Below are positions 1 through 62,094 of a DNA stretch of 62,094 nucleotides, in pieces. The position numbers and the translations under genes were made by a program. Numbering within the stretch: position 1 is the stretch's first letter; each line of letters begins with the position of its first letter. Source of the DNA: Flavobacteriales bacterium (GTDB lineage Bacteria > Bacteroidota > Bacteroidia > Flavobacteriales > UBA7312); NCBI GenBank assembly GCA_002714805.1, contig PAYK01000010.1, positions 96,238-158,331 of the forward strand, written 5' to 3'. A model generated the notes under the pieces. That model was not told the origin of the DNA. It did not search any database and worked only from the letters and a program-made list of their open reading frames with translations.

Positions 1-761
1 GCACTCATTGTCAAAGAGTGTAGAAGATTGATGTCAATATTAACAAACTTAATTAGTAAATAAAATTGAAAAGAATAAACTCCGTACCTAAGTATACTTA
101 AAAATAAAACCTTTGAAATATCTTTAGTTGAAAATAAAGAAAATATAGTGGTATATGAATTATATTTTTTCAAAAATTTAAATTTAGAAAACAACGATGA
201 TATTTGTGAGATATTATACAATAAATAAATTAAGAGTGTTATAATAATAGCAGATAAAACTATTAAAATATAAAAGCCATAATCACTTTTTGTGAATATT
301 AAATATGTGTATTTGGAACTAAAATAAACAAATGATAAAAATCCAAAGATTATAGTTATCACTAATTGAGTGATATTACCAAATATTGTTACTAAAACCG
401 CTTTTACTCTATCGGCTTTTTGCAAACAAAATACCCGTCCACTAAACTCACCAACTCGATTTGGAGTAAAAAGCGAAACTGTAATTCCTAAAAACACTGC
501 TTTAATTGCCAACCAAAAAGAGACTTTCTCCATCTTTGACACTAAAAACTGCCATTTAATAGCATCTATTGACCAATTAACAAGCATTAAAGAAAAAACA
601 ATTATTATATCAAAGTAATTACCCTCACTTAGAATTGATAAAAATTGTGTTTTTACCTCTAAATAACTATCATTTAAAAAAACTTTTTGATATAAAAACC
701 AAAAGGCCAAGCAAACTATAATTACCTTTATAAAAACACTTATTTTTTTACTACTTTGCAT
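1..761 (-). CDS. Flippase-like membrane protein of the LPG synthase TM / UPF0104 family, partial
   Basis: An open frame runs from an ATG at 761-759 to the window edge without a stop, giving about 253 residues of an incomplete protein. The translation is strongly hydrophobic with several membrane segments. It contains a family-like stretch near residues 100-115 (TPNRVGEFSGR), typical of the lysylphosphatidylglycerol-synthase transmembrane family, whose members are integral inner-membrane proteins, some acting on lipids. The substrate cannot be told from sequence. The C-terminal part lies outside the window. The gene is divergent from ruvC with only 19 bases between the two start codons. The family call is from motif recognition. 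Confidence 0.75.
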   Translation of the reverse strand, partial: MQSSKKISVFIKVIIVCLAFWFLYQKVFLNDSYLEVKTQFLSILSEGNYFDIIIVFSLMLVNWSIDAIKWQFLVSKMEKVSFWLAIKAVFLGITVSLFTPNRVGEFSGRVFCLQKADRVKAVLVTIFGNITQLVITIIFGFLSFVYFSSKYTYLIFTKSDYGFYILIVLSAIIITLLIYLLYNISQISSLFSKFKFLKKYNSYTTIFSLFSTKDISKVLFLSILRYGVYSFQFYLLIKFVNIDINLLHSLTMS

Positions 762-780
762 AAGCAACAATAATACGAAA

Positions 781-1338
781 TTGAAAAGTAAAACAGATAG
801 AATTATTTTAGGTATTGACCCCGGAACAACTATTATGGGTTATGGAATTATTCACATAAAAGGCAATAAAATGGAAATGATGACAATGGGTGTGATACAT
901 TTATCTAAATTGAATGAACATGCAGATAAGCTAAAACGTATTTTTGAGAGAACACTTAAATTGATAGATGAATATCAAGCTGATGAAATGGCACTAGAAG
1001 CGCCTTTTTTTGGGAAAAATGTACAATCTATGCTCAAATTAGGAAGAGCTCAAGGTGTTGCAATGGCAGCAGGATTATACAGAAATATTCCAATTTTTGA
1101 ATATGCTCCTAAAAAGATTAAAATGTCTATTACTGGAAAAGGCACATCCTCAAAAGAACAAGTTGCAGCGATGCTAAAAAGTCTATTAAGAATAAATGAA
1201 ATGCCCAAGCATTTAGACGCATCCGATGGTCTAGCTGCAGCCGTATGTCATTATTTTCAGAATAAGAAAAATTTACATAATAAATCGTATTCAGGATGGA
1301 GCTCTTTTCTAAAAGATAATCCAGATAGATTAAGTTAA
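781..1338 (+). CDS. ruvC: Crossover junction endodeoxyribonuclease RuvC
   Basis: RuvC cleaves Holliday junctions in concert with RuvAB during recombination and repair. The 185-residue length fits the family. The first acidic residue sits in the motif GIDPGT (Asp13), the second in LEAPFFG (Glu73), and the C-terminal pair in LDASDG (Asp146, Asp149), so the four catalytic acids are present. The start appears to be TTG: no in-frame ATG exists upstream, and the N-terminus aligns with the usual short leader before the first catalytic strand. Its stop overlaps the convergent HIT gene by 4 bases. Confidence 0.95.
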   Translation: MKSKTDRIILGIDPGTTIMGYGIIHIKGNKMEMMTMGVIHLSKLNEHADKLKRIFERTLKLIDEYQADEMALEAPFFGKNVQSMLKLGRAQGVAMAAGLYRNIPIFEYAPKKIKMSITGKGTSSKEQVAAMLKSLLRINEMPKHLDASDGLAAAVCHYFQNKKNLHNKSYSGWSSFLKDNPDRLS

Positions 1339-1727
1339 AATACCTTTGAAATATCTATAGCAATCTGATTCATTTCTTGTTTAGAAAAAGATAATTTAGG
1401 TTTTGAAAAATCGATATCATTTACCCCATTTATTGGTACAAGATGAATATGTGCATGTGGGACCTCTAATCCAATGACGGCTACTCCTATACGCTCACAT
1501 GAGATAACTTTCTTTTGCGCTTGTGCTACTTTTTTGGCAAACAACCAAAGTCTTGAGTATGCATCACTTTCAATATCAAAGATATAATCTGTTTCTAGCT
1601 TAGGAATCACCAATGAATGACCTTTTGCTAATGGAAAAATATCAAGAAATGCTAAAAATTCATCATTTTCAGCTACTTTATAACAAGGAATTTCACCTGC
1701 GACTATTTTGGCAAAGATTGAAGGCAT
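1335..1727 (-). CDS. HIT family nucleotide-binding hydrolase
   Basis: The protein is a histidine-triad hydrolase of 130 residues. The diagnostic H-x-H-x-H motif is visible as PHAHIHLVP near residue 90, and the N-terminal SIFAKIVAGEIPCYK block is typical of the Hint/HinT branch. Such enzymes hydrolyse nucleoside phosphoramidates or similar adenylated compounds in the cytoplasm; the physiological substrate is not known from sequence. The start codon overlaps the greA stop in the arrangement TAATG, so the two genes are probably co-transcribed and translationally coupled. Confidence 0.92.
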   Translation of the reverse strand: MPSIFAKIVAGEIPCYKVAENDEFLAFLDIFPLAKGHSLVIPKLETDYIFDIESDAYSRLWLFAKKVAQAQKKVISCERIGVAVIGLEVPHAHIHLVPINGVNDIDFSKPKLSFSKQEMNQIAIDISKVF

Positions 1728-2200
1728 TAACGGCTTATATCCACAATTTCAAATTTCATTAATCCGTTAGGAACGTGGATTTCAGCAATATCTCCAACTC
1801 CTTTTCCTAACAAACCTTTAGCTATTGGTGAGCTTACAGAAATTTTCTTTGCTTTAAGATCTGCTTCGCTTTCTGGAACAATCTCATATGACATTGTTGC
1901 ACCATTTTTTACATTTTTAATAGAAACCTTTGACATAATTAATACCTTAGATATATCAATTTGTGATTCATCTAATATTCTTGCTCTAGAAAATTCCGAT
2001 TCCAACTTCGCTATCTTAGCTTCTAATAGTCCTTGGGCTTCTTTTGCAGCGTCATATTCTGCATTCTCTGAAAGATCACCTTTATCACGTGCTTCCGAAA
2101 TTTGTTTAGCAACATTACGTCGTTCTGTTGTTTTTAGAAATTCAAGCTCACTTTTAAGCTTCTCCAACCCTTCTTCAGTATAATAGACAATTTCAGACAT
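1727..2200 (-). CDS. greA: Transcription elongation factor GreA
   Basis: GreA rescues backtracked RNA polymerase by stimulating cleavage of the nascent transcript. The 157-residue protein has the N-terminal coiled coil (residues about 1-75), with the acidic tip DKGDLSENAEYDAAKEAQ that carries the catalytic Asp and Glu, and a C-terminal FKBP-like domain containing SPIAKGLLGKGVGD. Length and both domains match the family. It is first of a greA-HIT pair, with a candidate terminator separating it from the PorV-like gene upstream. Confidence 0.96.
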   Translation of the reverse strand: MSEIVYYTEEGLEKLKSELEFLKTTERRNVAKQISEARDKGDLSENAEYDAAKEAQGLLEAKIAKLESEFSRARILDESQIDISKVLIMSKVSIKNVKNGATMSYEIVPESEADLKAKKISVSSPIAKGLLGKGVGDIAEIHVPNGLMKFEIVDISR

Positions 2201-2226
2201 TTTTCAATGTATTAAAAAATTTAAAA

Positions 2227-2250
2227 GAGAAAACTATAACAGTCTTCTCT
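2227..2250 (-). terminator. Candidate intrinsic terminator of the receptor/T9SS/PorV-like operon
   Basis: Arms 2227-2236 and 2241-2250 form a 10-bp stem with one mismatch around a 4-base loop. Read on the minus strand it follows the PorV-like stop (2280) and is followed by a T-rich run, as expected for an intrinsic terminator before greA. Confidence 0.5.
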
Positions 2251-2279
2251 CTAAACCAAGTTACAAAATTTATTTTTAT

Positions 2280-3311
2280 TTAAAGATCTATTCTAACACC
2301 TATTGTGTTTAATAATCCAAAATGGTCAGCACTACGTAAGGAATAATCTACTCCAAATGTTGTCTCACCACTTAACGGAAGTTCAACAGTAAAACCAGCG
2401 GACACACCAGTTAAATCTGTACTACCATCAGATAGTCCATCTTCGTAAATATAACCTCCTCTTAAAGAAACTAATTCCTTAAATGAATATTCTAATCCAA
2501 ACCTAAATTGATCATTTTGAAAAGAATTTGAAGTAAATGTACCCGCGGTTGTTAAACGATGATTTGTTGGGAGTAATGGTAAATCATATGCTAGACCTAT
2601 GTTTAATAAAGAAGGTAATTCAAAGGAATTTGTTCGTTGCTCTAAAGTCATTGTATATTCTCCATCAGGAGCATTACCTCTAAAAGATATACCATCACCA
2701 TTAAACACCATAGTAGGACCAACATTTTTTAGGGCAATACCAAATTTAATATGATCACTATCTCCTGTTATATATTGAATACCTGCGTCTAAGGCTATAC
2801 CACTAGCGGTTACGTCAGAAGTACCTTCGATAATAGCCTTCATAACAAAACCACCATAAATACTATTAGAAAAAGCCTTTGAAAAGCCAACATTAAGATT
2901 CGTAGAAGATATGCTGTAAGTTCCCAAGCCGCCATCAGGAAGTAATTCAGTAGTGATCGTTATATCTGCTAAAGACATAGAAGATATAGCGACAGCCAAT
3001 ACTGATGACTCACTCATACGTTGTGAAAACCCAAAAGAATTTATTGGTATATCTGCTATCCAAGAAGAGCGAGAGAATATTAGCTCTGTTTTATTTGTAA
3101 AAGCTAAACCTGCAACATTTCCATACAATGATTCTAAGCCTCTAACTGAAGCTATATTTGAACCACCCAAACCAGAAGACCTAGCCCAAGGATTAATCAA
3201 TAATTGACTAGCTCCTGCAGAACCAACTCTATCTGGATTACCAGCAAAAAGGTTAGCTGTACAAATGCATGCTAAAAGCATAACCCAAAAGTATTTTAAT
3301 GATCGTATCAT
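2280..3311 (-). CDS. PorV/PorQ family outer-membrane protein
   Basis: This 343-residue protein has an N-terminal signal peptide (cleavage expected after LFA around residue 23). It then has the PorV/PorQ (UPF0164-like) opening, GSAGASQLLINPWARSSGLGG, followed by repeated amphipathic strands ending in VRIDL, consistent with an outer-membrane beta-barrel. PorV relatives act as carriers for T9SS substrates or as surface attachment partners. It is last in a three-gene operon, 19 bases after the 1373-aa T9SS cargo gene, which suggests that it serves that cargo. It is distinct from the canonical PorV encoded at 33500-34690. Confidence 0.82.
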   Translation of the reverse strand: MIRSLKYFWVMLLACICTANLFAGNPDRVGSAGASQLLINPWARSSGLGGSNIASVRGLESLYGNVAGLAFTNKTELIFSRSSWIADIPINSFGFSQRMSESSVLAVAISSMSLADITITTELLPDGGLGTYSISSTNLNVGFSKAFSNSIYGGFVMKAIIEGTSDVTASGIALDAGIQYITGDSDHIKFGIALKNVGPTMVFNGDGISFRGNAPDGEYTMTLEQRTNSFELPSLLNIGLAYDLPLLPTNHRLTTAGTFTSNSFQNDQFRFGLEYSFKELVSLRGGYIYEDGLSDGSTDLTGVSAGFTVELPLSGETTFGVDYSLRSADHFGLLNTIGVRIDL

Positions 3312-3330
3312 TTTTAATTACAATTAAATA

Positions 3331-6300
3331 TTAAAAGGTGTCTAAGTCTATTGGACGTAAAACACCAAACCATTTTAAATTTCTTTCTTTACCTATACTA
3401 GGAACGCTTACATTAATAATGTATGCACCACTAGCAATAGGAATACCTTTTTGATTTTTCAAATCCCAATCGATGGATGCTCCTTGGCTATCTTTATTAA
3501 GTTGTCTAATTAAAGATCCATTAACAGTATAAATAGAAATTACACACTCATCTGGAAGATTAGTAATTCTTACTCTAGTATCTAATTGACCGCCGTTTTC
3601 GACACCTTCATAAGTAGAATATGCATAATAAGGATTTGGCACAACATTAATTAAATCCATTACGGAATCTACTTGACTTTCTTCAGTCATTATGGTAGGT
3701 GCTATTCCTTCTGTAGAGAACCTATAGTTTGGATAATTAACTTTCTTATAAGAAACCGTCATTGACACAGGAGAGCTTTGTGATCCTCCACTAACATTAT
3801 CAACATAATATACATCACCTAAACTGTTAGCTTGTCTCCAATTATCATTAATCTTAACAGAATCTGAAGCTGAGATAGATGTAATTTCATAAGCATATAA
3901 CCTATCGTAGTTAGTGAGAAATTCTTTTATTGAAGTTGGTGTAGTTGTAATAGTTATATCATCAGAATACTCAGTATCATCTAACTCAATCATCTCTCTA
4001 TATTCTCTTGATACGTCAATATTAATAGTGACATCTGATGAAAGTAAATCATATCCTTCTTTCAACAATGGAACAGATGTCCACATCATCTCTCTAAAGA
4101 AAGATAATTTAGTACTTGGTGATGCTAAATCTAATTTTGCCTGAGCGCATTCATCATATCTAGATGAATGAACATAAACAAAGTGTTTACCGCCAAGATA
4201 ATAACTTCCATTTGCCCATGTTGGAATTTGTGTCTGAATTCTTGTTGATGGATTCCATAGCATATCATCACCATTATCAGAGCTTAGCCATGAGTCTTCT
4301 GCAAACATTATATTTAATCTTTCACCTGTTTCCTTGTTTATTGCGTATCCTGGAAACCAGCCCATTCCATTTCCGGTACCATCAGGATTACCATCTTTAT
4401 CAACTGACTCGTCTGATCGTAAATCTAATTTTGCAGTACCACCTTTAGCAAATACAGGATTGTCCTGGGACTCTAGCACTACGCATCTTGACCACAAAGA
4501 TTTATCATCAGTTATAACTACTTTAATACTTTGTAAATTTCTCATTCTATTGCCTAGTTGAGATTGAGGCAATGTATAAGTTGTACTACTAAAATTGGTA
4601 TTTATAGAATAACCAGGTCCATCTAAATATGGAGACACTAATCTAAAGGGTGCCCAAGTTCCATTAACAACATCTTCAAATACACCATCAGGATCACCAT
4701 CAATATCATTAAAAACTGCGTTTGCTGCAGAAATATAAGAGCCAGCGTGTATCCAGTTTCTACCCCACAAATAAGTATTTGTAACAGAAGTTTCTCCGTC
4801 TTCTTCATCAACATCTCTAACACCACCTAACCAAGGATTATACTCATTTTCAAATTCAATTGATGAAGAAATCAAACGATTACTTTCATCAAAATTAGCT
4901 GAGTTGCTTACGTAATCCCAAGCAGGAGGATTTTCTTGATTGACTTCAACAGCAAATCCATACTCACTGAATAATTGCTGATTTCCGCTACCAATAGATG
5001 CATCAGCAACAATACTTTGGTTAGTGTTTAGATTTACTAGTTCCCATTTACTTACTGTCTGATCTAAAACAATATGTCTTGGATCTGAGGATGAAGCATT
5101 ATATACCTCACCATACATTTTTAAAGCAAATTCTGATTGAGTAAGTTTTCTTGGATCAATAACTTGAACATCTATTGGACCAAAATTAGCTTGATAAACA
5201 GGTTCTTCCGAATTATGATTAACAGATGTTAAAATATCAATTTCAGTTTGATCTGTAAGCGCAAGCTCAAATCCACCATTCCCAGCACCTGATACTTTCT
5301 TAATTTCAACACCGTCCCCTACCTCGGCATTTAATTTTGTTGTAAATGGTTTATGAGGAATTCCTGTATATACTTTAATATTTTTACGACCAGCTTTATA
5401 GGGCTTTTGTTGACCATCAAGTTTATCTGGATTTGTTGAATCATATTCCTTGTACTTGTTATAACCATAAGCTACAGACATAAAATAATATGATTGATTA
5501 TTAACTAACTTTTTATTCTCTAAAGCAAATTTATCTTCAGTAATAGAAATTGAATGTTGATTCCCCTGATTAGAAGCTTCTACTTCTAAAGTAGGCACAT
5601 TTGCTCCAATAGACACATCAAAATTATAATTAATCAAATTCACAACTGTATCTTCAATATCACATTGATAAACCAAACGGGCTAAATCAGGATTATCTAA
5701 ATCAGTAACACTAACAGCAACAGATGCTAATTGATACAACTGATAACCTTGAAATCTGAAATATGGATCCCAATTCTGACCTGGGGGAGAAATTATCAAT
5801 GGGTCAAACTCAATATATTGTTCTAAAAAGTTATTAGATGTTGGTCCATTAGATAAATTGAGAACAAGTTCTTGATCTAGTTCAACTATCGATACATCTG
5901 GTGCATCAGGACCATTAAGTACTTGAAAACAGTTATCAAATAAAGCTTGAGCTTTATCATCAGCTAAACGAATTAATTCAACAGAAGCAAGATTATCGCC
6001 AGCGGTTGCCCTTGCCCATACTACACCAGTCGTAATTCTGTTTACTGCTCCGGGCTCTAAAGTAAAAGGACCTGCAGACTGAACGAAACGTCTGTCGGCA
6101 GGATCATTACCTGAATTTTTCTCAGTCCACCCTTCAGGCTCTTCCCAATCCGCGGTAGTTATCAATCCATCTGTACCCCAGCCATAAGGATCTGTATCTC
6201 CGGGGAACATAAACTTAGCAGGGGTGGAACCTCCACGACCAGTACCACCATATGTGATTTCCAAACCATCTTTCCACTTACCTACTAGATAGTTATAAAT

Positions 6301-7452
6301 ATGCTGTCCATTTTCAGGGTTTCCTGTGACAGTAAAATCATTATTATAATATACAAATCGTGACATAATTGATTGCTCTCCAGGCTCATCAATTATACTG
6401 TCTCTATCATTATCAATTCCATCATCTATATCTGCAAGAGGACCTTGAAAAAAGTCTACACCAATTGCTGGTGGAGTTGTACCATAACCAGTAGCACCCT
6501 CATCATTATCGTCACCATTATAACAATATCCAAATCCGCGAGCTACATCACAACCTACGTAATCATCATCATATTTTCCTAAATCAGGATCAACCCACTG
6601 TCCAAAATATGCATCGTTTAATTGAATAGTAGCTTTATTAATGATTTTATAATTATAGAAAGTCATATTATTAATCTCATCATTCGTTGCAAAAGCAAAA
6701 GCTTGAGCACGTATTTCTAAACCAATTGGATCAGCACCAGTTTCAGAATGAATATTGCCTTTGTCATTAAAAATCCAATATAATGTTTGATCGCCATATA
6801 TTAGATCATCTTCGTTACAATCTAAATTTCCATCGATATCATATCTAGGATAATCACCATCTGCAGGATTATATTCACCATCGTCATTATTATCGTAGTA
6901 AGGAGCCAAAAATTGATAATCTCCGTCTATACCATTACCAGGCCAATTTGCTATACTCAAAGGAATTGTATAATCAGGATATGCTGAATTATCATTGTAC
7001 CAAGCAATAAATTCATCTACTTCTTGACGTGTTATAGCAAAATGTTTATCATAATCCTCACATGTTTGAGAACTAATATCACCATTTTCATCCAAAGGAC
7101 CAGTCCAAAAGTCATTACCTGTTTGACGATATGTCATTGCAGCAGCTTTTAATTGCTCTCCGGCATCAATACCTGCTATCCAAAGTGCACCTGCAAACAT
7201 AGAATGCTTATTGCTATTTTTTGGAATTTCATATCTGGCATCACTCAAGTTCCACCACATATCGCCACCACCCATTATGGTAGTTCTAACATTATTAATA
7301 TTTAAATCTGTCATAGCCTGAGAAGGCGTACAATCAGCTGCTACTCTTGCTAAGCTTGATTGCGAGTTAGAACTATATGTTACAACATTTTCTTTTGCAA
7401 TTAATGAAAATGAAGATATGCTGGCTAAAATGACTAATACTATTTTGTTCAT
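3331..7452 (-). CDS. Large T9SS-secreted protein with C-terminal sorting domain
   Basis: A 1373-residue protein with a signal peptide (residues 1-20). An early conserved-looking region contains GGGDMWWNLSDARYEIP. Several Asp/Asn-rich loops (for example DNNDDGEYNPADGDYP and DGIDNDRDSIIDE) resemble calcium-binding repeats. The last about 90 residues (from VVPNPYYAYS, with SGAYIINV) form a type A-like T9SS sorting domain. Unusually, the tail continues to KWFGVLRPIDLDTF rather than ending in the basic motif. It should therefore be exported through T9SS and placed at the surface. No catalytic domain was recognised. It lies between a TonB-dependent receptor (21 bases upstream) and a PorV-like gene (19 bases downstream), so a shared role is inferred. 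Confidence 0.8.
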   Translation of the reverse strand: MNKIVLVILASISSFSLIAKENVVTYSSNSQSSLARVAADCTPSQAMTDLNINNVRTTIMGGGDMWWNLSDARYEIPKNSNKHSMFAGALWIAGIDAGEQLKAAAMTYRQTGNDFWTGPLDENGDISSQTCEDYDKHFAITRQEVDEFIAWYNDNSAYPDYTIPLSIANWPGNGIDGDYQFLAPYYDNNDDGEYNPADGDYPRYDIDGNLDCNEDDLIYGDQTLYWIFNDKGNIHSETGADPIGLEIRAQAFAFATNDEINNMTFYNYKIINKATIQLNDAYFGQWVDPDLGKYDDDYVGCDVARGFGYCYNGDDNDEGATGYGTTPPAIGVDFFQGPLADIDDGIDNDRDSIIDEPGEQSIMSRFVYYNNDFTVTGNPENGQHIYNYLVGKWKDGLEITYGGTGRGGSTPAKFMFPGDTDPYGWGTDGLITTADWEEPEGWTEKNSGNDPADRRFVQSAGPFTLEPGAVNRITTGVVWARATAGDNLASVELIRLADDKAQALFDNCFQVLNGPDAPDVSIVELDQELVLNLSNGPTSNNFLEQYIEFDPLIISPPGQNWDPYFRFQGYQLYQLASVAVSVTDLDNPDLARLVYQCDIEDTVVNLINYNFDVSIGANVPTLEVEASNQGNQHSISITEDKFALENKKLVNNQSYYFMSVAYGYNKYKEYDSTNPDKLDGQQKPYKAGRKNIKVYTGIPHKPFTTKLNAEVGDGVEIKKVSGAGNGGFELALTDQTEIDILTSVNHNSEEPVYQANFGPIDVQVIDPRKLTQSEFALKMYGEVYNASSSDPRHIVLDQTVSKWELVNLNTNQSIVADASIGSGNQQLFSEYGFAVEVNQENPPAWDYVSNSANFDESNRLISSSIEFENEYNPWLGGVRDVDEEDGETSVTNTYLWGRNWIHAGSYISAANAVFNDIDGDPDGVFEDVVNGTWAPFRLVSPYLDGPGYSINTNFSSTTYTLPQSQLGNRMRNLQSIKVVITDDKSLWSRCVVLESQDNPVFAKGGTAKLDLRSDESVDKDGNPDGTGNGMGWFPGYAINKETGERLNIMFAEDSWLSSDNGDDMLWNPSTRIQTQIPTWANGSYYLGGKHFVYVHSSRYDECAQAKLDLASPSTKLSFFREMMWTSVPLLKEGYDLLSSDVTINIDVSREYREMIELDDTEYSDDITITTTPTSIKEFLTNYDRLYAYEITSISASDSVKINDNWRQANSLGDVYYVDNVSGGSQSSPVSMTVSYKKVNYPNYRFSTEGIAPTIMTEESQVDSVMDLINVVPNPYYAYSTYEGVENGGQLDTRVRITNLPDECVISIYTVNGSLIRQLNKDSQGASIDWDLKNQKGIPIASGAYIINVSVPSIGKERNLKWFGVLRPIDLDTF

Positions 7453-7473
7453 GTCTATACTATTTATCTTAGA

Positions 7474-10400
7474 CTAAAAGTTAATTTCAATTCCTAAACG
7501 AGCCATTCTAGGCAAGTTATAATTTGATGGATTATTAATCTTCATCATATACATATCTCTAAATGATTGTGGATCATTTTGAGCGTTAATATCTGTTTGA
7601 GCGGATGCATCTGATAGATAACCATCATCATCAGGATTTCCAGTTGCACGATAAACTGATCTAACATTTTTAGTATTTAATAAGTTTTGCACTTGTAAAT
7701 AAATATTAAATCCTAATTTTCTTTTATTATCTAATTGACCAACATCCAATGTGAATTTCTTATTAACTTTTGTATTGATTCTTACCGTCCAAGGGTTACG
7801 AGATCCGTTCAAACTTCCTTCTAATGTTGAACGTTGATTAATTCCAAATGCACCATCTTGGGTTATATTTGATTGTCTTGAGTATGGTGTACCTGAACCG
7901 GCAATTACAATAAAGTTTGCGCCTGTATTAGCAAATATTTGTTTGTTGAACCATACCGGACCATTATAGTCCTTTCCACTATCAAACCTGTAGTCCATGC
8001 TTAAGTTAAAAGCATGTCGCTGATCATAACTTAGTGGAATTGTTGTTCTTAAATTGGGTTGGCCAGTATTAACTAAACTATATCCTGAAGTGGCGGAAGA
8101 TCCTGTACCATTAGCAAATTGTAATGTGTAGTTTGCCGACATAGAAACATTTCCACTTCTTCTAAGTTCATACAAAGCAGAAAAACCTTTTACAGTACTA
8201 AAATCAATATTTCCATATGTAAGGTAGGAAACAGGATAAGAGTAATTTGTCTTAACAACCTGAATCATGTCTCTTAATTCCCTGTAAAATGCAGAAAGTG
8301 TTAGAGATGAATTTAAATTTAATGTTTGAGCGAAACCTAATTCAAAATCAACAGTTTTCTCAGATTTTAAATTAGGATTATTAACAAATGCGTTAACAGT
8401 CTCTTCTAAGTATAAATAACTAATCGGATTTAATCTATTTCCTGTAGGTGGTCTTTGTGTCAAAACATCGTAATGAGCAAAGAATTGTGCCTCATCTGAA
8501 ATAGGAAAAGAGAAAGATATTCTTGGAGAAAAATCTGTTTGAGGCTCATAATCTTTGAACACCGGTATACTATCCTCTGAATTTACTAAATATGGTGTGA
8601 TCTGCCCAGTAGTTGAAGCTTGGGCTAATACTTTAGGATCATTAATAGCTTCTCCATTTTGGTCAAACCAATCTTGGCCATTTCTATATCCAACTACCTC
8701 AGTAGGATTATCTAAATCGTTAACATAAACTACATAGTCATCTCCAATACCTACAGGTCTAACATAATCACCACCTAAAAGATCTACATTAGAATTTGCT
8801 GTATATGTGCTATATAAACAATATTCATCGGCTAATACAGATTGATTAGCATCATATCTATCTACACGTAACCCAATACTAAAAATTAAATCGTCAAAAG
8901 CAAACTTATCTTGAATATATCCCGCAGTATATATAGGTTCAAAAGCACCTATATTTCTAGAATAATCATTGTTGTCATTTCTTTCAGAAAAGAAATCATC
9001 AATGGATGCAGCTGAATTTAGTTCATCACCTTTATAATCATATCCATAATAAGAAATCAATCCATTTTCGTTAAGTTCATCTGCACTAAACATATCAATG
9101 GACAATTGATTAGGATCAAAGGAATCGATATCAATAAACTCGTCATCAGATAAGTTAAACTTTTCTCTAAGGTTAGCATCAAATCTAGATTGTGCATCTA
9201 TATTAACTAATCTATCGTAATAAACCTCGTCATAAGTTCCTAATGGGTTAAATTGAGGATTAGCTAAATCTAATTCTAAAATATGGAAATTTGTAAGTTG
9301 TCTAGCTAAACCCCAAAGAGAGTTTGGAGCAACGAACCAGCTTCTATCTGTTCTTTTCTCATATTCGAAACCAAATTGTATAGCGTGATCTTTAATGTCA
9401 GCAGATCCATTTGCACGAACAGAAAATTGCTCTAATTGTTGCTTTCCATAAGACCCATACTGATCGCCATAATTGTAATATAAAGAATAAACATTTCTAG
9501 GTCCTTGACCATTTAAAAGTCCTAATTCTCCTAAATCATTTGCAGTTCTAATAACACCTCTATTACCGCTTCCACCAAAGGACAAACTTTGCAATTCATT
9601 TTCACTGAACATATCATAATACTGTTGAGTATACGCAGCTAAATCAGGATTAGAAGAATTACTTCCATCAAAAGTCATTAATGTATCTATAAATCCTCGA
9701 TGTATAAAACCACTCACTCCACTTGCAGTATCCTCTCCGAAGGTAAAAAATCTATCCTTATATGTATTGAACTTTCCAACGTGGCCATATCTGAATAAAT
9801 CTTTACCGTGGTTGGGATTTCTTCTTTCAAAATCATTTTTTGTGTAGTCTACAGTAATGTTATAGTATGCATTTTTAATATTTGAAGCAGACTCTTCGTC
9901 GCCTTCTTGAGCTCCAAAACGCTGAGTAAATCTTGCATATGTTCTCCAAGTATTTCTTTCCTCTTCCGAATTATTGTGCCAATTAAGCAAAGAATAAGTA
10001 TAAACAAAGGGGTGATCTACAGAATGACTTACCGCACCGCCTAATGTTAAATTAGTTTTTAGTGTTGGCTTAAAATCTAACTTTCCTGAAAGATTGAACC
10101 CGCTAGAGTTTGTATTCATCTTGGCTTGAATATTTTCGAAATCATCTGCTCTTAAAAAAGTTGCATTACTTAATAACCCAATAGAAGAAGATTGTTGATT
10201 AGGAACAGCAACAAATAAATTATTTTTCAAATCATCTAAACGATTGTCTTTAATTTTCCAAACACCTACAGCTGAGGGACTATTATCATCAATGTTTCTA
10301 AATTCACCAGCTAGAAAATAACCTAAAATAGCTCTACCCTTAGATCCATCTGACTTAATTTCTTTATAAATAGGTCCCGATAAACCAAAACCAAGTAGGC

Positions 10401-11136
10401 CATAATTATAATCATCAAACATATGGGATGCAACTACTTCTGCACCTCCAAACAATTGATTAGATGGCCCCTTTGATGTTACACTTATAATACCACCAGT
10501 TGCGTCTCCATACATAGCAGATAGGCCACTAGACATAACAGTAATTTGTTCAATTGCACTTTGAGGTAAAGCAAGACTTCCTCTTACCTTAACACCGTCA
10601 ACATAATAATCTGTAGCTTCAGATCTAGAACCCCTAACATTGACAGATGATCCTTCATCAGACTGGTATACTCCTGCTGCTGTTGCTGCTACAGAAGTTA
10701 CACTTCTAGTGGGCATAGAACGTATTTCCTCACTAGTCACTGTTTTGCCGCCTAAATTATCAGGATCTAGTAAAGGTTTTTCATCTTTAATTACAACTTC
10801 TTCAATATCAATACCCTCTGATAATTGAACATCTCTAAATGTTATTTTATTTGAAGAAACCACGATACCTTCTAAAGTTACTTGTCCGTATCCAACAAAT
10901 GATACGATTAAGTCATATGTGCCCGGATCTAATGGTTTAATTGTATAATTTCCATCAAAGTCAGTTGTGACACCAGCAATTTGATTACCATTTCTTTTAG
11001 CAACGACATTAGCAAATGGGACGGTTTCACCGGTATTTTTGTCTGTAATTTTTCCTTCTAAAGAACCCGATTGAGCAAATACAGATGAGCTAATCAAAAT
11101 TAAGCTTATCAGAAGCAAGTATAATTTATTGAACAT
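7474..11136 (-). CDS. TonB-dependent receptor with N-terminal carboxypeptidase-regulatory-like domain
   Basis: A 1220-residue outer-membrane receptor. After a signal peptide (residues 1-21) comes a carboxypeptidase-D regulatory-like beta-sandwich (about 25-105, GSLEGKITDKNTGETVPFAN). The TonB plug follows (about 125-225, with VNVRGSRSEATDYYVDGVKV and MYGDATGGIISV), then a long beta-barrel ending in GIEINF. The domain order resembles SusC-like receptors, but no SusD partner is present. Instead the downstream genes encode a T9SS cargo and a PorV-like barrel. The substrate is unknown. An 18-bp perfect inverted repeat lies 30-47 bases upstream of the start. Confidence 0.9.
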   Translation of the reverse strand: MFNKLYLLLISLILISSSVFAQSGSLEGKITDKNTGETVPFANVVAKRNGNQIAGVTTDFDGNYTIKPLDPGTYDLIVSFVGYGQVTLEGIVVSSNKITFRDVQLSEGIDIEEVVIKDEKPLLDPDNLGGKTVTSEEIRSMPTRSVTSVAATAAGVYQSDEGSSVNVRGSRSEATDYYVDGVKVRGSLALPQSAIEQITVMSSGLSAMYGDATGGIISVTSKGPSNQLFGGAEVVASHMFDDYNYGLLGFGLSGPIYKEIKSDGSKGRAILGYFLAGEFRNIDDNSPSAVGVWKIKDNRLDDLKNNLFVAVPNQQSSSIGLLSNATFLRADDFENIQAKMNTNSSGFNLSGKLDFKPTLKTNLTLGGAVSHSVDHPFVYTYSLLNWHNNSEEERNTWRTYARFTQRFGAQEGDEESASNIKNAYYNITVDYTKNDFERRNPNHGKDLFRYGHVGKFNTYKDRFFTFGEDTASGVSGFIHRGFIDTLMTFDGSNSSNPDLAAYTQQYYDMFSENELQSLSFGGSGNRGVIRTANDLGELGLLNGQGPRNVYSLYYNYGDQYGSYGKQQLEQFSVRANGSADIKDHAIQFGFEYEKRTDRSWFVAPNSLWGLARQLTNFHILELDLANPQFNPLGTYDEVYYDRLVNIDAQSRFDANLREKFNLSDDEFIDIDSFDPNQLSIDMFSADELNENGLISYYGYDYKGDELNSAASIDDFFSERNDNNDYSRNIGAFEPIYTAGYIQDKFAFDDLIFSIGLRVDRYDANQSVLADEYCLYSTYTANSNVDLLGGDYVRPVGIGDDYVVYVNDLDNPTEVVGYRNGQDWFDQNGEAINDPKVLAQASTTGQITPYLVNSEDSIPVFKDYEPQTDFSPRISFSFPISDEAQFFAHYDVLTQRPPTGNRLNPISYLYLEETVNAFVNNPNLKSEKTVDFELGFAQTLNLNSSLTLSAFYRELRDMIQVVKTNYSYPVSYLTYGNIDFSTVKGFSALYELRRSGNVSMSANYTLQFANGTGSSATSGYSLVNTGQPNLRTTIPLSYDQRHAFNLSMDYRFDSGKDYNGPVWFNKQIFANTGANFIVIAGSGTPYSRQSNITQDGAFGINQRSTLEGSLNGSRNPWTVRINTKVNKKFTLDVGQLDNKRKLGFNIYLQVQNLLNTKNVRSVYRATGNPDDDGYLSDASAQTDINAQNDPQSFRDMYMMKINNPSNYNLPRMARLGIEINF

Positions 11137-11165
11137 AGTTTTATAAAATTCTATTCATATTCTGC

Positions 11166-11183
11166 TTTACAAAAGTTTGTAAA
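11166..11183. promoter_or_regulatory. Perfect inverted repeat, possible operator
   Basis: The sequence TTTACAAA-AG-TTTGTAAA is a perfect 8-bp inverted repeat with a 2-base centre. It lies 30-47 bases upstream of the TonB receptor start (11136) and about 80 bases before the divergent lipoprotein start (11264). Its position suits a dimeric regulator acting on the receptor operon. AT-rich sequence makes chance possible, and no regulator gene is adjacent. Confidence 0.35.
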
Positions 11184-11263
11184 TATAGAAATTAAATGAA
11201 GATTATCTCAATGATAAGTTAAAAAATTTGTAGAATTACAAAATGAAATAAAAGCCGGTAAGT

Positions 11264-11674
11264 ATGTGTAAATATTTTATTATTTTTTCAATAATTTTTA
11301 TTGCTTTTTCCTGTGGAGATGAAACTAATCAAATACCAAACGTTCCTGTCAACTTTAGCATTCAAGCATCTGAACTTGGAGGGGTAGGAAGCGCAATATA
11401 TACCCAAGATATTTATGGTGTTAGAGGCATAATCATTTATCATAAAAATAACAATGAGTATATAGCATTTGAAAGAACATGTACGTTTAGACCTACAAAT
11501 GATTGCTCCGTAGTTCAATTAAACGACGAACTAAATCCAAGTTTTATGCTAGATAGCTGTTGTGAATCAAGCTTCTTACTAGACGATGGAACACCTTTTA
11601 GCGGACCTGCTCTTTTGCCACTTAAACAGTACAGCACTAGTTATGATGGCACATACATATACATTACAAATTAA
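11264..11674 (+). CDS. Rieske-like-fold lipoprotein lacking cluster histidines
   Basis: A 136-residue protein with a short lipoprotein signal and lipobox (AFSCGD, lipidated Cys about 17). The body resembles the Rieske domain layout: a first motif RTCTF, a second motif SCCESSF, then a GPALLPLKQY end typical of the fold. In a true Rieske protein these motifs are C-x-H and C-x-x-H; here both histidine positions are replaced (Phe and Glu). A standard two-iron two-sulfur cluster is therefore unlikely. Extra cysteines could form disulfides. Function is unknown. The stop overlaps the convergent T9SS gene by 4 bases. Confidence 0.65.
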   Translation: MCKYFIIFSIIFIAFSCGDETNQIPNVPVNFSIQASELGGVGSAIYTQDIYGVRGIIIYHKNNNEYIAFERTCTFRPTNDCSVVQLNDELNPSFMLDSCCESSFLLDDGTPFSGPALLPLKQYSTSYDGTYIYITN

Positions 11675-13434
11675 TTGAGTAAAAATCGCTTAATTATATC
11701 CTGTTCATTATTGGAGTTTAATTTTAATAAGTACGCGCCTTTTTCTAATTTGTCTAAATTCAATCGAAGGGTATTTTCCAATACTTGCACATTAATTAAT
11801 TTACGACCTTGCATATCATAAATCTCTAAGTAACTGTAGTAATCTAGATCGCCACCAATAAAAACATCTATAAAATTAGTTGCAGGATTCGGAAAAATTG
11901 AAAGTTCAACATCAATTAAATCAGCAATATTAGTTGTGCTGAAAAAAATCTCATTCGAATTATATTTACAGCCCCATTGATCAACTAAAACCAAACTATA
12001 ACTACCTTCTTGATCTGCAATTATTAAATGTGAACTTTGATCTAAAATTTGTTCTCCATCTAAAAACCACTGATACTCAAAGATTGAAGACTCCAAAAAA
12101 CTAATGGTATCGAAACTTAAAACTAACTCTGGCGTAAAATCATCACAAACAACGATAGTTTGATCTTCTGAAGCAGCAGAGCAACCATATTCATTAGTTG
12201 ACAACAAATAATAATAGCCTGAATTTTCCGGAACATATGAAATATTGTTTGCATTTGGTATAGGACTTTGAACATAATACCATTGATAATTCACATTCGA
12301 AGAATCTGAATCTAATGTCAAAGTAATATTTTCTTCATCAAATGAAAAACTAGGTTGAATTGGCGAGTCATATACATAGATTGTGTCAATAACGTCAGCA
12401 AACGGCAATGGTTGAATTTCTAAAATTGTATACTCAACAACTAAATCACCATTTGTTACAGTTGAAGAACTTGAATAGCCGTTAAAACTAACTGAACCCA
12501 AATTATCATCAGATGTAAACGGACCATCTTGATCCCAGACCTGAATAGAATAATTTTGATTTGCTAGAGGAATATTATCTAATTCCCATGAAACTGGAAA
12601 AGAATTATCAACTTGAATACTAGACGAATAAATTTGATTACCATTCTCATCAAATAAATAAAAATATGGATCAGGATCTGTAAAAATATCTTCAGCATCT
12701 TGTCCCCATCCTGATGCATTACTAACTTGTACTGAGGTCAAAAAGTATAGAGATTCAGATGAATTGTGTGCTGTATAATGCACCTCATAAACACCTGCTT
12801 CTGTAAATAGCTGAGATGTTGGATTTTCTAAGTTAGAAACATTTCCATTACCAAAGTCCCATGAGTACACAGCTAAATTTGGATTATTATTAATGAAATC
12901 AACGGTTAATGGAGCACATCCAGAAAAGTTAGTCATTGCAAATCCACTATTTGCGGAAATATTTGGCAATATAGTTAATGGAAGACTAAAGCTAATTTCT
13001 TCAGGTCCAACCACCCAAGAAAGCTCATGAGTTGCTACAACAGTGACATCAACATTAAAATCACCATACTCTAATGGTATACCGTAAAGATTTACACAAC
13101 CATACTGAGTGATAGTTGGATTATAATGACAATTATCAAATGAATTATCGCACTCCCAAGATAATCCAATTGGTAAAGATATCGATGTAATATGATAATC
13201 TTCAAAAACAATTAAATTTTCGCCAAAACCTTCGATTTCAACAATTGTATCTAAGGGAAGTACAAAAGTCAAATCTTGATTATAGTTTTGATTTACATAT
13301 CCAGTAGCTAGAGTATCAGGTGATAAACCATAATTAGCTGATACAGGCACAAAGTTTTCATCAGGAACACATTGTCCATTTAAATCTAAACTAATTAATA
13401 AAATAAAAAGAAAAATTAAATTAAATTTATACAT
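11671..13434 (-). CDS. T9SS-secreted protein with PKD and C2-like domains
   Basis: A 587-residue secreted protein. It has a signal peptide (residues 1-21) and a putative Ig-like N-terminal region. A PKD domain follows at about 160-238 (SGCAPLTVDFINN, YSWDFGNG, GVYEVHYTA). Next is a C2-like region with an Asp-rich loop (about 240-340; DPDPYFYLFDENG, VWDQDGPFTSDDNLG), then Ig-like modules. The end is a clear type A T9SS sorting domain (FPNPATNFIDV to IKRFLLN). No catalytic residues were recognised; an adhesin or surface-scaffold role is inference. The start codon lies inside one arm of a 16-bp perfect inverted repeat that also follows ahcY. Confidence 0.82.
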   Translation of the reverse strand: MYKFNLIFLFILLISLDLNGQCVPDENFVPVSANYGLSPDTLATGYVNQNYNQDLTFVLPLDTIVEIEGFGENLIVFEDYHITSISLPIGLSWECDNSFDNCHYNPTITQYGCVNLYGIPLEYGDFNVDVTVVATHELSWVVGPEEISFSLPLTILPNISANSGFAMTNFSGCAPLTVDFINNNPNLAVYSWDFGNGNVSNLENPTSQLFTEAGVYEVHYTAHNSSESLYFLTSVQVSNASGWGQDAEDIFTDPDPYFYLFDENGNQIYSSSIQVDNSFPVSWELDNIPLANQNYSIQVWDQDGPFTSDDNLGSVSFNGYSSSSTVTNGDLVVEYTILEIQPLPFADVIDTIYVYDSPIQPSFSFDEENITLTLDSDSSNVNYQWYYVQSPIPNANNISYVPENSGYYYLLSTNEYGCSAASEDQTIVVCDDFTPELVLSFDTISFLESSIFEYQWFLDGEQILDQSSHLIIADQEGSYSLVLVDQWGCKYNSNEIFFSTTNIADLIDVELSIFPNPATNFIDVFIGGDLDYYSYLEIYDMQGRKLINVQVLENTLRLNLDKLEKGAYLLKLNSNNEQDIIKRFLLN

Positions 13435-13466
13435 ATCATAATCTTGTTAGAACAAGATTATGATAT
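13433..13466 (-). terminator. Long perfect hairpin between ahcY and the PKD protein gene
   Basis: Arms 13433-13448 and 13451-13466 match perfectly over 16 bp around a 2-base loop. Read on the minus strand, the hairpin begins about 20 bases after the ahcY stop (13486) and spans the first bases of the ATG (13434-13432) of the downstream gene. It could terminate ahcY transcripts or mask the downstream start. There is no strong T-run directly after it, so the terminator reading is provisional. Confidence 0.5.
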
Positions 13467-13485
13467 ATTTTTATAATTTGCAAGT

Positions 13486-14799
13486 TTAATACCTATAATA
13501 ATTTGGTTTATATGGTCCTTTAATTGGAACTCCAATATAGTCAGCTTGATCTTTCGTAAGATTATCAAGCTCCACACCTATCTTTGATAAGTGAAGTCGA
13601 GCAACTTTTTCATCCAAATGCTTAGGTAATGTATAAACTTTTTTCTCGTATTTATCTATATGATTCCAAAGTTCTATTTGCGCAATAACCTGATTTGTGA
13701 ATGAAGCTGACATTACAAATGAGGGGTGTCCTGTTGCGCAACCTAAATTGATTAAACGACCTTCAGCTAATAAAATTACATCATGATTATCGACAGTATA
13801 CTTATCTACTTGGGGCTTGATAGTGTCCTTAGTGTGTCCAAAATTATCATTTAGCCATGCAACATCAATTTCATTATCAAAGTGACCAATATTACATACA
13901 ATTGCTTTATCCTTCATTAACTTAAAATGTTCTGCTTTAACAACATCTTTATTTCCGGTAGCTGTAACAATAATATCTGACTCTGGAACAGCATCAAGCA
14001 TTTTCTTAACTTCAAAACCTTCCATTGCGGCCTGTAGAGCGCAAATAGGATCTATTTCTGAAACTATAACTCTTGCACCTGCACCTCTTAAAGATTCTGC
14101 TGAACCCTTACCAACATCACCAAATCCGGCAACAACAGCAACTTTTCCTGCAATCATCACATCAGTTGCTCTGCGAATACCATCTACAAGTGACTCTCTA
14201 CAACCGTACTTATTATCAAATTTAGACTTTGTCACAGAGTCATTAATGTTTATAGCTGGAGTGTATAAAGTACCATTCCTTTGCCTATCAAATAATCTAA
14301 GTACTCCAGTAGTTGTTTCTTCTGAAAGGCCATTAATACCATCTGCTAACTCAGGAAATTTATCAAATACCATATTAGTTAGATCACCACCATCATCAAG
14401 GATCATATTCAAAGGTTTTTTATCTTTAAATGCAAATAAAGTCTGCTCTATACACCAATCAAATTCATCTTCATTCATACCTTTCCAAGCAAACACAGGA
14501 ATTTTAGCAGCTGCGATAGCTGCGGCAGCATGGTCTTGAGTAGAAAAAATATTACAAGAAGACCAACTAACTTCAGCTCCTAATTCAATCAAAGTTTCTA
14601 TTAAAACTGCGGTTTGTATAGTCATATGTAAACAACCAGCAATTCGAGCACCTTTGAGTGGTTTTTGTTTACTAAATTCGTCCCTTAACGACATCAATCC
14701 TGGCATTTCTGCTTCTGCTAATTTAATTTCTTTTCTACCCCAATCAGCTAGAGTAATATCTTTAACTTTATATGCTAAATTTTCCACTTTTGTGTTCAT
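13486..14799 (-). CDS. ahcY: Adenosylhomocysteinase
   Basis: S-adenosylhomocysteine hydrolase splits SAH into adenosine and homocysteine, removing the product inhibitor of methyltransferases. About 437 residues match the family. The NAD-binding motif appears as [20 protein letters not shown], and the substrate-binding region has [15 protein letters not shown]. The C-terminus KPNYYRY is the conserved end. The start is set at the second Met (14799) because the first (14820) falls within a TATTTTTG -7 promoter box, and [14 protein letters not shown] fits the family start. metK at 27.3 kb is the other SAM-cycle gene in the window. Confidence 0.96.
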
Positions 14800-14817
14800 T
14801 TGATAAATTTTAGGGTA

Positions 14818-14825
14818 CAAAAATA
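14818..14825 (-). promoter_or_regulatory. Putative -7 promoter box of ahcY
   Basis: The minus strand reads TATTTTTG, matching the Bacteroidota consensus TAnnTTTG, 18 bases before the chosen ahcY start. No good -33 TTG was found at normal spacing. Confidence 0.5.
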
Positions 14826-14864
14826 CAAAATTAACTCCTTATTTTAAGCTATATTGCTGGTCCA

Positions 14865-15428
14865 ATGTCAGATTTTTTATTTCAAAAAAAAACAAAAAAA
14901 TTTCAATTGGTTATTGAATCTATTGATACATTATGTAAGATTGAAAAATCATCGTTAAAAAATTCAATAAAAAATAAACGAAAAAAAGAAATAAAAGCAA
15001 AGGAAAAACTAATTAAAAAACTTTTTCCTGATGAGCAATTATCATATAGTAAATTTGGAGCTCCCCAGCTATCAAATGGCAATGCAATATCTTTATCCCA
15101 CTCAAAAGAATTATTTGCAGTAATTACAGCAGAAAAAGTTGCCTCGGTAGATATTGAACCTATTGATAAAAAAGCATTTCGCCTCAAAAATAAATTTCTT
15201 GATAATGTAGAATTAAATTTCATAAAACATCACGAAACAGCAACCTTATTATGGTGCGCAAAAGAATGTTTATATAAACTTCATCAAAGAGGAAATATTA
15301 ATTTTAAACAAGACTTAAAAATTTGTCAACTTTCAAATAATCACATAGAATGTTCATTAATAAATAAAACATACTTTTTAAAATATAAAAAAATTAATAA
15401 ACATTGGCTAGTGTATTATTTTGATTAG
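14865..15428 (+). CDS. 4'-phosphopantetheinyl transferase superfamily protein
   Basis: The enzyme transfers the phosphopantetheine arm from CoA to a carrier protein. The signature is present in two parts: VDIEPID (Asp97, Glu99, magnesium-binding) and LLWCAKECLYK (Trp130, Lys133, Glu134, Lys138). The 187-residue length is in the Sfp/HetI-like or short compact range. The N-terminal third is rich in Lys and Asn. It is divergent from ahcY and ends 14 bases before the GGGP synthase gene. Which carrier protein it modifies is not shown. Confidence 0.85.
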   Translation: MSDFLFQKKTKKFQLVIESIDTLCKIEKSSLKNSIKNKRKKEIKAKEKLIKKLFPDEQLSYSKFGAPQLSNGNAISLSHSKELFAVITAEKVASVDIEPIDKKAFRLKNKFLDNVELNFIKHHETATLLWCAKECLYKLHQRGNINFKQDLKICQLSNNHIECSLINKTYFLKYKKINKHWLVYYFD

Positions 15429-15429
15429 T

Positions 15430-15437
15430 TACATTTG
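15430..15437 (+). promoter_or_regulatory. Putative -7 promoter box giving a near-leaderless transcript
   Basis: TACATTTG matches TAnnTTTG and ends 5 bases before the GGGP synthase ATG (15443). Transcription from it would start at or next to the start codon. The -33 element is poor. Confidence 0.45.
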
Positions 15438-15442
15438 CAGGA

Positions 15443-16222
15443 ATGGATATTTATAATTTAATAACCTCCAATAAAAAAAATGGCCAAAAATTATTTGCTG
15501 TTTTAGTCGATCCAGACAAACAAAACACAAATCAATTAAATAAACTTATCGACAAGGCTGTAAAATCTAAAGTTGATTTAATTTTTGTTGGCGGTAGCTT
15601 GTTAACAAATGGAAGCTTAGCAGCCTGCATAACTAAAATTAAATCTTCGTGCTCCATTCCAGTAGTAATATTTCCAGGTAATTCTATGCAGATAAATAAA
15701 GACGCAGATGGAATTTTATTTTTGTCTTTAATTTCTGGTAGAAACGCTGATATGTTAATTGGTAATCAAGTTATTTCTGCTCCTATTCTTAAAAACTCCA
15801 ATTTAGAAATTTTGCCAACAGGCTACATACTCATAGATAGCGGAAAACCTACAACCGTTTCATACATGAGCAATACAACACCCATTCCTCACGACAAAAA
15901 AGATGTTGCCCTTTGCACAGCAATGGCAGGAGAAATGTTAGGGCTAAAACTAATTTTTATGGATGGAGGAAGTGGAGCCACTAATCCAATTTCAGAATCA
16001 ATGATTAATTTAGTCAGTAAAGGAATAAATATACCACTAATTATAGGAGGAGGTATTAATAGTGTAGAAAAAGCTTTAGCCAATTGCAAAGCAGGTGCAG
16101 ACATAATAGTAGTTGGCAATAGTATAGAAAATAATCCAATTTTGTTAGAAGAAATTGCAGAGTCAATTCGAGAATTTAATAAGACTCAAAAAAATGAAAA
16201 AAGTAGTAGTTATAGGTCCTGA
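15443..16222 (+). CDS. Geranylgeranylglyceryl phosphate synthase family protein
   Basis: A TIM-barrel prenyltransferase related to archaeal GGGP synthase and bacterial PcrB. It would join sn-glycerol-1-phosphate to a polyprenyl diphosphate. Visible motifs are LFAVLVDPDK near the N-terminus, FVGGSLLTNG, FPGNSMQI, the conserved YILIDSG, and the phosphate-binding glycine-rich loops GGSGA, IGGGINS and VVGNSIE near the C-terminus. Length (259 residues) fits. Bacteroidota homologues are known, including biochemically studied ones, but their physiological lipid product is uncertain. It is followed by an overlapping NadR-like gene. Confidence 0.88.
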   Translation: MDIYNLITSNKKNGQKLFAVLVDPDKQNTNQLNKLIDKAVKSKVDLIFVGGSLLTNGSLAACITKIKSSCSIPVVIFPGNSMQINKDADGILFLSLISGRNADMLIGNQVISAPILKNSNLEILPTGYILIDSGKPTTVSYMSNTTPIPHDKKDVALCTAMAGEMLGLKLIFMDGGSGATNPISESMINLVSKGINIPLIIGGGINSVEKALANCKAGADIIVVGNSIENNPILLEEIAESIREFNKTQKNEKSSSYRS

Positions 16223-16694
16223 ATGTACCGGAAAAAGTACACTTACCGAAGCCTTAGCTCTACACTTTAATTGTCCTTATCTTAAAGAATACGCTAGAGA
16301 GTACATTGCTCAACTATCTGGACCATATTCTCCAAAAGACATATTAGAAATTGCTAAAAGACAAATTGAGATAGAAAAAACCATACCCACAAATAGTCCA
16401 TATGTTTTTTTGGATACCGACCTAATTGTATGTAAGGTATGGAGCGAATTTAAATACGGTATATGCGACCCTTGGATTTTGGAACAAATACAAGCTAGAC
16501 ATTACGACTACTATTTGTTGTGTGATGTTGACCTTATTTGGAACAACGATGGTATGAGAGAACACCCCAATCAAAGAAAAGAACTATTAGCGATCTATGA
16601 AAAGGAATTGAAAGCTTTAAACAAACCATATACCTTGATTTCTGGAAAAAATAGAACTCAAATGGCTATTGATACAGTTAAACGATATGCTTAG
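16194..16694 (+). CDS. NadR-like AAA family ATPase/kinase
   Basis: A 166-residue P-loop protein with Walker A GPECTGKST near the N-terminus and DTDLIVCKVW, resembling the ribosylnicotinamide-kinase half of NadR. The start was placed at MKKVVVIGPE (16194), because an upstream in-frame ATG at 16155 would add residues inside the previous gene; the chosen start still overlaps it by 29 bases. It lies just before the TPP riboswitch and receptor. NadR-like ATPases recur in thiamin loci of Bacteroidota beside PnuC/PnuT-type transporters, so a role in phosphorylating salvaged vitamin is plausible; no PnuC-type gene is present here. Confidence 0.8.
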   Translation: MKKVVVIGPECTGKSTLTEALALHFNCPYLKEYAREYIAQLSGPYSPKDILEIAKRQIEIEKTIPTNSPYVFLDTDLIVCKVWSEFKYGICDPWILEQIQARHYDYYLLCDVDLIWNNDGMREHPNQRKELLAIYEKELKALNKPYTLISGKNRTQMAIDTVKRYA

Positions 16695-16780
16695 TATAAG
16701 CTAATAAACATAATGTCCGCATAGCTAATTTATCAGAATTTTCTTTGAAATAAATATGTTGATATTAATAAAGAAAAAAT

Positions 16781-16788
16781 TATCTTTG
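16781..16788 (+). promoter_or_regulatory. Promoter of the TPP-riboswitch transcript
   Basis: TATCTTTG matches the -7 consensus TAnnTTTG. A TTG at 16759-16761 lies 19 bases upstream, the expected -33 spacing. Transcription would begin just before the riboswitch aptamer. Confidence 0.7.
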
Positions 16789-16796
16789 TGTTGTCT

Positions 16797-16870
16797 TTAC
16801 GGGGTGCCTTACAAAGGCTGAGATTATACCCATCGAACCTGCCAAGGTAATTCTTGGAAGGGAAGGGAGT
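16797..16870 (+). promoter_or_regulatory. TPP riboswitch (THI element)
   Basis: The leader contains the TPP aptamer landmarks in order: GGGGTGCC, the near-invariant GGCTGAGA, ACCC, GAACCTG, then GGTAAT with a closing GGGAAGGGA. These match the thi-box core. The element sits between a clear promoter and the TonB-dependent receptor gene at 16935, so binding of thiamin pyrophosphate should repress receptor synthesis. The remaining about 65 bases before the ATG form the expression platform; I could not decide between termination and translation control. Confidence 0.92.
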
Positions 16871-16934
16871 TTTACATAATTATCCACCAGCAACTCCGTG
16901 CTAGTGATAGTGTTTAACGAAATTTATTTAAACA

Positions 16935-19139
16935 ATGACAATCAAATCGTTTTTAAGCTGGGGCTTTTTAGCTATTAGCTTAGTCTTAAATGCCCAACAG
17001 AAAGATACATTAATTGTGCATCCCGACTTGCAAGAAGTCCACATCAATGCACTGAGAGCCACACCACAAACACCCATGTCCTACAGCAATATTGGTGCCC
17101 AACAATTGGACGAGCAAAATATAGGACAAGATATACCTTATATGTTGTCGCTAACTCCATCAGTAGTAACCACTTCAGATGCTGGAGCAGGTATTGGATA
17201 TACGGGATTTAGAATTCGTGGTAGTGACCCTACACGTATTAATGTTACCATTGATGGTATTCCTCTAAATGACCCTGAGTCTCAAGGAGTATGGTGGGTA
17301 AATATGCCTGACTTTACCTCATCCGTAGAAGATATTCAAATTCAAAGAGGCGTAGGAACATCTACTAATGGTGCTGGAGCATTTGGTGCTAGTATCAATT
17401 TAAAAACACAATCGCTGAGAGCTAAACCATACGCTACGACAAGCAATACCATAGGCTCATACAGTACACTAAAAAATAATGTAGAATTTGGTACAGGACT
17501 ACTTGCTAATAAATATACTCTAGATGGCAGGTTGTCAAGAATAAACTCTGACGGCTACATCGACCGAGCCACATCAGACTTAAAATCTCTGTATCTTTCA
17601 GGAGCTTATTTCGGAACTGACAACGTGCTTAAGTTAAGTGTAATTTCAGGTAAAGAAAAAACCTATCAAGCTTGGAATGGCGTACCTCTATCCTACCTAA
17701 ATGACGATAGCTTAAGAACTTATAACTCTTACACCTATGACAATGAAACTGATAACTATTGGCAAGACCACTATATGTTACACTACAATAAACAATTGGT
17801 AAATAGTGGAATGATCAATTTAGGCTTACATTTTACTCATGGTGAAGGCTATTACGAGCAATATAAGAATGGGCAAGACTTTGCCGATTATGGTTTAAAT
17901 AATGTAATTGTTGGGAATGATACCATTACTGAAACCGACCTCATTAGAAGAAAATGGCTAGACAATGATTTTTATGGAGCTATATTTTCTTACAACAATA
18001 GCCTCAACAAATTGGACTACACGTTAGGAGGTGGTTGGAATACTTACGATGGTAGACATTATGGCGTGGTTCGTTGGGCAGAATATGCTAGTAATAGCCA
18101 AATTGACCACATCTATTACGATAACGACGGAATAAAAACGGATTTTAATATCTACGCCAAAGGACTTTACCAATTTAATGATGATGTAACCGTTTATGCA
18201 GATTTACAACACCGTCAAATTGACTATGCTTTTTTAGGTAAAGATGAGAATGGAGCAGAACTTAACGATACAGTAAATTTTGTGTTTTTTAACCCCAAGT
18301 TTGGAGCCTACTATCAAATTGATAATAAAAACTCTGCCTTTGCCTCCTTTGCTATTGCCAACAGAGAACCAAATCGTTCGGATTTTGTTGATTCTTCGCC
18401 TAACTCTAGACCACTTCACGAAACCTTGTACGATACCGAAGTGGGCTATAAAATTCAAGGCTCTAATTTTGCTTTCTCAGCAACCGCTTACTATATGATT
18501 TATGAAAATCAATTGATACTAACTGGTAAAATTAATGACGTTGGAGCATACACTAGAGAAAATGTCGACTATAGCGAAAGAAAAGGTGTAGAATTAGAAG
18601 CTGGTATAAAAATTAGTACTAAATGGACTTGGTCTACTAATGCTACATTTAGCAAAAATATCATTGCTAACTATACCGAATATGTGGACAATTGGGACAC
18701 TTGGGGGCAAGAAAGTAAAAGCTACTCAAATACAAGCATAGCCTTTTCACCCGAAATGATATGGGCAAGTAAGCTAGACTACCAATTTAAAGATAATCTA
18801 GAGGTACAATTTATTTCTAAATATGTGGACGAGCAATTTATAGACAACACTTCAAGTGATGATCGTAAATTAGATGCTTATTTGGTTCATCACGCCAGAA
18901 TAATATGGGACATAGAAAGTAAACTGTTTAAGTTGGCAAGACTCAGCTTTCAAATCAATAACCTATTAGATGAAAAATACGTAAATAATGCTTGGGTTTA
19001 TCGTTTTAAATCGGATGGCTACGACCCTCGACCTGACGATCCATACGTTACAGCTAATAGTGAGGGATATTATGATATGGCAGGATATTTCCCTCAAGCT
19101 AAACGCAACTTCCTTGTAGGTTTAACATTAGGCTTCTAG
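16935..19139 (+). CDS. TonB-dependent outer-membrane receptor, probable thiamin uptake
   Basis: A 734-residue receptor with a signal peptide (residues 1-20, ending NAQQ). The plug domain lies at about 40-160 (GFRIRGSDPTRINVTIDGIPLNDPESQG and GTSTNGAGAFGASINL, shown here as family landmarks). A 22-strand-type barrel follows, ending in LVGLTLGF. Control by the TPP riboswitch directly upstream makes thiamin or a thiamin phosphate the likely substrate, as in described Bacteroidota thiamin receptors. A strong hairpin follows the stop. The substrate is inferred from regulation, not from the protein itself. Confidence 0.9.
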   Translation: MTIKSFLSWGFLAISLVLNAQQKDTLIVHPDLQEVHINALRATPQTPMSYSNIGAQQLDEQNIGQDIPYMLSLTPSVVTTSDAGAGIGYTGFRIRGSDPTRINVTIDGIPLNDPESQGVWWVNMPDFTSSVEDIQIQRGVGTSTNGAGAFGASINLKTQSLRAKPYATTSNTIGSYSTLKNNVEFGTGLLANKYTLDGRLSRINSDGYIDRATSDLKSLYLSGAYFGTDNVLKLSVISGKEKTYQAWNGVPLSYLNDDSLRTYNSYTYDNETDNYWQDHYMLHYNKQLVNSGMINLGLHFTHGEGYYEQYKNGQDFADYGLNNVIVGNDTITETDLIRRKWLDNDFYGAIFSYNNSLNKLDYTLGGGWNTYDGRHYGVVRWAEYASNSQIDHIYYDNDGIKTDFNIYAKGLYQFNDDVTVYADLQHRQIDYAFLGKDENGAELNDTVNFVFFNPKFGAYYQIDNKNSAFASFAIANREPNRSDFVDSSPNSRPLHETLYDTEVGYKIQGSNFAFSATAYYMIYENQLILTGKINDVGAYTRENVDYSERKGVELEAGIKISTKWTWSTNATFSKNIIANYTEYVDNWDTWGQESKSYSNTSIAFSPEMIWASKLDYQFKDNLEVQFISKYVDEQFIDNTSSDDRKLDAYLVHHARIIWDIESKLFKLARLSFQINNLLDEKYVNNAWVYRFKSDGYDPRPDDPYVTANSEGYYDMAGYFPQAKRNFLVGLTLGF

Positions 19140-19154
19140 ATCTAAATAACTAAT

Positions 19155-19193
19155 AATAAACCCCCTTTGACAGTCGTTCAAATGGGGTTTATT
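19155..19193. terminator. Bidirectional terminator between the thiamin receptor and ribF
   Basis: Arms AATAAACCCC (19155-19164) and GGGGTTTATT (19184-19193) pair perfectly, and an inner TTTGA/TCAAA pairing extends the stem. It lies between two convergent genes, is flanked by T/A runs on either side, and reaches into the ribF stop. Confidence 0.85.
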
Positions 19194-20139
19194 AAACACC
19201 GTCAAGCTTTTCATAATTTAATACAGCCTTGGCAGTAGCTTTATCTTTTTTCAACTGTATTTTTAAAGCATCGAGATTATTAAAACTAATTTCTTCTCTT
19301 ATACGCTTTATAAGGCGAACCTCAATTTGTTCTTTATAAATTAACGAATCAAAATCAAAAATATGTACTTCTATACTGTGTTTTTTGAATGTAAGACTTG
19401 GATTATTTCCAATGTTCATCATCCCTTTTAAAAGTTGTCCTTTGACCTCCACATGAACAGCATAAACACCGTCTTTAGGAATAAGTTTACTTTCATCAAC
19501 AATCTTAAGATTAGCCGTAGGAAAACCAAGTGTTCTACCAATTTTCTGACCCTCAATAACTTGTCCCTTAAAAGAATAATTGTAGCCTAAATAATTAGCT
19601 GCCAAAGATACATTTCCTAACAAAAGAGCTTGACGTATTTTTGTTGAACTTATGCTCACATTATCTATTAATTGAGCTGGAATCTCTTCAACATCAAAAC
19701 CATATATAGGGGCATAATTCTTGAGGTGTTTAAATGATCCTTCTCTATTTCTTCCGAAATGGTGATTATAACCAATAACAAGTTTATGAGTTTTAATTTC
19801 ATTAACTATTATATCTCTGACAAATTTCATAGAAGTAGTACGAGAAAAATCATTGGTAAATGGATGAATAATTAAATGGTCTATACCTGCTTTTTCTAAC
19901 AATACTATTTTTTCTTCCATAGTGTTTATTAATTGTAAATTATGATCATTGGGAAATAAAACCATTCTTGGATGAGGATAAAAAGTTAATAAAACTGTCT
20001 CTCCATTTTGGTTTTTTGCAATTTCCTTCAACCTATCAATAATTATTTGATGACCTAAATGAACTCCGTCAAAAGTTCCTGTTGTTAAAATTGGACGATA
20101 AACATTTTGGAAGTTTGAAATTGAATGATAAATCTTCAA
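19192..20139 (-). CDS. ribF: Bifunctional riboflavin kinase / FAD synthetase
   Basis: RibF phosphorylates riboflavin to FMN and adenylylates FMN to FAD. The N-terminal nucleotidyltransferase domain shows TGTFDGVHLGHQ and the later ISSTKIRQALL motif. The C-terminal kinase domain shows GQKIGRTLGFPTANL and MMNIGNNPS. The 315-residue length is standard. It is convergent with the thiamin receptor and shares its terminator. Confidence 0.96.
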   Translation of the reverse strand: MKIYHSISNFQNVYRPILTTGTFDGVHLGHQIIIDRLKEIAKNQNGETVLLTFYPHPRMVLFPNDHNLQLINTMEEKIVLLEKAGIDHLIIHPFTNDFSRTTSMKFVRDIIVNEIKTHKLVIGYNHHFGRNREGSFKHLKNYAPIYGFDVEEIPAQLIDNVSISSTKIRQALLLGNVSLAANYLGYNYSFKGQVIEGQKIGRTLGFPTANLKIVDESKLIPKDGVYAVHVEVKGQLLKGMMNIGNNPSLTFKKHSIEVHIFDFDSLIYKEQIEVRLIKRIREEISFNNLDALKIQLKKDKATAKAVLNYEKLDGV

Positions 20140-20227
20140 ATTTAAAAATATTATAATGTTAAAAGCTTGTTCAAAAGTACTAATTAATTTATTGAATAAA
20201 TCAGTACTCCAAACTAAATATTTCTTG

Positions 20228-20235
20228 TAGATTTG
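20228..20235 (+). promoter_or_regulatory. Putative -7 promoter box of atpDC
   Basis: TAGATTTG matches TAnnTTTG and lies 56 bases before the atpD ATG, leaving a leader of about 50 bases. The -33 element is weak. Confidence 0.5.
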
Positions 20236-20275
20236 CTGATACTTTTAGAGAACATATAACATTTTTTTAACATAA

Positions 20276-21799
<1,524 letters not shown>

Positions 21800-21804
21800 A
21801 AACT

Positions 21805-22041
21805 ATGCTATTAGAAATAATAACACCTGAGAAAAAAGTATTTCAAGGCGAAGTGAATTCAGTTCAATTACCCGGCGCCAACGGTAAATTTGAGGTTTTG
21901 AATAATCACGCCCCAATTATATCTACCCTAACAAAAGGCCATATAAGAGTTATTGATGACAATAACAAAACCGAACTTTATGAAATTAATGGAGGTGTTA
22001 TAGAAATGCAAAATAATAAGATTATTGTTTTAGCAGAATAA
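21805..22041 (+). CDS. atpC: F1F0 ATP synthase subunit epsilon, short form
   Basis: At 78 residues this is only the N-terminal beta-sandwich domain (LEIITPEKKVFQGEVNSVQLPGANGKF with LNNHAPIIS). The C-terminal helical hairpin used for inhibition in longer homologues is absent. A stop codon ends the frame cleanly, so this is a short subunit rather than a visible frameshift; short forms are usual in Bacteroidota. It still provides the domain that couples the rotor to the head. It is co-directional with atpD, 5 bases away. Confidence 0.92.
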   Translation: MLLEIITPEKKVFQGEVNSVQLPGANGKFEVLNNHAPIISTLTKGHIRVIDDNNKTELYEINGGVIEMQNNKIIVLAE

Positions 22042-22055
22042 AACCAACTTTTGAG

Positions 22056-22709
22056 ATGAGAAAATATTTTATATTTTGTATTTTCTTGACATCTTGCTCC
22101 TCAGATTTTGATTTGCAAAATGGCGATATTTTGTTTCAAGATTTAGATAGTTCAGAACTTTGTACAGCTATTGAATCTGTCACAAATGGATATATGCAAT
22201 CAGACTTATCTCACATAGGTTTAGTAGTTAATAAAAATCAAGAGATTTTTGTTATAGAAGCAATCCCTCCAAAAGTTATTTTAACCCCAGTAGATACTTT
22301 TCTTAACAGATCTAAAGATGATAATGGAAAACCAAAAGTAATAGTTGGTAGACTTAAACAAGAGTACAAGCATTTAATAGATAAAAGTATTAATTATTGT
22401 TTAAGCAAAGTTGGTTATGATTATGATAAAGAATTTATATTTGAAAATAACTCGTTTTATTGTGCTGAATTAATTTATAATTCTTTCGATAATGATGAAA
22501 TTTTTAAAGCAGAGCCTATGTCGTTTGAGAATCCAAATGATGAAAATATATTAAAAATTTGGGAAGAATATTATTCCAACTTAAATAAACCAATTCCGAA
22601 AAATAAATTAGGTATAAATCCTGGATTGATGTCAACATCTAATGCAATTGAAATAGTGTATATTTACGGCTATCCAAATGGATTTAAAATCGAAAAAGAT
22701 GGAAATTAA
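22056..22709 (+). CDS. YiiX/YebB-like NlpC/P60-superfamily cysteine hydrolase, lipoprotein
   Basis: A 217-residue protein with a lipobox (FLTSCSSD, lipidated Cys about 13). The fold is the permuted papain-like NlpC/P60 type: LQNGDILFQDL opens it, DLSHIGLVV carries the likely catalytic His, and FYCAELIYN carries the likely catalytic Cys. In this superfamily the order His before Cys marks the circularly permuted YiiX/YebB/LRAT-like branch. The substrate could be an amide or ester such as peptidoglycan or lipid. It overlaps the next receptor gene by 11 bases, so the pair is co-expressed. Confidence 0.8.
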   Translation: MRKYFIFCIFLTSCSSDFDLQNGDILFQDLDSSELCTAIESVTNGYMQSDLSHIGLVVNKNQEIFVIEAIPPKVILTPVDTFLNRSKDDNGKPKVIVGRLKQEYKHLIDKSINYCLSKVGYDYDKEFIFENNSFYCAELIYNSFDNDEIFKAEPMSFENPNDENILKIWEEYYSNLNKPIPKNKLGINPGLMSTSNAIEIVYIYGYPNGFKIEKDGN

Positions 22710-24588
22710 AATAACTAGACTATTAACTGTATTTGTAATATTTGTTTTTAGTAATACATCAGCACAAAGTACATTAGAGCAAGATATAGATGAAGTTACA
22801 ATAACATCAAACAGATCAAAATACAATAATGATGTAAGCATTGTATATACAGTAAATAGTGATGAAATTAAAAATACAGCTAATCAGACAATTGGTGACA
22901 TTTTAGAATTTGCTATAAACATTGACAACAGAGAACGAGGAGGACAAGGTATTCAATCAGACATTAGTATTAGAGGAGGATCTTTTGAACAAACTTTAAT
23001 TTTACTTAACGGAATTAAATTAAATGATCCACAAACTGGCCATCATAATTTAAATTTGCCCATTTCTCCTGAATTAATTGAAAGAATAGAAATATCAACA
23101 GGAGGTTCTACAAGAATTTATGGAAATTATGCATATTGTGGAGTTATCAATATTATAACCAAAACAAAAGTTTCAAATTCTGTAATTTTATCAAAAGGTC
23201 AGAACAACTTTAATCATGCAGAGTTGAATTTTAATATTGCAAATAATAAAGTCAAGCAGATTTTTCATTTACTAAATAAAGACAGCGATGGATATATAAA
23301 TGGTACTGATTACACATTAAAAAACTTTTTTTATCAAGCAAAATCTGAAATAAACAATTTAAATACAACTTTTAATGCTGGTATTAACAAAAAGAATTTT
23401 GGTGCATTTAGTTTTTATTCAACTAAATATCCAAATCAATTTGAAAAAACTAAAACAACTTTTGCATCATTAAACTTAAATAAAAAAGGAAGTCTTGGCT
23501 TCAATAATAATATTTATTGGAGATTACACGAAGATGAGTTTATTTTGTTCAGAGATAATCCATCTCTCTATCAAAATTTTCATAAAACTAGTGTTATTGG
23601 AGTTGATATTAATTTGATCAAGAAAACTAAATCTGGCACATCACTTTTTGGGGCTGAATTAATTTCTAATAATATAATTTCTAATAATCTTGGAAAAGAA
23701 TTAGATATTCCTATTTTAATAAATGGAGATGATTATTATACAAAATCAGACAATAGAATCGTAACAAATTTTTTTATTGAAAATAACTTATCAATTGACA
23801 GATTGAATATTTCAACAGGAATAATGCTTAATATAAAAACAAATTTTGAAAATGATATATTTCCAGGAATTGATTTAAGTTATAAACTTTCTGACAAAAT
23901 AAAATTTTATCTTTCTGCTAACAAATCTATGAGAACACCAAATTTTACAGAACTTTATTATTCTTCACCAACTAATCAAGGTAATGTAAACCTTGACTCA
24001 GAAAAATCAATATCAAAAGAATTCGGTGTTCAAATTAATAATGATTTTCATAATTCTTCAATCACATTATTTGAAAGAAATGGAGAAGATTTAATTGATT
24101 GGATTTTATTAGATGGCGATAGTATTTGGAGAACTCAAAATCTTAACGAAATAAAATCTTCCGGAATTGAATTAAACTCAAGAATCAATCTTAAGGAAAT
24201 TTTAAATTCAAAAATTAACCATTTTAGGATTTCAATTGCTTCAAATAAAGTAGACACTATATCCAACGGCTTTAGATCAGCCTATGTTATTGATAATCTT
24301 AAAACTAATTTTTCTTTTAGTCTTAACCACGATTTTCATAAAAATATTTCAATTGATTGGAAAGTTTCATACAAAGAAAGAATTGGTGATTATTTGGATC
24401 CAGAAGAACAAATTATTAAAAATTATGAACCATATTGGCTAACTGCAGTACGTTTGACAAAAAAAATTAATTCTAATTTCAACTTATTTTTAGATATAAA
24501 CAATTTGTTCGATGTCTACTACTCTGATTTTGGCACAATAGAACAACCCGGAAGATGGGCTAGAATTGGTCTAAAAGCAAAAATCTAA
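22699..24588 (+). CDS. TonB-dependent receptor, BtuB-like
   Basis: About 629 residues from the preferred start MEIKITRLL; a longer start at 22678 would add seven residues inside the previous gene. A signal peptide is followed by a plug domain (SDISIRGGSFEQTLILLNG, LIERIEISTGGSTRIYGNYAYCGVINIIT) and a barrel ending in a GRWARIGLKAKI strand. Plug and size resemble BtuB/ferric-siderophore receptors. No cobalamin riboswitch or other vitamin leader was seen, so the substrate is unknown. Coupling with a lipoprotein hydrolase suggests periplasmic or surface processing of the ligand, which is inference. Confidence 0.87.
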   Translation: MEIKITRLLTVFVIFVFSNTSAQSTLEQDIDEVTITSNRSKYNNDVSIVYTVNSDEIKNTANQTIGDILEFAINIDNRERGGQGIQSDISIRGGSFEQTLILLNGIKLNDPQTGHHNLNLPISPELIERIEISTGGSTRIYGNYAYCGVINIITKTKVSNSVILSKGQNNFNHAELNFNIANNKVKQIFHLLNKDSDGYINGTDYTLKNFFYQAKSEINNLNTTFNAGINKKNFGAFSFYSTKYPNQFEKTKTTFASLNLNKKGSLGFNNNIYWRLHEDEFILFRDNPSLYQNFHKTSVIGVDINLIKKTKSGTSLFGAELISNNIISNNLGKELDIPILINGDDYYTKSDNRIVTNFFIENNLSIDRLNISTGIMLNIKTNFENDIFPGIDLSYKLSDKIKFYLSANKSMRTPNFTELYYSSPTNQGNVNLDSEKSISKEFGVQINNDFHNSSITLFERNGEDLIDWILLDGDSIWRTQNLNEIKSSGIELNSRINLKEILNSKINHFRISIASNKVDTISNGFRSAYVIDNLKTNFSFSLNHDFHKNISIDWKVSYKERIGDYLDPEEQIIKNYEPYWLTAVRLTKKINSNFNLFLDINNLFDVYYSDFGTIEQPGRWARIGLKAKI

Positions 24589-24909
24589 TTATAACTTTGG
24601 ATTATTTTGATGTCTGTTTTTATCTCTTATTGATTTTAATTTTATTTTATTATCAAATGATTCTTGTAAATTTATTTTTGTTTGATTAGCAATGCATAAA
24701 ACTACAAATATTACATCAGCAAGCTCTTCACCTAAATCAGAATTATCAATTTCTTTAAATGATTGTTCGCCATACTTACGCGCCATTATTCGAGCTACTT
24801 CACCCACTTCCTCTGAGAGTATAGCCATATTAGTTAGCTCATCAAAATAGCGAACACCATATTTTTTTATCCAATCGTCTACCTGTTGTTGTAATTGTTT
24901 TATTGACAT
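24589..24909 (-). CDS. MazG-like nucleotide pyrophosphohydrolase
   Basis: A 106-residue all-alpha NTP pyrophosphatase-like protein. The metal-binding pattern is visible as LSEEVGEVARIMAR and LGEELADVIFVVLCIAN, giving the paired E-x-x-E and E-x-x-D motifs. Enzymes of this type hydrolyse non-canonical or surplus NTPs to NMP and pyrophosphate, a house-cleaning role. It overlaps dtd by 1 base and is third in an rsgA-dtd-mazG run. The stop is one base from the convergent receptor gene end. Confidence 0.9.
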   Translation of the reverse strand: MSIKQLQQQVDDWIKKYGVRYFDELTNMAILSEEVGEVARIMARKYGEQSFKEIDNSDLGEELADVIFVVLCIANQTKINLQESFDNKIKLKSIRDKNRHQNNPKL

Positions 24910-25361
24910 TATTCTTTATTTTTTGAATCAATTATTAAGGTTACAGGCCCATCATTACACAAATCAACTTGCATATTAGCGCCAAATTTTCCAGTTATAA
25001 CTTGCTTTTGAGACTCTATGCTCAAGCGTTCTACAAAGGATTCATAAAGAGGCTTAGCATCTTCTGGACGTGCCGCCTCAATAAATGAAGGTCGATTACC
25101 CTTTTTGGTTTTGGCATGTAAGGTAAATTGACTAACCAACAATATTTGTCCCTTAGTATCAATAACAGATTTGTTCATTTGATTATTTTCATCCGCAAAA
25201 ATACGGAGATTAGCTATTTTTTTACTGAGCCATACAACATCTTGTTCTTTATCCGAATGTTCTATACCTAAAAAAATAAGTAGTCCTTGCTGAATTTGGC
25301 TGTAGATTTGACCCTTTATGCATACAGAAGCTTGAGAAACACGTTGTATTACCGCTTTCAT
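24909..25361 (-). CDS. dtd: D-aminoacyl-tRNA deacylase
   Basis: Dtd removes D-amino acids (and Gly mischarged on tRNA-Ala) from tRNAs. The catalytic Ser-Gln-x-Thr motif occurs as LVSQFTLHA, and the cross-subunit Gly-cisPro motif as NDGPVTLIID near the C-terminus. RPSFIEAARPEDA is also family-typical. The 150 residues match. It overlaps rsgA by 4 bases (ATGA-type). Confidence 0.96.
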   Translation of the reverse strand: MKAVIQRVSQASVCIKGQIYSQIQQGLLIFLGIEHSDKEQDVVWLSKKIANLRIFADENNQMNKSVIDTKGQILLVSQFTLHAKTKKGNRPSFIEAARPEDAKPLYESFVERLSIESQKQVITGKFGANMQVDLCNDGPVTLIIDSKNKE

Positions 25362-26296
25362 TTTTCGTAACGATTTATTCTAAAACTTTCTTCATCTTGC
25401 TCAAGCATCTTTAGGTAGTTTTTATATCTAGAAGGTGCTATTTCACCATTTTCTAGAGCTAATTTAACGGCGCATTTAGGTTCGTTGATATGCAAACAAT
25501 TATTGAATTTACAATCTAATTTTATCTTAAAAAACTCTATAAAGTAATCAGCCAACTCATACTTATCCATTTCTATTAGCCCAAAACCTTTGACACCAGG
25601 TGTATCAATGATAGAAGCCCCAAAATCGAGATCATACATCTCAGAAAAGGTTGTAGTATGTTGTCCTTGTTGGTGATATTCAGAAATTTCTTTAGTATTA
25701 ATATTTAAATTAGGTTGAATTCTATTTAGCAATGTAGACTTACCTACTCCTGAGTGTCCAGAAATTATATTTACTTTACCTTTCATCAATTCCTTAATGT
25801 CTGATAAGTCATTATTAAGTGCACTCATAGACAAACAACGATATCCAATCTTCTCATAAATAGAACGCCTTTCTTCTAAAAGAGCTAAAGTTGCATTATC
25901 ATATAAATCAGTTTTATTGAATAGTATGACAACATCTATGCCATAAGCTCGAGCAGAGACTAAAAAACGGTCTATAAAACCAGTAGAGGTTTGAGGGCTT
26001 TTCATTGTTACGACTAATATAGCTTGGTCAATATTAGAGGCTAGAATATGTGTTTGTCTTGACAGATTCACCGATTTTCTAACAATGATATTTTTTCTTT
26101 CAAATAATTCATCAATTAGAAAAGACTCTTCTTCTTGACTGAGCAAAACTTTATCGCCGACTACAATTGGATTGGTACTTTTAATGTCTTGCATACGAAA
26201 CTTGCCCCGAATTCGGCAATTCAATAATTCCCCATCATCTGTTTTGACAATATACCAACTTCCTGTAGATTTTATAACAATACCTTGCATTGGCAC
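25358..26296 (-). CDS. rsgA: Ribosome small-subunit-dependent GTPase RsgA
   Basis: RsgA is a circularly permuted GTPase that checks late 30S maturation. Domains in order: an OB-fold (residues about 1-70), the GTPase with G4 first (FNKTD), then G1 (GHSGVGKST) and G3 (DTPGVKGFG), and a C-terminal zinc-binding region with Cys and His (LDCKFNNCLHINEPKC). The 312 residues match the family. It is first in the rsgA-dtd-mazG operon and divergent from gldA. Confidence 0.96.
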   Translation of the reverse strand: MPMQGIVIKSTGSWYIVKTDDGELLNCRIRGKFRMQDIKSTNPIVVGDKVLLSQEEESFLIDELFERKNIIVRKSVNLSRQTHILASNIDQAILVVTMKSPQTSTGFIDRFLVSARAYGIDVVILFNKTDLYDNATLALLEERRSIYEKIGYRCLSMSALNNDLSDIKELMKGKVNIISGHSGVGKSTLLNRIQPNLNINTKEISEYHQQGQHTTTFSEMYDLDFGASIIDTPGVKGFGLIEMDKYELADYFIEFFKIKLDCKFNNCLHINEPKCAVKLALENGEIAPSRYKNYLKMLEQDEESFRINRYEK

Positions 26297-26389
26297 AAAT
26301 ATACTATCTTAATTTATCAATATAATTTTGTTAGACAATTATGTCAAAATGAATAATTAAAATTAAGTCAATTGACTTATCTTCGCAAT

Positions 26390-27085
26390 ATGTCTATTGA
26401 AGTAAAAGAAGTTAGTAAGTATTATGGCGACCAAGCCGCACTTCAATCGGTTTCTTTAGAAGTTAAGAAAGGTGAAATTGTTGGCTTTTTAGGACCTAAT
26501 GGGGCAGGTAAATCTACACTAATGAAAATCATCACCACTTACATAACTGCTGATGAAGGTCAAGTGAAGGTATGCCAAGAAAATGTAAAGAAAAATCCAT
26601 TAAGTGTACGACAAAAAGTAGGCTACTTACCCGAGCATAATCCCTTGTATTTAGGAATGTATATTAAAGAATATTTGAGTTTTATTGCCGATTTATATGG
26701 CTGTTCTAAAGAAAGTTTAAATGATATAATAGAACTAACTGGACTAAGCCCAGAGCTACATAAAAAAATAGGAGAATTATCAAAAGGCTACCGGCAAAGA
26801 GTAGGTTTAGCGGGGGCATTGATGCACGATCCTGAAGTCCTTATATTAGATGAACCAACTACAGGATTAGACCCAAATCAGTTGGTAGAAATAAGAAACC
26901 TCATCAAAAATAGTGGTAAGAATAAAACTGTCATGCTTTCTACCCATATAATGCAGGAAGTAGAAAAAATGTGCAATAGAGTTATTATTATAAATAAAGG
27001 TAAAATTGTTGCCGACGAACAGCTAGAATCTCTCAAAGCTAAAAAGGAAGATTTAGAATCCTATTTTCAAAAACTTACAACCTAA
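26390..27085 (+). CDS. gldA: ABC transporter ATP-binding protein GldA
   Basis: An ABC ATPase with Walker A GPNGAGKST, signature LSKGYRQRVGLAGAL, and Walker B LILDEPTTGLD. Length (231 residues), the N-terminus MSIEVKEVSKYYGDQ and the C-terminal region match GldA of the GldA-GldF-GldG complex needed for gliding in flavobacteria. The partner genes gldF and gldG are not adjacent here, as in several Bacteroidota. The start is set at 26390 because residues before it would overlap the likely promoter box (TATCTTCG, 26378-26385). A different ABC ATPase of the same subfamily cannot be ruled out. Confidence 0.82.
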   Translation: MSIEVKEVSKYYGDQAALQSVSLEVKKGEIVGFLGPNGAGKSTLMKIITTYITADEGQVKVCQENVKKNPLSVRQKVGYLPEHNPLYLGMYIKEYLSFIADLYGCSKESLNDIIELTGLSPELHKKIGELSKGYRQRVGLAGALMHDPEVLILDEPTTGLDPNQLVEIRNLIKNSGKNKTVMLSTHIMQEVEKMCNRVIIINKGKIVADEQLESLKAKKEDLESYFQKLTT

Positions 27086-27139
27086 AATAATTTAAAATGC
27101 AAAAAGTTAATTAAATTATTTTTCTTGAAAATATTTTTC

Positions 27140-27147
27140 TAATTTTG
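27140..27147 (+). promoter_or_regulatory. Putative -7 promoter box of metK
   Basis: TAATTTTG matches TAnnTTTG and places the RNA start around 27152, immediately before the S-box-like leader elements. Confidence 0.5.
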
Positions 27148-27151
27148 CCAA

Positions 27152-27232
27152 CGACTTAACAAGTGGATAAATTTGGCTGATTGCAACCACTCCAAAAAAT
27201 GCTAAAACAGGAATGAATCGCATCGGCTATCT
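27152..27232 (+). promoter_or_regulatory. Candidate SAM riboswitch (S-box-like) leader of metK
   Basis: The leader contains in order CTTAACAAG, AGTGG (27162-27166), GATTGCAACC followed by CCACT (27187-27191), and ATGCTAAAACAGG (27200-27211). The GCAACC and GCTAA elements and their spacing resemble the SAM-I (S-box) core with a shortened third helix, and AGTGG/CCACT gives a helix joining the two halves. The location before S-adenosylmethionine synthetase supports SAM sensing. Confirmation needs a covariance-model match (RF00162 or clan). Confidence 0.6.
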
Positions 27233-27261
27233 TCACATAATTTTAAAATATATAATTTAAG

Positions 27262-28551
27262 ATGGCTTATTTTTTTACGTCAGAATCAGTATCAGAAGGA
27301 CATCCAGACAAAGTAGCTGATCAAATATCGGATGCACTATTGGATAATTTTTTAGCCCAAGACCAAGACTCAAAAGTGGCTTGCGAAACTCTAGTAACCA
27401 CCGGTCTTACCGTACTCAGCGGAGAAGTGAAGACTTCGGCCTATGTAGATGTACAAAAAGTTGCTAGAAAGGTTATTAGTAAAATAGGCTATAATAAATC
27501 CGAATATCAGTTCGATGCCGATAGTTGTGGTGTGATTTCTGCTATACACGAACAATCGGCAGACATAAATCAAGGCGTAGAAGCCAACAAAGGCTTACAC
27601 GCAGAACAAGGTGCTGGTGATCAAGGAATGATGTTTGGCTATGCCACTGATGAAACTGACAACTATATGCCTTTGGCCCTAGATTTGTCGCACCGTATTC
27701 TAATTGAATTAGCAGCAATTAGACGTGAAGGTAAAGAGATGACCTACCTAAGACCAGATTCTAAATCTCAGGTTACTATAGAATATAGCGACGACAACCA
27801 ACCTATTCGTATAGAGGCTATTGTAGTATCTACCCAGCACGATGAGTTCATTTTACCAAAAAATTCGAGCCCTACCGCAATTAGGGAAGCTGATGAAGCT
27901 ATGCAGCAGCAAATAGAGGAAGATGTAAAAAATATTCTTATTCCTAAAGTAAAAGCTAAATTGGAAGAACGCCAACAACAATTGTTTGATAACGAAAAAT
28001 ACCACGTTAACCCTACTGGCAAATTTGTAATTGGCGGTCCTCATGGCGATACAGGTTTAACAGGACGAAAAATTATTGTTGATACTTATGGCGGCAAAGG
28101 CGCACATGGTGGAGGTGCATTTTCAGGTAAAGACCCTTCTAAAGTCGACCGTTCGGCAGCCTATGCCACTCGTCATATTGCTAAAAATTTAGTTGCTGCA
28201 GGATTGTGCAAACAAGTATTAGTGCAAGTATCCTATGCTATTGGTGTAGCTAAACCAATGGGGATTTTTATAGATACTTATGGAACTTCCAAAGTAGATT
28301 TTTCTGATGGGGAGATTGCTAAAACTATAGAAAATATTTTTGACATGCGCCCAGCAGCTATCATAGAACGTCTTAAACTTAAAAATCCAATCTATCAGGA
28401 GACAGCAGCCTACGGACATATGGGAAGAACACCACAAACTAAAACTTTCTCTTTCAATGTAGAAGGACAAACTAAGAAAATGTCTTTAGAAACTTTCACT
28501 TGGGAAAAATTGGATTACGTGGATAAGGTGAAAGCAACTTTTGGATTGTAA
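27262..28551 (+). CDS. metK: S-adenosylmethionine synthetase
   Basis: MetK makes SAM from methionine and ATP in the cytoplasm. Landmarks are [20 protein letters not shown] at the N-terminus, the ATP-binding [16 protein letters not shown], and the P-loop-like [25 protein letters not shown] (conserved block around residue 275-300). The 429 residues fit. Together with ahcY it covers synthesis and recycling of the methyl donor. It is probably regulated by the S-box-like leader upstream. Confidence 0.97.
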
Positions 28552-28591
28552 AGCACAACTCTGTCTTCCAATAAGCTCAGACATCGGTTAT

Positions 28592-29896
28592 TTACTTCTT
28601 CCTAAAGAAAATCTGAATAGGAACTCCGTTGAAGTTAAAACTCTCTCTCAGTTTATTTTCTATATATCGCTTATAAGGTTCTTTAATATACTGAGGTAAA
28701 TTGGCAAAAAAGGCAAAGGTTGGAGTCTTAGTTGGCAATTGTGTACAAAACTTAATGCGTATATATTTGCCTTTGGTAGCTGGTGGTGGATTTTGCTCTA
28801 TAAAGGGTAACATCACATCATTCAATTTAGAAGTGCTAATACGTACTTTTCTATATTCAGATACTTTAATGGCTATTTCTAGAGCTTTCAACAAACGTTG
28901 CTTAGTCAGCGCTGAAATAAATAATATAGGCACATCGGTAAAGGGTGCTATCTTTTCTCGTATTGCCTCCTCATAAGTTTTTGTTGTATGGGTATCTTTA
29001 TCCACCAAATCCCATTTATTCACTAGTATAACAATACCTTTTCTGTTTTTGTCTGCCAAATGAAAAATACTTTGATCTTGAGATTCAAAGCCTAGTGTGG
29101 CATCAATTAATAACAAACAGACATCTGAATATTCTATAGAACGTATGGAACGCATTACGGAATAAAACTCCAAATCTTCACTGACTTTTTTCTTCTTACG
29201 AACACCAGCAGTATCAACTAGTATAAAATCGTGTCCAAACTTAGTATAATGTGTATCCAAAGAGTCTCGTGTTGTTCCAGCAATATCAGTAACAATATTT
29301 CTTTGCTTACCCACAAGAGCATTGACAAAAGAGGACTTGCCCACATTAGGTCGTCCTACAATAGCAAAGCGAGGTAACTCGCTATCTTCCTCAACTTCAG
29401 CATCAGGTAATTTAGCTGTTAATTTATCTAGTAACTCTCCTGTTCCACTACCATTGATAGAAGATATACAGAAATAATCGCCCATACCTAAGACATACAG
29501 TTCAACGGCTTCTTGCATAATCTGACCGTTATCAACTTTATTAGCCACAAGAAAAACAGGCTTATCAGATTTCCTTAGGTGTTTAGCGACCGTCATATCC
29601 ATATCGGTAACACCTTGTTGGGCATCAACTAAAAAGAGTATTGCATTCGCCTCTTCTATAGCCAAATCTACTTGTTTGCGTATTTCGCCCTCAAAAATAT
29701 CGTCCGAACCAATAATATATCCGCCCGTATCAATGACAGAAAACTCCTTGCCATTCCAATCCGTCTTACCGTAGTGTCTATCGCGAGTGACACCACTGAC
29801 CGAATCCACTATGGCTTGTCGCTTTTGTATCAGCCTGTTGAAAAAGGTTGATTTCCCTACATTAGGACGTCCAACTATTGCTACTATATTTCCCAT
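28592..29896 (-). CDS. der: Ribosome biogenesis GTPase Der
   Basis: Der (EngA) has two tandem GTPase domains and acts in 50S assembly. Both P-loops are seen ([10 protein letters not shown] near residue 8 and [10 protein letters not shown] near 180), each with DTGG or DTAG and NKxD (VANKVD, LVNKWD) motifs, and a C-terminal KH-like domain ([19 protein letters not shown]). The 434 residues are normal. It follows era by 2 bases and is in the same ABC-F-era-der direction. Confidence 0.97.
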
Positions 29897-29898
29897 TT

Positions 29899-30783
29899 CT
29901 ATTGGTTATTGTAGCCGAATCGCTTCAGCTGTTTATCATCATCACGCCAACCTTTATTGACCTTGACATACAAGTCCAAAAATATCTTTTTCTGGAAAAA
30001 AGCTTCCATAGCTCTTCTTGACAATGTACCTATTTTCTTTAAGGCTCTTCCCTTGTGCCCTATAATAATCCCCTTTTGTGATTCTCTAGCAACAAAAATT
30101 ATCGCTCTTATTTTTATAATATCTTCTTCATCAAAAAACTCTTCTACTTCAATTTCTACAGAATATGGAATTTCCTTTTTGTAGTATTTGAGTATTTTTT
30201 CTCTAATAGTTTCGCTAACAAAAAAGCGTTCCGACTTATCGGTTAGAGTATCTTTTTCAAAATATGGCGACGATACGGGAAGTAAGGCTTTTATTCTTGC
30301 CATAACCAAATCCAAATTGAATTTGTTGAGTGCCGAAATAGGTAGTATCTCGGCATTAGGTAACAATTCTTTCCAAAATAGAATTTGCTCTTTGACAAAG
30401 TCTTGTTCTACCCTATCAATTTTGTTTAGCAATAGTAAAATTGGTAAATCGGTGTTTTTTAAACGCTCGAAAAGTTTCTCCTCTTTAAGCTCTTTTTCTC
30501 CCGTTTCTACCATGTATAACAATATATCTGCATCTTGAAAAGCACCGTGTACAAAATCCATCATATTTTCTTGCAACTTATAGGTTGGATTCATCACGCC
30601 AGGTGTATCTGAAAATACAATTTGGTGTTGCTCGTCATTAACGATACCCAATATACGATGTCTTGTAGTCTGTGCCTTTGATGTGATGATGGACAATCGC
30701 TCGCCTACCAAAGCATTCATTAGTGTAGATTTCCCAACATTGGGGTTACCTATAATATTTACATATCCTGCTTTATGCTCCAT
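29899..30783 (-). CDS. era: GTPase Era
   Basis: Era binds the 3' end of 16S rRNA and checks 30S maturation. The GTPase domain has [20 protein letters not shown] and LLNKID; the C-terminal KH domain carries [17 protein letters not shown]. The 294 residues match the family. It lies 1 base after the ABC-F stop and 2 bases before der, forming a compact ribosome-assembly run. Confidence 0.97.
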
Positions 30784-30784
30784 A

Positions 30785-32740
30785 TCAGAGAATTTCTCGT
30801 ATACGTTTTAATTCTTCTAAGCTTTCAATATTTTTCTCCCAATGGGAGATGTATTGCGCCAATTGTTGTTGCTTTTCTTGATAAGATTCAAAGAAATCTG
30901 CTTGCGAAGATAACTCTTTGTATCGGTCTGGCTGTGACAATTCTGCATCTAATGCTTTCAACTCCTTCTCTAAAGCCTCTACTGAACGCTCTAAATCACC
31001 TACTTTATTGGACGCTTTCTTGATATCTTTATCCAATTGCTTACGTTCTTGATAGCTTATTTTATTCTCTGAATCCTTAGATTTTGCAGAAGATGCTTTT
31101 TGCTTATTTTCTATTTCAAACTGTTTGAAGTCCACAACCTTCTTAGCATTCAAAAACTCATTGATATCACCTAAATATTCTTTTATGCCTTGGTCTTTAA
31201 ACTCATAAACTTTTTCACTTAGCCCTTGTAAAAAATCCCTATCGTGAGAAACAATAATTAGCGTGCCATCATATTTATTTAGAGCATTTTTTAAAATGTC
31301 TTTGGATACCATATCCAAATGATTAGTGGGCTCATCCATTATCAATAAATTAACAGGCTCTAGCAATAATTTACATAGAGCTACCCTAGCTCTCTCTCCA
31401 CCAGACAAGACTTTTATCTTCTTTTGTGCGGCATCGCCACTGAATAAAAAAGAACCTAACATATCCCTAACTCTTGGTCGGCTATGCTCATCGGCGGCAT
31501 CTTCAATTACTTGTATAATGGTCTTATTATCATCTAGTAACTCAGACTGATTCTGAGCATAATAGCCTACTTTAACTTGATGACCGTATTCGACTTGACC
31601 TTCAAAAGGAATATTATTTACAATTATTTTTGCTAAAGTAGTTTTACCCTCTCCATTTTTTCCTACAAAAGCTATTTTTTCGCCCCTTTCTAACAATAAG
31701 TCAATGCCTTTTAAGACTTCTAATTCATCATAACTTTTAGACACCTCATTAACTTTCAAAGTTACTTTTCCAGAATGAGGCGCAGGAGGAAATTTAAAAT
31801 GCATACTCGCCGTTTCATCTTGTTCTACTTCTATCATTTCCATTTTATCCAACTTCTTGATTAAGCTTTGAGCAAAAGAAGCTTTACTTTTCTTGTAACG
31901 AAACTTATCTATCAACATCTTAGTCTGTTTAACCTCTTTGTCTTGGTTTCTCTTAGACTGTATTTGCTTTTCTTTTCGGTCTTTTCTGAGCTCTACATAT
32001 TTGCTATAACTCGCCTTATAGTCAATGGCTTTACCTAAAATCAAATCAATGGTTCGGTTAGTAACAGCATCTAAAAATGCTTTATCGTGGGAAACTAAAA
32101 CAACTGCTCCAGAGTAGTTTTTAAGCCAACTTTCTAACCATACTATAGATTCAATGTCCAAGTGGTTGGTAGGCTCATCGAGTAATAATACATCTGGCTT
32201 ACTCAATAGTATTTTAGTAAGTTCTAGTCGCATACGCCATCCCCCACTAAACTCATTAGTCTGTCTAGAAAAATCAACCAATTGAAAGCCTAAACCCAAT
32301 AGCACTTGACTCATTTCAGACTGTATTGTATACCCCCCCAATAAGCCAAATCGCTCGTTCAAATCATTGAGGTCAGTAATGAGCTGCATATAGCCTTCGG
32401 TTTCGAAGTCGGTACGCTCACTCATTTCTAAGTTTATAGCGTTTATTTTTTCTTCCAGCTCTTTGATTTCTTTGAAGGCTAATTCGGCTTCTTGTTGTAC
32501 TGTACGCCCTTCCTCAAAATCTAAATCTTGACGCAAATAACCTAAAGTAGAATCGTTAGGAGTAGAAATGCTTCCCTCATTGGGAGATAGCTCACCAGAG
32601 AGTATCCGTAATAAAGTAGACTTGCCAGCACCGTTCTTTCCGACTAATCCAATGCGGTCGCCTTTATTGACCATAAAAGAAACCTTTTCAAAAAGCTCTT
32701 GTCCACCAAAAAATACCGATATGTTATTCGCCGAAATCAT
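30785..32740 (-). CDS. ABC-F family ATP-binding protein
   Basis: Two ABC domains are fused without membrane segments: Walker A GKNGAGKST and GKNGEGKTT, signatures FSGGWRMRLEL and LSGGERARVAL, and Walker B LLLDEPTNHLD and LIMDEPTNHLD. The C-terminal coiled coil (last about 80 residues) resembles Uup/YbiT. ABC-F proteins act at the ribosome. The start was moved to MISANNISVFFGG (32740), which fits the family better than the longest frame. It heads the era-der cluster and is near the initiator tRNA gene on the other strand. Confidence 0.92.
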   Translation of the reverse strand: MISANNISVFFGGQELFEKVSFMVNKGDRIGLVGKNGAGKSTLLRILSGELSPNEGSISTPNDSTLGYLRQDLDFEEGRTVQQEAELAFKEIKELEEKINAINLEMSERTDFETEGYMQLITDLNDLNERFGLLGGYTIQSEMSQVLLGLGFQLVDFSRQTNEFSGGWRMRLELTKILLSKPDVLLLDEPTNHLDIESIVWLESWLKNYSGAVVLVSHDKAFLDAVTNRTIDLILGKAIDYKASYSKYVELRKDRKEKQIQSKRNQDKEVKQTKMLIDKFRYKKSKASFAQSLIKKLDKMEMIEVEQDETASMHFKFPPAPHSGKVTLKVNEVSKSYDELEVLKGIDLLLERGEKIAFVGKNGEGKTTLAKIIVNNIPFEGQVEYGHQVKVGYYAQNQSELLDDNKTIIQVIEDAADEHSRPRVRDMLGSFLFSGDAAQKKIKVLSGGERARVALCKLLLEPVNLLIMDEPTNHLDMVSKDILKNALNKYDGTLIIVSHDRDFLQGLSEKVYEFKDQGIKEYLGDINEFLNAKKVVDFKQFEIENKQKASSAKSKDSENKISYQERKQLDKDIKKASNKVGDLERSVEALEKELKALDAELSQPDRYKELSSQADFFESYQEKQQQLAQYISHWEKNIESLEELKRIREIL

Positions 32741-32811
32741 AAGCACACAAAAATACACATTTTAGCACCTTATAAAATATGGATTTTTTTAGCAAAAACA
32801 CATATTTAATG

Positions 32812-32819
32812 TATATTTG
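32812..32819 (+). promoter_or_regulatory. Promoter box of initiator tRNA-Met
   Basis: TATATTTG is a full match to TAnnTTTG, 9 bases before the mature tRNA 5' end. Confidence 0.6.
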
Positions 32820-32828
32820 CGAATACAT

Positions 32829-32901
<73 letters not shown>

Positions 32902-32911
32902 CTATAGTAAC

Positions 32912-32946
32912 AAAACGGTTATACTTTAAAAGTATAACCGTTTTTT
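32912..32946 (+). terminator. Terminator of tRNA-Met
   Basis: Long stem AAAACGGTTATACTTT pairing with its complement around a very small A loop, followed by a T-run, directly after the tRNA. Confidence 0.88.
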
Positions 32947-33018
32947 ATATTCTCATCTAATTTTTTTAAAACGAGCCAGTATTTTCTTTTTCGTCGTATT
33001 CACCATACAACGAATAGT

Positions 33019-33510
33019 TTATTCTATTTTTAATAAAACAACAACATGTGCTGCTATACCCTTTTCTTTTCCAATAAAACCCATTTTTTCAGATGTTGTA
33101 GCTTTAATAGATAATTGATTAACATTTATTTTCATACAATTTGCAAGAACTTTTTGCATTTCTGGAACATAAGAATTGACTTTGGGATTTTCTAAGCAAA
33201 TTGTTGAATCTATATTGACAATCTCATAATTTTTTTTTCTTACTAATGCCATTACATTTCTTAATAATATCTTACTATCAACACCTTTATACTCAGGTGA
33301 ATTATCAGGAAAATGAAAACCTATATCTCGCATATTAGCAGCCCCCAATATAGCATCGCAAATAGAATGAATTAGAACATCAGCATCAGAATGTCCAACA
33401 GAACCCTTATTATGTAAAATATGAATACCACCTAGAATTAGGTCTTCTCCTAATTTTAGTTGATGAACATCATATCCATATCCAATTCTTATATTAAAAT
33501 TATTCTTCAA
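33019..33510 (-). CDS. ispF: 2-C-methyl-D-erythritol 2,4-cyclodiphosphate synthase
   Basis: IspF converts CDP-ME-2-phosphate to the cyclic diphosphate in the MEP isoprenoid pathway. Zinc ligands and active-site motifs appear as GYGYDVHQL (Asp and His) and GHSDADVLIHSICDA; the C-terminus KATTSEKMGFIGKEKGI is typical. The 163 residues match. It overlaps the porV stop by 11 bases, so it is probably co-transcribed with porU-porV. Confidence 0.96.
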   Translation of the reverse strand: MKNNFNIRIGYGYDVHQLKLGEDLILGGIHILHNKGSVGHSDADVLIHSICDAILGAANMRDIGFHFPDNSPEYKGVDSKILLRNVMALVRKKNYEIVNIDSTICLENPKVNSYVPEMQKVLANCMKINVNQLSIKATTSEKMGFIGKEKGIAAHVVVLLKIE

Positions 33511-34690
33511 TTTCTTCTATAGCGTTAAAATCAAAAGTTAGAGCAAATCTTAGAGTATTTGATAATGGATTTACTGCATTAACCTCATCTCTACCTTGAA
33601 TTGGAATTAGATATGAAAAATCTAATCCAAAGACATTGTATCTTAATCCTGCACCTAAAGTAAAAAACTGTCGATCACCTTTTGTTGGATGCTCATAGAA
33701 AAAACCTGAACGGACTGCAAACTGTTGATCATACCAATATTCTAAACCTGTAGAATATATTAACTCTCTGATTTCTCGATCTCCAATAGGAGCATCTGAG
33801 AAAGATTGAAAAATACCGCTTATAACTGAAACATTTGGATCTTGTCCACTAATAATATCGCCATCATCATTATAAATCGGAGGTGTAGGAACAAGTAGCT
33901 TGTTTATATTAAATTCAAATGCCAAAGAATTATAATCATCAAGCTCTGTTGACAAAGAAGATCCAAGTCTAAGGTTTGTTGGAATAAAATCTTTATCAAT
34001 AGTTTCTGTATATGAGACCTTTGCTCCAATATTAGATATATTCATACCAATTGCCCAATTCATTTGTTGGCTAGCTAATCTAATTTCTTTTGTAAAATAT
34101 CCTGATATATCACCAGCTACAGTATTTGCAGGTTTAGTAGCTAATGTACCGACTTGTTGACCACCGGTTAAATTTGAATAAACATATCTCAGTGAAACTC
34201 CCGTGGAAAAATAGGGTGATAGTTTGAGTGAATATGCGCCATCTAACGAAAATTCATTAGGGCTAAAAGATCCTAAGGGATTGTTATTTGCATCGGTAAA
34301 ATTAATCTCACCTAAAGTAAAATATCTTAGCGAAAAACCTATAGCCTGATTATCATCCAACCTTTTATATCCAGATAAATAAGATAAATTGATGTCAGGA
34401 ACTAATGATTTTAGCCATGGAGTATAACACACTGAAAAACCAATATCATTGTCAATAAAAGCATATTTAGCAGGATTCCAATGCATAGACATTGCATCAG
34501 GAGAGGATGCTACACCTACATCTCCCATACCTCCTGATTTAGCATCAGGGCTAATTATTAAAAAAGGAACAGAGGTTGTGATTGTATTTAACCAATTATC
34601 AAGATTGTCGGATTGTTGAGAAAATACATTAACTGATAAGGTTGAAAATAATATAATTAAGATAGAAAAGCAATTCCTAATTTTATTCAT
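33500..34690 (-). CDS. porV: Type IX secretion outer-membrane protein PorV
   Basis: PorV (LptO) is an outer-membrane beta-barrel that carries T9SS cargo from the translocon to the PorU sortase. The 396-residue protein has a signal peptide (ending VFSQQ), the family opening SVPFLIISPDAKSGGMGDVGVASSPDAMSMHWNPAK (seen in parts near residues 40-75), and the barrel ending region GAGLRYNVFGLDFSYLIP. It is adjacent to porU, the usual pairing. A paralogue lies at 2280-3311. Confidence 0.94.
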   Translation of the reverse strand: MNKIRNCFSILIILFSTLSVNVFSQQSDNLDNWLNTITTSVPFLIISPDAKSGGMGDVGVASSPDAMSMHWNPAKYAFIDNDIGFSVCYTPWLKSLVPDINLSYLSGYKRLDDNQAIGFSLRYFTLGEINFTDANNNPLGSFSPNEFSLDGAYSLKLSPYFSTGVSLRYVYSNLTGGQQVGTLATKPANTVAGDISGYFTKEIRLASQQMNWAIGMNISNIGAKVSYTETIDKDFIPTNLRLGSSLSTELDDYNSLAFEFNINKLLVPTPPIYNDDGDIISGQDPNVSVISGIFQSFSDAPIGDREIRELIYSTGLEYWYDQQFAVRSGFFYEHPTKGDRQFFTLGAGLRYNVFGLDFSYLIPIQGRDEVNAVNPLSNTLRFALTFDFNAIEEIEE

Positions 34691-34746
34691 TTGAATGAAA
34701 TAATTTAATTAACAAATATAAACATTAAACACCAATAACGATTAAT

Positions 34747-37700
34747 TTAATTTATTAGTATTAATCTACCAGAATTATTACTTACTTCACCACTTGAAAG
34801 AGAAGCAAATAAAGAGAATATATAAACTCCAGGCTTGAGTTTTACACCTGTATCAGATTTTCCATCCCATTGAATTGGTCCATATTTATACCCATTGGGT
34901 ATAATATTGTCTTTTATTTCCTTTACAACATTTCCTTTCAAATCAATAATTCTTAATACTATTTTCATTTCTTCATTGTTTTGATTATGATCAAAATAAA
35001 AAGATGTATAATCAAATACAGGATTTGGATAATTTAATAGATTTTGTATGGTTAGATTATTTGAGGATATAACAGTAAATTCTATATTTTCTTGTGAAGA
35101 ATTATTATGCACATCCCATACCCTAACAGTTAGGGTATGATTTCCTTCTGATAGTGTATTAAATGGGTAGTCTATAATTCCACTCTTGAAGCTATTAATA
35201 TCAGATTCGTAAAAATCATTTAGCACGATTGGGCTAGCAGATTCTTGATCTAAAATTGCTAACATATCATGTCCTATCCCATTTCCTACTGTGTTGATCC
35301 CACTTTCGTCATATAACATAGCATATAATGACGGATTTTTGTCTGTTATACCTCCAGATATAAAATTCGTATCGTTCATAAATAAAGCAATTCGAGGCCC
35401 ATCATAATCATCTATATATTCTGAAGATGTTCCTCCAATTACCATATCTAAATTATAACCATAAGCATCAAATAATTCATCTTCAACTAATCCTTTTGCA
35501 TAAAGACTAATTTTTCCGTTTCCGTAATCATAATTTATATCTTTAGGAACAATAAATGAAAATGAAAATTCCCCATTTTCAACTGAAGATTTTCCTTTAA
35601 AAATTAGATTTTTTTGTAAATCAAATACAAAAACAGGAGATTCGTCCTGACCAAGTGTTTGATAGTCTCTAGGTTTATCAAATACTTTTGGATAAACTAT
35701 ACCATTAAAATTATTTAGTTTAATACCATTACTTTGTATTTCGCCTGAAATAGTGACCATCCCTAGTGCTTTAGCACTATCCTGAATTTGATTTAAAACG
35801 ATATTATATTTTGGATATGCTAATTGTAAGGCAGGATCACCCAATAATGTAAAATTCCTGTGATTTGTATTAGAAACATCAATGACATTATTTTTAGTTC
35901 TGATTAACACATCTCCTAACCTACTAGAGTTTTTATCATCGTCTGTAAAAATATTTTCTAAAAAAGCAGTATTTAAATCTAAATTACTTCCAGTAAAAAC
36001 TACTCTTGAAGTGGTCAAAAGTGCTATTGCTCCTCCATTTTTTTTAAGAAAAACTTGTTCACCTGCTGAAACGCGATCTGGATCATCATATCTACTAAAT
36101 TCACAAGTGGCTGTCATAAAAAGAGGTAATTTGTTTTCATTTCTCCATGAATTTATGTCGTCAATTTCTAAAATTCTTTCGTGAGCCCATCCCATTTCTC
36201 CACCATGTCCAGTGTAATTAACTAAAAACATCCCTTTATTTATTGCATCAGAAATTGCATCATTTACACTTTTACAACGTTGACCACCGGTCGATGATTC
36301 CTGTTGGTATGCATCTAAATATATTTTATCTACGTTATATGACGGATAATTAATTGTAATAAAATCAGCGAGTTGTTCAGCCTGTAAGGAATGAACTGTT
36401 TCTATTTCGTCATTATCATCTCCAACAAAACACATATTTAATCGCCAATCACCATATGACTCATTTGAGCTATAAGATATTACTTTATCTACAGCAATTT
36501 TTGCTTCTGCTTCAGTTTGAACAGGAAATCTTCCTACACCAATATCCAAAAATGGAATATTTTCAGCATTAGATAAAATACTTTCTTCATCATCTAGTAA
36601 TGCAAAAAAATCATCTGACACATAAGAATAAAGTTCGTTGGTTGAATTATTCGACTGATATGATATCACAAAATTAGTATTATTTAAAAGTCTATTTTTT
36701 GGATCATAAGAAGCATCACCAAACAACAATAAATACCTTAATGGGGTTTCCTGTTCGTAAAGCATTTTTGCAAAATCTCTAATAGCAGAAACATCTTGAC
36801 GACCTGATGAGAATTCGTTAAAAATTTGCTGTGGAGTAACAACCTCAACATTTAAATTATTATCCCTGTGAAAATTTGCTAATCTATTAGCTTGCTCTAA
36901 AAATAAATTTGGCGAAATAATTAAATAATCAACATCTCTAAGTGAATGGAGGTTTTGATTTGTAACCTGACCTATTAAATTGGGTGATAAATAAGCTTCA
37001 TTAAATGCTATAAATTCTTTTAATGTATCGGTTAAAATATTAAAAGATAGAATCGAGCCTGAGTTTTGTAAATCTATTGATTGAGGTGAAAGTGGCAAGG
37101 TAACATCCCAAACATTAGTAGATTGTGAGAAATTGGAAATTTGAAATTGACTAACATTATTTGATTTCACTGAAGATAAAGATCTAAAAGACATTTGATT
37201 ACCAGATAATTTTAAATTCCTGTGAGCATTAACTTCAATATAGTCAATATATCCCTTAGCTAAAGTCGATTGACTATTAAACTCTAATTCAAGTTCTATT
37301 TCATCAGATGTTGGGCTAATTTCCTTTTCAAAAACTTTCAGGTTGGCTTTATTGTAGCTTCCACTAATTCCTGAAATTGATATGTTTTGACTTAACATAC
37401 CTGATGCATTAATTGTAAAATTAGAATTATATGGGGCTGGTGAATTAGCTGCCAAAGCTATTTTTAAATTAACTTCATCAATTATATTAGGGAAATCAAA
37501 GTAAAACGATTTGGAATCAACTAAATCAAAAACATCTCCGTACCAATTTTTACCAGATTTAACAAAATTCACCTCATCATTTTCGTGAATTTTATAATCA
37601 TCAAAACTTGTGATTGTTGTATCATAGTAAGACAATGATTGAAATGAATTTATGCGCTTTCCCTCACCCAAATCAGCAGTAATAAAGTAATAACTACTGT

Positions 37701-38463
37701 TGTCGTAATAATGTTGTTGATGACTAAAAAATCCTGAATCATTAATCTTCCACTGATTTGGTGACTGACCATAAAATAATATATAGTCATTTTCATCAAA
37801 AACACCGTCATTCTGACCAACTAATTGTATTGCTAGTTCTTCTAAATCAACAGTTCTATCAGAAAAATTATCAATTGGCAATAATCCTCCGGGGTGTCCA
37901 TAAATTCTTAAATTCTTAGGGTTTAATGTAGAAACATCAAAACCTAAAGTTTCTAAATCTTGATATGACAATCTATAAATACCATCAGTATTTAAGCTAA
38001 TTTTATACCAATTTCCTGATGACAGTACAGAATTATCAATTGAAGCATTAGTATTTTTTAAAACCTGTGAGTTTGAACAATTTAATTCTATTTCTAAAAA
38101 AAGTATTTTTTTAAAATGATTATTTGTTTTTACAAATGGGAAAATTTCTCCTCTTACAATAAGTTGCTTATTCTTAGTACCACTTTTAAAACTTAAATTT
38201 GGAATTGAATCAACATTTAAATCTTTTATTATGTTTATTTCAGAAGAATCACAAGGAACATATATTATATTATTAATAATAACATCAACATTAGTATTGC
38301 AGTCTGACTTTTGAAATTCAAAAATAAAATTTTGAGACTTTGAATCATTGACAGTGATTAAGTCATTTTCTAGTTTGTAATCAAGAAAATGATATTGGGT
38401 GTTCTGCGCATATAGATCTAAGTGTAAAAGCGTAATAAAAATTATCGTAAAAAAATAATACAT
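34747..38463 (-). CDS. porU: Type IX secretion system sortase PorU
   Basis: PorU is the gingipain-like C25 peptidase that removes the T9SS sorting domain and attaches cargo at the cell surface. The 1238-residue protein has a signal peptide (residues 1-19) and an N-terminal region. The C25 domain lies in its central part, with catalytic His753 in YTGHGGEMGW and Cys787 in TATCEFSRYDDP. A C-terminal sorting-like beta-domain (YPNPVFDYTSFY, WDGKSDTGVKLKPGVYIF) is present, as in known PorU. It is followed by porV. Confidence 0.95.
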   Translation of the reverse strand: MYYFFTIIFITLLHLDLYAQNTQYHFLDYKLENDLITVNDSKSQNFIFEFQKSDCNTNVDVIINNIIYVPCDSSEINIIKDLNVDSIPNLSFKSGTKNKQLIVRGEIFPFVKTNNHFKKILFLEIELNCSNSQVLKNTNASIDNSVLSSGNWYKISLNTDGIYRLSYQDLETLGFDVSTLNPKNLRIYGHPGGLLPIDNFSDRTVDLEELAIQLVGQNDGVFDENDYILFYGQSPNQWKINDSGFFSHQQHYYDNSSYYFITADLGEGKRINSFQSLSYYDTTITSFDDYKIHENDEVNFVKSGKNWYGDVFDLVDSKSFYFDFPNIIDEVNLKIALAANSPAPYNSNFTINASGMLSQNISISGISGSYNKANLKVFEKEISPTSDEIELELEFNSQSTLAKGYIDYIEVNAHRNLKLSGNQMSFRSLSSVKSNNVSQFQISNFSQSTNVWDVTLPLSPQSIDLQNSGSILSFNILTDTLKEFIAFNEAYLSPNLIGQVTNQNLHSLRDVDYLIISPNLFLEQANRLANFHRDNNLNVEVVTPQQIFNEFSSGRQDVSAIRDFAKMLYEQETPLRYLLLFGDASYDPKNRLLNNTNFVISYQSNNSTNELYSYVSDDFFALLDDEESILSNAENIPFLDIGVGRFPVQTEAEAKIAVDKVISYSSNESYGDWRLNMCFVGDDNDEIETVHSLQAEQLADFITINYPSYNVDKIYLDAYQQESSTGGQRCKSVNDAISDAINKGMFLVNYTGHGGEMGWAHERILEIDDINSWRNENKLPLFMTATCEFSRYDDPDRVSAGEQVFLKKNGGAIALLTTSRVVFTGSNLDLNTAFLENIFTDDDKNSSRLGDVLIRTKNNVIDVSNTNHRNFTLLGDPALQLAYPKYNIVLNQIQDSAKALGMVTISGEIQSNGIKLNNFNGIVYPKVFDKPRDYQTLGQDESPVFVFDLQKNLIFKGKSSVENGEFSFSFIVPKDINYDYGNGKISLYAKGLVEDELFDAYGYNLDMVIGGTSSEYIDDYDGPRIALFMNDTNFISGGITDKNPSLYAMLYDESGINTVGNGIGHDMLAILDQESASPIVLNDFYESDINSFKSGIIDYPFNTLSEGNHTLTVRVWDVHNNSSQENIEFTVISSNNLTIQNLLNYPNPVFDYTSFYFDHNQNNEEMKIVLRIIDLKGNVVKEIKDNIIPNGYKYGPIQWDGKSDTGVKLKPGVYIFSLFASLSSGEVSNNSGRLILIN

Positions 38464-38611
38464 ATTAAATGTTGAAATTCAAATTCAAATTTAGCTTATA
38501 TGAATGTAAGTTACACTAAAATTTATAATTATATAATATTATCAGAACGATGAAAATTTTAACATATTATCTATTGAACAATATAAATTGACAGTTGTAA
38601 GAATATTTTTT

Positions 38612-38619
38612 TATTTTTG
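38612..38619 (+). promoter_or_regulatory. Putative promoter box of porP/sprF-gldJ
   Basis: TATTTTTG matches TAnnTTTG, with a TTG at 38588-38590 spaced 21 bases upstream. It lies within the longest reading frame, so the downstream ATG at 38645 is the better start. Confidence 0.5.
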
Positions 38620-38644
38620 TTTGCTACTAAAATCAGTATCCCCA

Positions 38645-39667
38645 ATGAAGAAGATTTTAATTTTGCTAAAGCTATGCATATTTATTTGCCTTGCAAATGA
38701 TGTGAAAGCTCAAGATCCTACTTTTAGCCAATTTTTTGCAAATCCATTGTATCTTAATCCTGCAATGGCAGGAACAAATATTTGCCCCAGGATCAGTTTA
38801 AACCACAGAAATCAGTGGCCTGGTATAGGTAAAACTTATGTTACGTATAGTGCTTCTTATGATCAATATGTTGACAAAATTGGTGGCGGATTAGGTTTTG
38901 CAATAGCCAAAGACGTAGCTGGCGCTGGCAATTTAAATACAACACACATCAGCGCTACTTATGCTTACAGATTAAAAATCAATAAAAGATTATCAATTAA
39001 TGCGGGTTTCGAAGCAGCTTACAGACAACTAGGTATTGATTGGCAAAATTTGACATTTGGAGATATGATTGATCCAGTTCAAGGCTTTATATACCCCACA
39101 AATGAAGATATTGTAAATTATTCTAATTCCAAAGGTTTCACCGATTTTGCAACAGGTTTTATGGGATTTGGAAATGCAAACAATCAATTTGACTACTATT
39201 TTGGTTTTGCAGCTCACCACATAACTATGCCTGATCAAGGTTTTATAGGTGAAAGCCGATTACCAACAAAAATTACTGCTAATATAGGAGCATCATTTCC
39301 TCTTAATAGATTTGGAACTTACAGAACAACCTCCGGAAATAGGCCTAAAAATGCTGCCATACTTTCACCAAATCTACTGTTTCAAAAACAACAAGATTTT
39401 ATGCAGTTAAATTATGGTGTTTATGTCATTAAAGGGCCAGTTGTTGGAGGAATGTGGCTTAGACAGAGTGCAGAAAATTTTGATGCGTTTATAATTTTGC
39501 TCGGAATTGAACAATCCTCTTGGAAATTTGGATATAGTTACGATGTAACAATATCAGATTTAAACAACAGTAATACTCAAGGAGCACATGAATTATCTTT
39601 TGCATATAAATTACCTTGCAGATTCAAGGGGAAAGCATTTGAAACAATAAATTGTCCTAACTTTTAG
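38645..39667 (+). CDS. PorP/SprF family type IX secretion membrane protein
   Basis: From the chosen start MKKILILLKL the protein is 340 residues with a signal peptide (ending VKAQDPTFSQFFANPLYLNPAMAG, the diagnostic PorP/SprF opening, at about residues 22-45). The rest is an outer-membrane barrel-like protein ending in FAYKLPC. PorP/SprF proteins work in T9SS assembly or as partners of type B sorting-domain cargo. It sits between divergent porU and gldJ, so a T9SS/gliding role is well supported. Family members are numerous and the exact paralogue cannot be assigned. Confidence 0.9.
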   Translation: MKKILILLKLCIFICLANDVKAQDPTFSQFFANPLYLNPAMAGTNICPRISLNHRNQWPGIGKTYVTYSASYDQYVDKIGGGLGFAIAKDVAGAGNLNTTHISATYAYRLKINKRLSINAGFEAAYRQLGIDWQNLTFGDMIDPVQGFIYPTNEDIVNYSNSKGFTDFATGFMGFGNANNQFDYYFGFAAHHITMPDQGFIGESRLPTKITANIGASFPLNRFGTYRTTSGNRPKNAAILSPNLLFQKQQDFMQLNYGVYVIKGPVVGGMWLRQSAENFDAFIILLGIEQSSWKFGYSYDVTISDLNNSNTQGAHELSFAYKLPCRFKGKAFETINCPNF

Positions 39668-39699
39668 TTTAAAATTATACTCAGAAAATCAATTAAATT

Positions 39700-41415
39700 A
39701 TGAAAAATCAAATAATAATCATTTTTTCTCTAATTTTTATAATCGGTTGTAGTAAAGAAAAATCAAAAACAACTGGTTGGAATTATAATGATCCTAAACA
39801 TGGCGGCTTTGAAATTTCGACGAACTACACTGAACAGGTCACGCCTGATGGAATGGCGTTTATTGAAGGCGGTTCATTTACTATGGGTCGTGTTGAACAA
39901 GATGTTATTTATGATTGGAATAATGTACCTAAAACAGTGACCGTATCTTCATTTTATATGGACGAAACTGAGGTAAGAAATCTTGATTATTTAGAGTACT
40001 TATTTTGGATTGAAAGAGTTTATGGATCTAATTATGATAATGGTTCGTATCCAGAAGTGTATTGGGAAGCTCTACCAGATACAAATGTTTGGAGAGACAA
40101 ACTTTCCTATAATGAACCATATGTAGAAAACTATTTACGACATCCTGCTTTTCATCAATATCCAGTTGTTGGTGTCAGCTGGGAACAAGCAGTTGATTAT
40201 TGCGCCTGGAGAACAGACAGAGTCAATGAAAGAATACTTATTGACAACGGATATCTATGGGAAGATCCTGAACAAGTTGATGAAAATGTTTTCAAAACCG
40301 ATGCATACAAAATGGGTCAATACGAAGGAAGGATTAGAAGACAACTTCCTAATCTCAAATTGGGAGTTCACTCTTTCACTAAAAAAGCCGGTAGAGACAA
40401 AAATGCAGTTAGAAATGTTCAAAATTATGATGGCATATTATTACCAAGATTTAGACTGCCAACTGAAGCAGAATGGGAATTTGCAGCTTTAGCTCTTGTT
40501 GGCAATACAATGGCAGAAAACGTTTCTGAAAGAAAAATTTACCCTTGGAATGGTGATGGCGTTAGGAATCCATCCAAAAGAAATAAGGGAGAAATAGTAG
40601 CTAATTTTAAAAGGAGTCGCGGAGATAATATGGGTACAGCAGGTAGACTAAATGATAATGCTGACAAAACTGCTCCTGTAATTAGTTATTGGCCAAATGA
40701 ATATGGTTTATATAATATGGCAGGCAATGTCTCAGAATGGGTAATGGATGTATACAGACCACTTATAGATCCAATAACTAATGATATGAATCCTTTTAGG
40801 GGAAATGTATTTGAAACATGGCAAAGAGATGAAGATCGTTTCATTGTAGAAAAAGATACATTAGGAAATATTATCAAAAGAGAGGTAACTGTAGAAGAAA
40901 ATCTAAATAGAAGAAATTACTCAACCTCTGATAATATTAACTATTTAGATGGTGATTACGACTCTAGAATACAAGCTCCAGCTTCAGACTGGCAGAATGT
41001 TAATGGAACTGACAAAAGGGGATTTGTTGACCCAATAAAAGAAAAAGAAAAGGCAATAAATGAATTGTTAAAAAATGTTGATGAAAATGGGCAACTTAGC
41101 TCTAAAGATATTTTAGAAGTTAGAAAACTTAAAAGCGAATTAGAACAACTTACCTCAACCAATCAAGTATATGAGTTAAACGAAACATCATTAATTTCTG
41201 ATCTAACTAGAGTGTATAAAGGTGGCTCGTACAAAGACAGAGCATATTGGATGGTACCTGGGACTAGGCGTTTCTTAGATCAAAAGCAATCAACTAGTTA
41301 TATAGGTTTCCGATGTGCAATGGATAGACTAGGACCTCCAACAAGCAATCTTAAAGAAAATATGCGAAGACCTGTTGATTGGAATAAAAATAATGGCTAT
41401 TACGATAAAAAGTAA
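39700..41415 (+). CDS. gldJ: Gliding motility lipoprotein GldJ
   Basis: A 571-residue lipoprotein (lipobox IIGCSKEK, Cys about 17) with a formylglycine-generating-enzyme-like (SUMF1) fold: GMAFIEGGSFTMGR, FYMDETEVRNLDY, WEQAVDYCAWR, RLPTEAEWEFAA, GNVSEWVMDVYRP and IGFRCAMDR. GldJ is a T9SS/gliding component in the outer-membrane ring/track system, not an active sulfatase modifier. Order porU, gldJ, murF resembles that of other flavobacteria. GldK has a similar fold, but context and length favour GldJ. Confidence 0.9.
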   Translation: MKNQIIIIFSLIFIIGCSKEKSKTTGWNYNDPKHGGFEISTNYTEQVTPDGMAFIEGGSFTMGRVEQDVIYDWNNVPKTVTVSSFYMDETEVRNLDYLEYLFWIERVYGSNYDNGSYPEVYWEALPDTNVWRDKLSYNEPYVENYLRHPAFHQYPVVGVSWEQAVDYCAWRTDRVNERILIDNGYLWEDPEQVDENVFKTDAYKMGQYEGRIRRQLPNLKLGVHSFTKKAGRDKNAVRNVQNYDGILLPRFRLPTEAEWEFAALALVGNTMAENVSERKIYPWNGDGVRNPSKRNKGEIVANFKRSRGDNMGTAGRLNDNADKTAPVISYWPNEYGLYNMAGNVSEWVMDVYRPLIDPITNDMNPFRGNVFETWQRDEDRFIVEKDTLGNIIKREVTVEENLNRRNYSTSDNINYLDGDYDSRIQAPASDWQNVNGTDKRGFVDPIKEKEKAINELLKNVDENGQLSSKDILEVRKLKSELEQLTSTNQVYELNETSLISDLTRVYKGGSYKDRAYWMVPGTRRFLDQKQSTSYIGFRCAMDRLGPPTSNLKENMRRPVDWNKNNGYYDKK

Positions 41416-41424
41416 TTTTAATTA

Positions 41425-41451
41425 AACCTCAATTTTATTGAGGTTTTTTTT
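41425..41451 (+). terminator. Hairpin and T-run between gldJ and murF
   Basis: Stem AAACCTCAA / TTGAGGTTT with a 5-base loop and an 8-T tract ends 3 bases before the murF ATG (41455). It has the form of an intrinsic terminator. Confidence 0.85.
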
Positions 41452-41454
41452 GAT

Positions 41455-42705
41455 ATGCATATTAAAGAATTATATAGATTATTCATTAAATCATCTGGAG
41501 TAACAACAGACTCAAGACAAGTACAACTAAATAGTATATTTTTTGCATTAAAGGGAAAAAAATTTGATGGTAATAAATATGCAGAAAATTCTATTAAAAA
41601 AGGAGCAAGTTTAGCTGTTGTAGATAATAAAAGATATTGTCTGAATGAAAAATATATTTTGGTAGATGATGTATTGTCCTGCCTTCAAGAACTTAGCAAA
41701 TATCATAGAAAGCAATTAAATTGCCATGTTCTTGGAATAACTGGTACTAATGGAAAAACAACTACAAAAGAGCTTATAACAGCTGTCATTAAAAAAAAAT
41801 TCATAACCGTTGCAACTCAAGGAAATTTCAATAACCACATAGGCGTTCCTTTAACATTACTGAGAGCAAAACTTGATACAGAATTTTTAGTCGTTGAAAT
41901 GGGAGCCAACCACACTAATGAAATTGAATTTTTATGTGGAATAGCACAAATTAATTTTGGTATTATCACTAATATTGGAAAAGCACACCTAGAGGGTTTT
42001 GGGAATATTGAAGGTGTGATAAAAGCAAAAAAAGAATTATATGACCATATTCTTATTAATAATGGTATATTATTTGTAAACTCTAATGACAAGTTATTGA
42101 TGTCTATTTCACAAAAAACAGAACGTATTTTATATAATACAACTGAACAAGAACAAAGTGATTCTCCATATGCTAAAGTTATATTCAACAACACCTTAAT
42201 ATCTTCTAAACTAATAGGGTCTTATAATAGAAGTAATATTCTAGCAGCTTGTGAAATTGGACGTTATTTTGGAGTAAGCTTAGAAAAGACAAAAGAAGCC
42301 ATAGAAAGCTATTGTCCTGCAAATAATCGCTCACAACTATTAGAAACAAACCAAAATTCTGTTGTTTTAGACGCATATAATGCTAATCCTAGCAGTATGA
42401 CCGAAGCAATAAGAGCATTTAAAAAAGTTAAACATAAGAATAAGCTCTTTATACTAGGAGACATGCTTGAACTTGGCGAAAAATCTACATATGAACACCA
42501 AACTATAATTGATGAATTGTCTAAATACAATCAAAAGGTAATACTAGTTGGTCAAGAGTTTAACAAATGTCAACATAATTTTATTCACTTTTTCAATAGT
42601 AAAGATGCGCTAGATTGGATTGAAGAAAATCCAATCAAAGATATGTTCATACTTCTCAAAGGATCAAGAGGAATAGGTCTTGAAATACTGAAAGATGTTC
42701 TTTAA
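41455..42705 (+). CDS. murF: UDP-N-acetylmuramoyl-tripeptide--D-alanyl-D-alanine ligase
   Basis: MurF adds D-Ala-D-Ala to the peptidoglycan precursor. The N-terminal domain has GVTTDSRQVQ; the ATPase domain has GITGTNGKTTTKE and the VVEMGANHTNEIEFL block; the C-terminal domain has DAYNANPSSM and LGDMLELGE. The 416 residues match. The start lies right after the gldJ terminator, leaving no room for a normal separate promoter. Confidence 0.96.
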   Translation: MHIKELYRLFIKSSGVTTDSRQVQLNSIFFALKGKKFDGNKYAENSIKKGASLAVVDNKRYCLNEKYILVDDVLSCLQELSKYHRKQLNCHVLGITGTNGKTTTKELITAVIKKKFITVATQGNFNNHIGVPLTLLRAKLDTEFLVVEMGANHTNEIEFLCGIAQINFGIITNIGKAHLEGFGNIEGVIKAKKELYDHILINNGILFVNSNDKLLMSISQKTERILYNTTEQEQSDSPYAKVIFNNTLISSKLIGSYNRSNILAACEIGRYFGVSLEKTKEAIESYCPANNRSQLLETNQNSVVLDAYNANPSSMTEAIRAFKKVKHKNKLFILGDMLELGEKSTYEHQTIIDELSKYNQKVILVGQEFNKCQHNFIHFFNSKDALDWIEENPIKDMFILLKGSRGIGLEILKDVL

Positions 42706-43754
42706 CTCATCTCTTCATTAATTATCTGTTTGATAATCAAAATAAAAGAATATATTATCATACCAAATATTGAGAACAAAATAAAAGCAACAATTATTGA
42801 TAATTTATTCACTTTTAATGGTAAAGTTGGTGAGTCAATAATATTTAGCAAGGGTTCATTATTTAGAAGAGTAAATTTTGAAACTTCTAAATTTTTAACT
42901 ATCTCACCATACATTATATTTAATATCTCAACATCCCTTTTTAATCGAATTTCTTCAAGCAAACCTTTTGCACGCTGAACACCAAAATTTGAGTCTTTAT
43001 AAGAAGCATATTTATATTCAGCCTTTTTTAATTCATTAAGCACAGAGTCTGCCCTAAGCGACAGAAAATCTAAAGTATGTTTTGATTTAGCTGTTTGAAA
43101 AATAGTGTAGTATTCCTCCAATTTTTGTGCTAAAGACTCAATCATTAATTTTGCAAAATCTTCATTTTTTGAAAGGCATGAAATTTTAACAATATTGCTT
43201 TCATCCTGAAGACTAGTAGAAATATTGTTATCAGTTAGATTCAAGAATGCTAAACCTAGAATGCTATCATGTTGTAAGCTAAAGTTATTTCTATTAGATG
43301 TAAAATATAAACCCTCAATATTTGTACCTATCCAATCTTTGCTGTAATTGTTAAATTCTATATGATGATTAATTAATAAATCTTTTTTACCATCAATAAC
43401 ACCACTCTTTAAAAGTGCTTCTTCAACAACTCTTCTAGAGGTGATGATTTCTTGAATATTAGTTTGGCTAAATGTACCGCTTGGAGAACCTCCAATATTA
43501 AACCCAAACTGACTTGCCATACCAGAAATAACTCCTAAACCGCCCGATTCTTGATTTTCATCAATTACAAAAGTCAAATGTGCTTCATAAGTTTCATTCT
43601 TAAAGTGAGCATAAACACTACCAATAAGACCAAATAAAACTGAGAAAGTAATAATATGGAACTTCTTTTTCCACAACAACTGCTTAATACTAATTAGCTT
43701 TAAAATAACATCTTTCAGCCTTATATCATCTTGATGATTAGTTAAATTAGTCAT
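42702..43754 (-). CDS. Wzz/GNVR-type polysaccharide chain-length protein
   Basis: A 350-residue inner-membrane protein with an N-terminal transmembrane helix (about residues 33-52), a periplasmic segment including SGMASQFGFNIGG and a coiled-coil region (about 220-300), and a C-terminal helix (LSIIVAFILFSIFGMIIYSF). This is the Wzz layout, without a fused tyrosine kinase domain. Such proteins set O-antigen or capsule chain length. It follows the SLBB export protein by 4 bases, so the two form an export pair. Its end overlaps murF by 4 bases. Confidence 0.88.
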   Translation of the reverse strand: MTNLTNHQDDIRLKDVILKLISIKQLLWKKKFHIITFSVLFGLIGSVYAHFKNETYEAHLTFVIDENQESGGLGVISGMASQFGFNIGGSPSGTFSQTNIQEIITSRRVVEEALLKSGVIDGKKDLLINHHIEFNNYSKDWIGTNIEGLYFTSNRNNFSLQHDSILGLAFLNLTDNNISTSLQDESNIVKISCLSKNEDFAKLMIESLAQKLEEYYTIFQTAKSKHTLDFLSLRADSVLNELKKAEYKYASYKDSNFGVQRAKGLLEEIRLKRDVEILNIMYGEIVKNLEVSKFTLLNNEPLLNIIDSPTLPLKVNKLSIIVAFILFSIFGMIIYSFILIIKQIINEEMS

Positions 43755-43758
43755 ATAT

Positions 43759-46260
43759 TTATTGTTGTCTTGAAAGATAAAGAATATATAAAGAAGCTAA
43801 AGCTGAAATCTTGGTAACAGTACTTTCCAAGACCTTAGTCCAATCTACTGGCTCAGGTTTTTTACGTTTGATTTTTATGTCTTCAGTTAATTTTATAGTA
43901 GACCCCATTTTTACACGAGGATACAAAATAAACAAACCAAAATCCTTTGCTTTGGCAACTTTTCCTGAAGGGGATATAACCAAGGTGTTTTCTTTTACAT
44001 TATGTTTCGTAAAACCACCAGCATAATTATTGATGTAGTAGTTAGCTCTTCTTTCCATATGAGGAACAGATATCGACGTTTGATCAAAGTTAGATAGTGC
44101 ACCAGTGATTGTAACTAAATCAAGTTTAGAAGAAATATGAATACTATCCATATCATTGAGAACAATATTATATTTTGAATTTTCATACTTCATTGCTTTC
44201 TTCAACTCCAAATGAACAGGAATATATTTATGAATATGAGATTTTTCTTTATTAACTATTTTATCAATCTCATCCTTCAAAGGAACAATTTGAACGAATT
44301 CTCCATCTGAGAAAAACCCATTTACAATTTCTTCATCATCTTCGAAAAAGTCTATCTCATTGTGCAGGTTTTCCTCAACTTTAGTATAACGATACATCTT
44401 CACAGCATTCATATCAGCACTAGTCTTCAATCCACCAGCGCGTTTGATAACCTCAGCTATGGTTTCATCTTTAGACATTAATGAATAAAGCCCCGGAAAT
44501 TGTACCTCACCACTTAAAGTGATAGTTCTTACTTCTTGAAAATTTGGATTAAATCTAACCGCAACCTGATCGTATGGCTCTAAAGCAAAATTCATTGCCT
44601 CATCGCTCAGCCTCCCGTCATTTGAAATTTTAAAGGAACGCACTAAAGTTCTTTTAGATTTGATTTGATTTGTTGCGGCATCATAATCTACTATTCTAGA
44701 GATGTCAATTTTAGCACCTGATGCTTCTTGTGCCAATCCACCTGCCATAATTAATAAATCAGATAAGGTAATACCCTCTCCAAAAGAAAATATATTAGGT
44801 AATCTTACAGCACCAGAAATTGTAACCTCAAAATCATCCATATAATCTCTCTTAGACAAGAAAAATAACTCATCATACTCTTGAATTAAAATATTAGATT
44901 CTGAAGTTGGATCTTGTACAATTTTTGCAATATCAAGAATAATATAATCCTTAGTATAATCTTCAGAAGTTCTGACTAAATAAGCTGATTCTAAAAACAA
45001 ATCATCAGAGAGTGAATTAGACTTTAAAAGTATGTCGTACACTCTTTCTCCTGCGGAAAATTGGTATTCACCAGAAACACCAATTGATGAATTGACATAA
45101 ACTAAATCTATCGGAATACCCTGAATGCTATTTATAATAATTTCATCACCATTATTTATCTCTAAATTATTAGCTCCAACTTCGTCCACAGTAATAGTTT
45201 TAATGGAATTATTATCTATTCTTTTAATAGTAATGCCGTTCTTATAAGCCATTTTTGTAAATCCACCCGCATATTTAATCAAGTCAACTAGCTTGTCACT
45301 CGATTTAACTTCGTATGTATAAGGTCTATTAACTTCACCTTTTATATCAACAACATTGGCGGCCACTGGAACATATAGATAATCGTTATTCTGCATAAAC
45401 AAATCTTGTGAAGTACTTGGGTCAAATAAATATTTATAGACATCTAATGAATCTATGGTTTTGCCATCTCTCATCAAATAAATATTTCTGACCGAACCAA
45501 TTTGACTAGGACCTCCAGCTGCCACCAAAGCATTAAATGCAGTATTTGTAGCTGGAATAGAATAAGAGCCCGGATTAAAGACTTCTCCAATAATATTTAC
45601 AGAAATAACTCTAGAGTAATTTAATGTTAAATCGAATTGTGACTTCTTTAAGTCAAAAAAGGAATTCATTCGATTTCTAACTAAAGATTTTACTGTTTTA
45701 AGATTTTTAGAACCCACATAAATCCGCCCGGCAATAGTAGAATTAATATATCCACTTTCACTAACAGTAACTACCTCACTGTGTTCGGCAAGCCCCCAAA
45801 TAGAAATGGTTAATTCATCATTTTCGCCTAAAAGATAATTATTTGGCGCTTGATTATCGTAGGCTCTGGTAAAGAATGAAATGGAATTATTTCTAAAAAA
45901 ATCTTGCCCATATATCATGGCTGAAGGATAAATAATAGAGTCGTTCAAGTCAAATAAAGAATCTCTCATTGAATCGTATAATAAATCTGATTGAATGAAA
46001 GAAGTTTCAGCACTAGTGGTATCAATAAAATTAGGATTGTATTTCCCTCTTTGGTATTTATAATTCATAGCTTCACTTATTTCCTCATCTGAAAGACCCA
46101 TTTGTCTTAAAATATCTTCACTAGGAATATCTGAAGGATTAATATCAGAAGCCCTCATATTGGATGGCACAAATCTCATATACTTTTTCATCTGCTCAAC
46201 AGTTTGAGCATGAATATTTAATGAAACCAGCCCAATTAATAGAATTAAAATTTTCTTCAT
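43759..46260 (-). CDS. SLBB-domain polysaccharide export protein
   Basis: An 833-residue Wza-related protein with a signal peptide (residues 1-18), a polysaccharide-export domain (LGENDELTISIWGLAEHSE at about 148), and a series of SLBB-like domains (ISVNIIGEVFNPGSYSIP, VDIKGEVNRPYTYEV, VTISGAVRLPNIFSFGEG, TITLSGEVQFPGLYSL). A single C-terminal hydrophobic segment ends in LASLYILYLSRQQ. It would form the periplasmic/outer-membrane exit for an exopolysaccharide. It has more SLBB repeats than the two in classical Wza, which is common in Bacteroidota. It is paired with the Wzz-like gene. Confidence 0.88.
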   Translation of the reverse strand: MKKILILLIGLVSLNIHAQTVEQMKKYMRFVPSNMRASDINPSDIPSEDILRQMGLSDEEISEAMNYKYQRGKYNPNFIDTTSAETSFIQSDLLYDSMRDSLFDLNDSIIYPSAMIYGQDFFRNNSISFFTRAYDNQAPNNYLLGENDELTISIWGLAEHSEVVTVSESGYINSTIAGRIYVGSKNLKTVKSLVRNRMNSFFDLKKSQFDLTLNYSRVISVNIIGEVFNPGSYSIPATNTAFNALVAAGGPSQIGSVRNIYLMRDGKTIDSLDVYKYLFDPSTSQDLFMQNNDYLYVPVAANVVDIKGEVNRPYTYEVKSSDKLVDLIKYAGGFTKMAYKNGITIKRIDNNSIKTITVDEVGANNLEINNGDEIIINSIQGIPIDLVYVNSSIGVSGEYQFSAGERVYDILLKSNSLSDDLFLESAYLVRTSEDYTKDYIILDIAKIVQDPTSESNILIQEYDELFFLSKRDYMDDFEVTISGAVRLPNIFSFGEGITLSDLLIMAGGLAQEASGAKIDISRIVDYDAATNQIKSKRTLVRSFKISNDGRLSDEAMNFALEPYDQVAVRFNPNFQEVRTITLSGEVQFPGLYSLMSKDETIAEVIKRAGGLKTSADMNAVKMYRYTKVEENLHNEIDFFEDDEEIVNGFFSDGEFVQIVPLKDEIDKIVNKEKSHIHKYIPVHLELKKAMKYENSKYNIVLNDMDSIHISSKLDLVTITGALSNFDQTSISVPHMERRANYYINNYAGGFTKHNVKENTLVISPSGKVAKAKDFGLFILYPRVKMGSTIKLTEDIKIKRKKPEPVDWTKVLESTVTKISALASLYILYLSRQQ

Positions 46261-46298
46261 AATGAAAGTATATTTTTTTTATAAATATAATAAAATGT

Positions 46299-47438
46299 TT
46301 ATTTGAGTATAGAGCGTGATATTACAATACGTTGAATTTCCGATGTACCTTCATAAATCTGAGTAATTTTAGCGTCTCTCATTAAGCGTTCCACGTGATA
46401 TTCTTTAACAAAACCATAACCACCATGTATTTGAACAGCCTCTGTAGTAGTCTTCATAGCTACTTCAGATGCAAAAACTTTAGCCATAGCACTTTCTTTA
46501 TCAAAATTCATTTTATTGTCTTTTAGCCATGCTGACTTGAGACATAACAACCTTGCTGCCTCAATTTCAGTTGCCATATCTGCAAGTTTAAAAGCAATAG
46601 CCTGATGCTCACTAATTGCTTTACCAAATGCTTTACGTTGCTTTGAATACTCTAAAGATAATTCATAAGCTCCGGAGGCAATACCTAAAGCTTGCGCAGC
46701 AATACCAATTCTTCCACCGGAAAGAGTGGACATAGCAAATTTAAAGCCGAAACCATCATCTCCTATCCTATTTTCTTTTGGCACCTTTACATCATTAAAC
46801 AATAGCGAGTGAGTATCTGACCCTCTAATTCCTAATTTATTTTCTTTGAGTCCTACCTCAAAACCTGACATACCCTTCTCAACAATAAGAGCGTTAATGC
46901 CACGGTGTCCATTCTCAGGGTTTGTTTGCGCAATAACTAAATAAACGGATGCAGAATTACCATTTGTAATCCAATTTTTAGTACCATTTAGGAGATAATG
47001 ATCACCCATATCAATTGCTGTGGTTTGCTGAGAAGTAGCATCGCTGCCTGCCTCCGGTTCAGAAAGACAAAATGCACCAATTATTTCTCCTTTTGCTAAA
47101 GGAATTAAATACTTTTGTTTTTGTTCATCTGTTCCGTACTTTTCTAATCCCCAACAGACTAATGAATTATTAACTGACACAACTACTGATGCTGAGGCAT
47201 CAACCTTGGAAAGCTCTTCCATTGCCAAAACATAAGAAATAGTATCCATTCCAGCGCCCCCATACTTTGTATCAACCATCATACCCATAAAACCTAATTC
47301 ACCTAATTTCTTAATTTGCTCAAATGGAAAGGTTTGATTTTCATCTCTCTCAATAACACCTGGCAGCAATTCCGTCTTTGCAAAATCTCTAGCCGCATCA
47401 CGAATCATTATATGTTCTTCAGTTAAATTAAAATTCAT
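46299..47438 (-). CDS. Acyl-CoA dehydrogenase
   Basis: A flavoenzyme that oxidises acyl-CoA to enoyl-CoA, passing electrons to ETF. The 380-residue length from MNFNLTEEHIMIRD is standard; the longest frame adds 23 residues with no family match, so the start was set at 47438. Motifs: GAFCLSEPEAGSDATSQQT for FAD/substrate binding, and IHGGYGFVKEYHVERLMRDAKITQIYEGTSEIQR, including the catalytic Glu near the C-terminus (IYEGTSE). Short/branched-chain specificity is likely but not certain. Confidence 0.94.
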   Translation of the reverse strand: MNFNLTEEHIMIRDAARDFAKTELLPGVIERDENQTFPFEQIKKLGELGFMGMMVDTKYGGAGMDTISYVLAMEELSKVDASASVVVSVNNSLVCWGLEKYGTDEQKQKYLIPLAKGEIIGAFCLSEPEAGSDATSQQTTAIDMGDHYLLNGTKNWITNGNSASVYLVIAQTNPENGHRGINALIVEKGMSGFEVGLKENKLGIRGSDTHSLLFNDVKVPKENRIGDDGFGFKFAMSTLSGGRIGIAAQALGIASGAYELSLEYSKQRKAFGKAISEHQAIAFKLADMATEIEAARLLCLKSAWLKDNKMNFDKESAMAKVFASEVAMKTTTEAVQIHGGYGFVKEYHVERLMRDAKITQIYEGTSEIQRIVISRSILK

Positions 47439-47489
47439 ATAAATAGTTAGTTTAAATTTGAACTCAAAAATAGTCTTTTTAACTAAAAA

Positions 47490-48545
47490 ATGAGAATTTA
47501 CAAACAATACAATGTGATTGGTCTTATGTCTGGAACTTCTTTAGATGGAGTTGACCTTGCTTTTGCATCATTTTATTACAACAAAACCTGGAAATATCAA
47601 TTAGATGTATGTCAAACAATTCCATATAATAAAGAATGGCAAGCGCATCTTCAACAATTACACCTTATGCCCATATCTGAAATATATCAATCTAGCGAAA
47701 GATACGCTATTTACCTATCCCAATTATTAAACGATTTTATACTTAAAAATAACTTAAAAGTAGACCTGATTAGTTCCCACGGACATACAGTTTTACATGA
47801 TCCCGAAAAAAGCATCACACTACAAATTGGAAATGGAAAAATAATTAATGAAAAATTAAACATTCCGGTAGTAAGTGATTTTAGAAGCTTAGATGTAGAA
47901 CTTGGCGGTCAGGGGGCGCCACTAGTTCCTGTTGGAGATGAATTACTTTTTAGCAAATACGATTATTGCTTAAACTTAGGAGGATTTAGTAATTTTTCAT
48001 TTAAAAATGATGGATTAAGAAAAGCATATGACATATGCCCTGTAAACATTGTATTAAATAAATATTCTCAAAAATATGGAGAGCAATATGATAATAAAGG
48101 CGCAATTTCTAAAACAGGTAGTATAAACAATGATCTATTAAAAGAATTAAATAATATAAACTACTACAAAAAATTACCGCCAAAGTCTTTAGGTAAGGAA
48201 TGGTTGGAAAGAGAATTTCTATATGTTTTAAAAAAATATAACGATAGTACTCCTAATATTTTGAGAACATTAGTTGAACACATAGCTATTCAAATAGCTA
48301 ATTGTATAAAATCAGGAAAATGTCTAGTGACAGGTGGCGGAGCATTCAATACATTCCTCATACAAAGAATTAAAGCAATGTCTCAGGCTAATTTCCTATT
48401 AGGCGACAAAAAACTTATAGAATATAAAGAAGCTTTGATTTTTGGATTATTAGGAGTTCTAAAGATCGAGAAGGAAATTAATTGCTTAGCATCTGTAACC
48501 GGTGCTAAAAGGAATTCTATTGTCGGCAAATACTTTGATCAATAA
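47490..48545 (+). CDS. anmK: Anhydro-N-acetylmuramic acid kinase
   Basis: AnmK phosphorylates and opens 1,6-anhydro-MurNAc from recycled peptidoglycan, forming MurNAc-6-phosphate. The N-terminal phosphate motif is IGLMSGTSLDGVDLAF; ISSHGHTVLHDP, VVSDFRSLDVELGGQGAPLVP and LVTGGGAFNTFL follow in the usual order. The 351 residues fit. It is divergent from the acyl-CoA dehydrogenase with 51 bases between starts. Confidence 0.95.
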   Translation: MRIYKQYNVIGLMSGTSLDGVDLAFASFYYNKTWKYQLDVCQTIPYNKEWQAHLQQLHLMPISEIYQSSERYAIYLSQLLNDFILKNNLKVDLISSHGHTVLHDPEKSITLQIGNGKIINEKLNIPVVSDFRSLDVELGGQGAPLVPVGDELLFSKYDYCLNLGGFSNFSFKNDGLRKAYDICPVNIVLNKYSQKYGEQYDNKGAISKTGSINNDLLKELNNINYYKKLPPKSLGKEWLEREFLYVLKKYNDSTPNILRTLVEHIAIQIANCIKSGKCLVTGGGAFNTFLIQRIKAMSQANFLLGDKKLIEYKEALIFGLLGVLKIEKEINCLASVTGAKRNSIVGKYFDQ

Positions 48546-48574
48546 TAACTACTTTTGTCAAAATCTAATTTTTT

Positions 48575-49801
48575 ATGAAAGAATTATTAGAATTATACGA
48601 AAATAAAAAACCCGAAATTATTTTTGAATGGAGTGATAGCCTTTCAGAGGCTAAGGGATGGATAGTCATTAACTCACTAAAAGGTGGAGCAGCAGGTGGG
48701 GGAACAAGAATGAGAAAAGGACTTAATAAATATGAGGTTATTTCTTTGGCTAAAACTATGGAAATAAAATTTACAGTAGCTGGACCAGCAATTGGAGGCG
48801 CAAAATCAGGAATAAATTTTGACCCTAAAGATCCAAGAAAAAAGGATGTTTTGAATAGATGGTATAAAGCAATTTTTCCCATATTAAAAAATTACTATGG
48901 TACCGGCGGAGATTTAAATGTAGATGAAATACATGAGGTTATTCCAATTACAAAAAAATTAGGTTTAGAGCATCCTCAAGAAGGTGTATTTAATGGTCAC
49001 TTCAAACCATCATTAGAGCAGAAAAAAATTATTATTAAACAACTTCAAGATGGAGTCTTATTAGAAATTACCGATCCAAGACTGACTCCAGCAGTATCTA
49101 AAAAGTATACAATTGCAGATATGATTACCGGTTATGGTGTCTCTGAGGCTACAAAACACTTTTATAATATTCACAACGAAAATTTAATTGAAAAAAGAGT
49201 AATTATTCAAGGTTGGGGTAATGTTGGTGCTGCGGCAGCATTTTATTTATCAAAATTAGGAGCTAAAATTGTTGGAATTATTGATAAAGAAGGTGGTTTA
49301 ATAAATCAAAATGGTTTTAACTATGAAGAAGTTTGTAAATTGTTTATGGATAAAAAAGAAAACAATTTAACATCTAATCACATAATACCATATGATGAAG
49401 TTAATAAAAAAATATGGGATATCGGAGTTGATGTTTTTATACCCGCTGCAGCATCTAGACTAGTGAATAAAGATCACATACAAAGAATGATTAAAGGAGG
49501 TCTAAATATTATTGCATGTGGATCAAATGTTCCATTCTCAGATAAAGAAATTTTCTTTGGTAATGTTGGTGAATTCGCCGATAAAAAAATAAGTGTAATA
49601 CCCGACTTTATAGCTAATTGTGGAATGGCTAGAGTTTTTGCATATTTGATGAATACAAATAGCACTATGACTGATACTGCAATCTTTGAAGACACTTCAT
49701 CAATAATAAAGAAAGCATTAAAAAAAGTATATGAAATTAATTCTTCTAAAACAGATATTTCAAAGACAGCATTAGAGATCGCATTAAAAAAATTAATTTA
49801 G
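48575..49801 (+). CDS. Glu/Leu/Phe/Val family amino-acid dehydrogenase
   Basis: An NAD(P)-dependent oxidative deaminase of the ELFV family with 408 residues. The catalytic lysine region reads GPAIGGAKSGINFDP, the substrate loop GGAAGGGTRM, and the dinucleotide motif IIQGWGNVGAAAAF. The sequence looks closer to leucine dehydrogenase-like forms than to hexameric glutamate dehydrogenase, but the substrate is not resolved. It lies 3 bases before the MscS gene. Confidence 0.88.
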   Translation: MKELLELYENKKPEIIFEWSDSLSEAKGWIVINSLKGGAAGGGTRMRKGLNKYEVISLAKTMEIKFTVAGPAIGGAKSGINFDPKDPRKKDVLNRWYKAIFPILKNYYGTGGDLNVDEIHEVIPITKKLGLEHPQEGVFNGHFKPSLEQKKIIIKQLQDGVLLEITDPRLTPAVSKKYTIADMITGYGVSEATKHFYNIHNENLIEKRVIIQGWGNVGAAAAFYLSKLGAKIVGIIDKEGGLINQNGFNYEEVCKLFMDKKENNLTSNHIIPYDEVNKKIWDIGVDVFIPAAASRLVNKDHIQRMIKGGLNIIACGSNVPFSDKEIFFGNVGEFADKKISVIPDFIANCGMARVFAYLMNTNSTMTDTAIFEDTSSIIKKALKKVYEINSSKTDISKTALEIALKKLI

Positions 49802-49804
49802 CAT

Positions 49805-50896
49805 ATGGATTTAGAACAATTTTTACAACAACAATTTTTAAGCAATACATTAGAAAATTATTGCTGGCTTATAGGGTTCATTCTATTTGGACTAATTTTT
49901 AAAAAAATTATTTCTAAATACTTGAGTAAAATTTTATTTAAATTATTGAATAGAGATCCGTCAATTAATCTTATAAAGTTCGATGATTTACTTATCAAAC
50001 CAATAGGATTTTTTATATTATTAGTATTTATTTATTTGGGATCACTAAATATTATATTTCCAGCAGATCTTAATTTTGAAACTAAAGATTTTAATTTAAA
50101 TATACTTTTAAACAAAGGATTTACAATTATTGTAATTTTTTCTATTTCTAAAATTGCATTAAGATTTGTAGATTATTTTGGAATTGTTTTTACTAACAAA
50201 GCTAACATAACTGAGAGTAAAATGGATGACCAACTAATTCCATTTATAATCGAATTAGGTAAAATCGCAGTCTATATTATTTTATTTTTTGTTTTATTAA
50301 GTAAAGTATTTGATATTGACGTTACTGCGTTAGCTGCAGGTGTTGGAATTGGGGGAATAGCTATTGCAATGGCATCTAAAGAAAGTTTAGAAAACCTTCT
50401 TGGCTCATTTACCATATTTTTTGACAAACCTTTTTTGGTAGGTGATTTAGTATCTACAGGCAATATTACTGGCACGGTTGAAAAGGTTGGTTTTAGATCA
50501 ACTAGAATCCGAACATTTGATAAGAGCGTTGTCACAGTTCCGAATAAAAATATGATTTCTGCTGAATTAGATAATTTAGGAAAAAGAAAAGTTCGACGAG
50601 CAAGATTTTACATAGGTTTAACCTACGATACAAGTATTGACCAAATGAAAAAAGTTGTAAATGAAATTGAAACTTTGATTAATGATCATCCAAGAACAGA
50701 TCAAGAAGGTAGAGTAAAATTTCAAGAATTTGGTGCAAGCTCATTAGATATAATGGTTTTATACTATGTAAATTCTACTAAATGGGACGATTTTATTGAT
50801 GTCAAAGAAGATATTAATTTTAAAATTATGAGAATTGTAAATGACAATAATTGCGAATTTGCTTTTCCATCCACAACTGTATATTTGCAAAAATAA
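49805..50896 (+). CDS. MscS-type mechanosensitive channel
   Basis: A 363-residue inner-membrane protein with N-terminal helices, then the pore-lining helix and beta-domain: VTALAAGVGIGGIAIAMASKESLENLLGSFTIFFDKPFLVGDLV and RIRTFDKSVVTVPNKNMISA contain the family motifs (Gly/Ala-packed TM3 near residue 180). Such channels open on membrane tension and release solutes on osmotic downshock. Its last codons contain a TATATTTG promoter box for nhaD. Confidence 0.93.
   Translation: MDLEQFLQQQFLSNTLENYCWLIGFILFGLIFKKIISKYLSKILFKLLNRDPSINLIKFDDLLIKPIGFFILLVFIYLGSLNIIFPADLNFETKDFNLNILLNKGFTIIVIFSISKIALRFVDYFGIVFTNKANITESKMDDQLIPFIIELGKIAVYIILFFVLLSKVFDIDVTALAAGVGIGGIAIAMASKESLENLLGSFTIFFDKPFLVGDLVSTGNITGTVEKVGFRSTRIRTFDKSVVTVPNKNMISAELDNLGKRKVRRARFYIGLTYDTSIDQMKKVVNEIETLINDHPRTDQEGRVKFQEFGASSLDIMVLYYVNSTKWDDFIDVKEDINFKIMRIVNDNNCEFAFPSTTVYLQK
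50880..50887 (+). promoter_or_regulatory. Putative nhaD promoter box
   Basis: TATATTTG is a perfect TAnnTTTG match, inside the last codons of the MscS gene and 26 bases before the nhaD ATG. Confidence 0.55.
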
Positions 50897-50913
50897 TTAA
50901 TAAAAAAATAAGA

Positions 50914-52305
50914 ATGATTTACTTTTTAATGTTATTGGTATTTATTTTAGGGTACTCATTAATTGCATTCGAACACACTATTAAAATTGATAAAGCTGCT
51001 TCAGCTTTAATTACCGGATCACTATGTTGGGCTATTTTTGCGTTAGGTTTATTTGAAATTGATATTAATTCAAATAACTTCGAAAATTTCTTGAAATATT
51101 TTCAATCTAAAGAAATTAATTACACAAGTGATTTCATCACTCAAAACATTAATTATGTAAAAAAGAAGTTTGTACTTTATGAATTATCACATCATTTATC
51201 TGAAATAGGTCAAATTTTATTCTTCCTATTAGGTGCAATGACTATTGTTGAAGTAGTTGATTGTCATCAAGGATTTTCAGTAATTACAGATCGAATCAAA
51301 ACTAATAATAAGATTAAATTGTTGTGGATCCTTTGCGTTTTATCATTCGTTTTTTCAGCAACACTAGACAACCTAACAACGGCAATAGTGATGTCTGCAT
51401 TATTAACTAAAATCATTGAAGACAAGAAAGATTTATGGCTTTTTGCAGGAATGGTAATAATCTCCGCCAATGCTGGAGGTGCTTGGTCGCCTATTGGTGA
51501 TATAACTACAATTATGCTATGGATTGGAGGCCAAATTACAGCCGTTAATATTATTACTTCTATTATTTTACCCTCTTTTGTATGTATGATTGTTCCTTTA
51601 ATATATCTAACTTTTAAATTAAAAGGTAATATTAAAAGACCTCAACAAGGTAATGAAATTAGTCATTCCATAAATCCAACTACCAAATTTGAAAGAAAAT
51701 TAATTTTCTCATTTGGCGTGACAGGATTATTATTTGTTCCTTTTTTTAAAACTATTACTGGCTTACCACCTTTCATTGGAATATTATTTAGTTTAGGAGT
51801 AATGTGGCTTGCTACAGAAGTTTTACATAGAAATAAAAACTATAAAGAAAAATCAAACTTAATTATAATTGGTGCTTTAAAAAAGATAGATACAGCTACC
51901 ATTTTTTTCTTTTTAGGCATTTTACTAGCTGTAGCATCATTACAAAGCATGGGACACTTGAATGATATGGCTACTATTCTTGATAATACCTTTAATGGTA
52001 ATATTTATGCAATTAATATTATGATAGGACTGCTATCTGCTATAGTGGACAATGTTCCTTTAGTAGCAGGAGCTATGGGAATGTATGAAATTGGCACAGG
52101 ACCTTTTGCTGCAGATGGTATTTTTTGGGAATTCTTAGCTTATTGCGCTGGAACAGGAGGCAGTGTTCTCATTATAGGATCTGCTGCAGGTATAGCAGTA
52201 ATGGGTATTTTGAAAATTGACTTTTTCTGGTATGTCAAAAGAATAAGTTTACTAGCTTTATTAGGTTATTTTGCTGGAGCCCTAACATATTATTTTATGC
52301 AATAA
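50914..52305 (+). CDS. nhaD: Sodium:proton antiporter NhaD
   Basis: A 463-residue multi-helix membrane protein. Family motifs include FVFSATLDNLTTAIVMSALL, NAGGAWSPIGDITTIMLWIGG, and GLLSAIVDNVPLVAGAMG, matching the NhaD branch of the ion transporter superfamily (repeated D-N-x-T or D-N-V-P segments). It exchanges Na+ for H+ across the inner membrane, fitting a marine habitat. The start MIYFLMLLVF was preferred over an earlier in-frame ATG inside the MscS gene. Confidence 0.93.
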   Translation: MIYFLMLLVFILGYSLIAFEHTIKIDKAASALITGSLCWAIFALGLFEIDINSNNFENFLKYFQSKEINYTSDFITQNINYVKKKFVLYELSHHLSEIGQILFFLLGAMTIVEVVDCHQGFSVITDRIKTNNKIKLLWILCVLSFVFSATLDNLTTAIVMSALLTKIIEDKKDLWLFAGMVIISANAGGAWSPIGDITTIMLWIGGQITAVNIITSIILPSFVCMIVPLIYLTFKLKGNIKRPQQGNEISHSINPTTKFERKLIFSFGVTGLLFVPFFKTITGLPPFIGILFSLGVMWLATEVLHRNKNYKEKSNLIIIGALKKIDTATIFFFLGILLAVASLQSMGHLNDMATILDNTFNGNIYAINIMIGLLSAIVDNVPLVAGAMGMYEIGTGPFAADGIFWEFLAYCAGTGGSVLIIGSAAGIAVMGILKIDFFWYVKRISLLALLGYFAGALTYYFMQ

Positions 52306-52339
52306 TATATACTAGATTTACGTTTTTAAATATAAAAAT

Positions 52340-53065
52340 ATGAATTCACTTTTATTACAAATTAATTCACTTAACGACAGCTTATCAAACTCTGCCATTG
52401 AAGGAGAATTGATAGAAGAAAAGACACTATCAATATTAGATCTTATTACAAGTGGTGGTACTGGTGGAAATATTATTATGATTACACTGGCAGCTTTATC
52501 AATAATTTCTATTTATTTATTTATTGAACGATATTCTACTCTCAATAAAGCAAGAAAAATAGATTTAAGCTTTTTAAATAGCATTAAAAATTATGTGCAA
52601 GATAAAGATGTAAAAGCTGCTAAGACTCTATGTAAAAATACTAATAGTTCTATCTCTAGAATGTTAGAAAAAGGGATTGACCGAATTGAAAAACCTATGA
52701 CAGATATTTCTTCTGCCATAGAAAATCAAGGCAAATTAGAAGTCTATGTTTTAGAAAATAATTTAGCTAATCTTGCAACTATTGCTGGTGCTGCTCCTAT
52801 GATTGGATTTTTAGGAACAGTAATTGGTATGATTGTGGCATTTCATGAAATGGCAAGCGCAGGCGGGAATATTGACATAGAAATGCTATCTAAAGGTATT
52901 TATACTGCAATGGTTACAACAGTAGCTGGCTTAGTTGTGGGGATTATTGCTTATGTGGCTTATAACTTATTAGTGACCAAAGTAGAAAAGGTAGTCTTTT
53001 TATTAGAAACAACCACTACTGACTTTATGGATTTATTACACGATACAAATGAGCCTAAAAAGTAA
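52340..53065 (+). CDS. exbB: MotA/TolQ/ExbB proton channel family protein
   Basis: A 241-residue inner-membrane protein with three transmembrane segments (about 50-68, 150-172, 190-212). The conserved region LATIAGAAPMIGFLGTVIGMIVAFHEMA is typical of ExbB/TolQ. It pairs with ExbD to power TonB. It overlaps exbD by 17 bases, and a TonB-like gene follows, so the three form one energy module for the TonB-dependent receptors in the window. Confidence 0.93.
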   Translation: MNSLLLQINSLNDSLSNSAIEGELIEEKTLSILDLITSGGTGGNIIMITLAALSIISIYLFIERYSTLNKARKIDLSFLNSIKNYVQDKDVKAAKTLCKNTNSSISRMLEKGIDRIEKPMTDISSAIENQGKLEVYVLENNLANLATIAGAAPMIGFLGTVIGMIVAFHEMASAGGNIDIEMLSKGIYTAMVTTVAGLVVGIIAYVAYNLLVTKVEKVVFLLETTTTDFMDLLHDTNEPKK

Positions 53066-53441
53066 AAATAAAGTCAGTGCTAACTTTAGTATGTCTTCAA
53101 TGACTGATATTGTTTTCTTATTACTTATCTTTTTTATGCTCACTTCTACATTAGTTAGTCCTAATGCTTTAAAGCTATTGTTACCAAATAGTAAAGCTAG
53201 GACATTAGAAAAGCAAACCATTTCCGTATCAATTACACCTGCAATTGAATATTATATTGAGGATCAAAAAGTTCCTTTTGATCAATTAGAAATTCAACTC
53301 AAAAAACGTTTAGTGAACGAACAAGAACCTGCCATTGTTTTACACGCAGACAAAACTGTTGATATAGAGTTTGCTGTAAAAGTTATGGATATAGCATATC
53401 GCAATAAATACAAAGTAGTTCTAGCTACGAATCCAAAATAA
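53049..53441 (+). CDS. exbD: ExbD/TolR family biopolymer transport protein
   Basis: A 130-residue protein with one N-terminal transmembrane helix containing the proton-binding Asp (MTDIVFLLLIFFMLTSTLV) and a periplasmic domain with VLHADKTVDIEF. Length and layout fit ExbD/TolR. It overlaps exbB at its start and abuts the TonB-like gene (stop/start share one base). Confidence 0.93.
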   Translation: MSLKSKNKVSANFSMSSMTDIVFLLLIFFMLTSTLVSPNALKLLLPNSKARTLEKQTISVSITPAIEYYIEDQKVPFDQLEIQLKKRLVNEQEPAIVLHADKTVDIEFAVKVMDIAYRNKYKVVLATNPK

Positions 53442-54196
53442 TGATTAAAAACAGTAAAAATAAACAAAATGCAATCATTGGGACCATCTTATTTCACATC
53501 TTATTGCTTTTATGTTTCATTTTTATGGGCTTGACATATCAAATACCTCCTCCACCTGAAGAAGGTATCACTATTAATTTTGGATATCAAGATTTTGGAA
53601 GTGGCTCAGAACAACCAGAACCAATTTTTGAAGAAGAAATAACTCCTCAAAAATTAAACAATCGTTTCGTTGAAGAAATTACCACTCAGGATATTGAAGA
53701 AATTACTATTAGCAAGTCAAAAGACCAAATAAAAAAAAGTGAAGAAGTAAAAAAGACAGAAGATAAAAAACCTGAACCTGTGGTAAATATTAAAGCGCTT
53801 TACACAGGTAAAAAGCAAAATAATAGTATTAGTCAGGGAATAGGTGAAGAACAAGGAGATCAGGGCATTAAAGATGGCAACCAAAATTCTAATACATACA
53901 ATGGAGAAAGCAATGGAACAAATGGAATTGCTTATCAGCTTGGAGATAGAACTATCGCAGAAATCACAAAACCAATATACGATTCACAGCAACAAGGAAA
54001 AGTAGTAGTAACTATTAGAGTAAATAGAAATGGAAATGTAATTAGCGCATCACCCGGAGCAAAAGGCTCAACCACAACCAGTTTGTATTTATATGCAAAA
54101 GCAAAAGAAGCAGCGCTTAAAACAACTTTTGAAGCAAATTCCAAAGCTCCTGAGATTCAAGTCGGAACAATTATATATAATTTCAAACTCAACTAA
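53441..54196 (+). CDS. TonB-like energy transducer
   Basis: A 251-residue protein with an N-terminal membrane anchor (about residues 11-32, IIGTILFHILLLLCFIFMGL), a Pro/Glu/Lys-rich middle (PEPIFEEEITPQKL, KKTEDKKPEPVV), and a TonB C-terminal-type end (KVVVTIRVNRNGNVISASPGAKG, AKEAALKTTFEA). It would span the periplasm to TonB-dependent receptors. It completes the exbB-exbD-tonB run and shares one base with folC. Confidence 0.88.
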   Translation: MIKNSKNKQNAIIGTILFHILLLLCFIFMGLTYQIPPPPEEGITINFGYQDFGSGSEQPEPIFEEEITPQKLNNRFVEEITTQDIEEITISKSKDQIKKSEEVKKTEDKKPEPVVNIKALYTGKKQNNSISQGIGEEQGDQGIKDGNQNSNTYNGESNGTNGIAYQLGDRTIAEITKPIYDSQQQGKVVVTIRVNRNGNVISASPGAKGSTTTSLYLYAKAKEAALKTTFEANSKAPEIQVGTIIYNFKLN

Positions 54197-55404
54197 TGAC
54201 ATATGAACAGTGTTTAGATTGGATGTTTAGCCAATTACCAATGTATCAACGTCATGGAAAAATAGCTTATAAAAGCGATATTGGAAATATAGTTCAAGCT
54301 TCAGAAAAATTAGGTAACCCACACAAAGATTTTAGATCCATACATGTTGCTGGGACTAATGGTAAAGGATCAACATGTAACATGCTAGCATCAATTTTTC
54401 AAGAAGCAGGCTTTAAAACTGGATTATACTCCTCACCTCATCTTAAAGATTTTAGAGAACGAATTAAAATTAATGGGAAGATGATAAAACAAGAAAGTGT
54501 AATACAATTTATTAAAACAAATAAAAATTGGTTTAATAAGATTGGCATGTCATTTTTTGAAATGACGGTAGCATTGGCTTTTCATTACTTCTCAAAACAA
54601 AAAGTAGACATAGCGATCATAGAAGTAGGTTTAGGTGGTCGATTAGACAGTACTAATATTATACATCCAGATTTATCAATAATTACAAATATAGGATTAG
54701 ATCATACAGAATTGTTAGGAGATAGTCTTGAAAGAATTGCTATTGAAAAAGGAGGTATAATTAAACCAAAAACACCCATTTTAATTGGCAGAAAACAATC
54801 TCAAATAAAAAATATATTTAATAGAATAGCTAAGCAAAATCAATCAAATTTATATTATGCTAAAAATTGCAAGTATGAAAGTGATTTAAAAGGAAGCTTT
54901 CAAAAAGAAAATAAAAATATTGCTTACACAGCTATAAATATTTTAAGAAAAAAAGAATGGAATATTAAAGAAAAACATATTATATCAGGACTAAAAAACA
55001 TAAAGAAAAACACTTCATTTATGGGCCGTTGGATGACTTTATGTAAAGTTCCCTATACAATTTGTGATTCCGGGCATAATATAGATAGTATAAAACTAAT
55101 TGTTGAACAACTAAAAAAAATTAGCTATAAAAATTTACATATAGTTTTTGGCATGGTTGATGACAAATCAATAGATAGAATTTTGGAGTTATTACCTAAA
55201 AAAGCAATCTACTATTTCTGCCAAGCAAAAATTCCTCGATCTATGAATTCTAAAATAATATTATCAAAAGCAAAAGATTATAAATTGGATGGAAATTGCT
55301 TCAAATCAGTATCCGATGCATATAATAAAGCAAAATTTAATGCAAAAAAGGATGATTTAATTTTCATTGGCGGTAGTACCTTTGTCGTTGGAGAAGTCAT
55401 ATAA
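54196..55404 (+). CDS. folC: Folylpolyglutamate synthase / dihydrofolate synthase
   Basis: FolC adds glutamate to dihydropteroate and to folates. The ATP-binding motif is HVAGTNGKGSTCNM; further landmarks are GLYSSPHLKDFRERI, IIEVGLGGRLDSTNI, TNIGLDHTELLGDS and DSGHNIDSIK. The 402 residues match the Mur-ligase-like family. It ends 59 bases before tRNA-Val. Confidence 0.95.
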   Translation: MTYEQCLDWMFSQLPMYQRHGKIAYKSDIGNIVQASEKLGNPHKDFRSIHVAGTNGKGSTCNMLASIFQEAGFKTGLYSSPHLKDFRERIKINGKMIKQESVIQFIKTNKNWFNKIGMSFFEMTVALAFHYFSKQKVDIAIIEVGLGGRLDSTNIIHPDLSIITNIGLDHTELLGDSLERIAIEKGGIIKPKTPILIGRKQSQIKNIFNRIAKQNQSNLYYAKNCKYESDLKGSFQKENKNIAYTAINILRKKEWNIKEKHIISGLKNIKKNTSFMGRWMTLCKVPYTICDSGHNIDSIKLIVEQLKKISYKNLHIVFGMVDDKSIDRILELLPKKAIYYFCQAKIPRSMNSKIILSKAKDYKLDGNCFKSVSDAYNKAKFNAKKDDLIFIGGSTFVVGEVI

Positions 55405-55443
55405 TTTTATTAATAAATTTTGTGAATGAAAGAAAATCATTTT

Positions 55444-55451
55444 TATATTTG
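55444..55451 (+). promoter_or_regulatory. Promoter box of tRNA-Val
   Basis: TATATTTG matches TAnnTTTG, with TTG at 55420-55422 spaced 21 bases upstream; the tRNA begins 12 bases after the box. Confidence 0.6.
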
Positions 55452-55463
55452 CCTTCCAGATTT

Positions 55464-55541
55464 GGGCGATTAACTCAGTTGGTTCAGAGTGCCTCCCTTA
55501 CAAGGAGGAAGTCGGGGGTTCGAGTCCCTCATTGCCCACCA
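55464..55541 (+). tRNA. tRNA-Val (anticodon TAC)
   Basis: A complete cloverleaf: acceptor GGGCGAT/ATTGCCC, D-arm, anticodon loop CTTACAA, T-arm with TTCGAGT, discriminator A and an encoded CCA. It marks the left edge of the accessory zone. Confidence 0.94.
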
Positions 55542-55587
55542 AAGCGGAATCCATCTCATTTTGAGATAGTGTTCCGCTTTTTTTATT
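55541..55587 (+). terminator. Terminator of tRNA-Val, near-copy at 57897
   Basis: Outer stem AAAGCGGAA/TTCCGCTTT and inner stem ATCTC/GAGAT with a 7-T run, starting at the CCA. The same hairpin recurs at 57897-57936 with 36 of 40 bases identical. Confidence 0.9.
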
Positions 55588-55599
55588 CTCATAAATCCC

Positions 55600-56112
55600 T
55601 GTGGTTCTTTTAGTTAGCCCATTTGGAGTTATTGTTCCCGCAACTGGAGCAAAAGCTCTAAAAACATCAGGAACCTCACAAGCTAATAAATAACACAACT
55701 CACCTCCATTGGACATACCTGTAAAAAAAGTGTTTTCTGAGCTTAACTCGTAAGTAGACTGTAAATATGATGCTAATGAAACTATGAAACCTACATCATC
55801 TACAGTAACACCTGAATGAAAGTTATATCCAACATTCCAAAAATTATCTCCCCATGAATCAGAAGTTCCCTGAGGATAACAAACTGCAAAACCATTCTCA
55901 TCTGCTACAGCATTCATTCCGCAATAATTCATAATACCTTGAGCTGAACCTGTAAATCCATGGGCTACAAAAACCAAAGGAGCATCAGGCTGAATATCTG
56001 CTGGAGCATAATATATATATTCTCTATTTAATCCGTTATGTGAAAAATTAAAGGTCTGCTGTGAAAACCCGATGATAGGAAAGAAAAGTGATATAATTAG
56101 CAATTTGTTCAT
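55600..56112 (-). pseudogene. Secreted alpha/beta hydrolase (PHB depolymerase/feruloyl esterase-like), 3'-truncated
   Basis: The frame starts MNKLLIISLFFPIIGFSQQ (signal peptide) and continues with an esterase region: PLVFVAHGFTGSAQG, ENGFAVCYPQGT, VDDVGFIVSLASYL, and the nucleophile elbow TGMSNGGELCY. Recognisable homology stops at about residue 165 (near 55617). The rest of the frame reads back through the tRNA-Val terminator and tRNA antisense strand, to 55498, ending in a GNEGLEPP-type tail that is an artefact. The Asp and His of the catalytic triad, normally further on, are missing. It is most likely a remnant cut at the tRNA junction. The 3' boundary given is approximate. Confidence 0.75.
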
Positions 56113-56156
56113 TAAACAAAACTATTCAAAAAAATATTAAAAAATCTTATTATGAA

Positions 56157-56214
56157 GTTCGAAATAAGGACGCTTAGGTCCACCCAAAAACCCCACTCAT
56201 TTGAGTGGGGTTTT
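56157..56214 (+). repeat. tRNA-3'-end-like repeat with terminator hairpin, copy A
   Basis: A 28-base core (56157-56184) begins GTTCGAAATAAGGAC and ends TTAGGTCCACC. It resembles the T-loop to CCA end of a tRNA, but no tRNA can fold. It is followed by a perfect 13-bp hairpin (56187-56199 with 56202-56214, ACCCCACTCA stem). The core is 25 of 28 identical to copy B. It sits between the truncated hydrolase and the next module. Confidence 0.8.
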
Positions 56215-56248
56215 ACGCAAGAATTAGTTGTTTATTGCTATCGTAATA

Positions 56249-56476
56249 CTAATTTGTTGTCTTGCCTTTTTTTTCTCCATCAAGCCATATATTATTTTTA
56301 ACCAGTCCAAGATACTTAAAATCTCGATTTCTAAAATTCTCCTCAACTAATTTCATTTCTTCAAAGGTATCTCTCATTATCCTTACAGGTTTTGACGAAA
56401 CAGAATTTCTAATTGACATATAGTAACCGTTTTTTAACTTCTTTTTTTTTGTTGATGGTCTGCCTTTTTTATTCAT
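56249..56476 (-). CDS. Small basic protein with AT-hook-like N-terminus
   Basis: About 75 residues from the start MNKKGRPSTKKKK; a start two codons earlier (56482) is possible. The KGRP core with flanking lysines resembles an AT-hook, and the rest (YYMSIRNSVSSKPVRIMRDTFEEM) looks like a small DNA-binding or regulatory protein. I recall similar small proteins in flavobacteria but no firm function. It is divergent from the DEAD-box gene within one repeat-bounded module. Confidence 0.55.
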   Translation of the reverse strand: MNKKGRPSTKKKKLKNGYYMSIRNSVSSKPVRIMRDTFEEMKLVEENFRNRDFKYLGLVKNNIWLDGEKKGKTTN

Positions 56477-56574
56477 AATCATATAACGTAATAAAATATA
56501 ATAAAGTGTATTAAATAATAAAGGGTCTAAATTATAACATACATTTACACAACTAATATAAAATTAAATTATGT

Positions 56575-57819
56575 ATGACATTTAAAGATTTGCAATTAAA
56601 CCCATCACTACTTAAAGCGATTAATGATCAAAACTATATTCACCCAACAGCTATTCAAAAGAAAGCTATTCCTTTAGTGTTAAATCAATTTGACGTATTA
56701 GCAAGCGCTCAAACAGGAACTGGTAAAACAGCAGCTTTTGCATTACCAATCATACATCATTTAGTTAAAGAAAGAGGAGGAAATAAAATAAAAGCTTTAA
56801 TTGTAACTCCTACTAGAGAACTTGCTATTCAAATAGGAGAAAACTTTACAGACTTCTCAAAATATACTACTATACGAAATACTGTGATTTTTGGAGGAGT
56901 TAAACAAGGATCTCAAACAAATAAACTTGCTAAAGGAACAGAAGTTTTAATTGCTACTCCTGGAAGATTATTAGATTTAATAGAACAAGGATTTATATCA
57001 TTAAAAGATGTTGCTTATTTCGTTCTGGATGAAGCAGATAGAATGTTAGATATGGGTTTTATTCATGATATTAGAAAATTATTAAATCTTCTGCCAAAAG
57101 AACGTCAATCTTTATTCTTTTCAGCTACTTTACCTAAAAACATAATAAATCTTTCATCGCAAATATTAAAACAACCAAAAAAAATATCTGTCAACCCTTT
57201 ATCGTCTACTGCTGAAACTATTAAACAGTACATTTACTATACAAATAAGTCCAATAAAAAAGACTTATTACTTCACATACTAAAAGATGAAAAAATTAAT
57301 CAACTATTGCTTTTTTCTAGAACTAAGCATGGTGCTGATAAGATAGTTCGTAATTTAAGAAAGAAAAATATTCAAGCTTCAGCAATACATGGAAATAAAA
57401 CACAAAGTCAAAGACAAAAAGCATTACAATTATTTAAAGATTCTCAAATACGAATCTTAGTAGCTACAGATATTGCTGCTAGGGGTATTGACATAGAAAA
57501 ATTAAGTTATGTTCTAAATTATGATATCCCTAATGAATCAGAAACATATGTCCACAGGATAGGAAGGTGTGGAAGAGCTGGAGAAGAAGGAGTTGCTATT
57601 TCTATTTCCGAACCAGAAGAAAACGGATACATTAAGATTATAGAAAAGTTAATACAAAAGGACATTGAAGTAATTTTAAATCATCCGTTCCCTCAAACTG
57701 ATAAACCTATGAATACAAAAGAAAAGAAAGAATTTGAAAAACAAAAACTAAAAAGAAAACAAGAGTTTTTTGCAAACAGAAATAAAAAGAAAAAAGATGC
57801 TAGAAAAAAATTTAAATAA
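56575..57819 (+). CDS. DEAD-box RNA helicase (RhlE-like)
   Basis: A 414-residue helicase with motifs in order: Q-motif region PTAIQKKAIP, Walker A AQTGTGKT, PTRELA, DEAD, SAT, then ARGIDIEKLSYVLNYD and HRIGRCGRAGEEG. A short Lys-rich tail (last about 40 residues, ending RNKKKKDARKKFK) is likely to bind RNA. RhlE-type enzymes act in ribosome assembly and cold growth. It lies between repeat copies A and B, divergent from the small basic protein gene. Confidence 0.94.
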   Translation: MTFKDLQLNPSLLKAINDQNYIHPTAIQKKAIPLVLNQFDVLASAQTGTGKTAAFALPIIHHLVKERGGNKIKALIVTPTRELAIQIGENFTDFSKYTTIRNTVIFGGVKQGSQTNKLAKGTEVLIATPGRLLDLIEQGFISLKDVAYFVLDEADRMLDMGFIHDIRKLLNLLPKERQSLFFSATLPKNIINLSSQILKQPKKISVNPLSSTAETIKQYIYYTNKSNKKDLLLHILKDEKINQLLLFSRTKHGADKIVRNLRKKNIQASAIHGNKTQSQRQKALQLFKDSQIRILVATDIAARGIDIEKLSYVLNYDIPNESETYVHRIGRCGRAGEEGVAISISEPEENGYIKIIEKLIQKDIEVILNHPFPQTDKPMNTKEKKEFEKQKLKRKQEFFANRNKKKKDARKKFK

Positions 57820-57868
57820 CAAAATATTTAAAAAGTAGCTTTTCAAGCAAAATAAGGTTTAACTTAAA

Positions 57869-57936
57869 GTTCGAAATAAGGACAATTAGGTCCACTAAAG
57901 CGGAATCAATCTCTTTTTGAGATAGAATTCCGCTTT
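57869..57936 (+). repeat. tRNA-3'-end-like repeat with tRNA-Val-type terminator, copy B
   Basis: The 28-base core (57869-57896) differs from copy A at 3 positions. The hairpin that follows (57897-57936) is 36/40 identical to the terminator directly after tRNA-Val (55541-55580), including both nested stems. It follows the helicase gene and could terminate it. The combination makes it a likely copy of a tRNA 3' end. Confidence 0.85.
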
Positions 57937-57964
57937 TTCGTTGTGATAAAATTCAATAATCCAA

Positions 57965-58309
57965 TTAAATAGATTGAAAAAAAATAATTGTATTTAATAT
58001 AGAGTAAAAAAGAGAGGGTAATGTCAAAAGTAAACCATCTTTTGATTTTATTCTTGTATAAACAGCCGTTAGCATCATTATAGTCAATAAAAACGACGTA
58101 ATAGAAATCAATGGATTTAGTGAAAGATGTAACATGCCAATTATCAATCCACACCCACCTAATAATTGACACCATGCAAGAAAAATACGCAAATTATTAT
58201 AACCCCAGCGAGAATATTCAGAATGCATTTTTTTGGATAAAAGAGAATTTAATCCATAATATATAAATGAGATTGATGAAAAGATAATCAAAAAAAGAGA
58301 AGTATTCAT
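57965..58309 (-). CDS. DoxX-like membrane protein
   Basis: A 114-residue four-helix protein. Landmarks of the DoxX-like family are IYYGLNSLLSKKM, EYSRWGYNNLRIFLAWCQLLGGCGLIIG and a final helix. Function of this small form is not established. It is 10 bases downstream of a second related gene, in the same direction, inside the B-C repeat interval. Confidence 0.7.
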   Translation of the reverse strand: MNTSLFLIIFSSISFIYYGLNSLLSKKMHSEYSRWGYNNLRIFLAWCQLLGGCGLIIGMLHLSLNPLISITSFLLTIMMLTAVYTRIKSKDGLLLTLPSLFYSILNTIIFFQSI

Positions 58310-58319
58310 ACTTTAGTGT

Positions 58320-58655
58320 TTAATAGTAAGAAGAAGCAATAAATAATGATAAGATTAAAAGAGATAAGGAGGGTACAAACTTTCTCCAATTATTTTTTGC
58401 TCTAAAGTGAAAAAACTGAGCACAAAGCATTAAAAAAGCCATAGTTGTTGAAGCGAAAAACAAGTATTCATGATGCCAAATTCCCATAACTAAAATTGTT
58501 GCTAGAGAAATTTTTGATGCGCCAACGATGTTTCTTAATAAACTTGATAATCCATATTGTTCAAATTCTATGACAATATTATCGTAACGAAAAACCCAAA
58601 CTATTAATATTGAAATTGAAATTATTATTTGTGATAAAACTAAGACATTTTCCAT
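58320..58655 (-). CDS. DoxX-like membrane protein, paralogue of neighbour
   Basis: A 111-residue protein with four hydrophobic segments. It shares the DoxX-like pattern with the next gene: EFEQYGLSSLLRNIVGASKISLATILVMGIW parallels the EYSRWGYNNLRIFLAW... region. Together with the downstream gene it forms a two-gene pair, probably a small membrane complex; this is inference. Confidence 0.7.
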   Translation of the reverse strand: MENVLVLSQIIISISILIVWVFRYDNIVIEFEQYGLSSLLRNIVGASKISLATILVMGIWHHEYLFFASTTMAFLMLCAQFFHFRAKNNWRKFVPSLSLLILSLFIASSYY

Positions 58656-58723
58656 CAGGTTGTTTTTTCATAAATATAAAAATTTAATTTTAAATATATA
58701 ATGTAATTTAAATTGGTTAAAAA

Positions 58724-58781
58724 GTTCAAAATAAGGACACTTTAGGTCAACAAGAAATGAACCCACTCAAATGAGTGGGTT
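58724..58781 (+). repeat. tRNA-3'-end-like repeat with hairpin, copy C
   Basis: The core (58724-58752) reads GTTCAAAATAAGGAC then TTTAGGTCAACA, one base longer than A and B with a few changes. A perfect 10-bp hairpin follows (58760-58769 with 58772-58781, AACCCACTCA stem), the same stem type as copy A. It lies between the DoxX-like pair and the oligopeptidase gene. Confidence 0.75.
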
Positions 58782-58789
58782 TTATTATT

Positions 58790-60961
58790 CTATTCTTTAA
58801 TACCTTCTAATTTAAATAAGAAAGCATACTCTAATGCAGTTTCTTTCAAACTTTCAAATCGACCTGACGATCCTCCATGCCCCGCATCCATATTACAATA
58901 CATAAGTAATAAATTGTCATTAGCTCTAATATCTCTAATCTTAGCAACCCACTTAGCAGGCTCCCAATATTGAACTTGACTATCCCAATATCCAGTAGTA
59001 ACAAGTAAATTTGGGTAATTAACATCCATAATATTATCATAAGGAGAATATGATTTCATATAATCATAATATTTTTTTTCTTTAGGATTACCCCACTCAT
59101 CAAATTCACTTGTAGTTAAAGGAATAGACTCATCCCACATAGTATTTATTAAATCTACAAAGGGAACTCCAGCAATTACACCATTAAATAATTCTGGCTC
59201 CATATTTATTAGTGCCCCCATTAACAATCCTCCTGCACTTCCACCTTTAGCATATAAATGTTCTGAAGATGTATAGTTATTTTCAATAAGATATTTACCA
59301 CAATCTATAAAATCATAAAATGTATTTTTCTTTTTAAGCAACTTTCCATCTTCATACCAATATCTACCCATTTCTTGCCCACCTCGTATGTGAGCAATAG
59401 CAAAAATAAACCCTCGATCTAAAAGACTTAATCTTACAGAACTAAAATATGGATCAGAGCTACTCCCATAAGAACCATAACCATTTAACAATAACGGATT
59501 TTGTCCATTTTTCTTAAGGTCCTTTCTGTAAACTAATGAAATAGGTATCTCTGTTTTACCATCTCTACTGATTGCAAATATGCGCTCAGATATATAATTA
59601 TCTGAATCAAACTCTCCTCCTAAAACTTTTTTCTGTTTTAAAAGAGTACGCTCCTTAGTTGACATGTTAAAATCATATACAGAACGAGGTGTTGTCAAAG
59701 AAGAATAAACAAAACGAAATAAATCAGTATCAAATTCTAAATTAGCAACAGAATATAATGAGTATGATGGATCATTAAATGTTATATAATATTCAGAATT
59801 ATCATACCAGTTAATCACTCTTGCTTTTCTTAGACCATCACTTCTTTCATTTACTACCAAATATTTCTTAAAAACATCAATACTTCTTATTAACACGTCT
59901 TTACGATGTGGAATAACTTCATGCCAATAATTCTTTGAAGGTGTATTGATAGATGTTTCCATAAGTCTAAAATTTTCAGCATCCCAATTGGTTTTAATGT
60001 AAAATTTATCTTCAAAATGACTTACGGAATACTTTAAATTATTTTCTCTAGGGTGTATTAGCTGCCAATCTCCGAAAGGGTTATCAGCATCTAAGAATCT
60101 ATATTCTGAAGAAAGAGTTTGAGAAGAACCTATCATTAAATATTTTCTTGATTTTGTTTTATAAATAAAACAACTAAAAGTCTCGTCCTTTTCTTCATAA
60201 ACCAAGACATCTTCAGATTGATCTGTTCCTATTATATGTCTATATATTTGATAAGAACGTAATGTGACCTTGTCTTTTTTTGTGTAAAAAATAGTCTTAT
60301 TATCATTAGCCCAAGTAATACGTCCTGTTGTATTTTGAATCTTGTCTTCTAAAATTTCTCCTGTTCTTAAATCTTTGATATAAATAGAATAGTCTCTTCT
60401 GGATAACAAATCAACACTATATGCCATTAAATGATTGTTTTCGCTAACTGATTTATCTCCAAGAGCGAAATAACTTGAACCTTTTGCTATTTCTGGTAAA
60501 TTTAAAATGATTTCTTCCTCAGCATTATCTATATTTTTCTGTCTATAATGAATAGGATAATCTTCGCCTTCCTTATACTTTGAGTAGTATGTAAATCCAT
60601 TGTAACTCACTGGAACAGATTCATCATTCTGTTGAATTCTTGAAATAAACTCATCAAATAAATCATTTTGAAATGATTCCGTACCAGACATTTCTTTTAA
60701 TAAATAATCATTTTCAGCATTTAAATAATTAATAACATCCATAGTTTGAGAATCACTATTATCAGATTCCTTCTGAGAGTCTGTTAAACGCATCCAGTCA
60801 TAATTATCAATAATAGTATCAGTGTGATATATGTTTATTTTAGGTATTTTTTTTGCCATAATATTTGTGTTATTTTTTTCTTTTTTCTTGTTTTTATTTA
60901 CGTTACAAGAAAATATCACAGACACAGATAGTAAAATGAGTAATATTTTTTTCTTTGTCAT
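58790..60961 (-). CDS. Oligopeptidase B (prolyl oligopeptidase family S9), lipoprotein
   Basis: A 723-residue serine peptidase with a lipobox (VIFSCNVN, Cys about 19), then a beta-propeller and a C-terminal alpha/beta-hydrolase. The nucleophile motif is GGSAGGLLMG; the late Asp region is TTGYWDSQVQYWEPAKW and the His region MDAGHGGSSGR. RGGQEMGRYWYEDGK and NGYGSYGSSSDP are PtrB-like. It would cut short peptides after basic residues at the cell envelope. It is flanked by repeat copies C and D. Confidence 0.94.
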   Translation of the reverse strand: MTKKKILLILLSVSVIFSCNVNKNKKKEKNNTNIMAKKIPKINIYHTDTIIDNYDWMRLTDSQKESDNSDSQTMDVINYLNAENDYLLKEMSGTESFQNDLFDEFISRIQQNDESVPVSYNGFTYYSKYKEGEDYPIHYRQKNIDNAEEEIILNLPEIAKGSSYFALGDKSVSENNHLMAYSVDLLSRRDYSIYIKDLRTGEILEDKIQNTTGRITWANDNKTIFYTKKDKVTLRSYQIYRHIIGTDQSEDVLVYEEKDETFSCFIYKTKSRKYLMIGSSQTLSSEYRFLDADNPFGDWQLIHPRENNLKYSVSHFEDKFYIKTNWDAENFRLMETSINTPSKNYWHEVIPHRKDVLIRSIDVFKKYLVVNERSDGLRKARVINWYDNSEYYITFNDPSYSLYSVANLEFDTDLFRFVYSSLTTPRSVYDFNMSTKERTLLKQKKVLGGEFDSDNYISERIFAISRDGKTEIPISLVYRKDLKKNGQNPLLLNGYGSYGSSSDPYFSSVRLSLLDRGFIFAIAHIRGGQEMGRYWYEDGKLLKKKNTFYDFIDCGKYLIENNYTSSEHLYAKGGSAGGLLMGALINMEPELFNGVIAGVPFVDLINTMWDESIPLTTSEFDEWGNPKEKKYYDYMKSYSPYDNIMDVNYPNLLVTTGYWDSQVQYWEPAKWVAKIRDIRANDNLLLMYCNMDAGHGGSSGRFESLKETALEYAFLFKLEGIKE

Positions 60962-61007
60962 ATTTAAAATTTTAAAATGTAAAATTAATTAATAATTTTC
61001 TAAGAAA

Positions 61008-61059
61008 ATTAGAAATAAGGTACGAGAGGTCCACCAAAATTACACCCACTCATTGAGTG
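61008..61059 (+). repeat. tRNA-3'-end-like repeat with hairpin, copy D (degenerate)
   Basis: The core (61008-61036) retains GAAATAAGG and AGGTCCACCA but has diverged elsewhere. A short hairpin, CACTCA (61047-61052) with TGAGTG (61054-61059), echoes the stems of copies A and C. It lies between the oligopeptidase B gene and the Cys-repeat lipoprotein. Confidence 0.6.
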
Positions 61060-61156
61060 ACCTTTGTTTTTTTAATCTGTATTTAAAATCTGATTTTACA
61101 ATAATTACAATTTAAAATGATTCTAAATAAGAAAAAAAAATTATTTTTGGCATATT

Positions 61157-62094
61157 ATGAAAGAAAAAATTTTATTCTCAATTTTAGTAGTTTTTCTGCT
61201 GTGCTGTAAAAAAGAAGATGATCAATCCGGATACAATTGTAGCTCAGGAAATTGTGTCGAAGTTCAAGGAGGTATATATACTAACTACGAAAATTGTATG
61301 GCTGCTTGTAATAATAATAATAACAGTATTGGATACAATTGTATTGAAGGAAACTGTGTTCAAGAAAACAGTGGTATTTACTCAACATTAGCAGGATGCT
61401 TAAGCGTATGTTCCAATAATAATGGAAACGGTTCCGGATCAGGAAGTGGTTCCGGATCAGGAAGTGGTTCCGGATCATCAGTTTCATATAATTGTTTGAA
61501 CGAATCTTGTGTAGATCCTCTTGATGGAACAGGAATTTATTCTAATATAAACGACTGTTTAGATAATTGTTCAAATTCTAATGGCTGTTCAAATAGTTTT
61601 ACCATTAACAACACAAATGAAAAATCTTTAGGTATTGGACCAAGTGAAATTATAAATTTTGGTAATATATGGCAAAACGGAACCACAAATTTTGAAATAA
61701 GAATGTTTACAGCAGATGTCAGTGGTAATGCTAACGGCCCTTCATATAGCGGCTATGGAGATATGATTATTTTAGAATTGCATTCAAATGGCACACCTGA
61801 TGGAACGTATTCATTTTATTCATATGATTTTTTCCCTAGTAATCCGCCAATTAACACCTGTACACCAAAATATATTATCAATCAAAATATGAGTTCGTAC
61901 TCCAATAAAATGGTTTTCCCTAATGATGCGACCTCATCAAATTTAATTTCAGTTACGAATAACGGCGGAAATAATTATACTGTTGAATTTGAATTTAATA
62001 GTACAGATGGTACATTTGAAGGATGCTACTCAGGACCACTAACTTATTGGAATACATCTGGTGGTAGTGGTAGTGGTAGTGGTAGTGGTAGTGG
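61157..62094 (+). CDS. Cys-repeat lipoprotein with Gly-Ser linkers, partial
   Basis: An open frame from ATG 61157 runs to the window edge (312 codons, no stop). It has a lipoprotein signal (LLCCKKED, Cys about 16-17). Three about 28-residue Cys modules follow, each with the pattern YNC-x4-C-V...GIY...C-x3-C, separated by Asn-rich and GSGS linkers. A larger beta-rich domain follows (from FTINNTNEKS to GCYSGPLTYWN), and the window ends inside a Gly-Ser repeat. Function is unknown; a surface-exposed role is inferred. The C-terminus is outside the window. Confidence 0.8.
   Translation, partial: MKEKILFSILVVFLLCCKKEDDQSGYNCSSGNCVEVQGGIYTNYENCMAACNNNNNSIGYNCIEGNCVQENSGIYSTLAGCLSVCSNNNGNGSGSGSGSGSGSGSGSSVSYNCLNESCVDPLDGTGIYSNINDCLDNCSNSNGCSNSFTINNTNEKSLGIGPSEIINFGNIWQNGTTNFEIRMFTADVSGNANGPSYSGYGDMIILELHSNGTPDGTYSFYSYDFFPSNPPINTCTPKYIINQNMSSYSNKMVFPNDATSSNLISVTNNGGNNYTVEFEFNSTDGTFEGCYSGPLTYWNTSGGSGSGSGSGS
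61430..61477 (+). repeat. 18-bp tandem repeat encoding Gly-Ser linker
   Basis: The unit GGTTCCGGATCAGGAAGT occurs twice in full and once in part (12 bases), in frame with the lipoprotein, giving GSGSGS. Near-identity of copies suggests recent slippage. Confidence 0.9.
62059..62094 (+). repeat. GGTAGT hexanucleotide repeat at the window end
   Basis: The final 36 bases are GGT/AGT codons in tandem, reading Gly-Ser, and the window ends within them. It may be an assembly break at a repeat. Confidence 0.9.

Follow-up and report, generated by a model that had tools for sequence, protein, structure and literature searches.

Three adjacent genes in a Flavobacteriales contig (PAYK01000010.1), encoding a TonB-dependent receptor (TBDR), a giant cargo of the type IX secretion system (T9SS), and an outer-membrane barrel of the PorV/PorQ family, form a trio that recurs in the same order across Bacteroidota far beyond chance. 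With moderate confidence, we propose that the cargo is held at the membrane by its cognate barrel and acts with the TonB receptor in a SusCD-like uptake complex. The trio lies near one end of the 62,094-nucleotide stretch of DNA that we analyzed (referred to here as the window), and the coordinates, strand, order, and spacing of its genes were exactly those given by an earlier sequence-only reading. The features of the region are as follows.

11179-11187, minus strand: promoter-like motif TATATTTAC, ~45 bases upstream of the receptor start
7474-11136, minus strand: TBDR, 1220 aa, with a CarboxypepD_reg N-terminal extension, plug, and barrel
7453-7473, minus strand: TBDR-cargo spacer, 21 bases (median, 23 in 123 trios)
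3331-7452, minus strand: giant T9SS cargo, 1373 aa, the middle gene of the trio, with a Sec signal peptide that lacks a lipobox
5353-7398, minus strand: N-terminal half of the cargo, residues 19-700 (AlphaFold2, Foldseek)
3334-3684, minus strand: predicted C-terminal sorting domain (CTD) of the cargo, residues ~1257-1373, PorZ/PorU-like (PorZ-model matches, Foldseek)
3334-3357, minus strand: RPIDLDTF extension past the last beta-strand of the CTD, residues 1366-1373 (sequence, model)
3312-3330, minus strand: cargo-barrel spacer, 19 bases (median, 27 in 123 trios)
2280-3311, minus strand: PorV/PorQ-family outer-membrane barrel, 343 aa (NCBIfam, barrel tree)
2224-2252, minus strand: candidate intrinsic terminator with a weak stem and a T-rich tail, between the barrel gene and greA

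The motif TATATTTAC also precedes the receptor gene in many relatives and is likely a promoter element. A perfect palindrome (11166-11183) in the same upstream region was dropped as a candidate, being absent from relatives and present in 6.5% of shuffles. The terminator that the three genes had been thought to share is plausible, but its stem contains only 3 G-C pairs, and such sites were not more frequent than expected by chance (7 in the region versus 4.5 expected). Beyond the receptor gene lies a small secreted or lipoprotein-like open reading frame (11264-11674, plus strand), which is divergent from the receptor and syntenic in nearly all genomes of the order; two of its homologues matched Rieske below threshold (E, 0.08 and 0.2) and appear to lack the usual ligand pattern. 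It is followed by an ordinary type A T9SS cargo with a PKD domain (11671-13434, minus strand).

In all 20 same-order genomes fetched via the cargo, the order TBDR-cargo-barrel, followed by greA-HIT-ruvC, was kept. Given that the whole neighborhood is conserved within the order, this observation alone is no proof of joint function. Barrel regions from other orders and classes contained the trio with its gene order intact among quite different neighbors. Across Bacteroidota, the full trio was present at 123 of 140 loci (including 80 named cargo loci), a count that gives, for loci retrieved by way of the cargo or the barrel, how frequently the remaining members were present. Several of the other loci were contig ends; others were unlinked cargo paralogues, with one barrel elsewhere in the genome. 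This comparison of neighborhoods had been named beforehand as the check on which the idea of a functional trio could fail, and the idea survived it.

In Bacteroidia, the trio was mostly single copy and fixed beside greA/HIT/ruvC and SAHH, while several copies per genome were detected outside this class. The barrel profile matched in 146 of the 297 genomes of a phylum sample, with up to 7 matches per genome. When we read 20 further PorV-family copies (L242-L261) from genomes of other classes with 9 to 19 such barrels, approximately 14 were located in a unit of TBDR, CTD-bearing cargo, and barrel, and three more were directly behind a TBDR. The trio thus looks like a widespread surface machine, and the PorV/PorQ family appears to have given rise to numerous cargo-specific barrels that are linked to TonB receptors, the trio barrel being present in about half of the 297 genomes. 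Shared ancestry of the locus, with no joint function of the genes, would account for the data within the order, where the neighborhood is conserved well beyond the trio. This explanation is strongly disfavored, to the point that we reject it, by the varied contexts in other classes, the multiple copies per genome, and the co-divergence of the three proteins as cassettes (described below).

The barrel scored 125.6 bits against the PorV/PorQ family model NF033709 (cut-off, 90) and had only a sub-threshold PorV match in Pfam. It is neither PorV (NF033710; 47.8 bits; cut-off, 250) nor PorQ (NF033711; 63.3 bits; cut-off, 220), and in the barrel tree it fell outside the clades of both. An assignment to PorV2 (NF052325; 34.9 bits; cut-off, 325) was likewise rejected, as was one to PorP/SprF, for which the Pfam and NCBIfam scans yielded no PorP_SprF match. 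The canonical porV of the window, from which the barrel had been held to be distinct, is indeed a separate gene (33500-34690; NF033710, 492.8 bits) adjoining porU (34747-38463). The genome to which the window belongs contains three PorV-family barrels (i.e., PorV, a PorQ-like copy at C5, and the trio barrel).

The barrel co-occurs with the T9SS. SprA was present in all 146 barrel-positive genomes, and the barrel was detected in 0 of 68 SprA-negative genomes (Fisher P, ~1e-24; this value ignores phylogeny, and a single family accounts for most of the listed SprA-negative genomes). Two families of the same order (f3 and f6), which are probably Flavobacteriaceae and Weeksellaceae, encoded SprA, but their listed genomes gave no match for the barrel. 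The lack of a match in the sampled genomes of these two large families, which probably include laboratory models, may explain why the trio has not been described. The genome of the window, which is small (1.67 Mb), encodes two full-length SprA homologues (G000:C8:2910-9953 and G000:C16:31014-37982).

The C-terminus of the cargo (...KWFGVLRPIDLDTF) was the only part of the protein with a Pfam match, a sub-threshold one to FlgD_ig. The cargo scored below the type A CTD model (TIGR04183; 15.0 bits versus 23) and was absent among the 47 Por_Secre_tail (PF18962) places of its genome. An AlphaFold2 model (pLDDT, 81) had a C-terminal beta-sandwich, for which PorZ (5m11; E, 1.7e-6) and PorU (6za2) ranked first in a Foldseek search; the best remaining matches included FlgD as well as the CTDs of NucA and RemZ in their translocon-bound form (8glk/8gl8). 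The predicted fold of the domain is that of a T9SS sorting domain, most similar to those of PorZ and PorU. A near-invariant lysine of such domains contacts PorV (PMC10994853); its counterpart in the cargo, K1360, was invariant in 13 aligned cargos. The predicted fold and this near-terminal lysine mark the protein as a T9SS CTD cargo, whatever its type. The cargo itself is not PorZ (NF052228; 34.4 bits versus 260, in the CTD only), and the true PorZ of the genome is encoded at G000:C9. Among 54 diverse cargo C-terminal halves, the PorZ model matched 46, in its CTD; the type A model matched 43, mostly weakly, and the PorU model matched 23.

PorV anchors PorU, PorQ anchors PorZ, and both anchored proteins retain the CTD (PMC5562754 and PMC10202324). 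By analogy with these pairs, anchoring of the cargo by its cognate barrel is well supported: each comprises an exported protein, a barrel of the PorV/PorQ family, and a similar CTD, the retention of which we infer for the trio. The trio differs from PorZ-PorQ and PorU-PorV in its other passenger, its eight-residue CTD extension, and its gene linkage to a TonB receptor, and it lies outside the sorting machine as far as is known. Alternatively, the barrel might be a specialized shuttle that takes the cargo from SprA to PorU for cleavage and release or linkage to LPS, with the TBDR merely coregulated. The type A matches of 43 of the 54 cargo C-terminal halves and the shuttling of cleaved substrates by PorV itself (PMC5562754) are in line with such a role, but the nearest CTDs, those of PorZ and PorU, are retained, type B cargos stay on the surface through their cognate PorP/SprF shuttles (PMC12618676), and the invariable receptor neighbor would be left unexplained. 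We consider this alternative improbable.

Anchoring by a dedicated barrel would also resemble the arrangement of type B cargos, for which cognate shuttle barrels are established (PMC12618676) and for which, as in the trio, a dedicated barrel gene adjoins the cargo gene and the barrel is the proposed anchor. The two systems differ in that the trio CTD is PorZ/type A-like, its barrel belongs to the PorV/PorQ family, and the partner is a TBDR rather than a PorE-like protein. PorV2 (NF052325) and PorU2 (NF052324) offer another parallel, an uncharacterized PorV-family paralogue, but the trio lacks a C25 sortase and its barrel scored far below the PorV2 cut-off. The cognate-barrel principle is thus known; a version with a PorV-family barrel, a TonB receptor, and a match between cargo tail and barrel was not found in the literature searched. 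Likewise, we found no description of the trio in the open literature, most of the subscription literature being outside the search.

In PorZ, PorU, and type A cargos, the last beta-strand of the CTD is also the end of the protein (...KILFIK, ...RLILIN, and ...KRFLLN), whereas the window cargo runs eight residues further (RPIDLDTF), a segment that was unordered in the AlphaFold2 model. This tail had been called unusual, which holds for the cargo of the window, but the extension proved to be conserved throughout a clade. In Bacteroidia it typically reads RPxDL[DN]xF; other classes have a different extension (...IIxxQxxLxxF/Y), and a minority of trios have a plain cargo end with no extension. Given that plain, type A-like cargo ends occur in the same gene order, the trio arrangement does not require the tail.

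The type of cargo tail matched the phylogeny of the barrel. A tree of 66 barrels placed all 37 of those located beside extended-tail cargos in one clade (support, 100/100), apart from PorV, PorQ, and the 18 trio barrels beside cargos scored as plain-ended (one of these 18 cargos, L122, has an atypical end). Tail type changed once on this tree, compared with 21.7 times in shuffles. This pattern fits recognition of the cargo tail by the barrel; because it reflects a single evolutionary split, co-inheritance alone could also have produced it. Sixteen barrel positions were conserved within the extended-tail clade and different elsewhere. The correspondence between CTD extension type and barrel clade offers a testable rule for how the T9SS chooses the destination of a cargo and, if true, would amount to a sorting code that pairs CTD tails with PorV-family barrels.

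Pairwise distances of the three proteins were correlated (TBDR-barrel, 0.934; TBDR-CTD, 0.890; barrel-CTD, 0.879). Moreover, in three multicassette genomes, the copies of all three proteins grouped by cassette across genomes (e.g., L101 with L105 and L100 with L103), indicating that whole cassettes are inherited without exchange of partners.

A strict dedication of the barrel to one cargo was excluded by seven of the eight genomes with unlinked cargo paralogues, each of which contained exactly one barrel and at least two cargo copies, most of them with extended tails. The barrel thus appears to serve the tail-bearing class of cargo, sometimes with two cargos per genome. The earlier proposal of a receptor and a PorV-type carrier that serve one specific cargo is therefore partly supported: the barrel is conserved, co-inherited, linked to the T9SS, and distinct from canonical PorV, but not confined to a single cargo. 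The full-length cargo paralogues that lacked a complete trio (L177 and L179 [contig PACT01000037.1], L138, L140, L149, L180, L186, and L194) were mostly found in genomes with a single barrel elsewhere. On one contig, the trio was split into a TBDR-cargo pair and a cargo-barrel pair.

The receptor contained the Pfam domains PF13620, PF13715, PF07715, and PF00593 (i.e., CarboxypepD_reg, Plug, and TonB barrel), and it shares with SusCD-type receptors a CarboxypepD N-terminal extension. The trio is not a SusCD system; none of its proteins matched SusC or SusD in the Pfam and NCBIfam scans, no SusD lipoprotein is encoded next to the receptor, and the signal peptide of the cargo lacks a lipobox, which makes lipid anchoring unlikely and argues against a SusD-type lipoprotein. 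The likeness to SusCD consists of the receptor type, an adjacent large surface partner, and expanded paralogues; the difference is that the partner in the trio would be exported by the T9SS and anchored by a barrel.

In the mechanism that we favor, the cargo would be exported in two steps, first via Sec and then via the SprA translocon of the T9SS. Its PorZ/PorU-like CTD, with the subfamily-specific extension, would be taken over by the cognate barrel rather than by PorV. Retained and uncut by PorU, the CTD would make the barrel the permanent membrane anchor of the cargo, and the anchored cargo would capture substrate at the surface as a partner of the TBDR, as SusD does for SusC. The binding of barrel to CTD, a physical complex of cargo and TBDR, and a role in uptake are elements of this mechanism that we infer. 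The unlinked cargo paralogues are a counterpoint to it, since in their case the cargo gene can lack an adjacent receptor gene.

An anchored pair with no part in uptake is the main competing explanation, in which cargo and barrel would form a PorQ-PorZ-like surface assembly and the TBDR would be a structural or assembly partner or a sensor of envelope state. We regard this arrangement, which might serve envelope biogenesis, adhesion, or attachment, as unlikely. In its favor, PorZ, whose CTD the cargo CTD most resembles, belongs to the attachment machinery; the Bacteroidia trio, which is mostly single copy, strongly conserved, and fixed among its neighbors, resembles a housekeeping locus more than a nutrient locus; and there is a precedent in a FadL-like barrel that holds a surface protein in the BAM complex (PMC12578637). 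However, the diversified multicopy cassettes of other classes look substrate specific, the receptor has the plug and CarboxypepD extension of a transporter, and the resemblance of the cargo to PorZ ends with the CTD.

Uptake with a barrel-anchored partner suggests an alternative to SusCD in which the surface partner is placed by secretion, not by lipidation. Its extension to a phylum-wide machine, consisting of a TonB receptor, a T9SS-exported giant capture protein, and a PorV-type barrel that reads a C-terminal address tag, with substrate-specific paralogues outside Bacteroidia, is a possibility that we rate slightly short of even. If true, such a machine would establish a direct link between type IX secretion and the import of nutrients.

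As for the substrate, the cargo had been described as having no known enzyme domain, and neither Pfam nor NCBIfam yielded an enzyme match. Its N-terminal half was modeled with high confidence (AlphaFold2; pLDDT, 90; pTM, 0.87), had no Pfam match in 54 members, and resembled GH15, GH116, and GH94 enzymes in a Foldseek search (E, ~1e-6 to 1e-4; TM score, only 0.26); a PDB sequence search with the cargo returned no match. By our reading, made from the families and not residue by residue, the glycoside hydrolase match falls in the N-terminal beta-sandwich region. This modeled similarity is at most a hint of carbohydrate binding, and a glycan substrate can only be guessed at, given how weak the fold match is. 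The N-terminal domain was also detected on shorter proteins of ~550 to 730 aa (G015, G022, G028, and G055), indicating a module that exists outside the trio.
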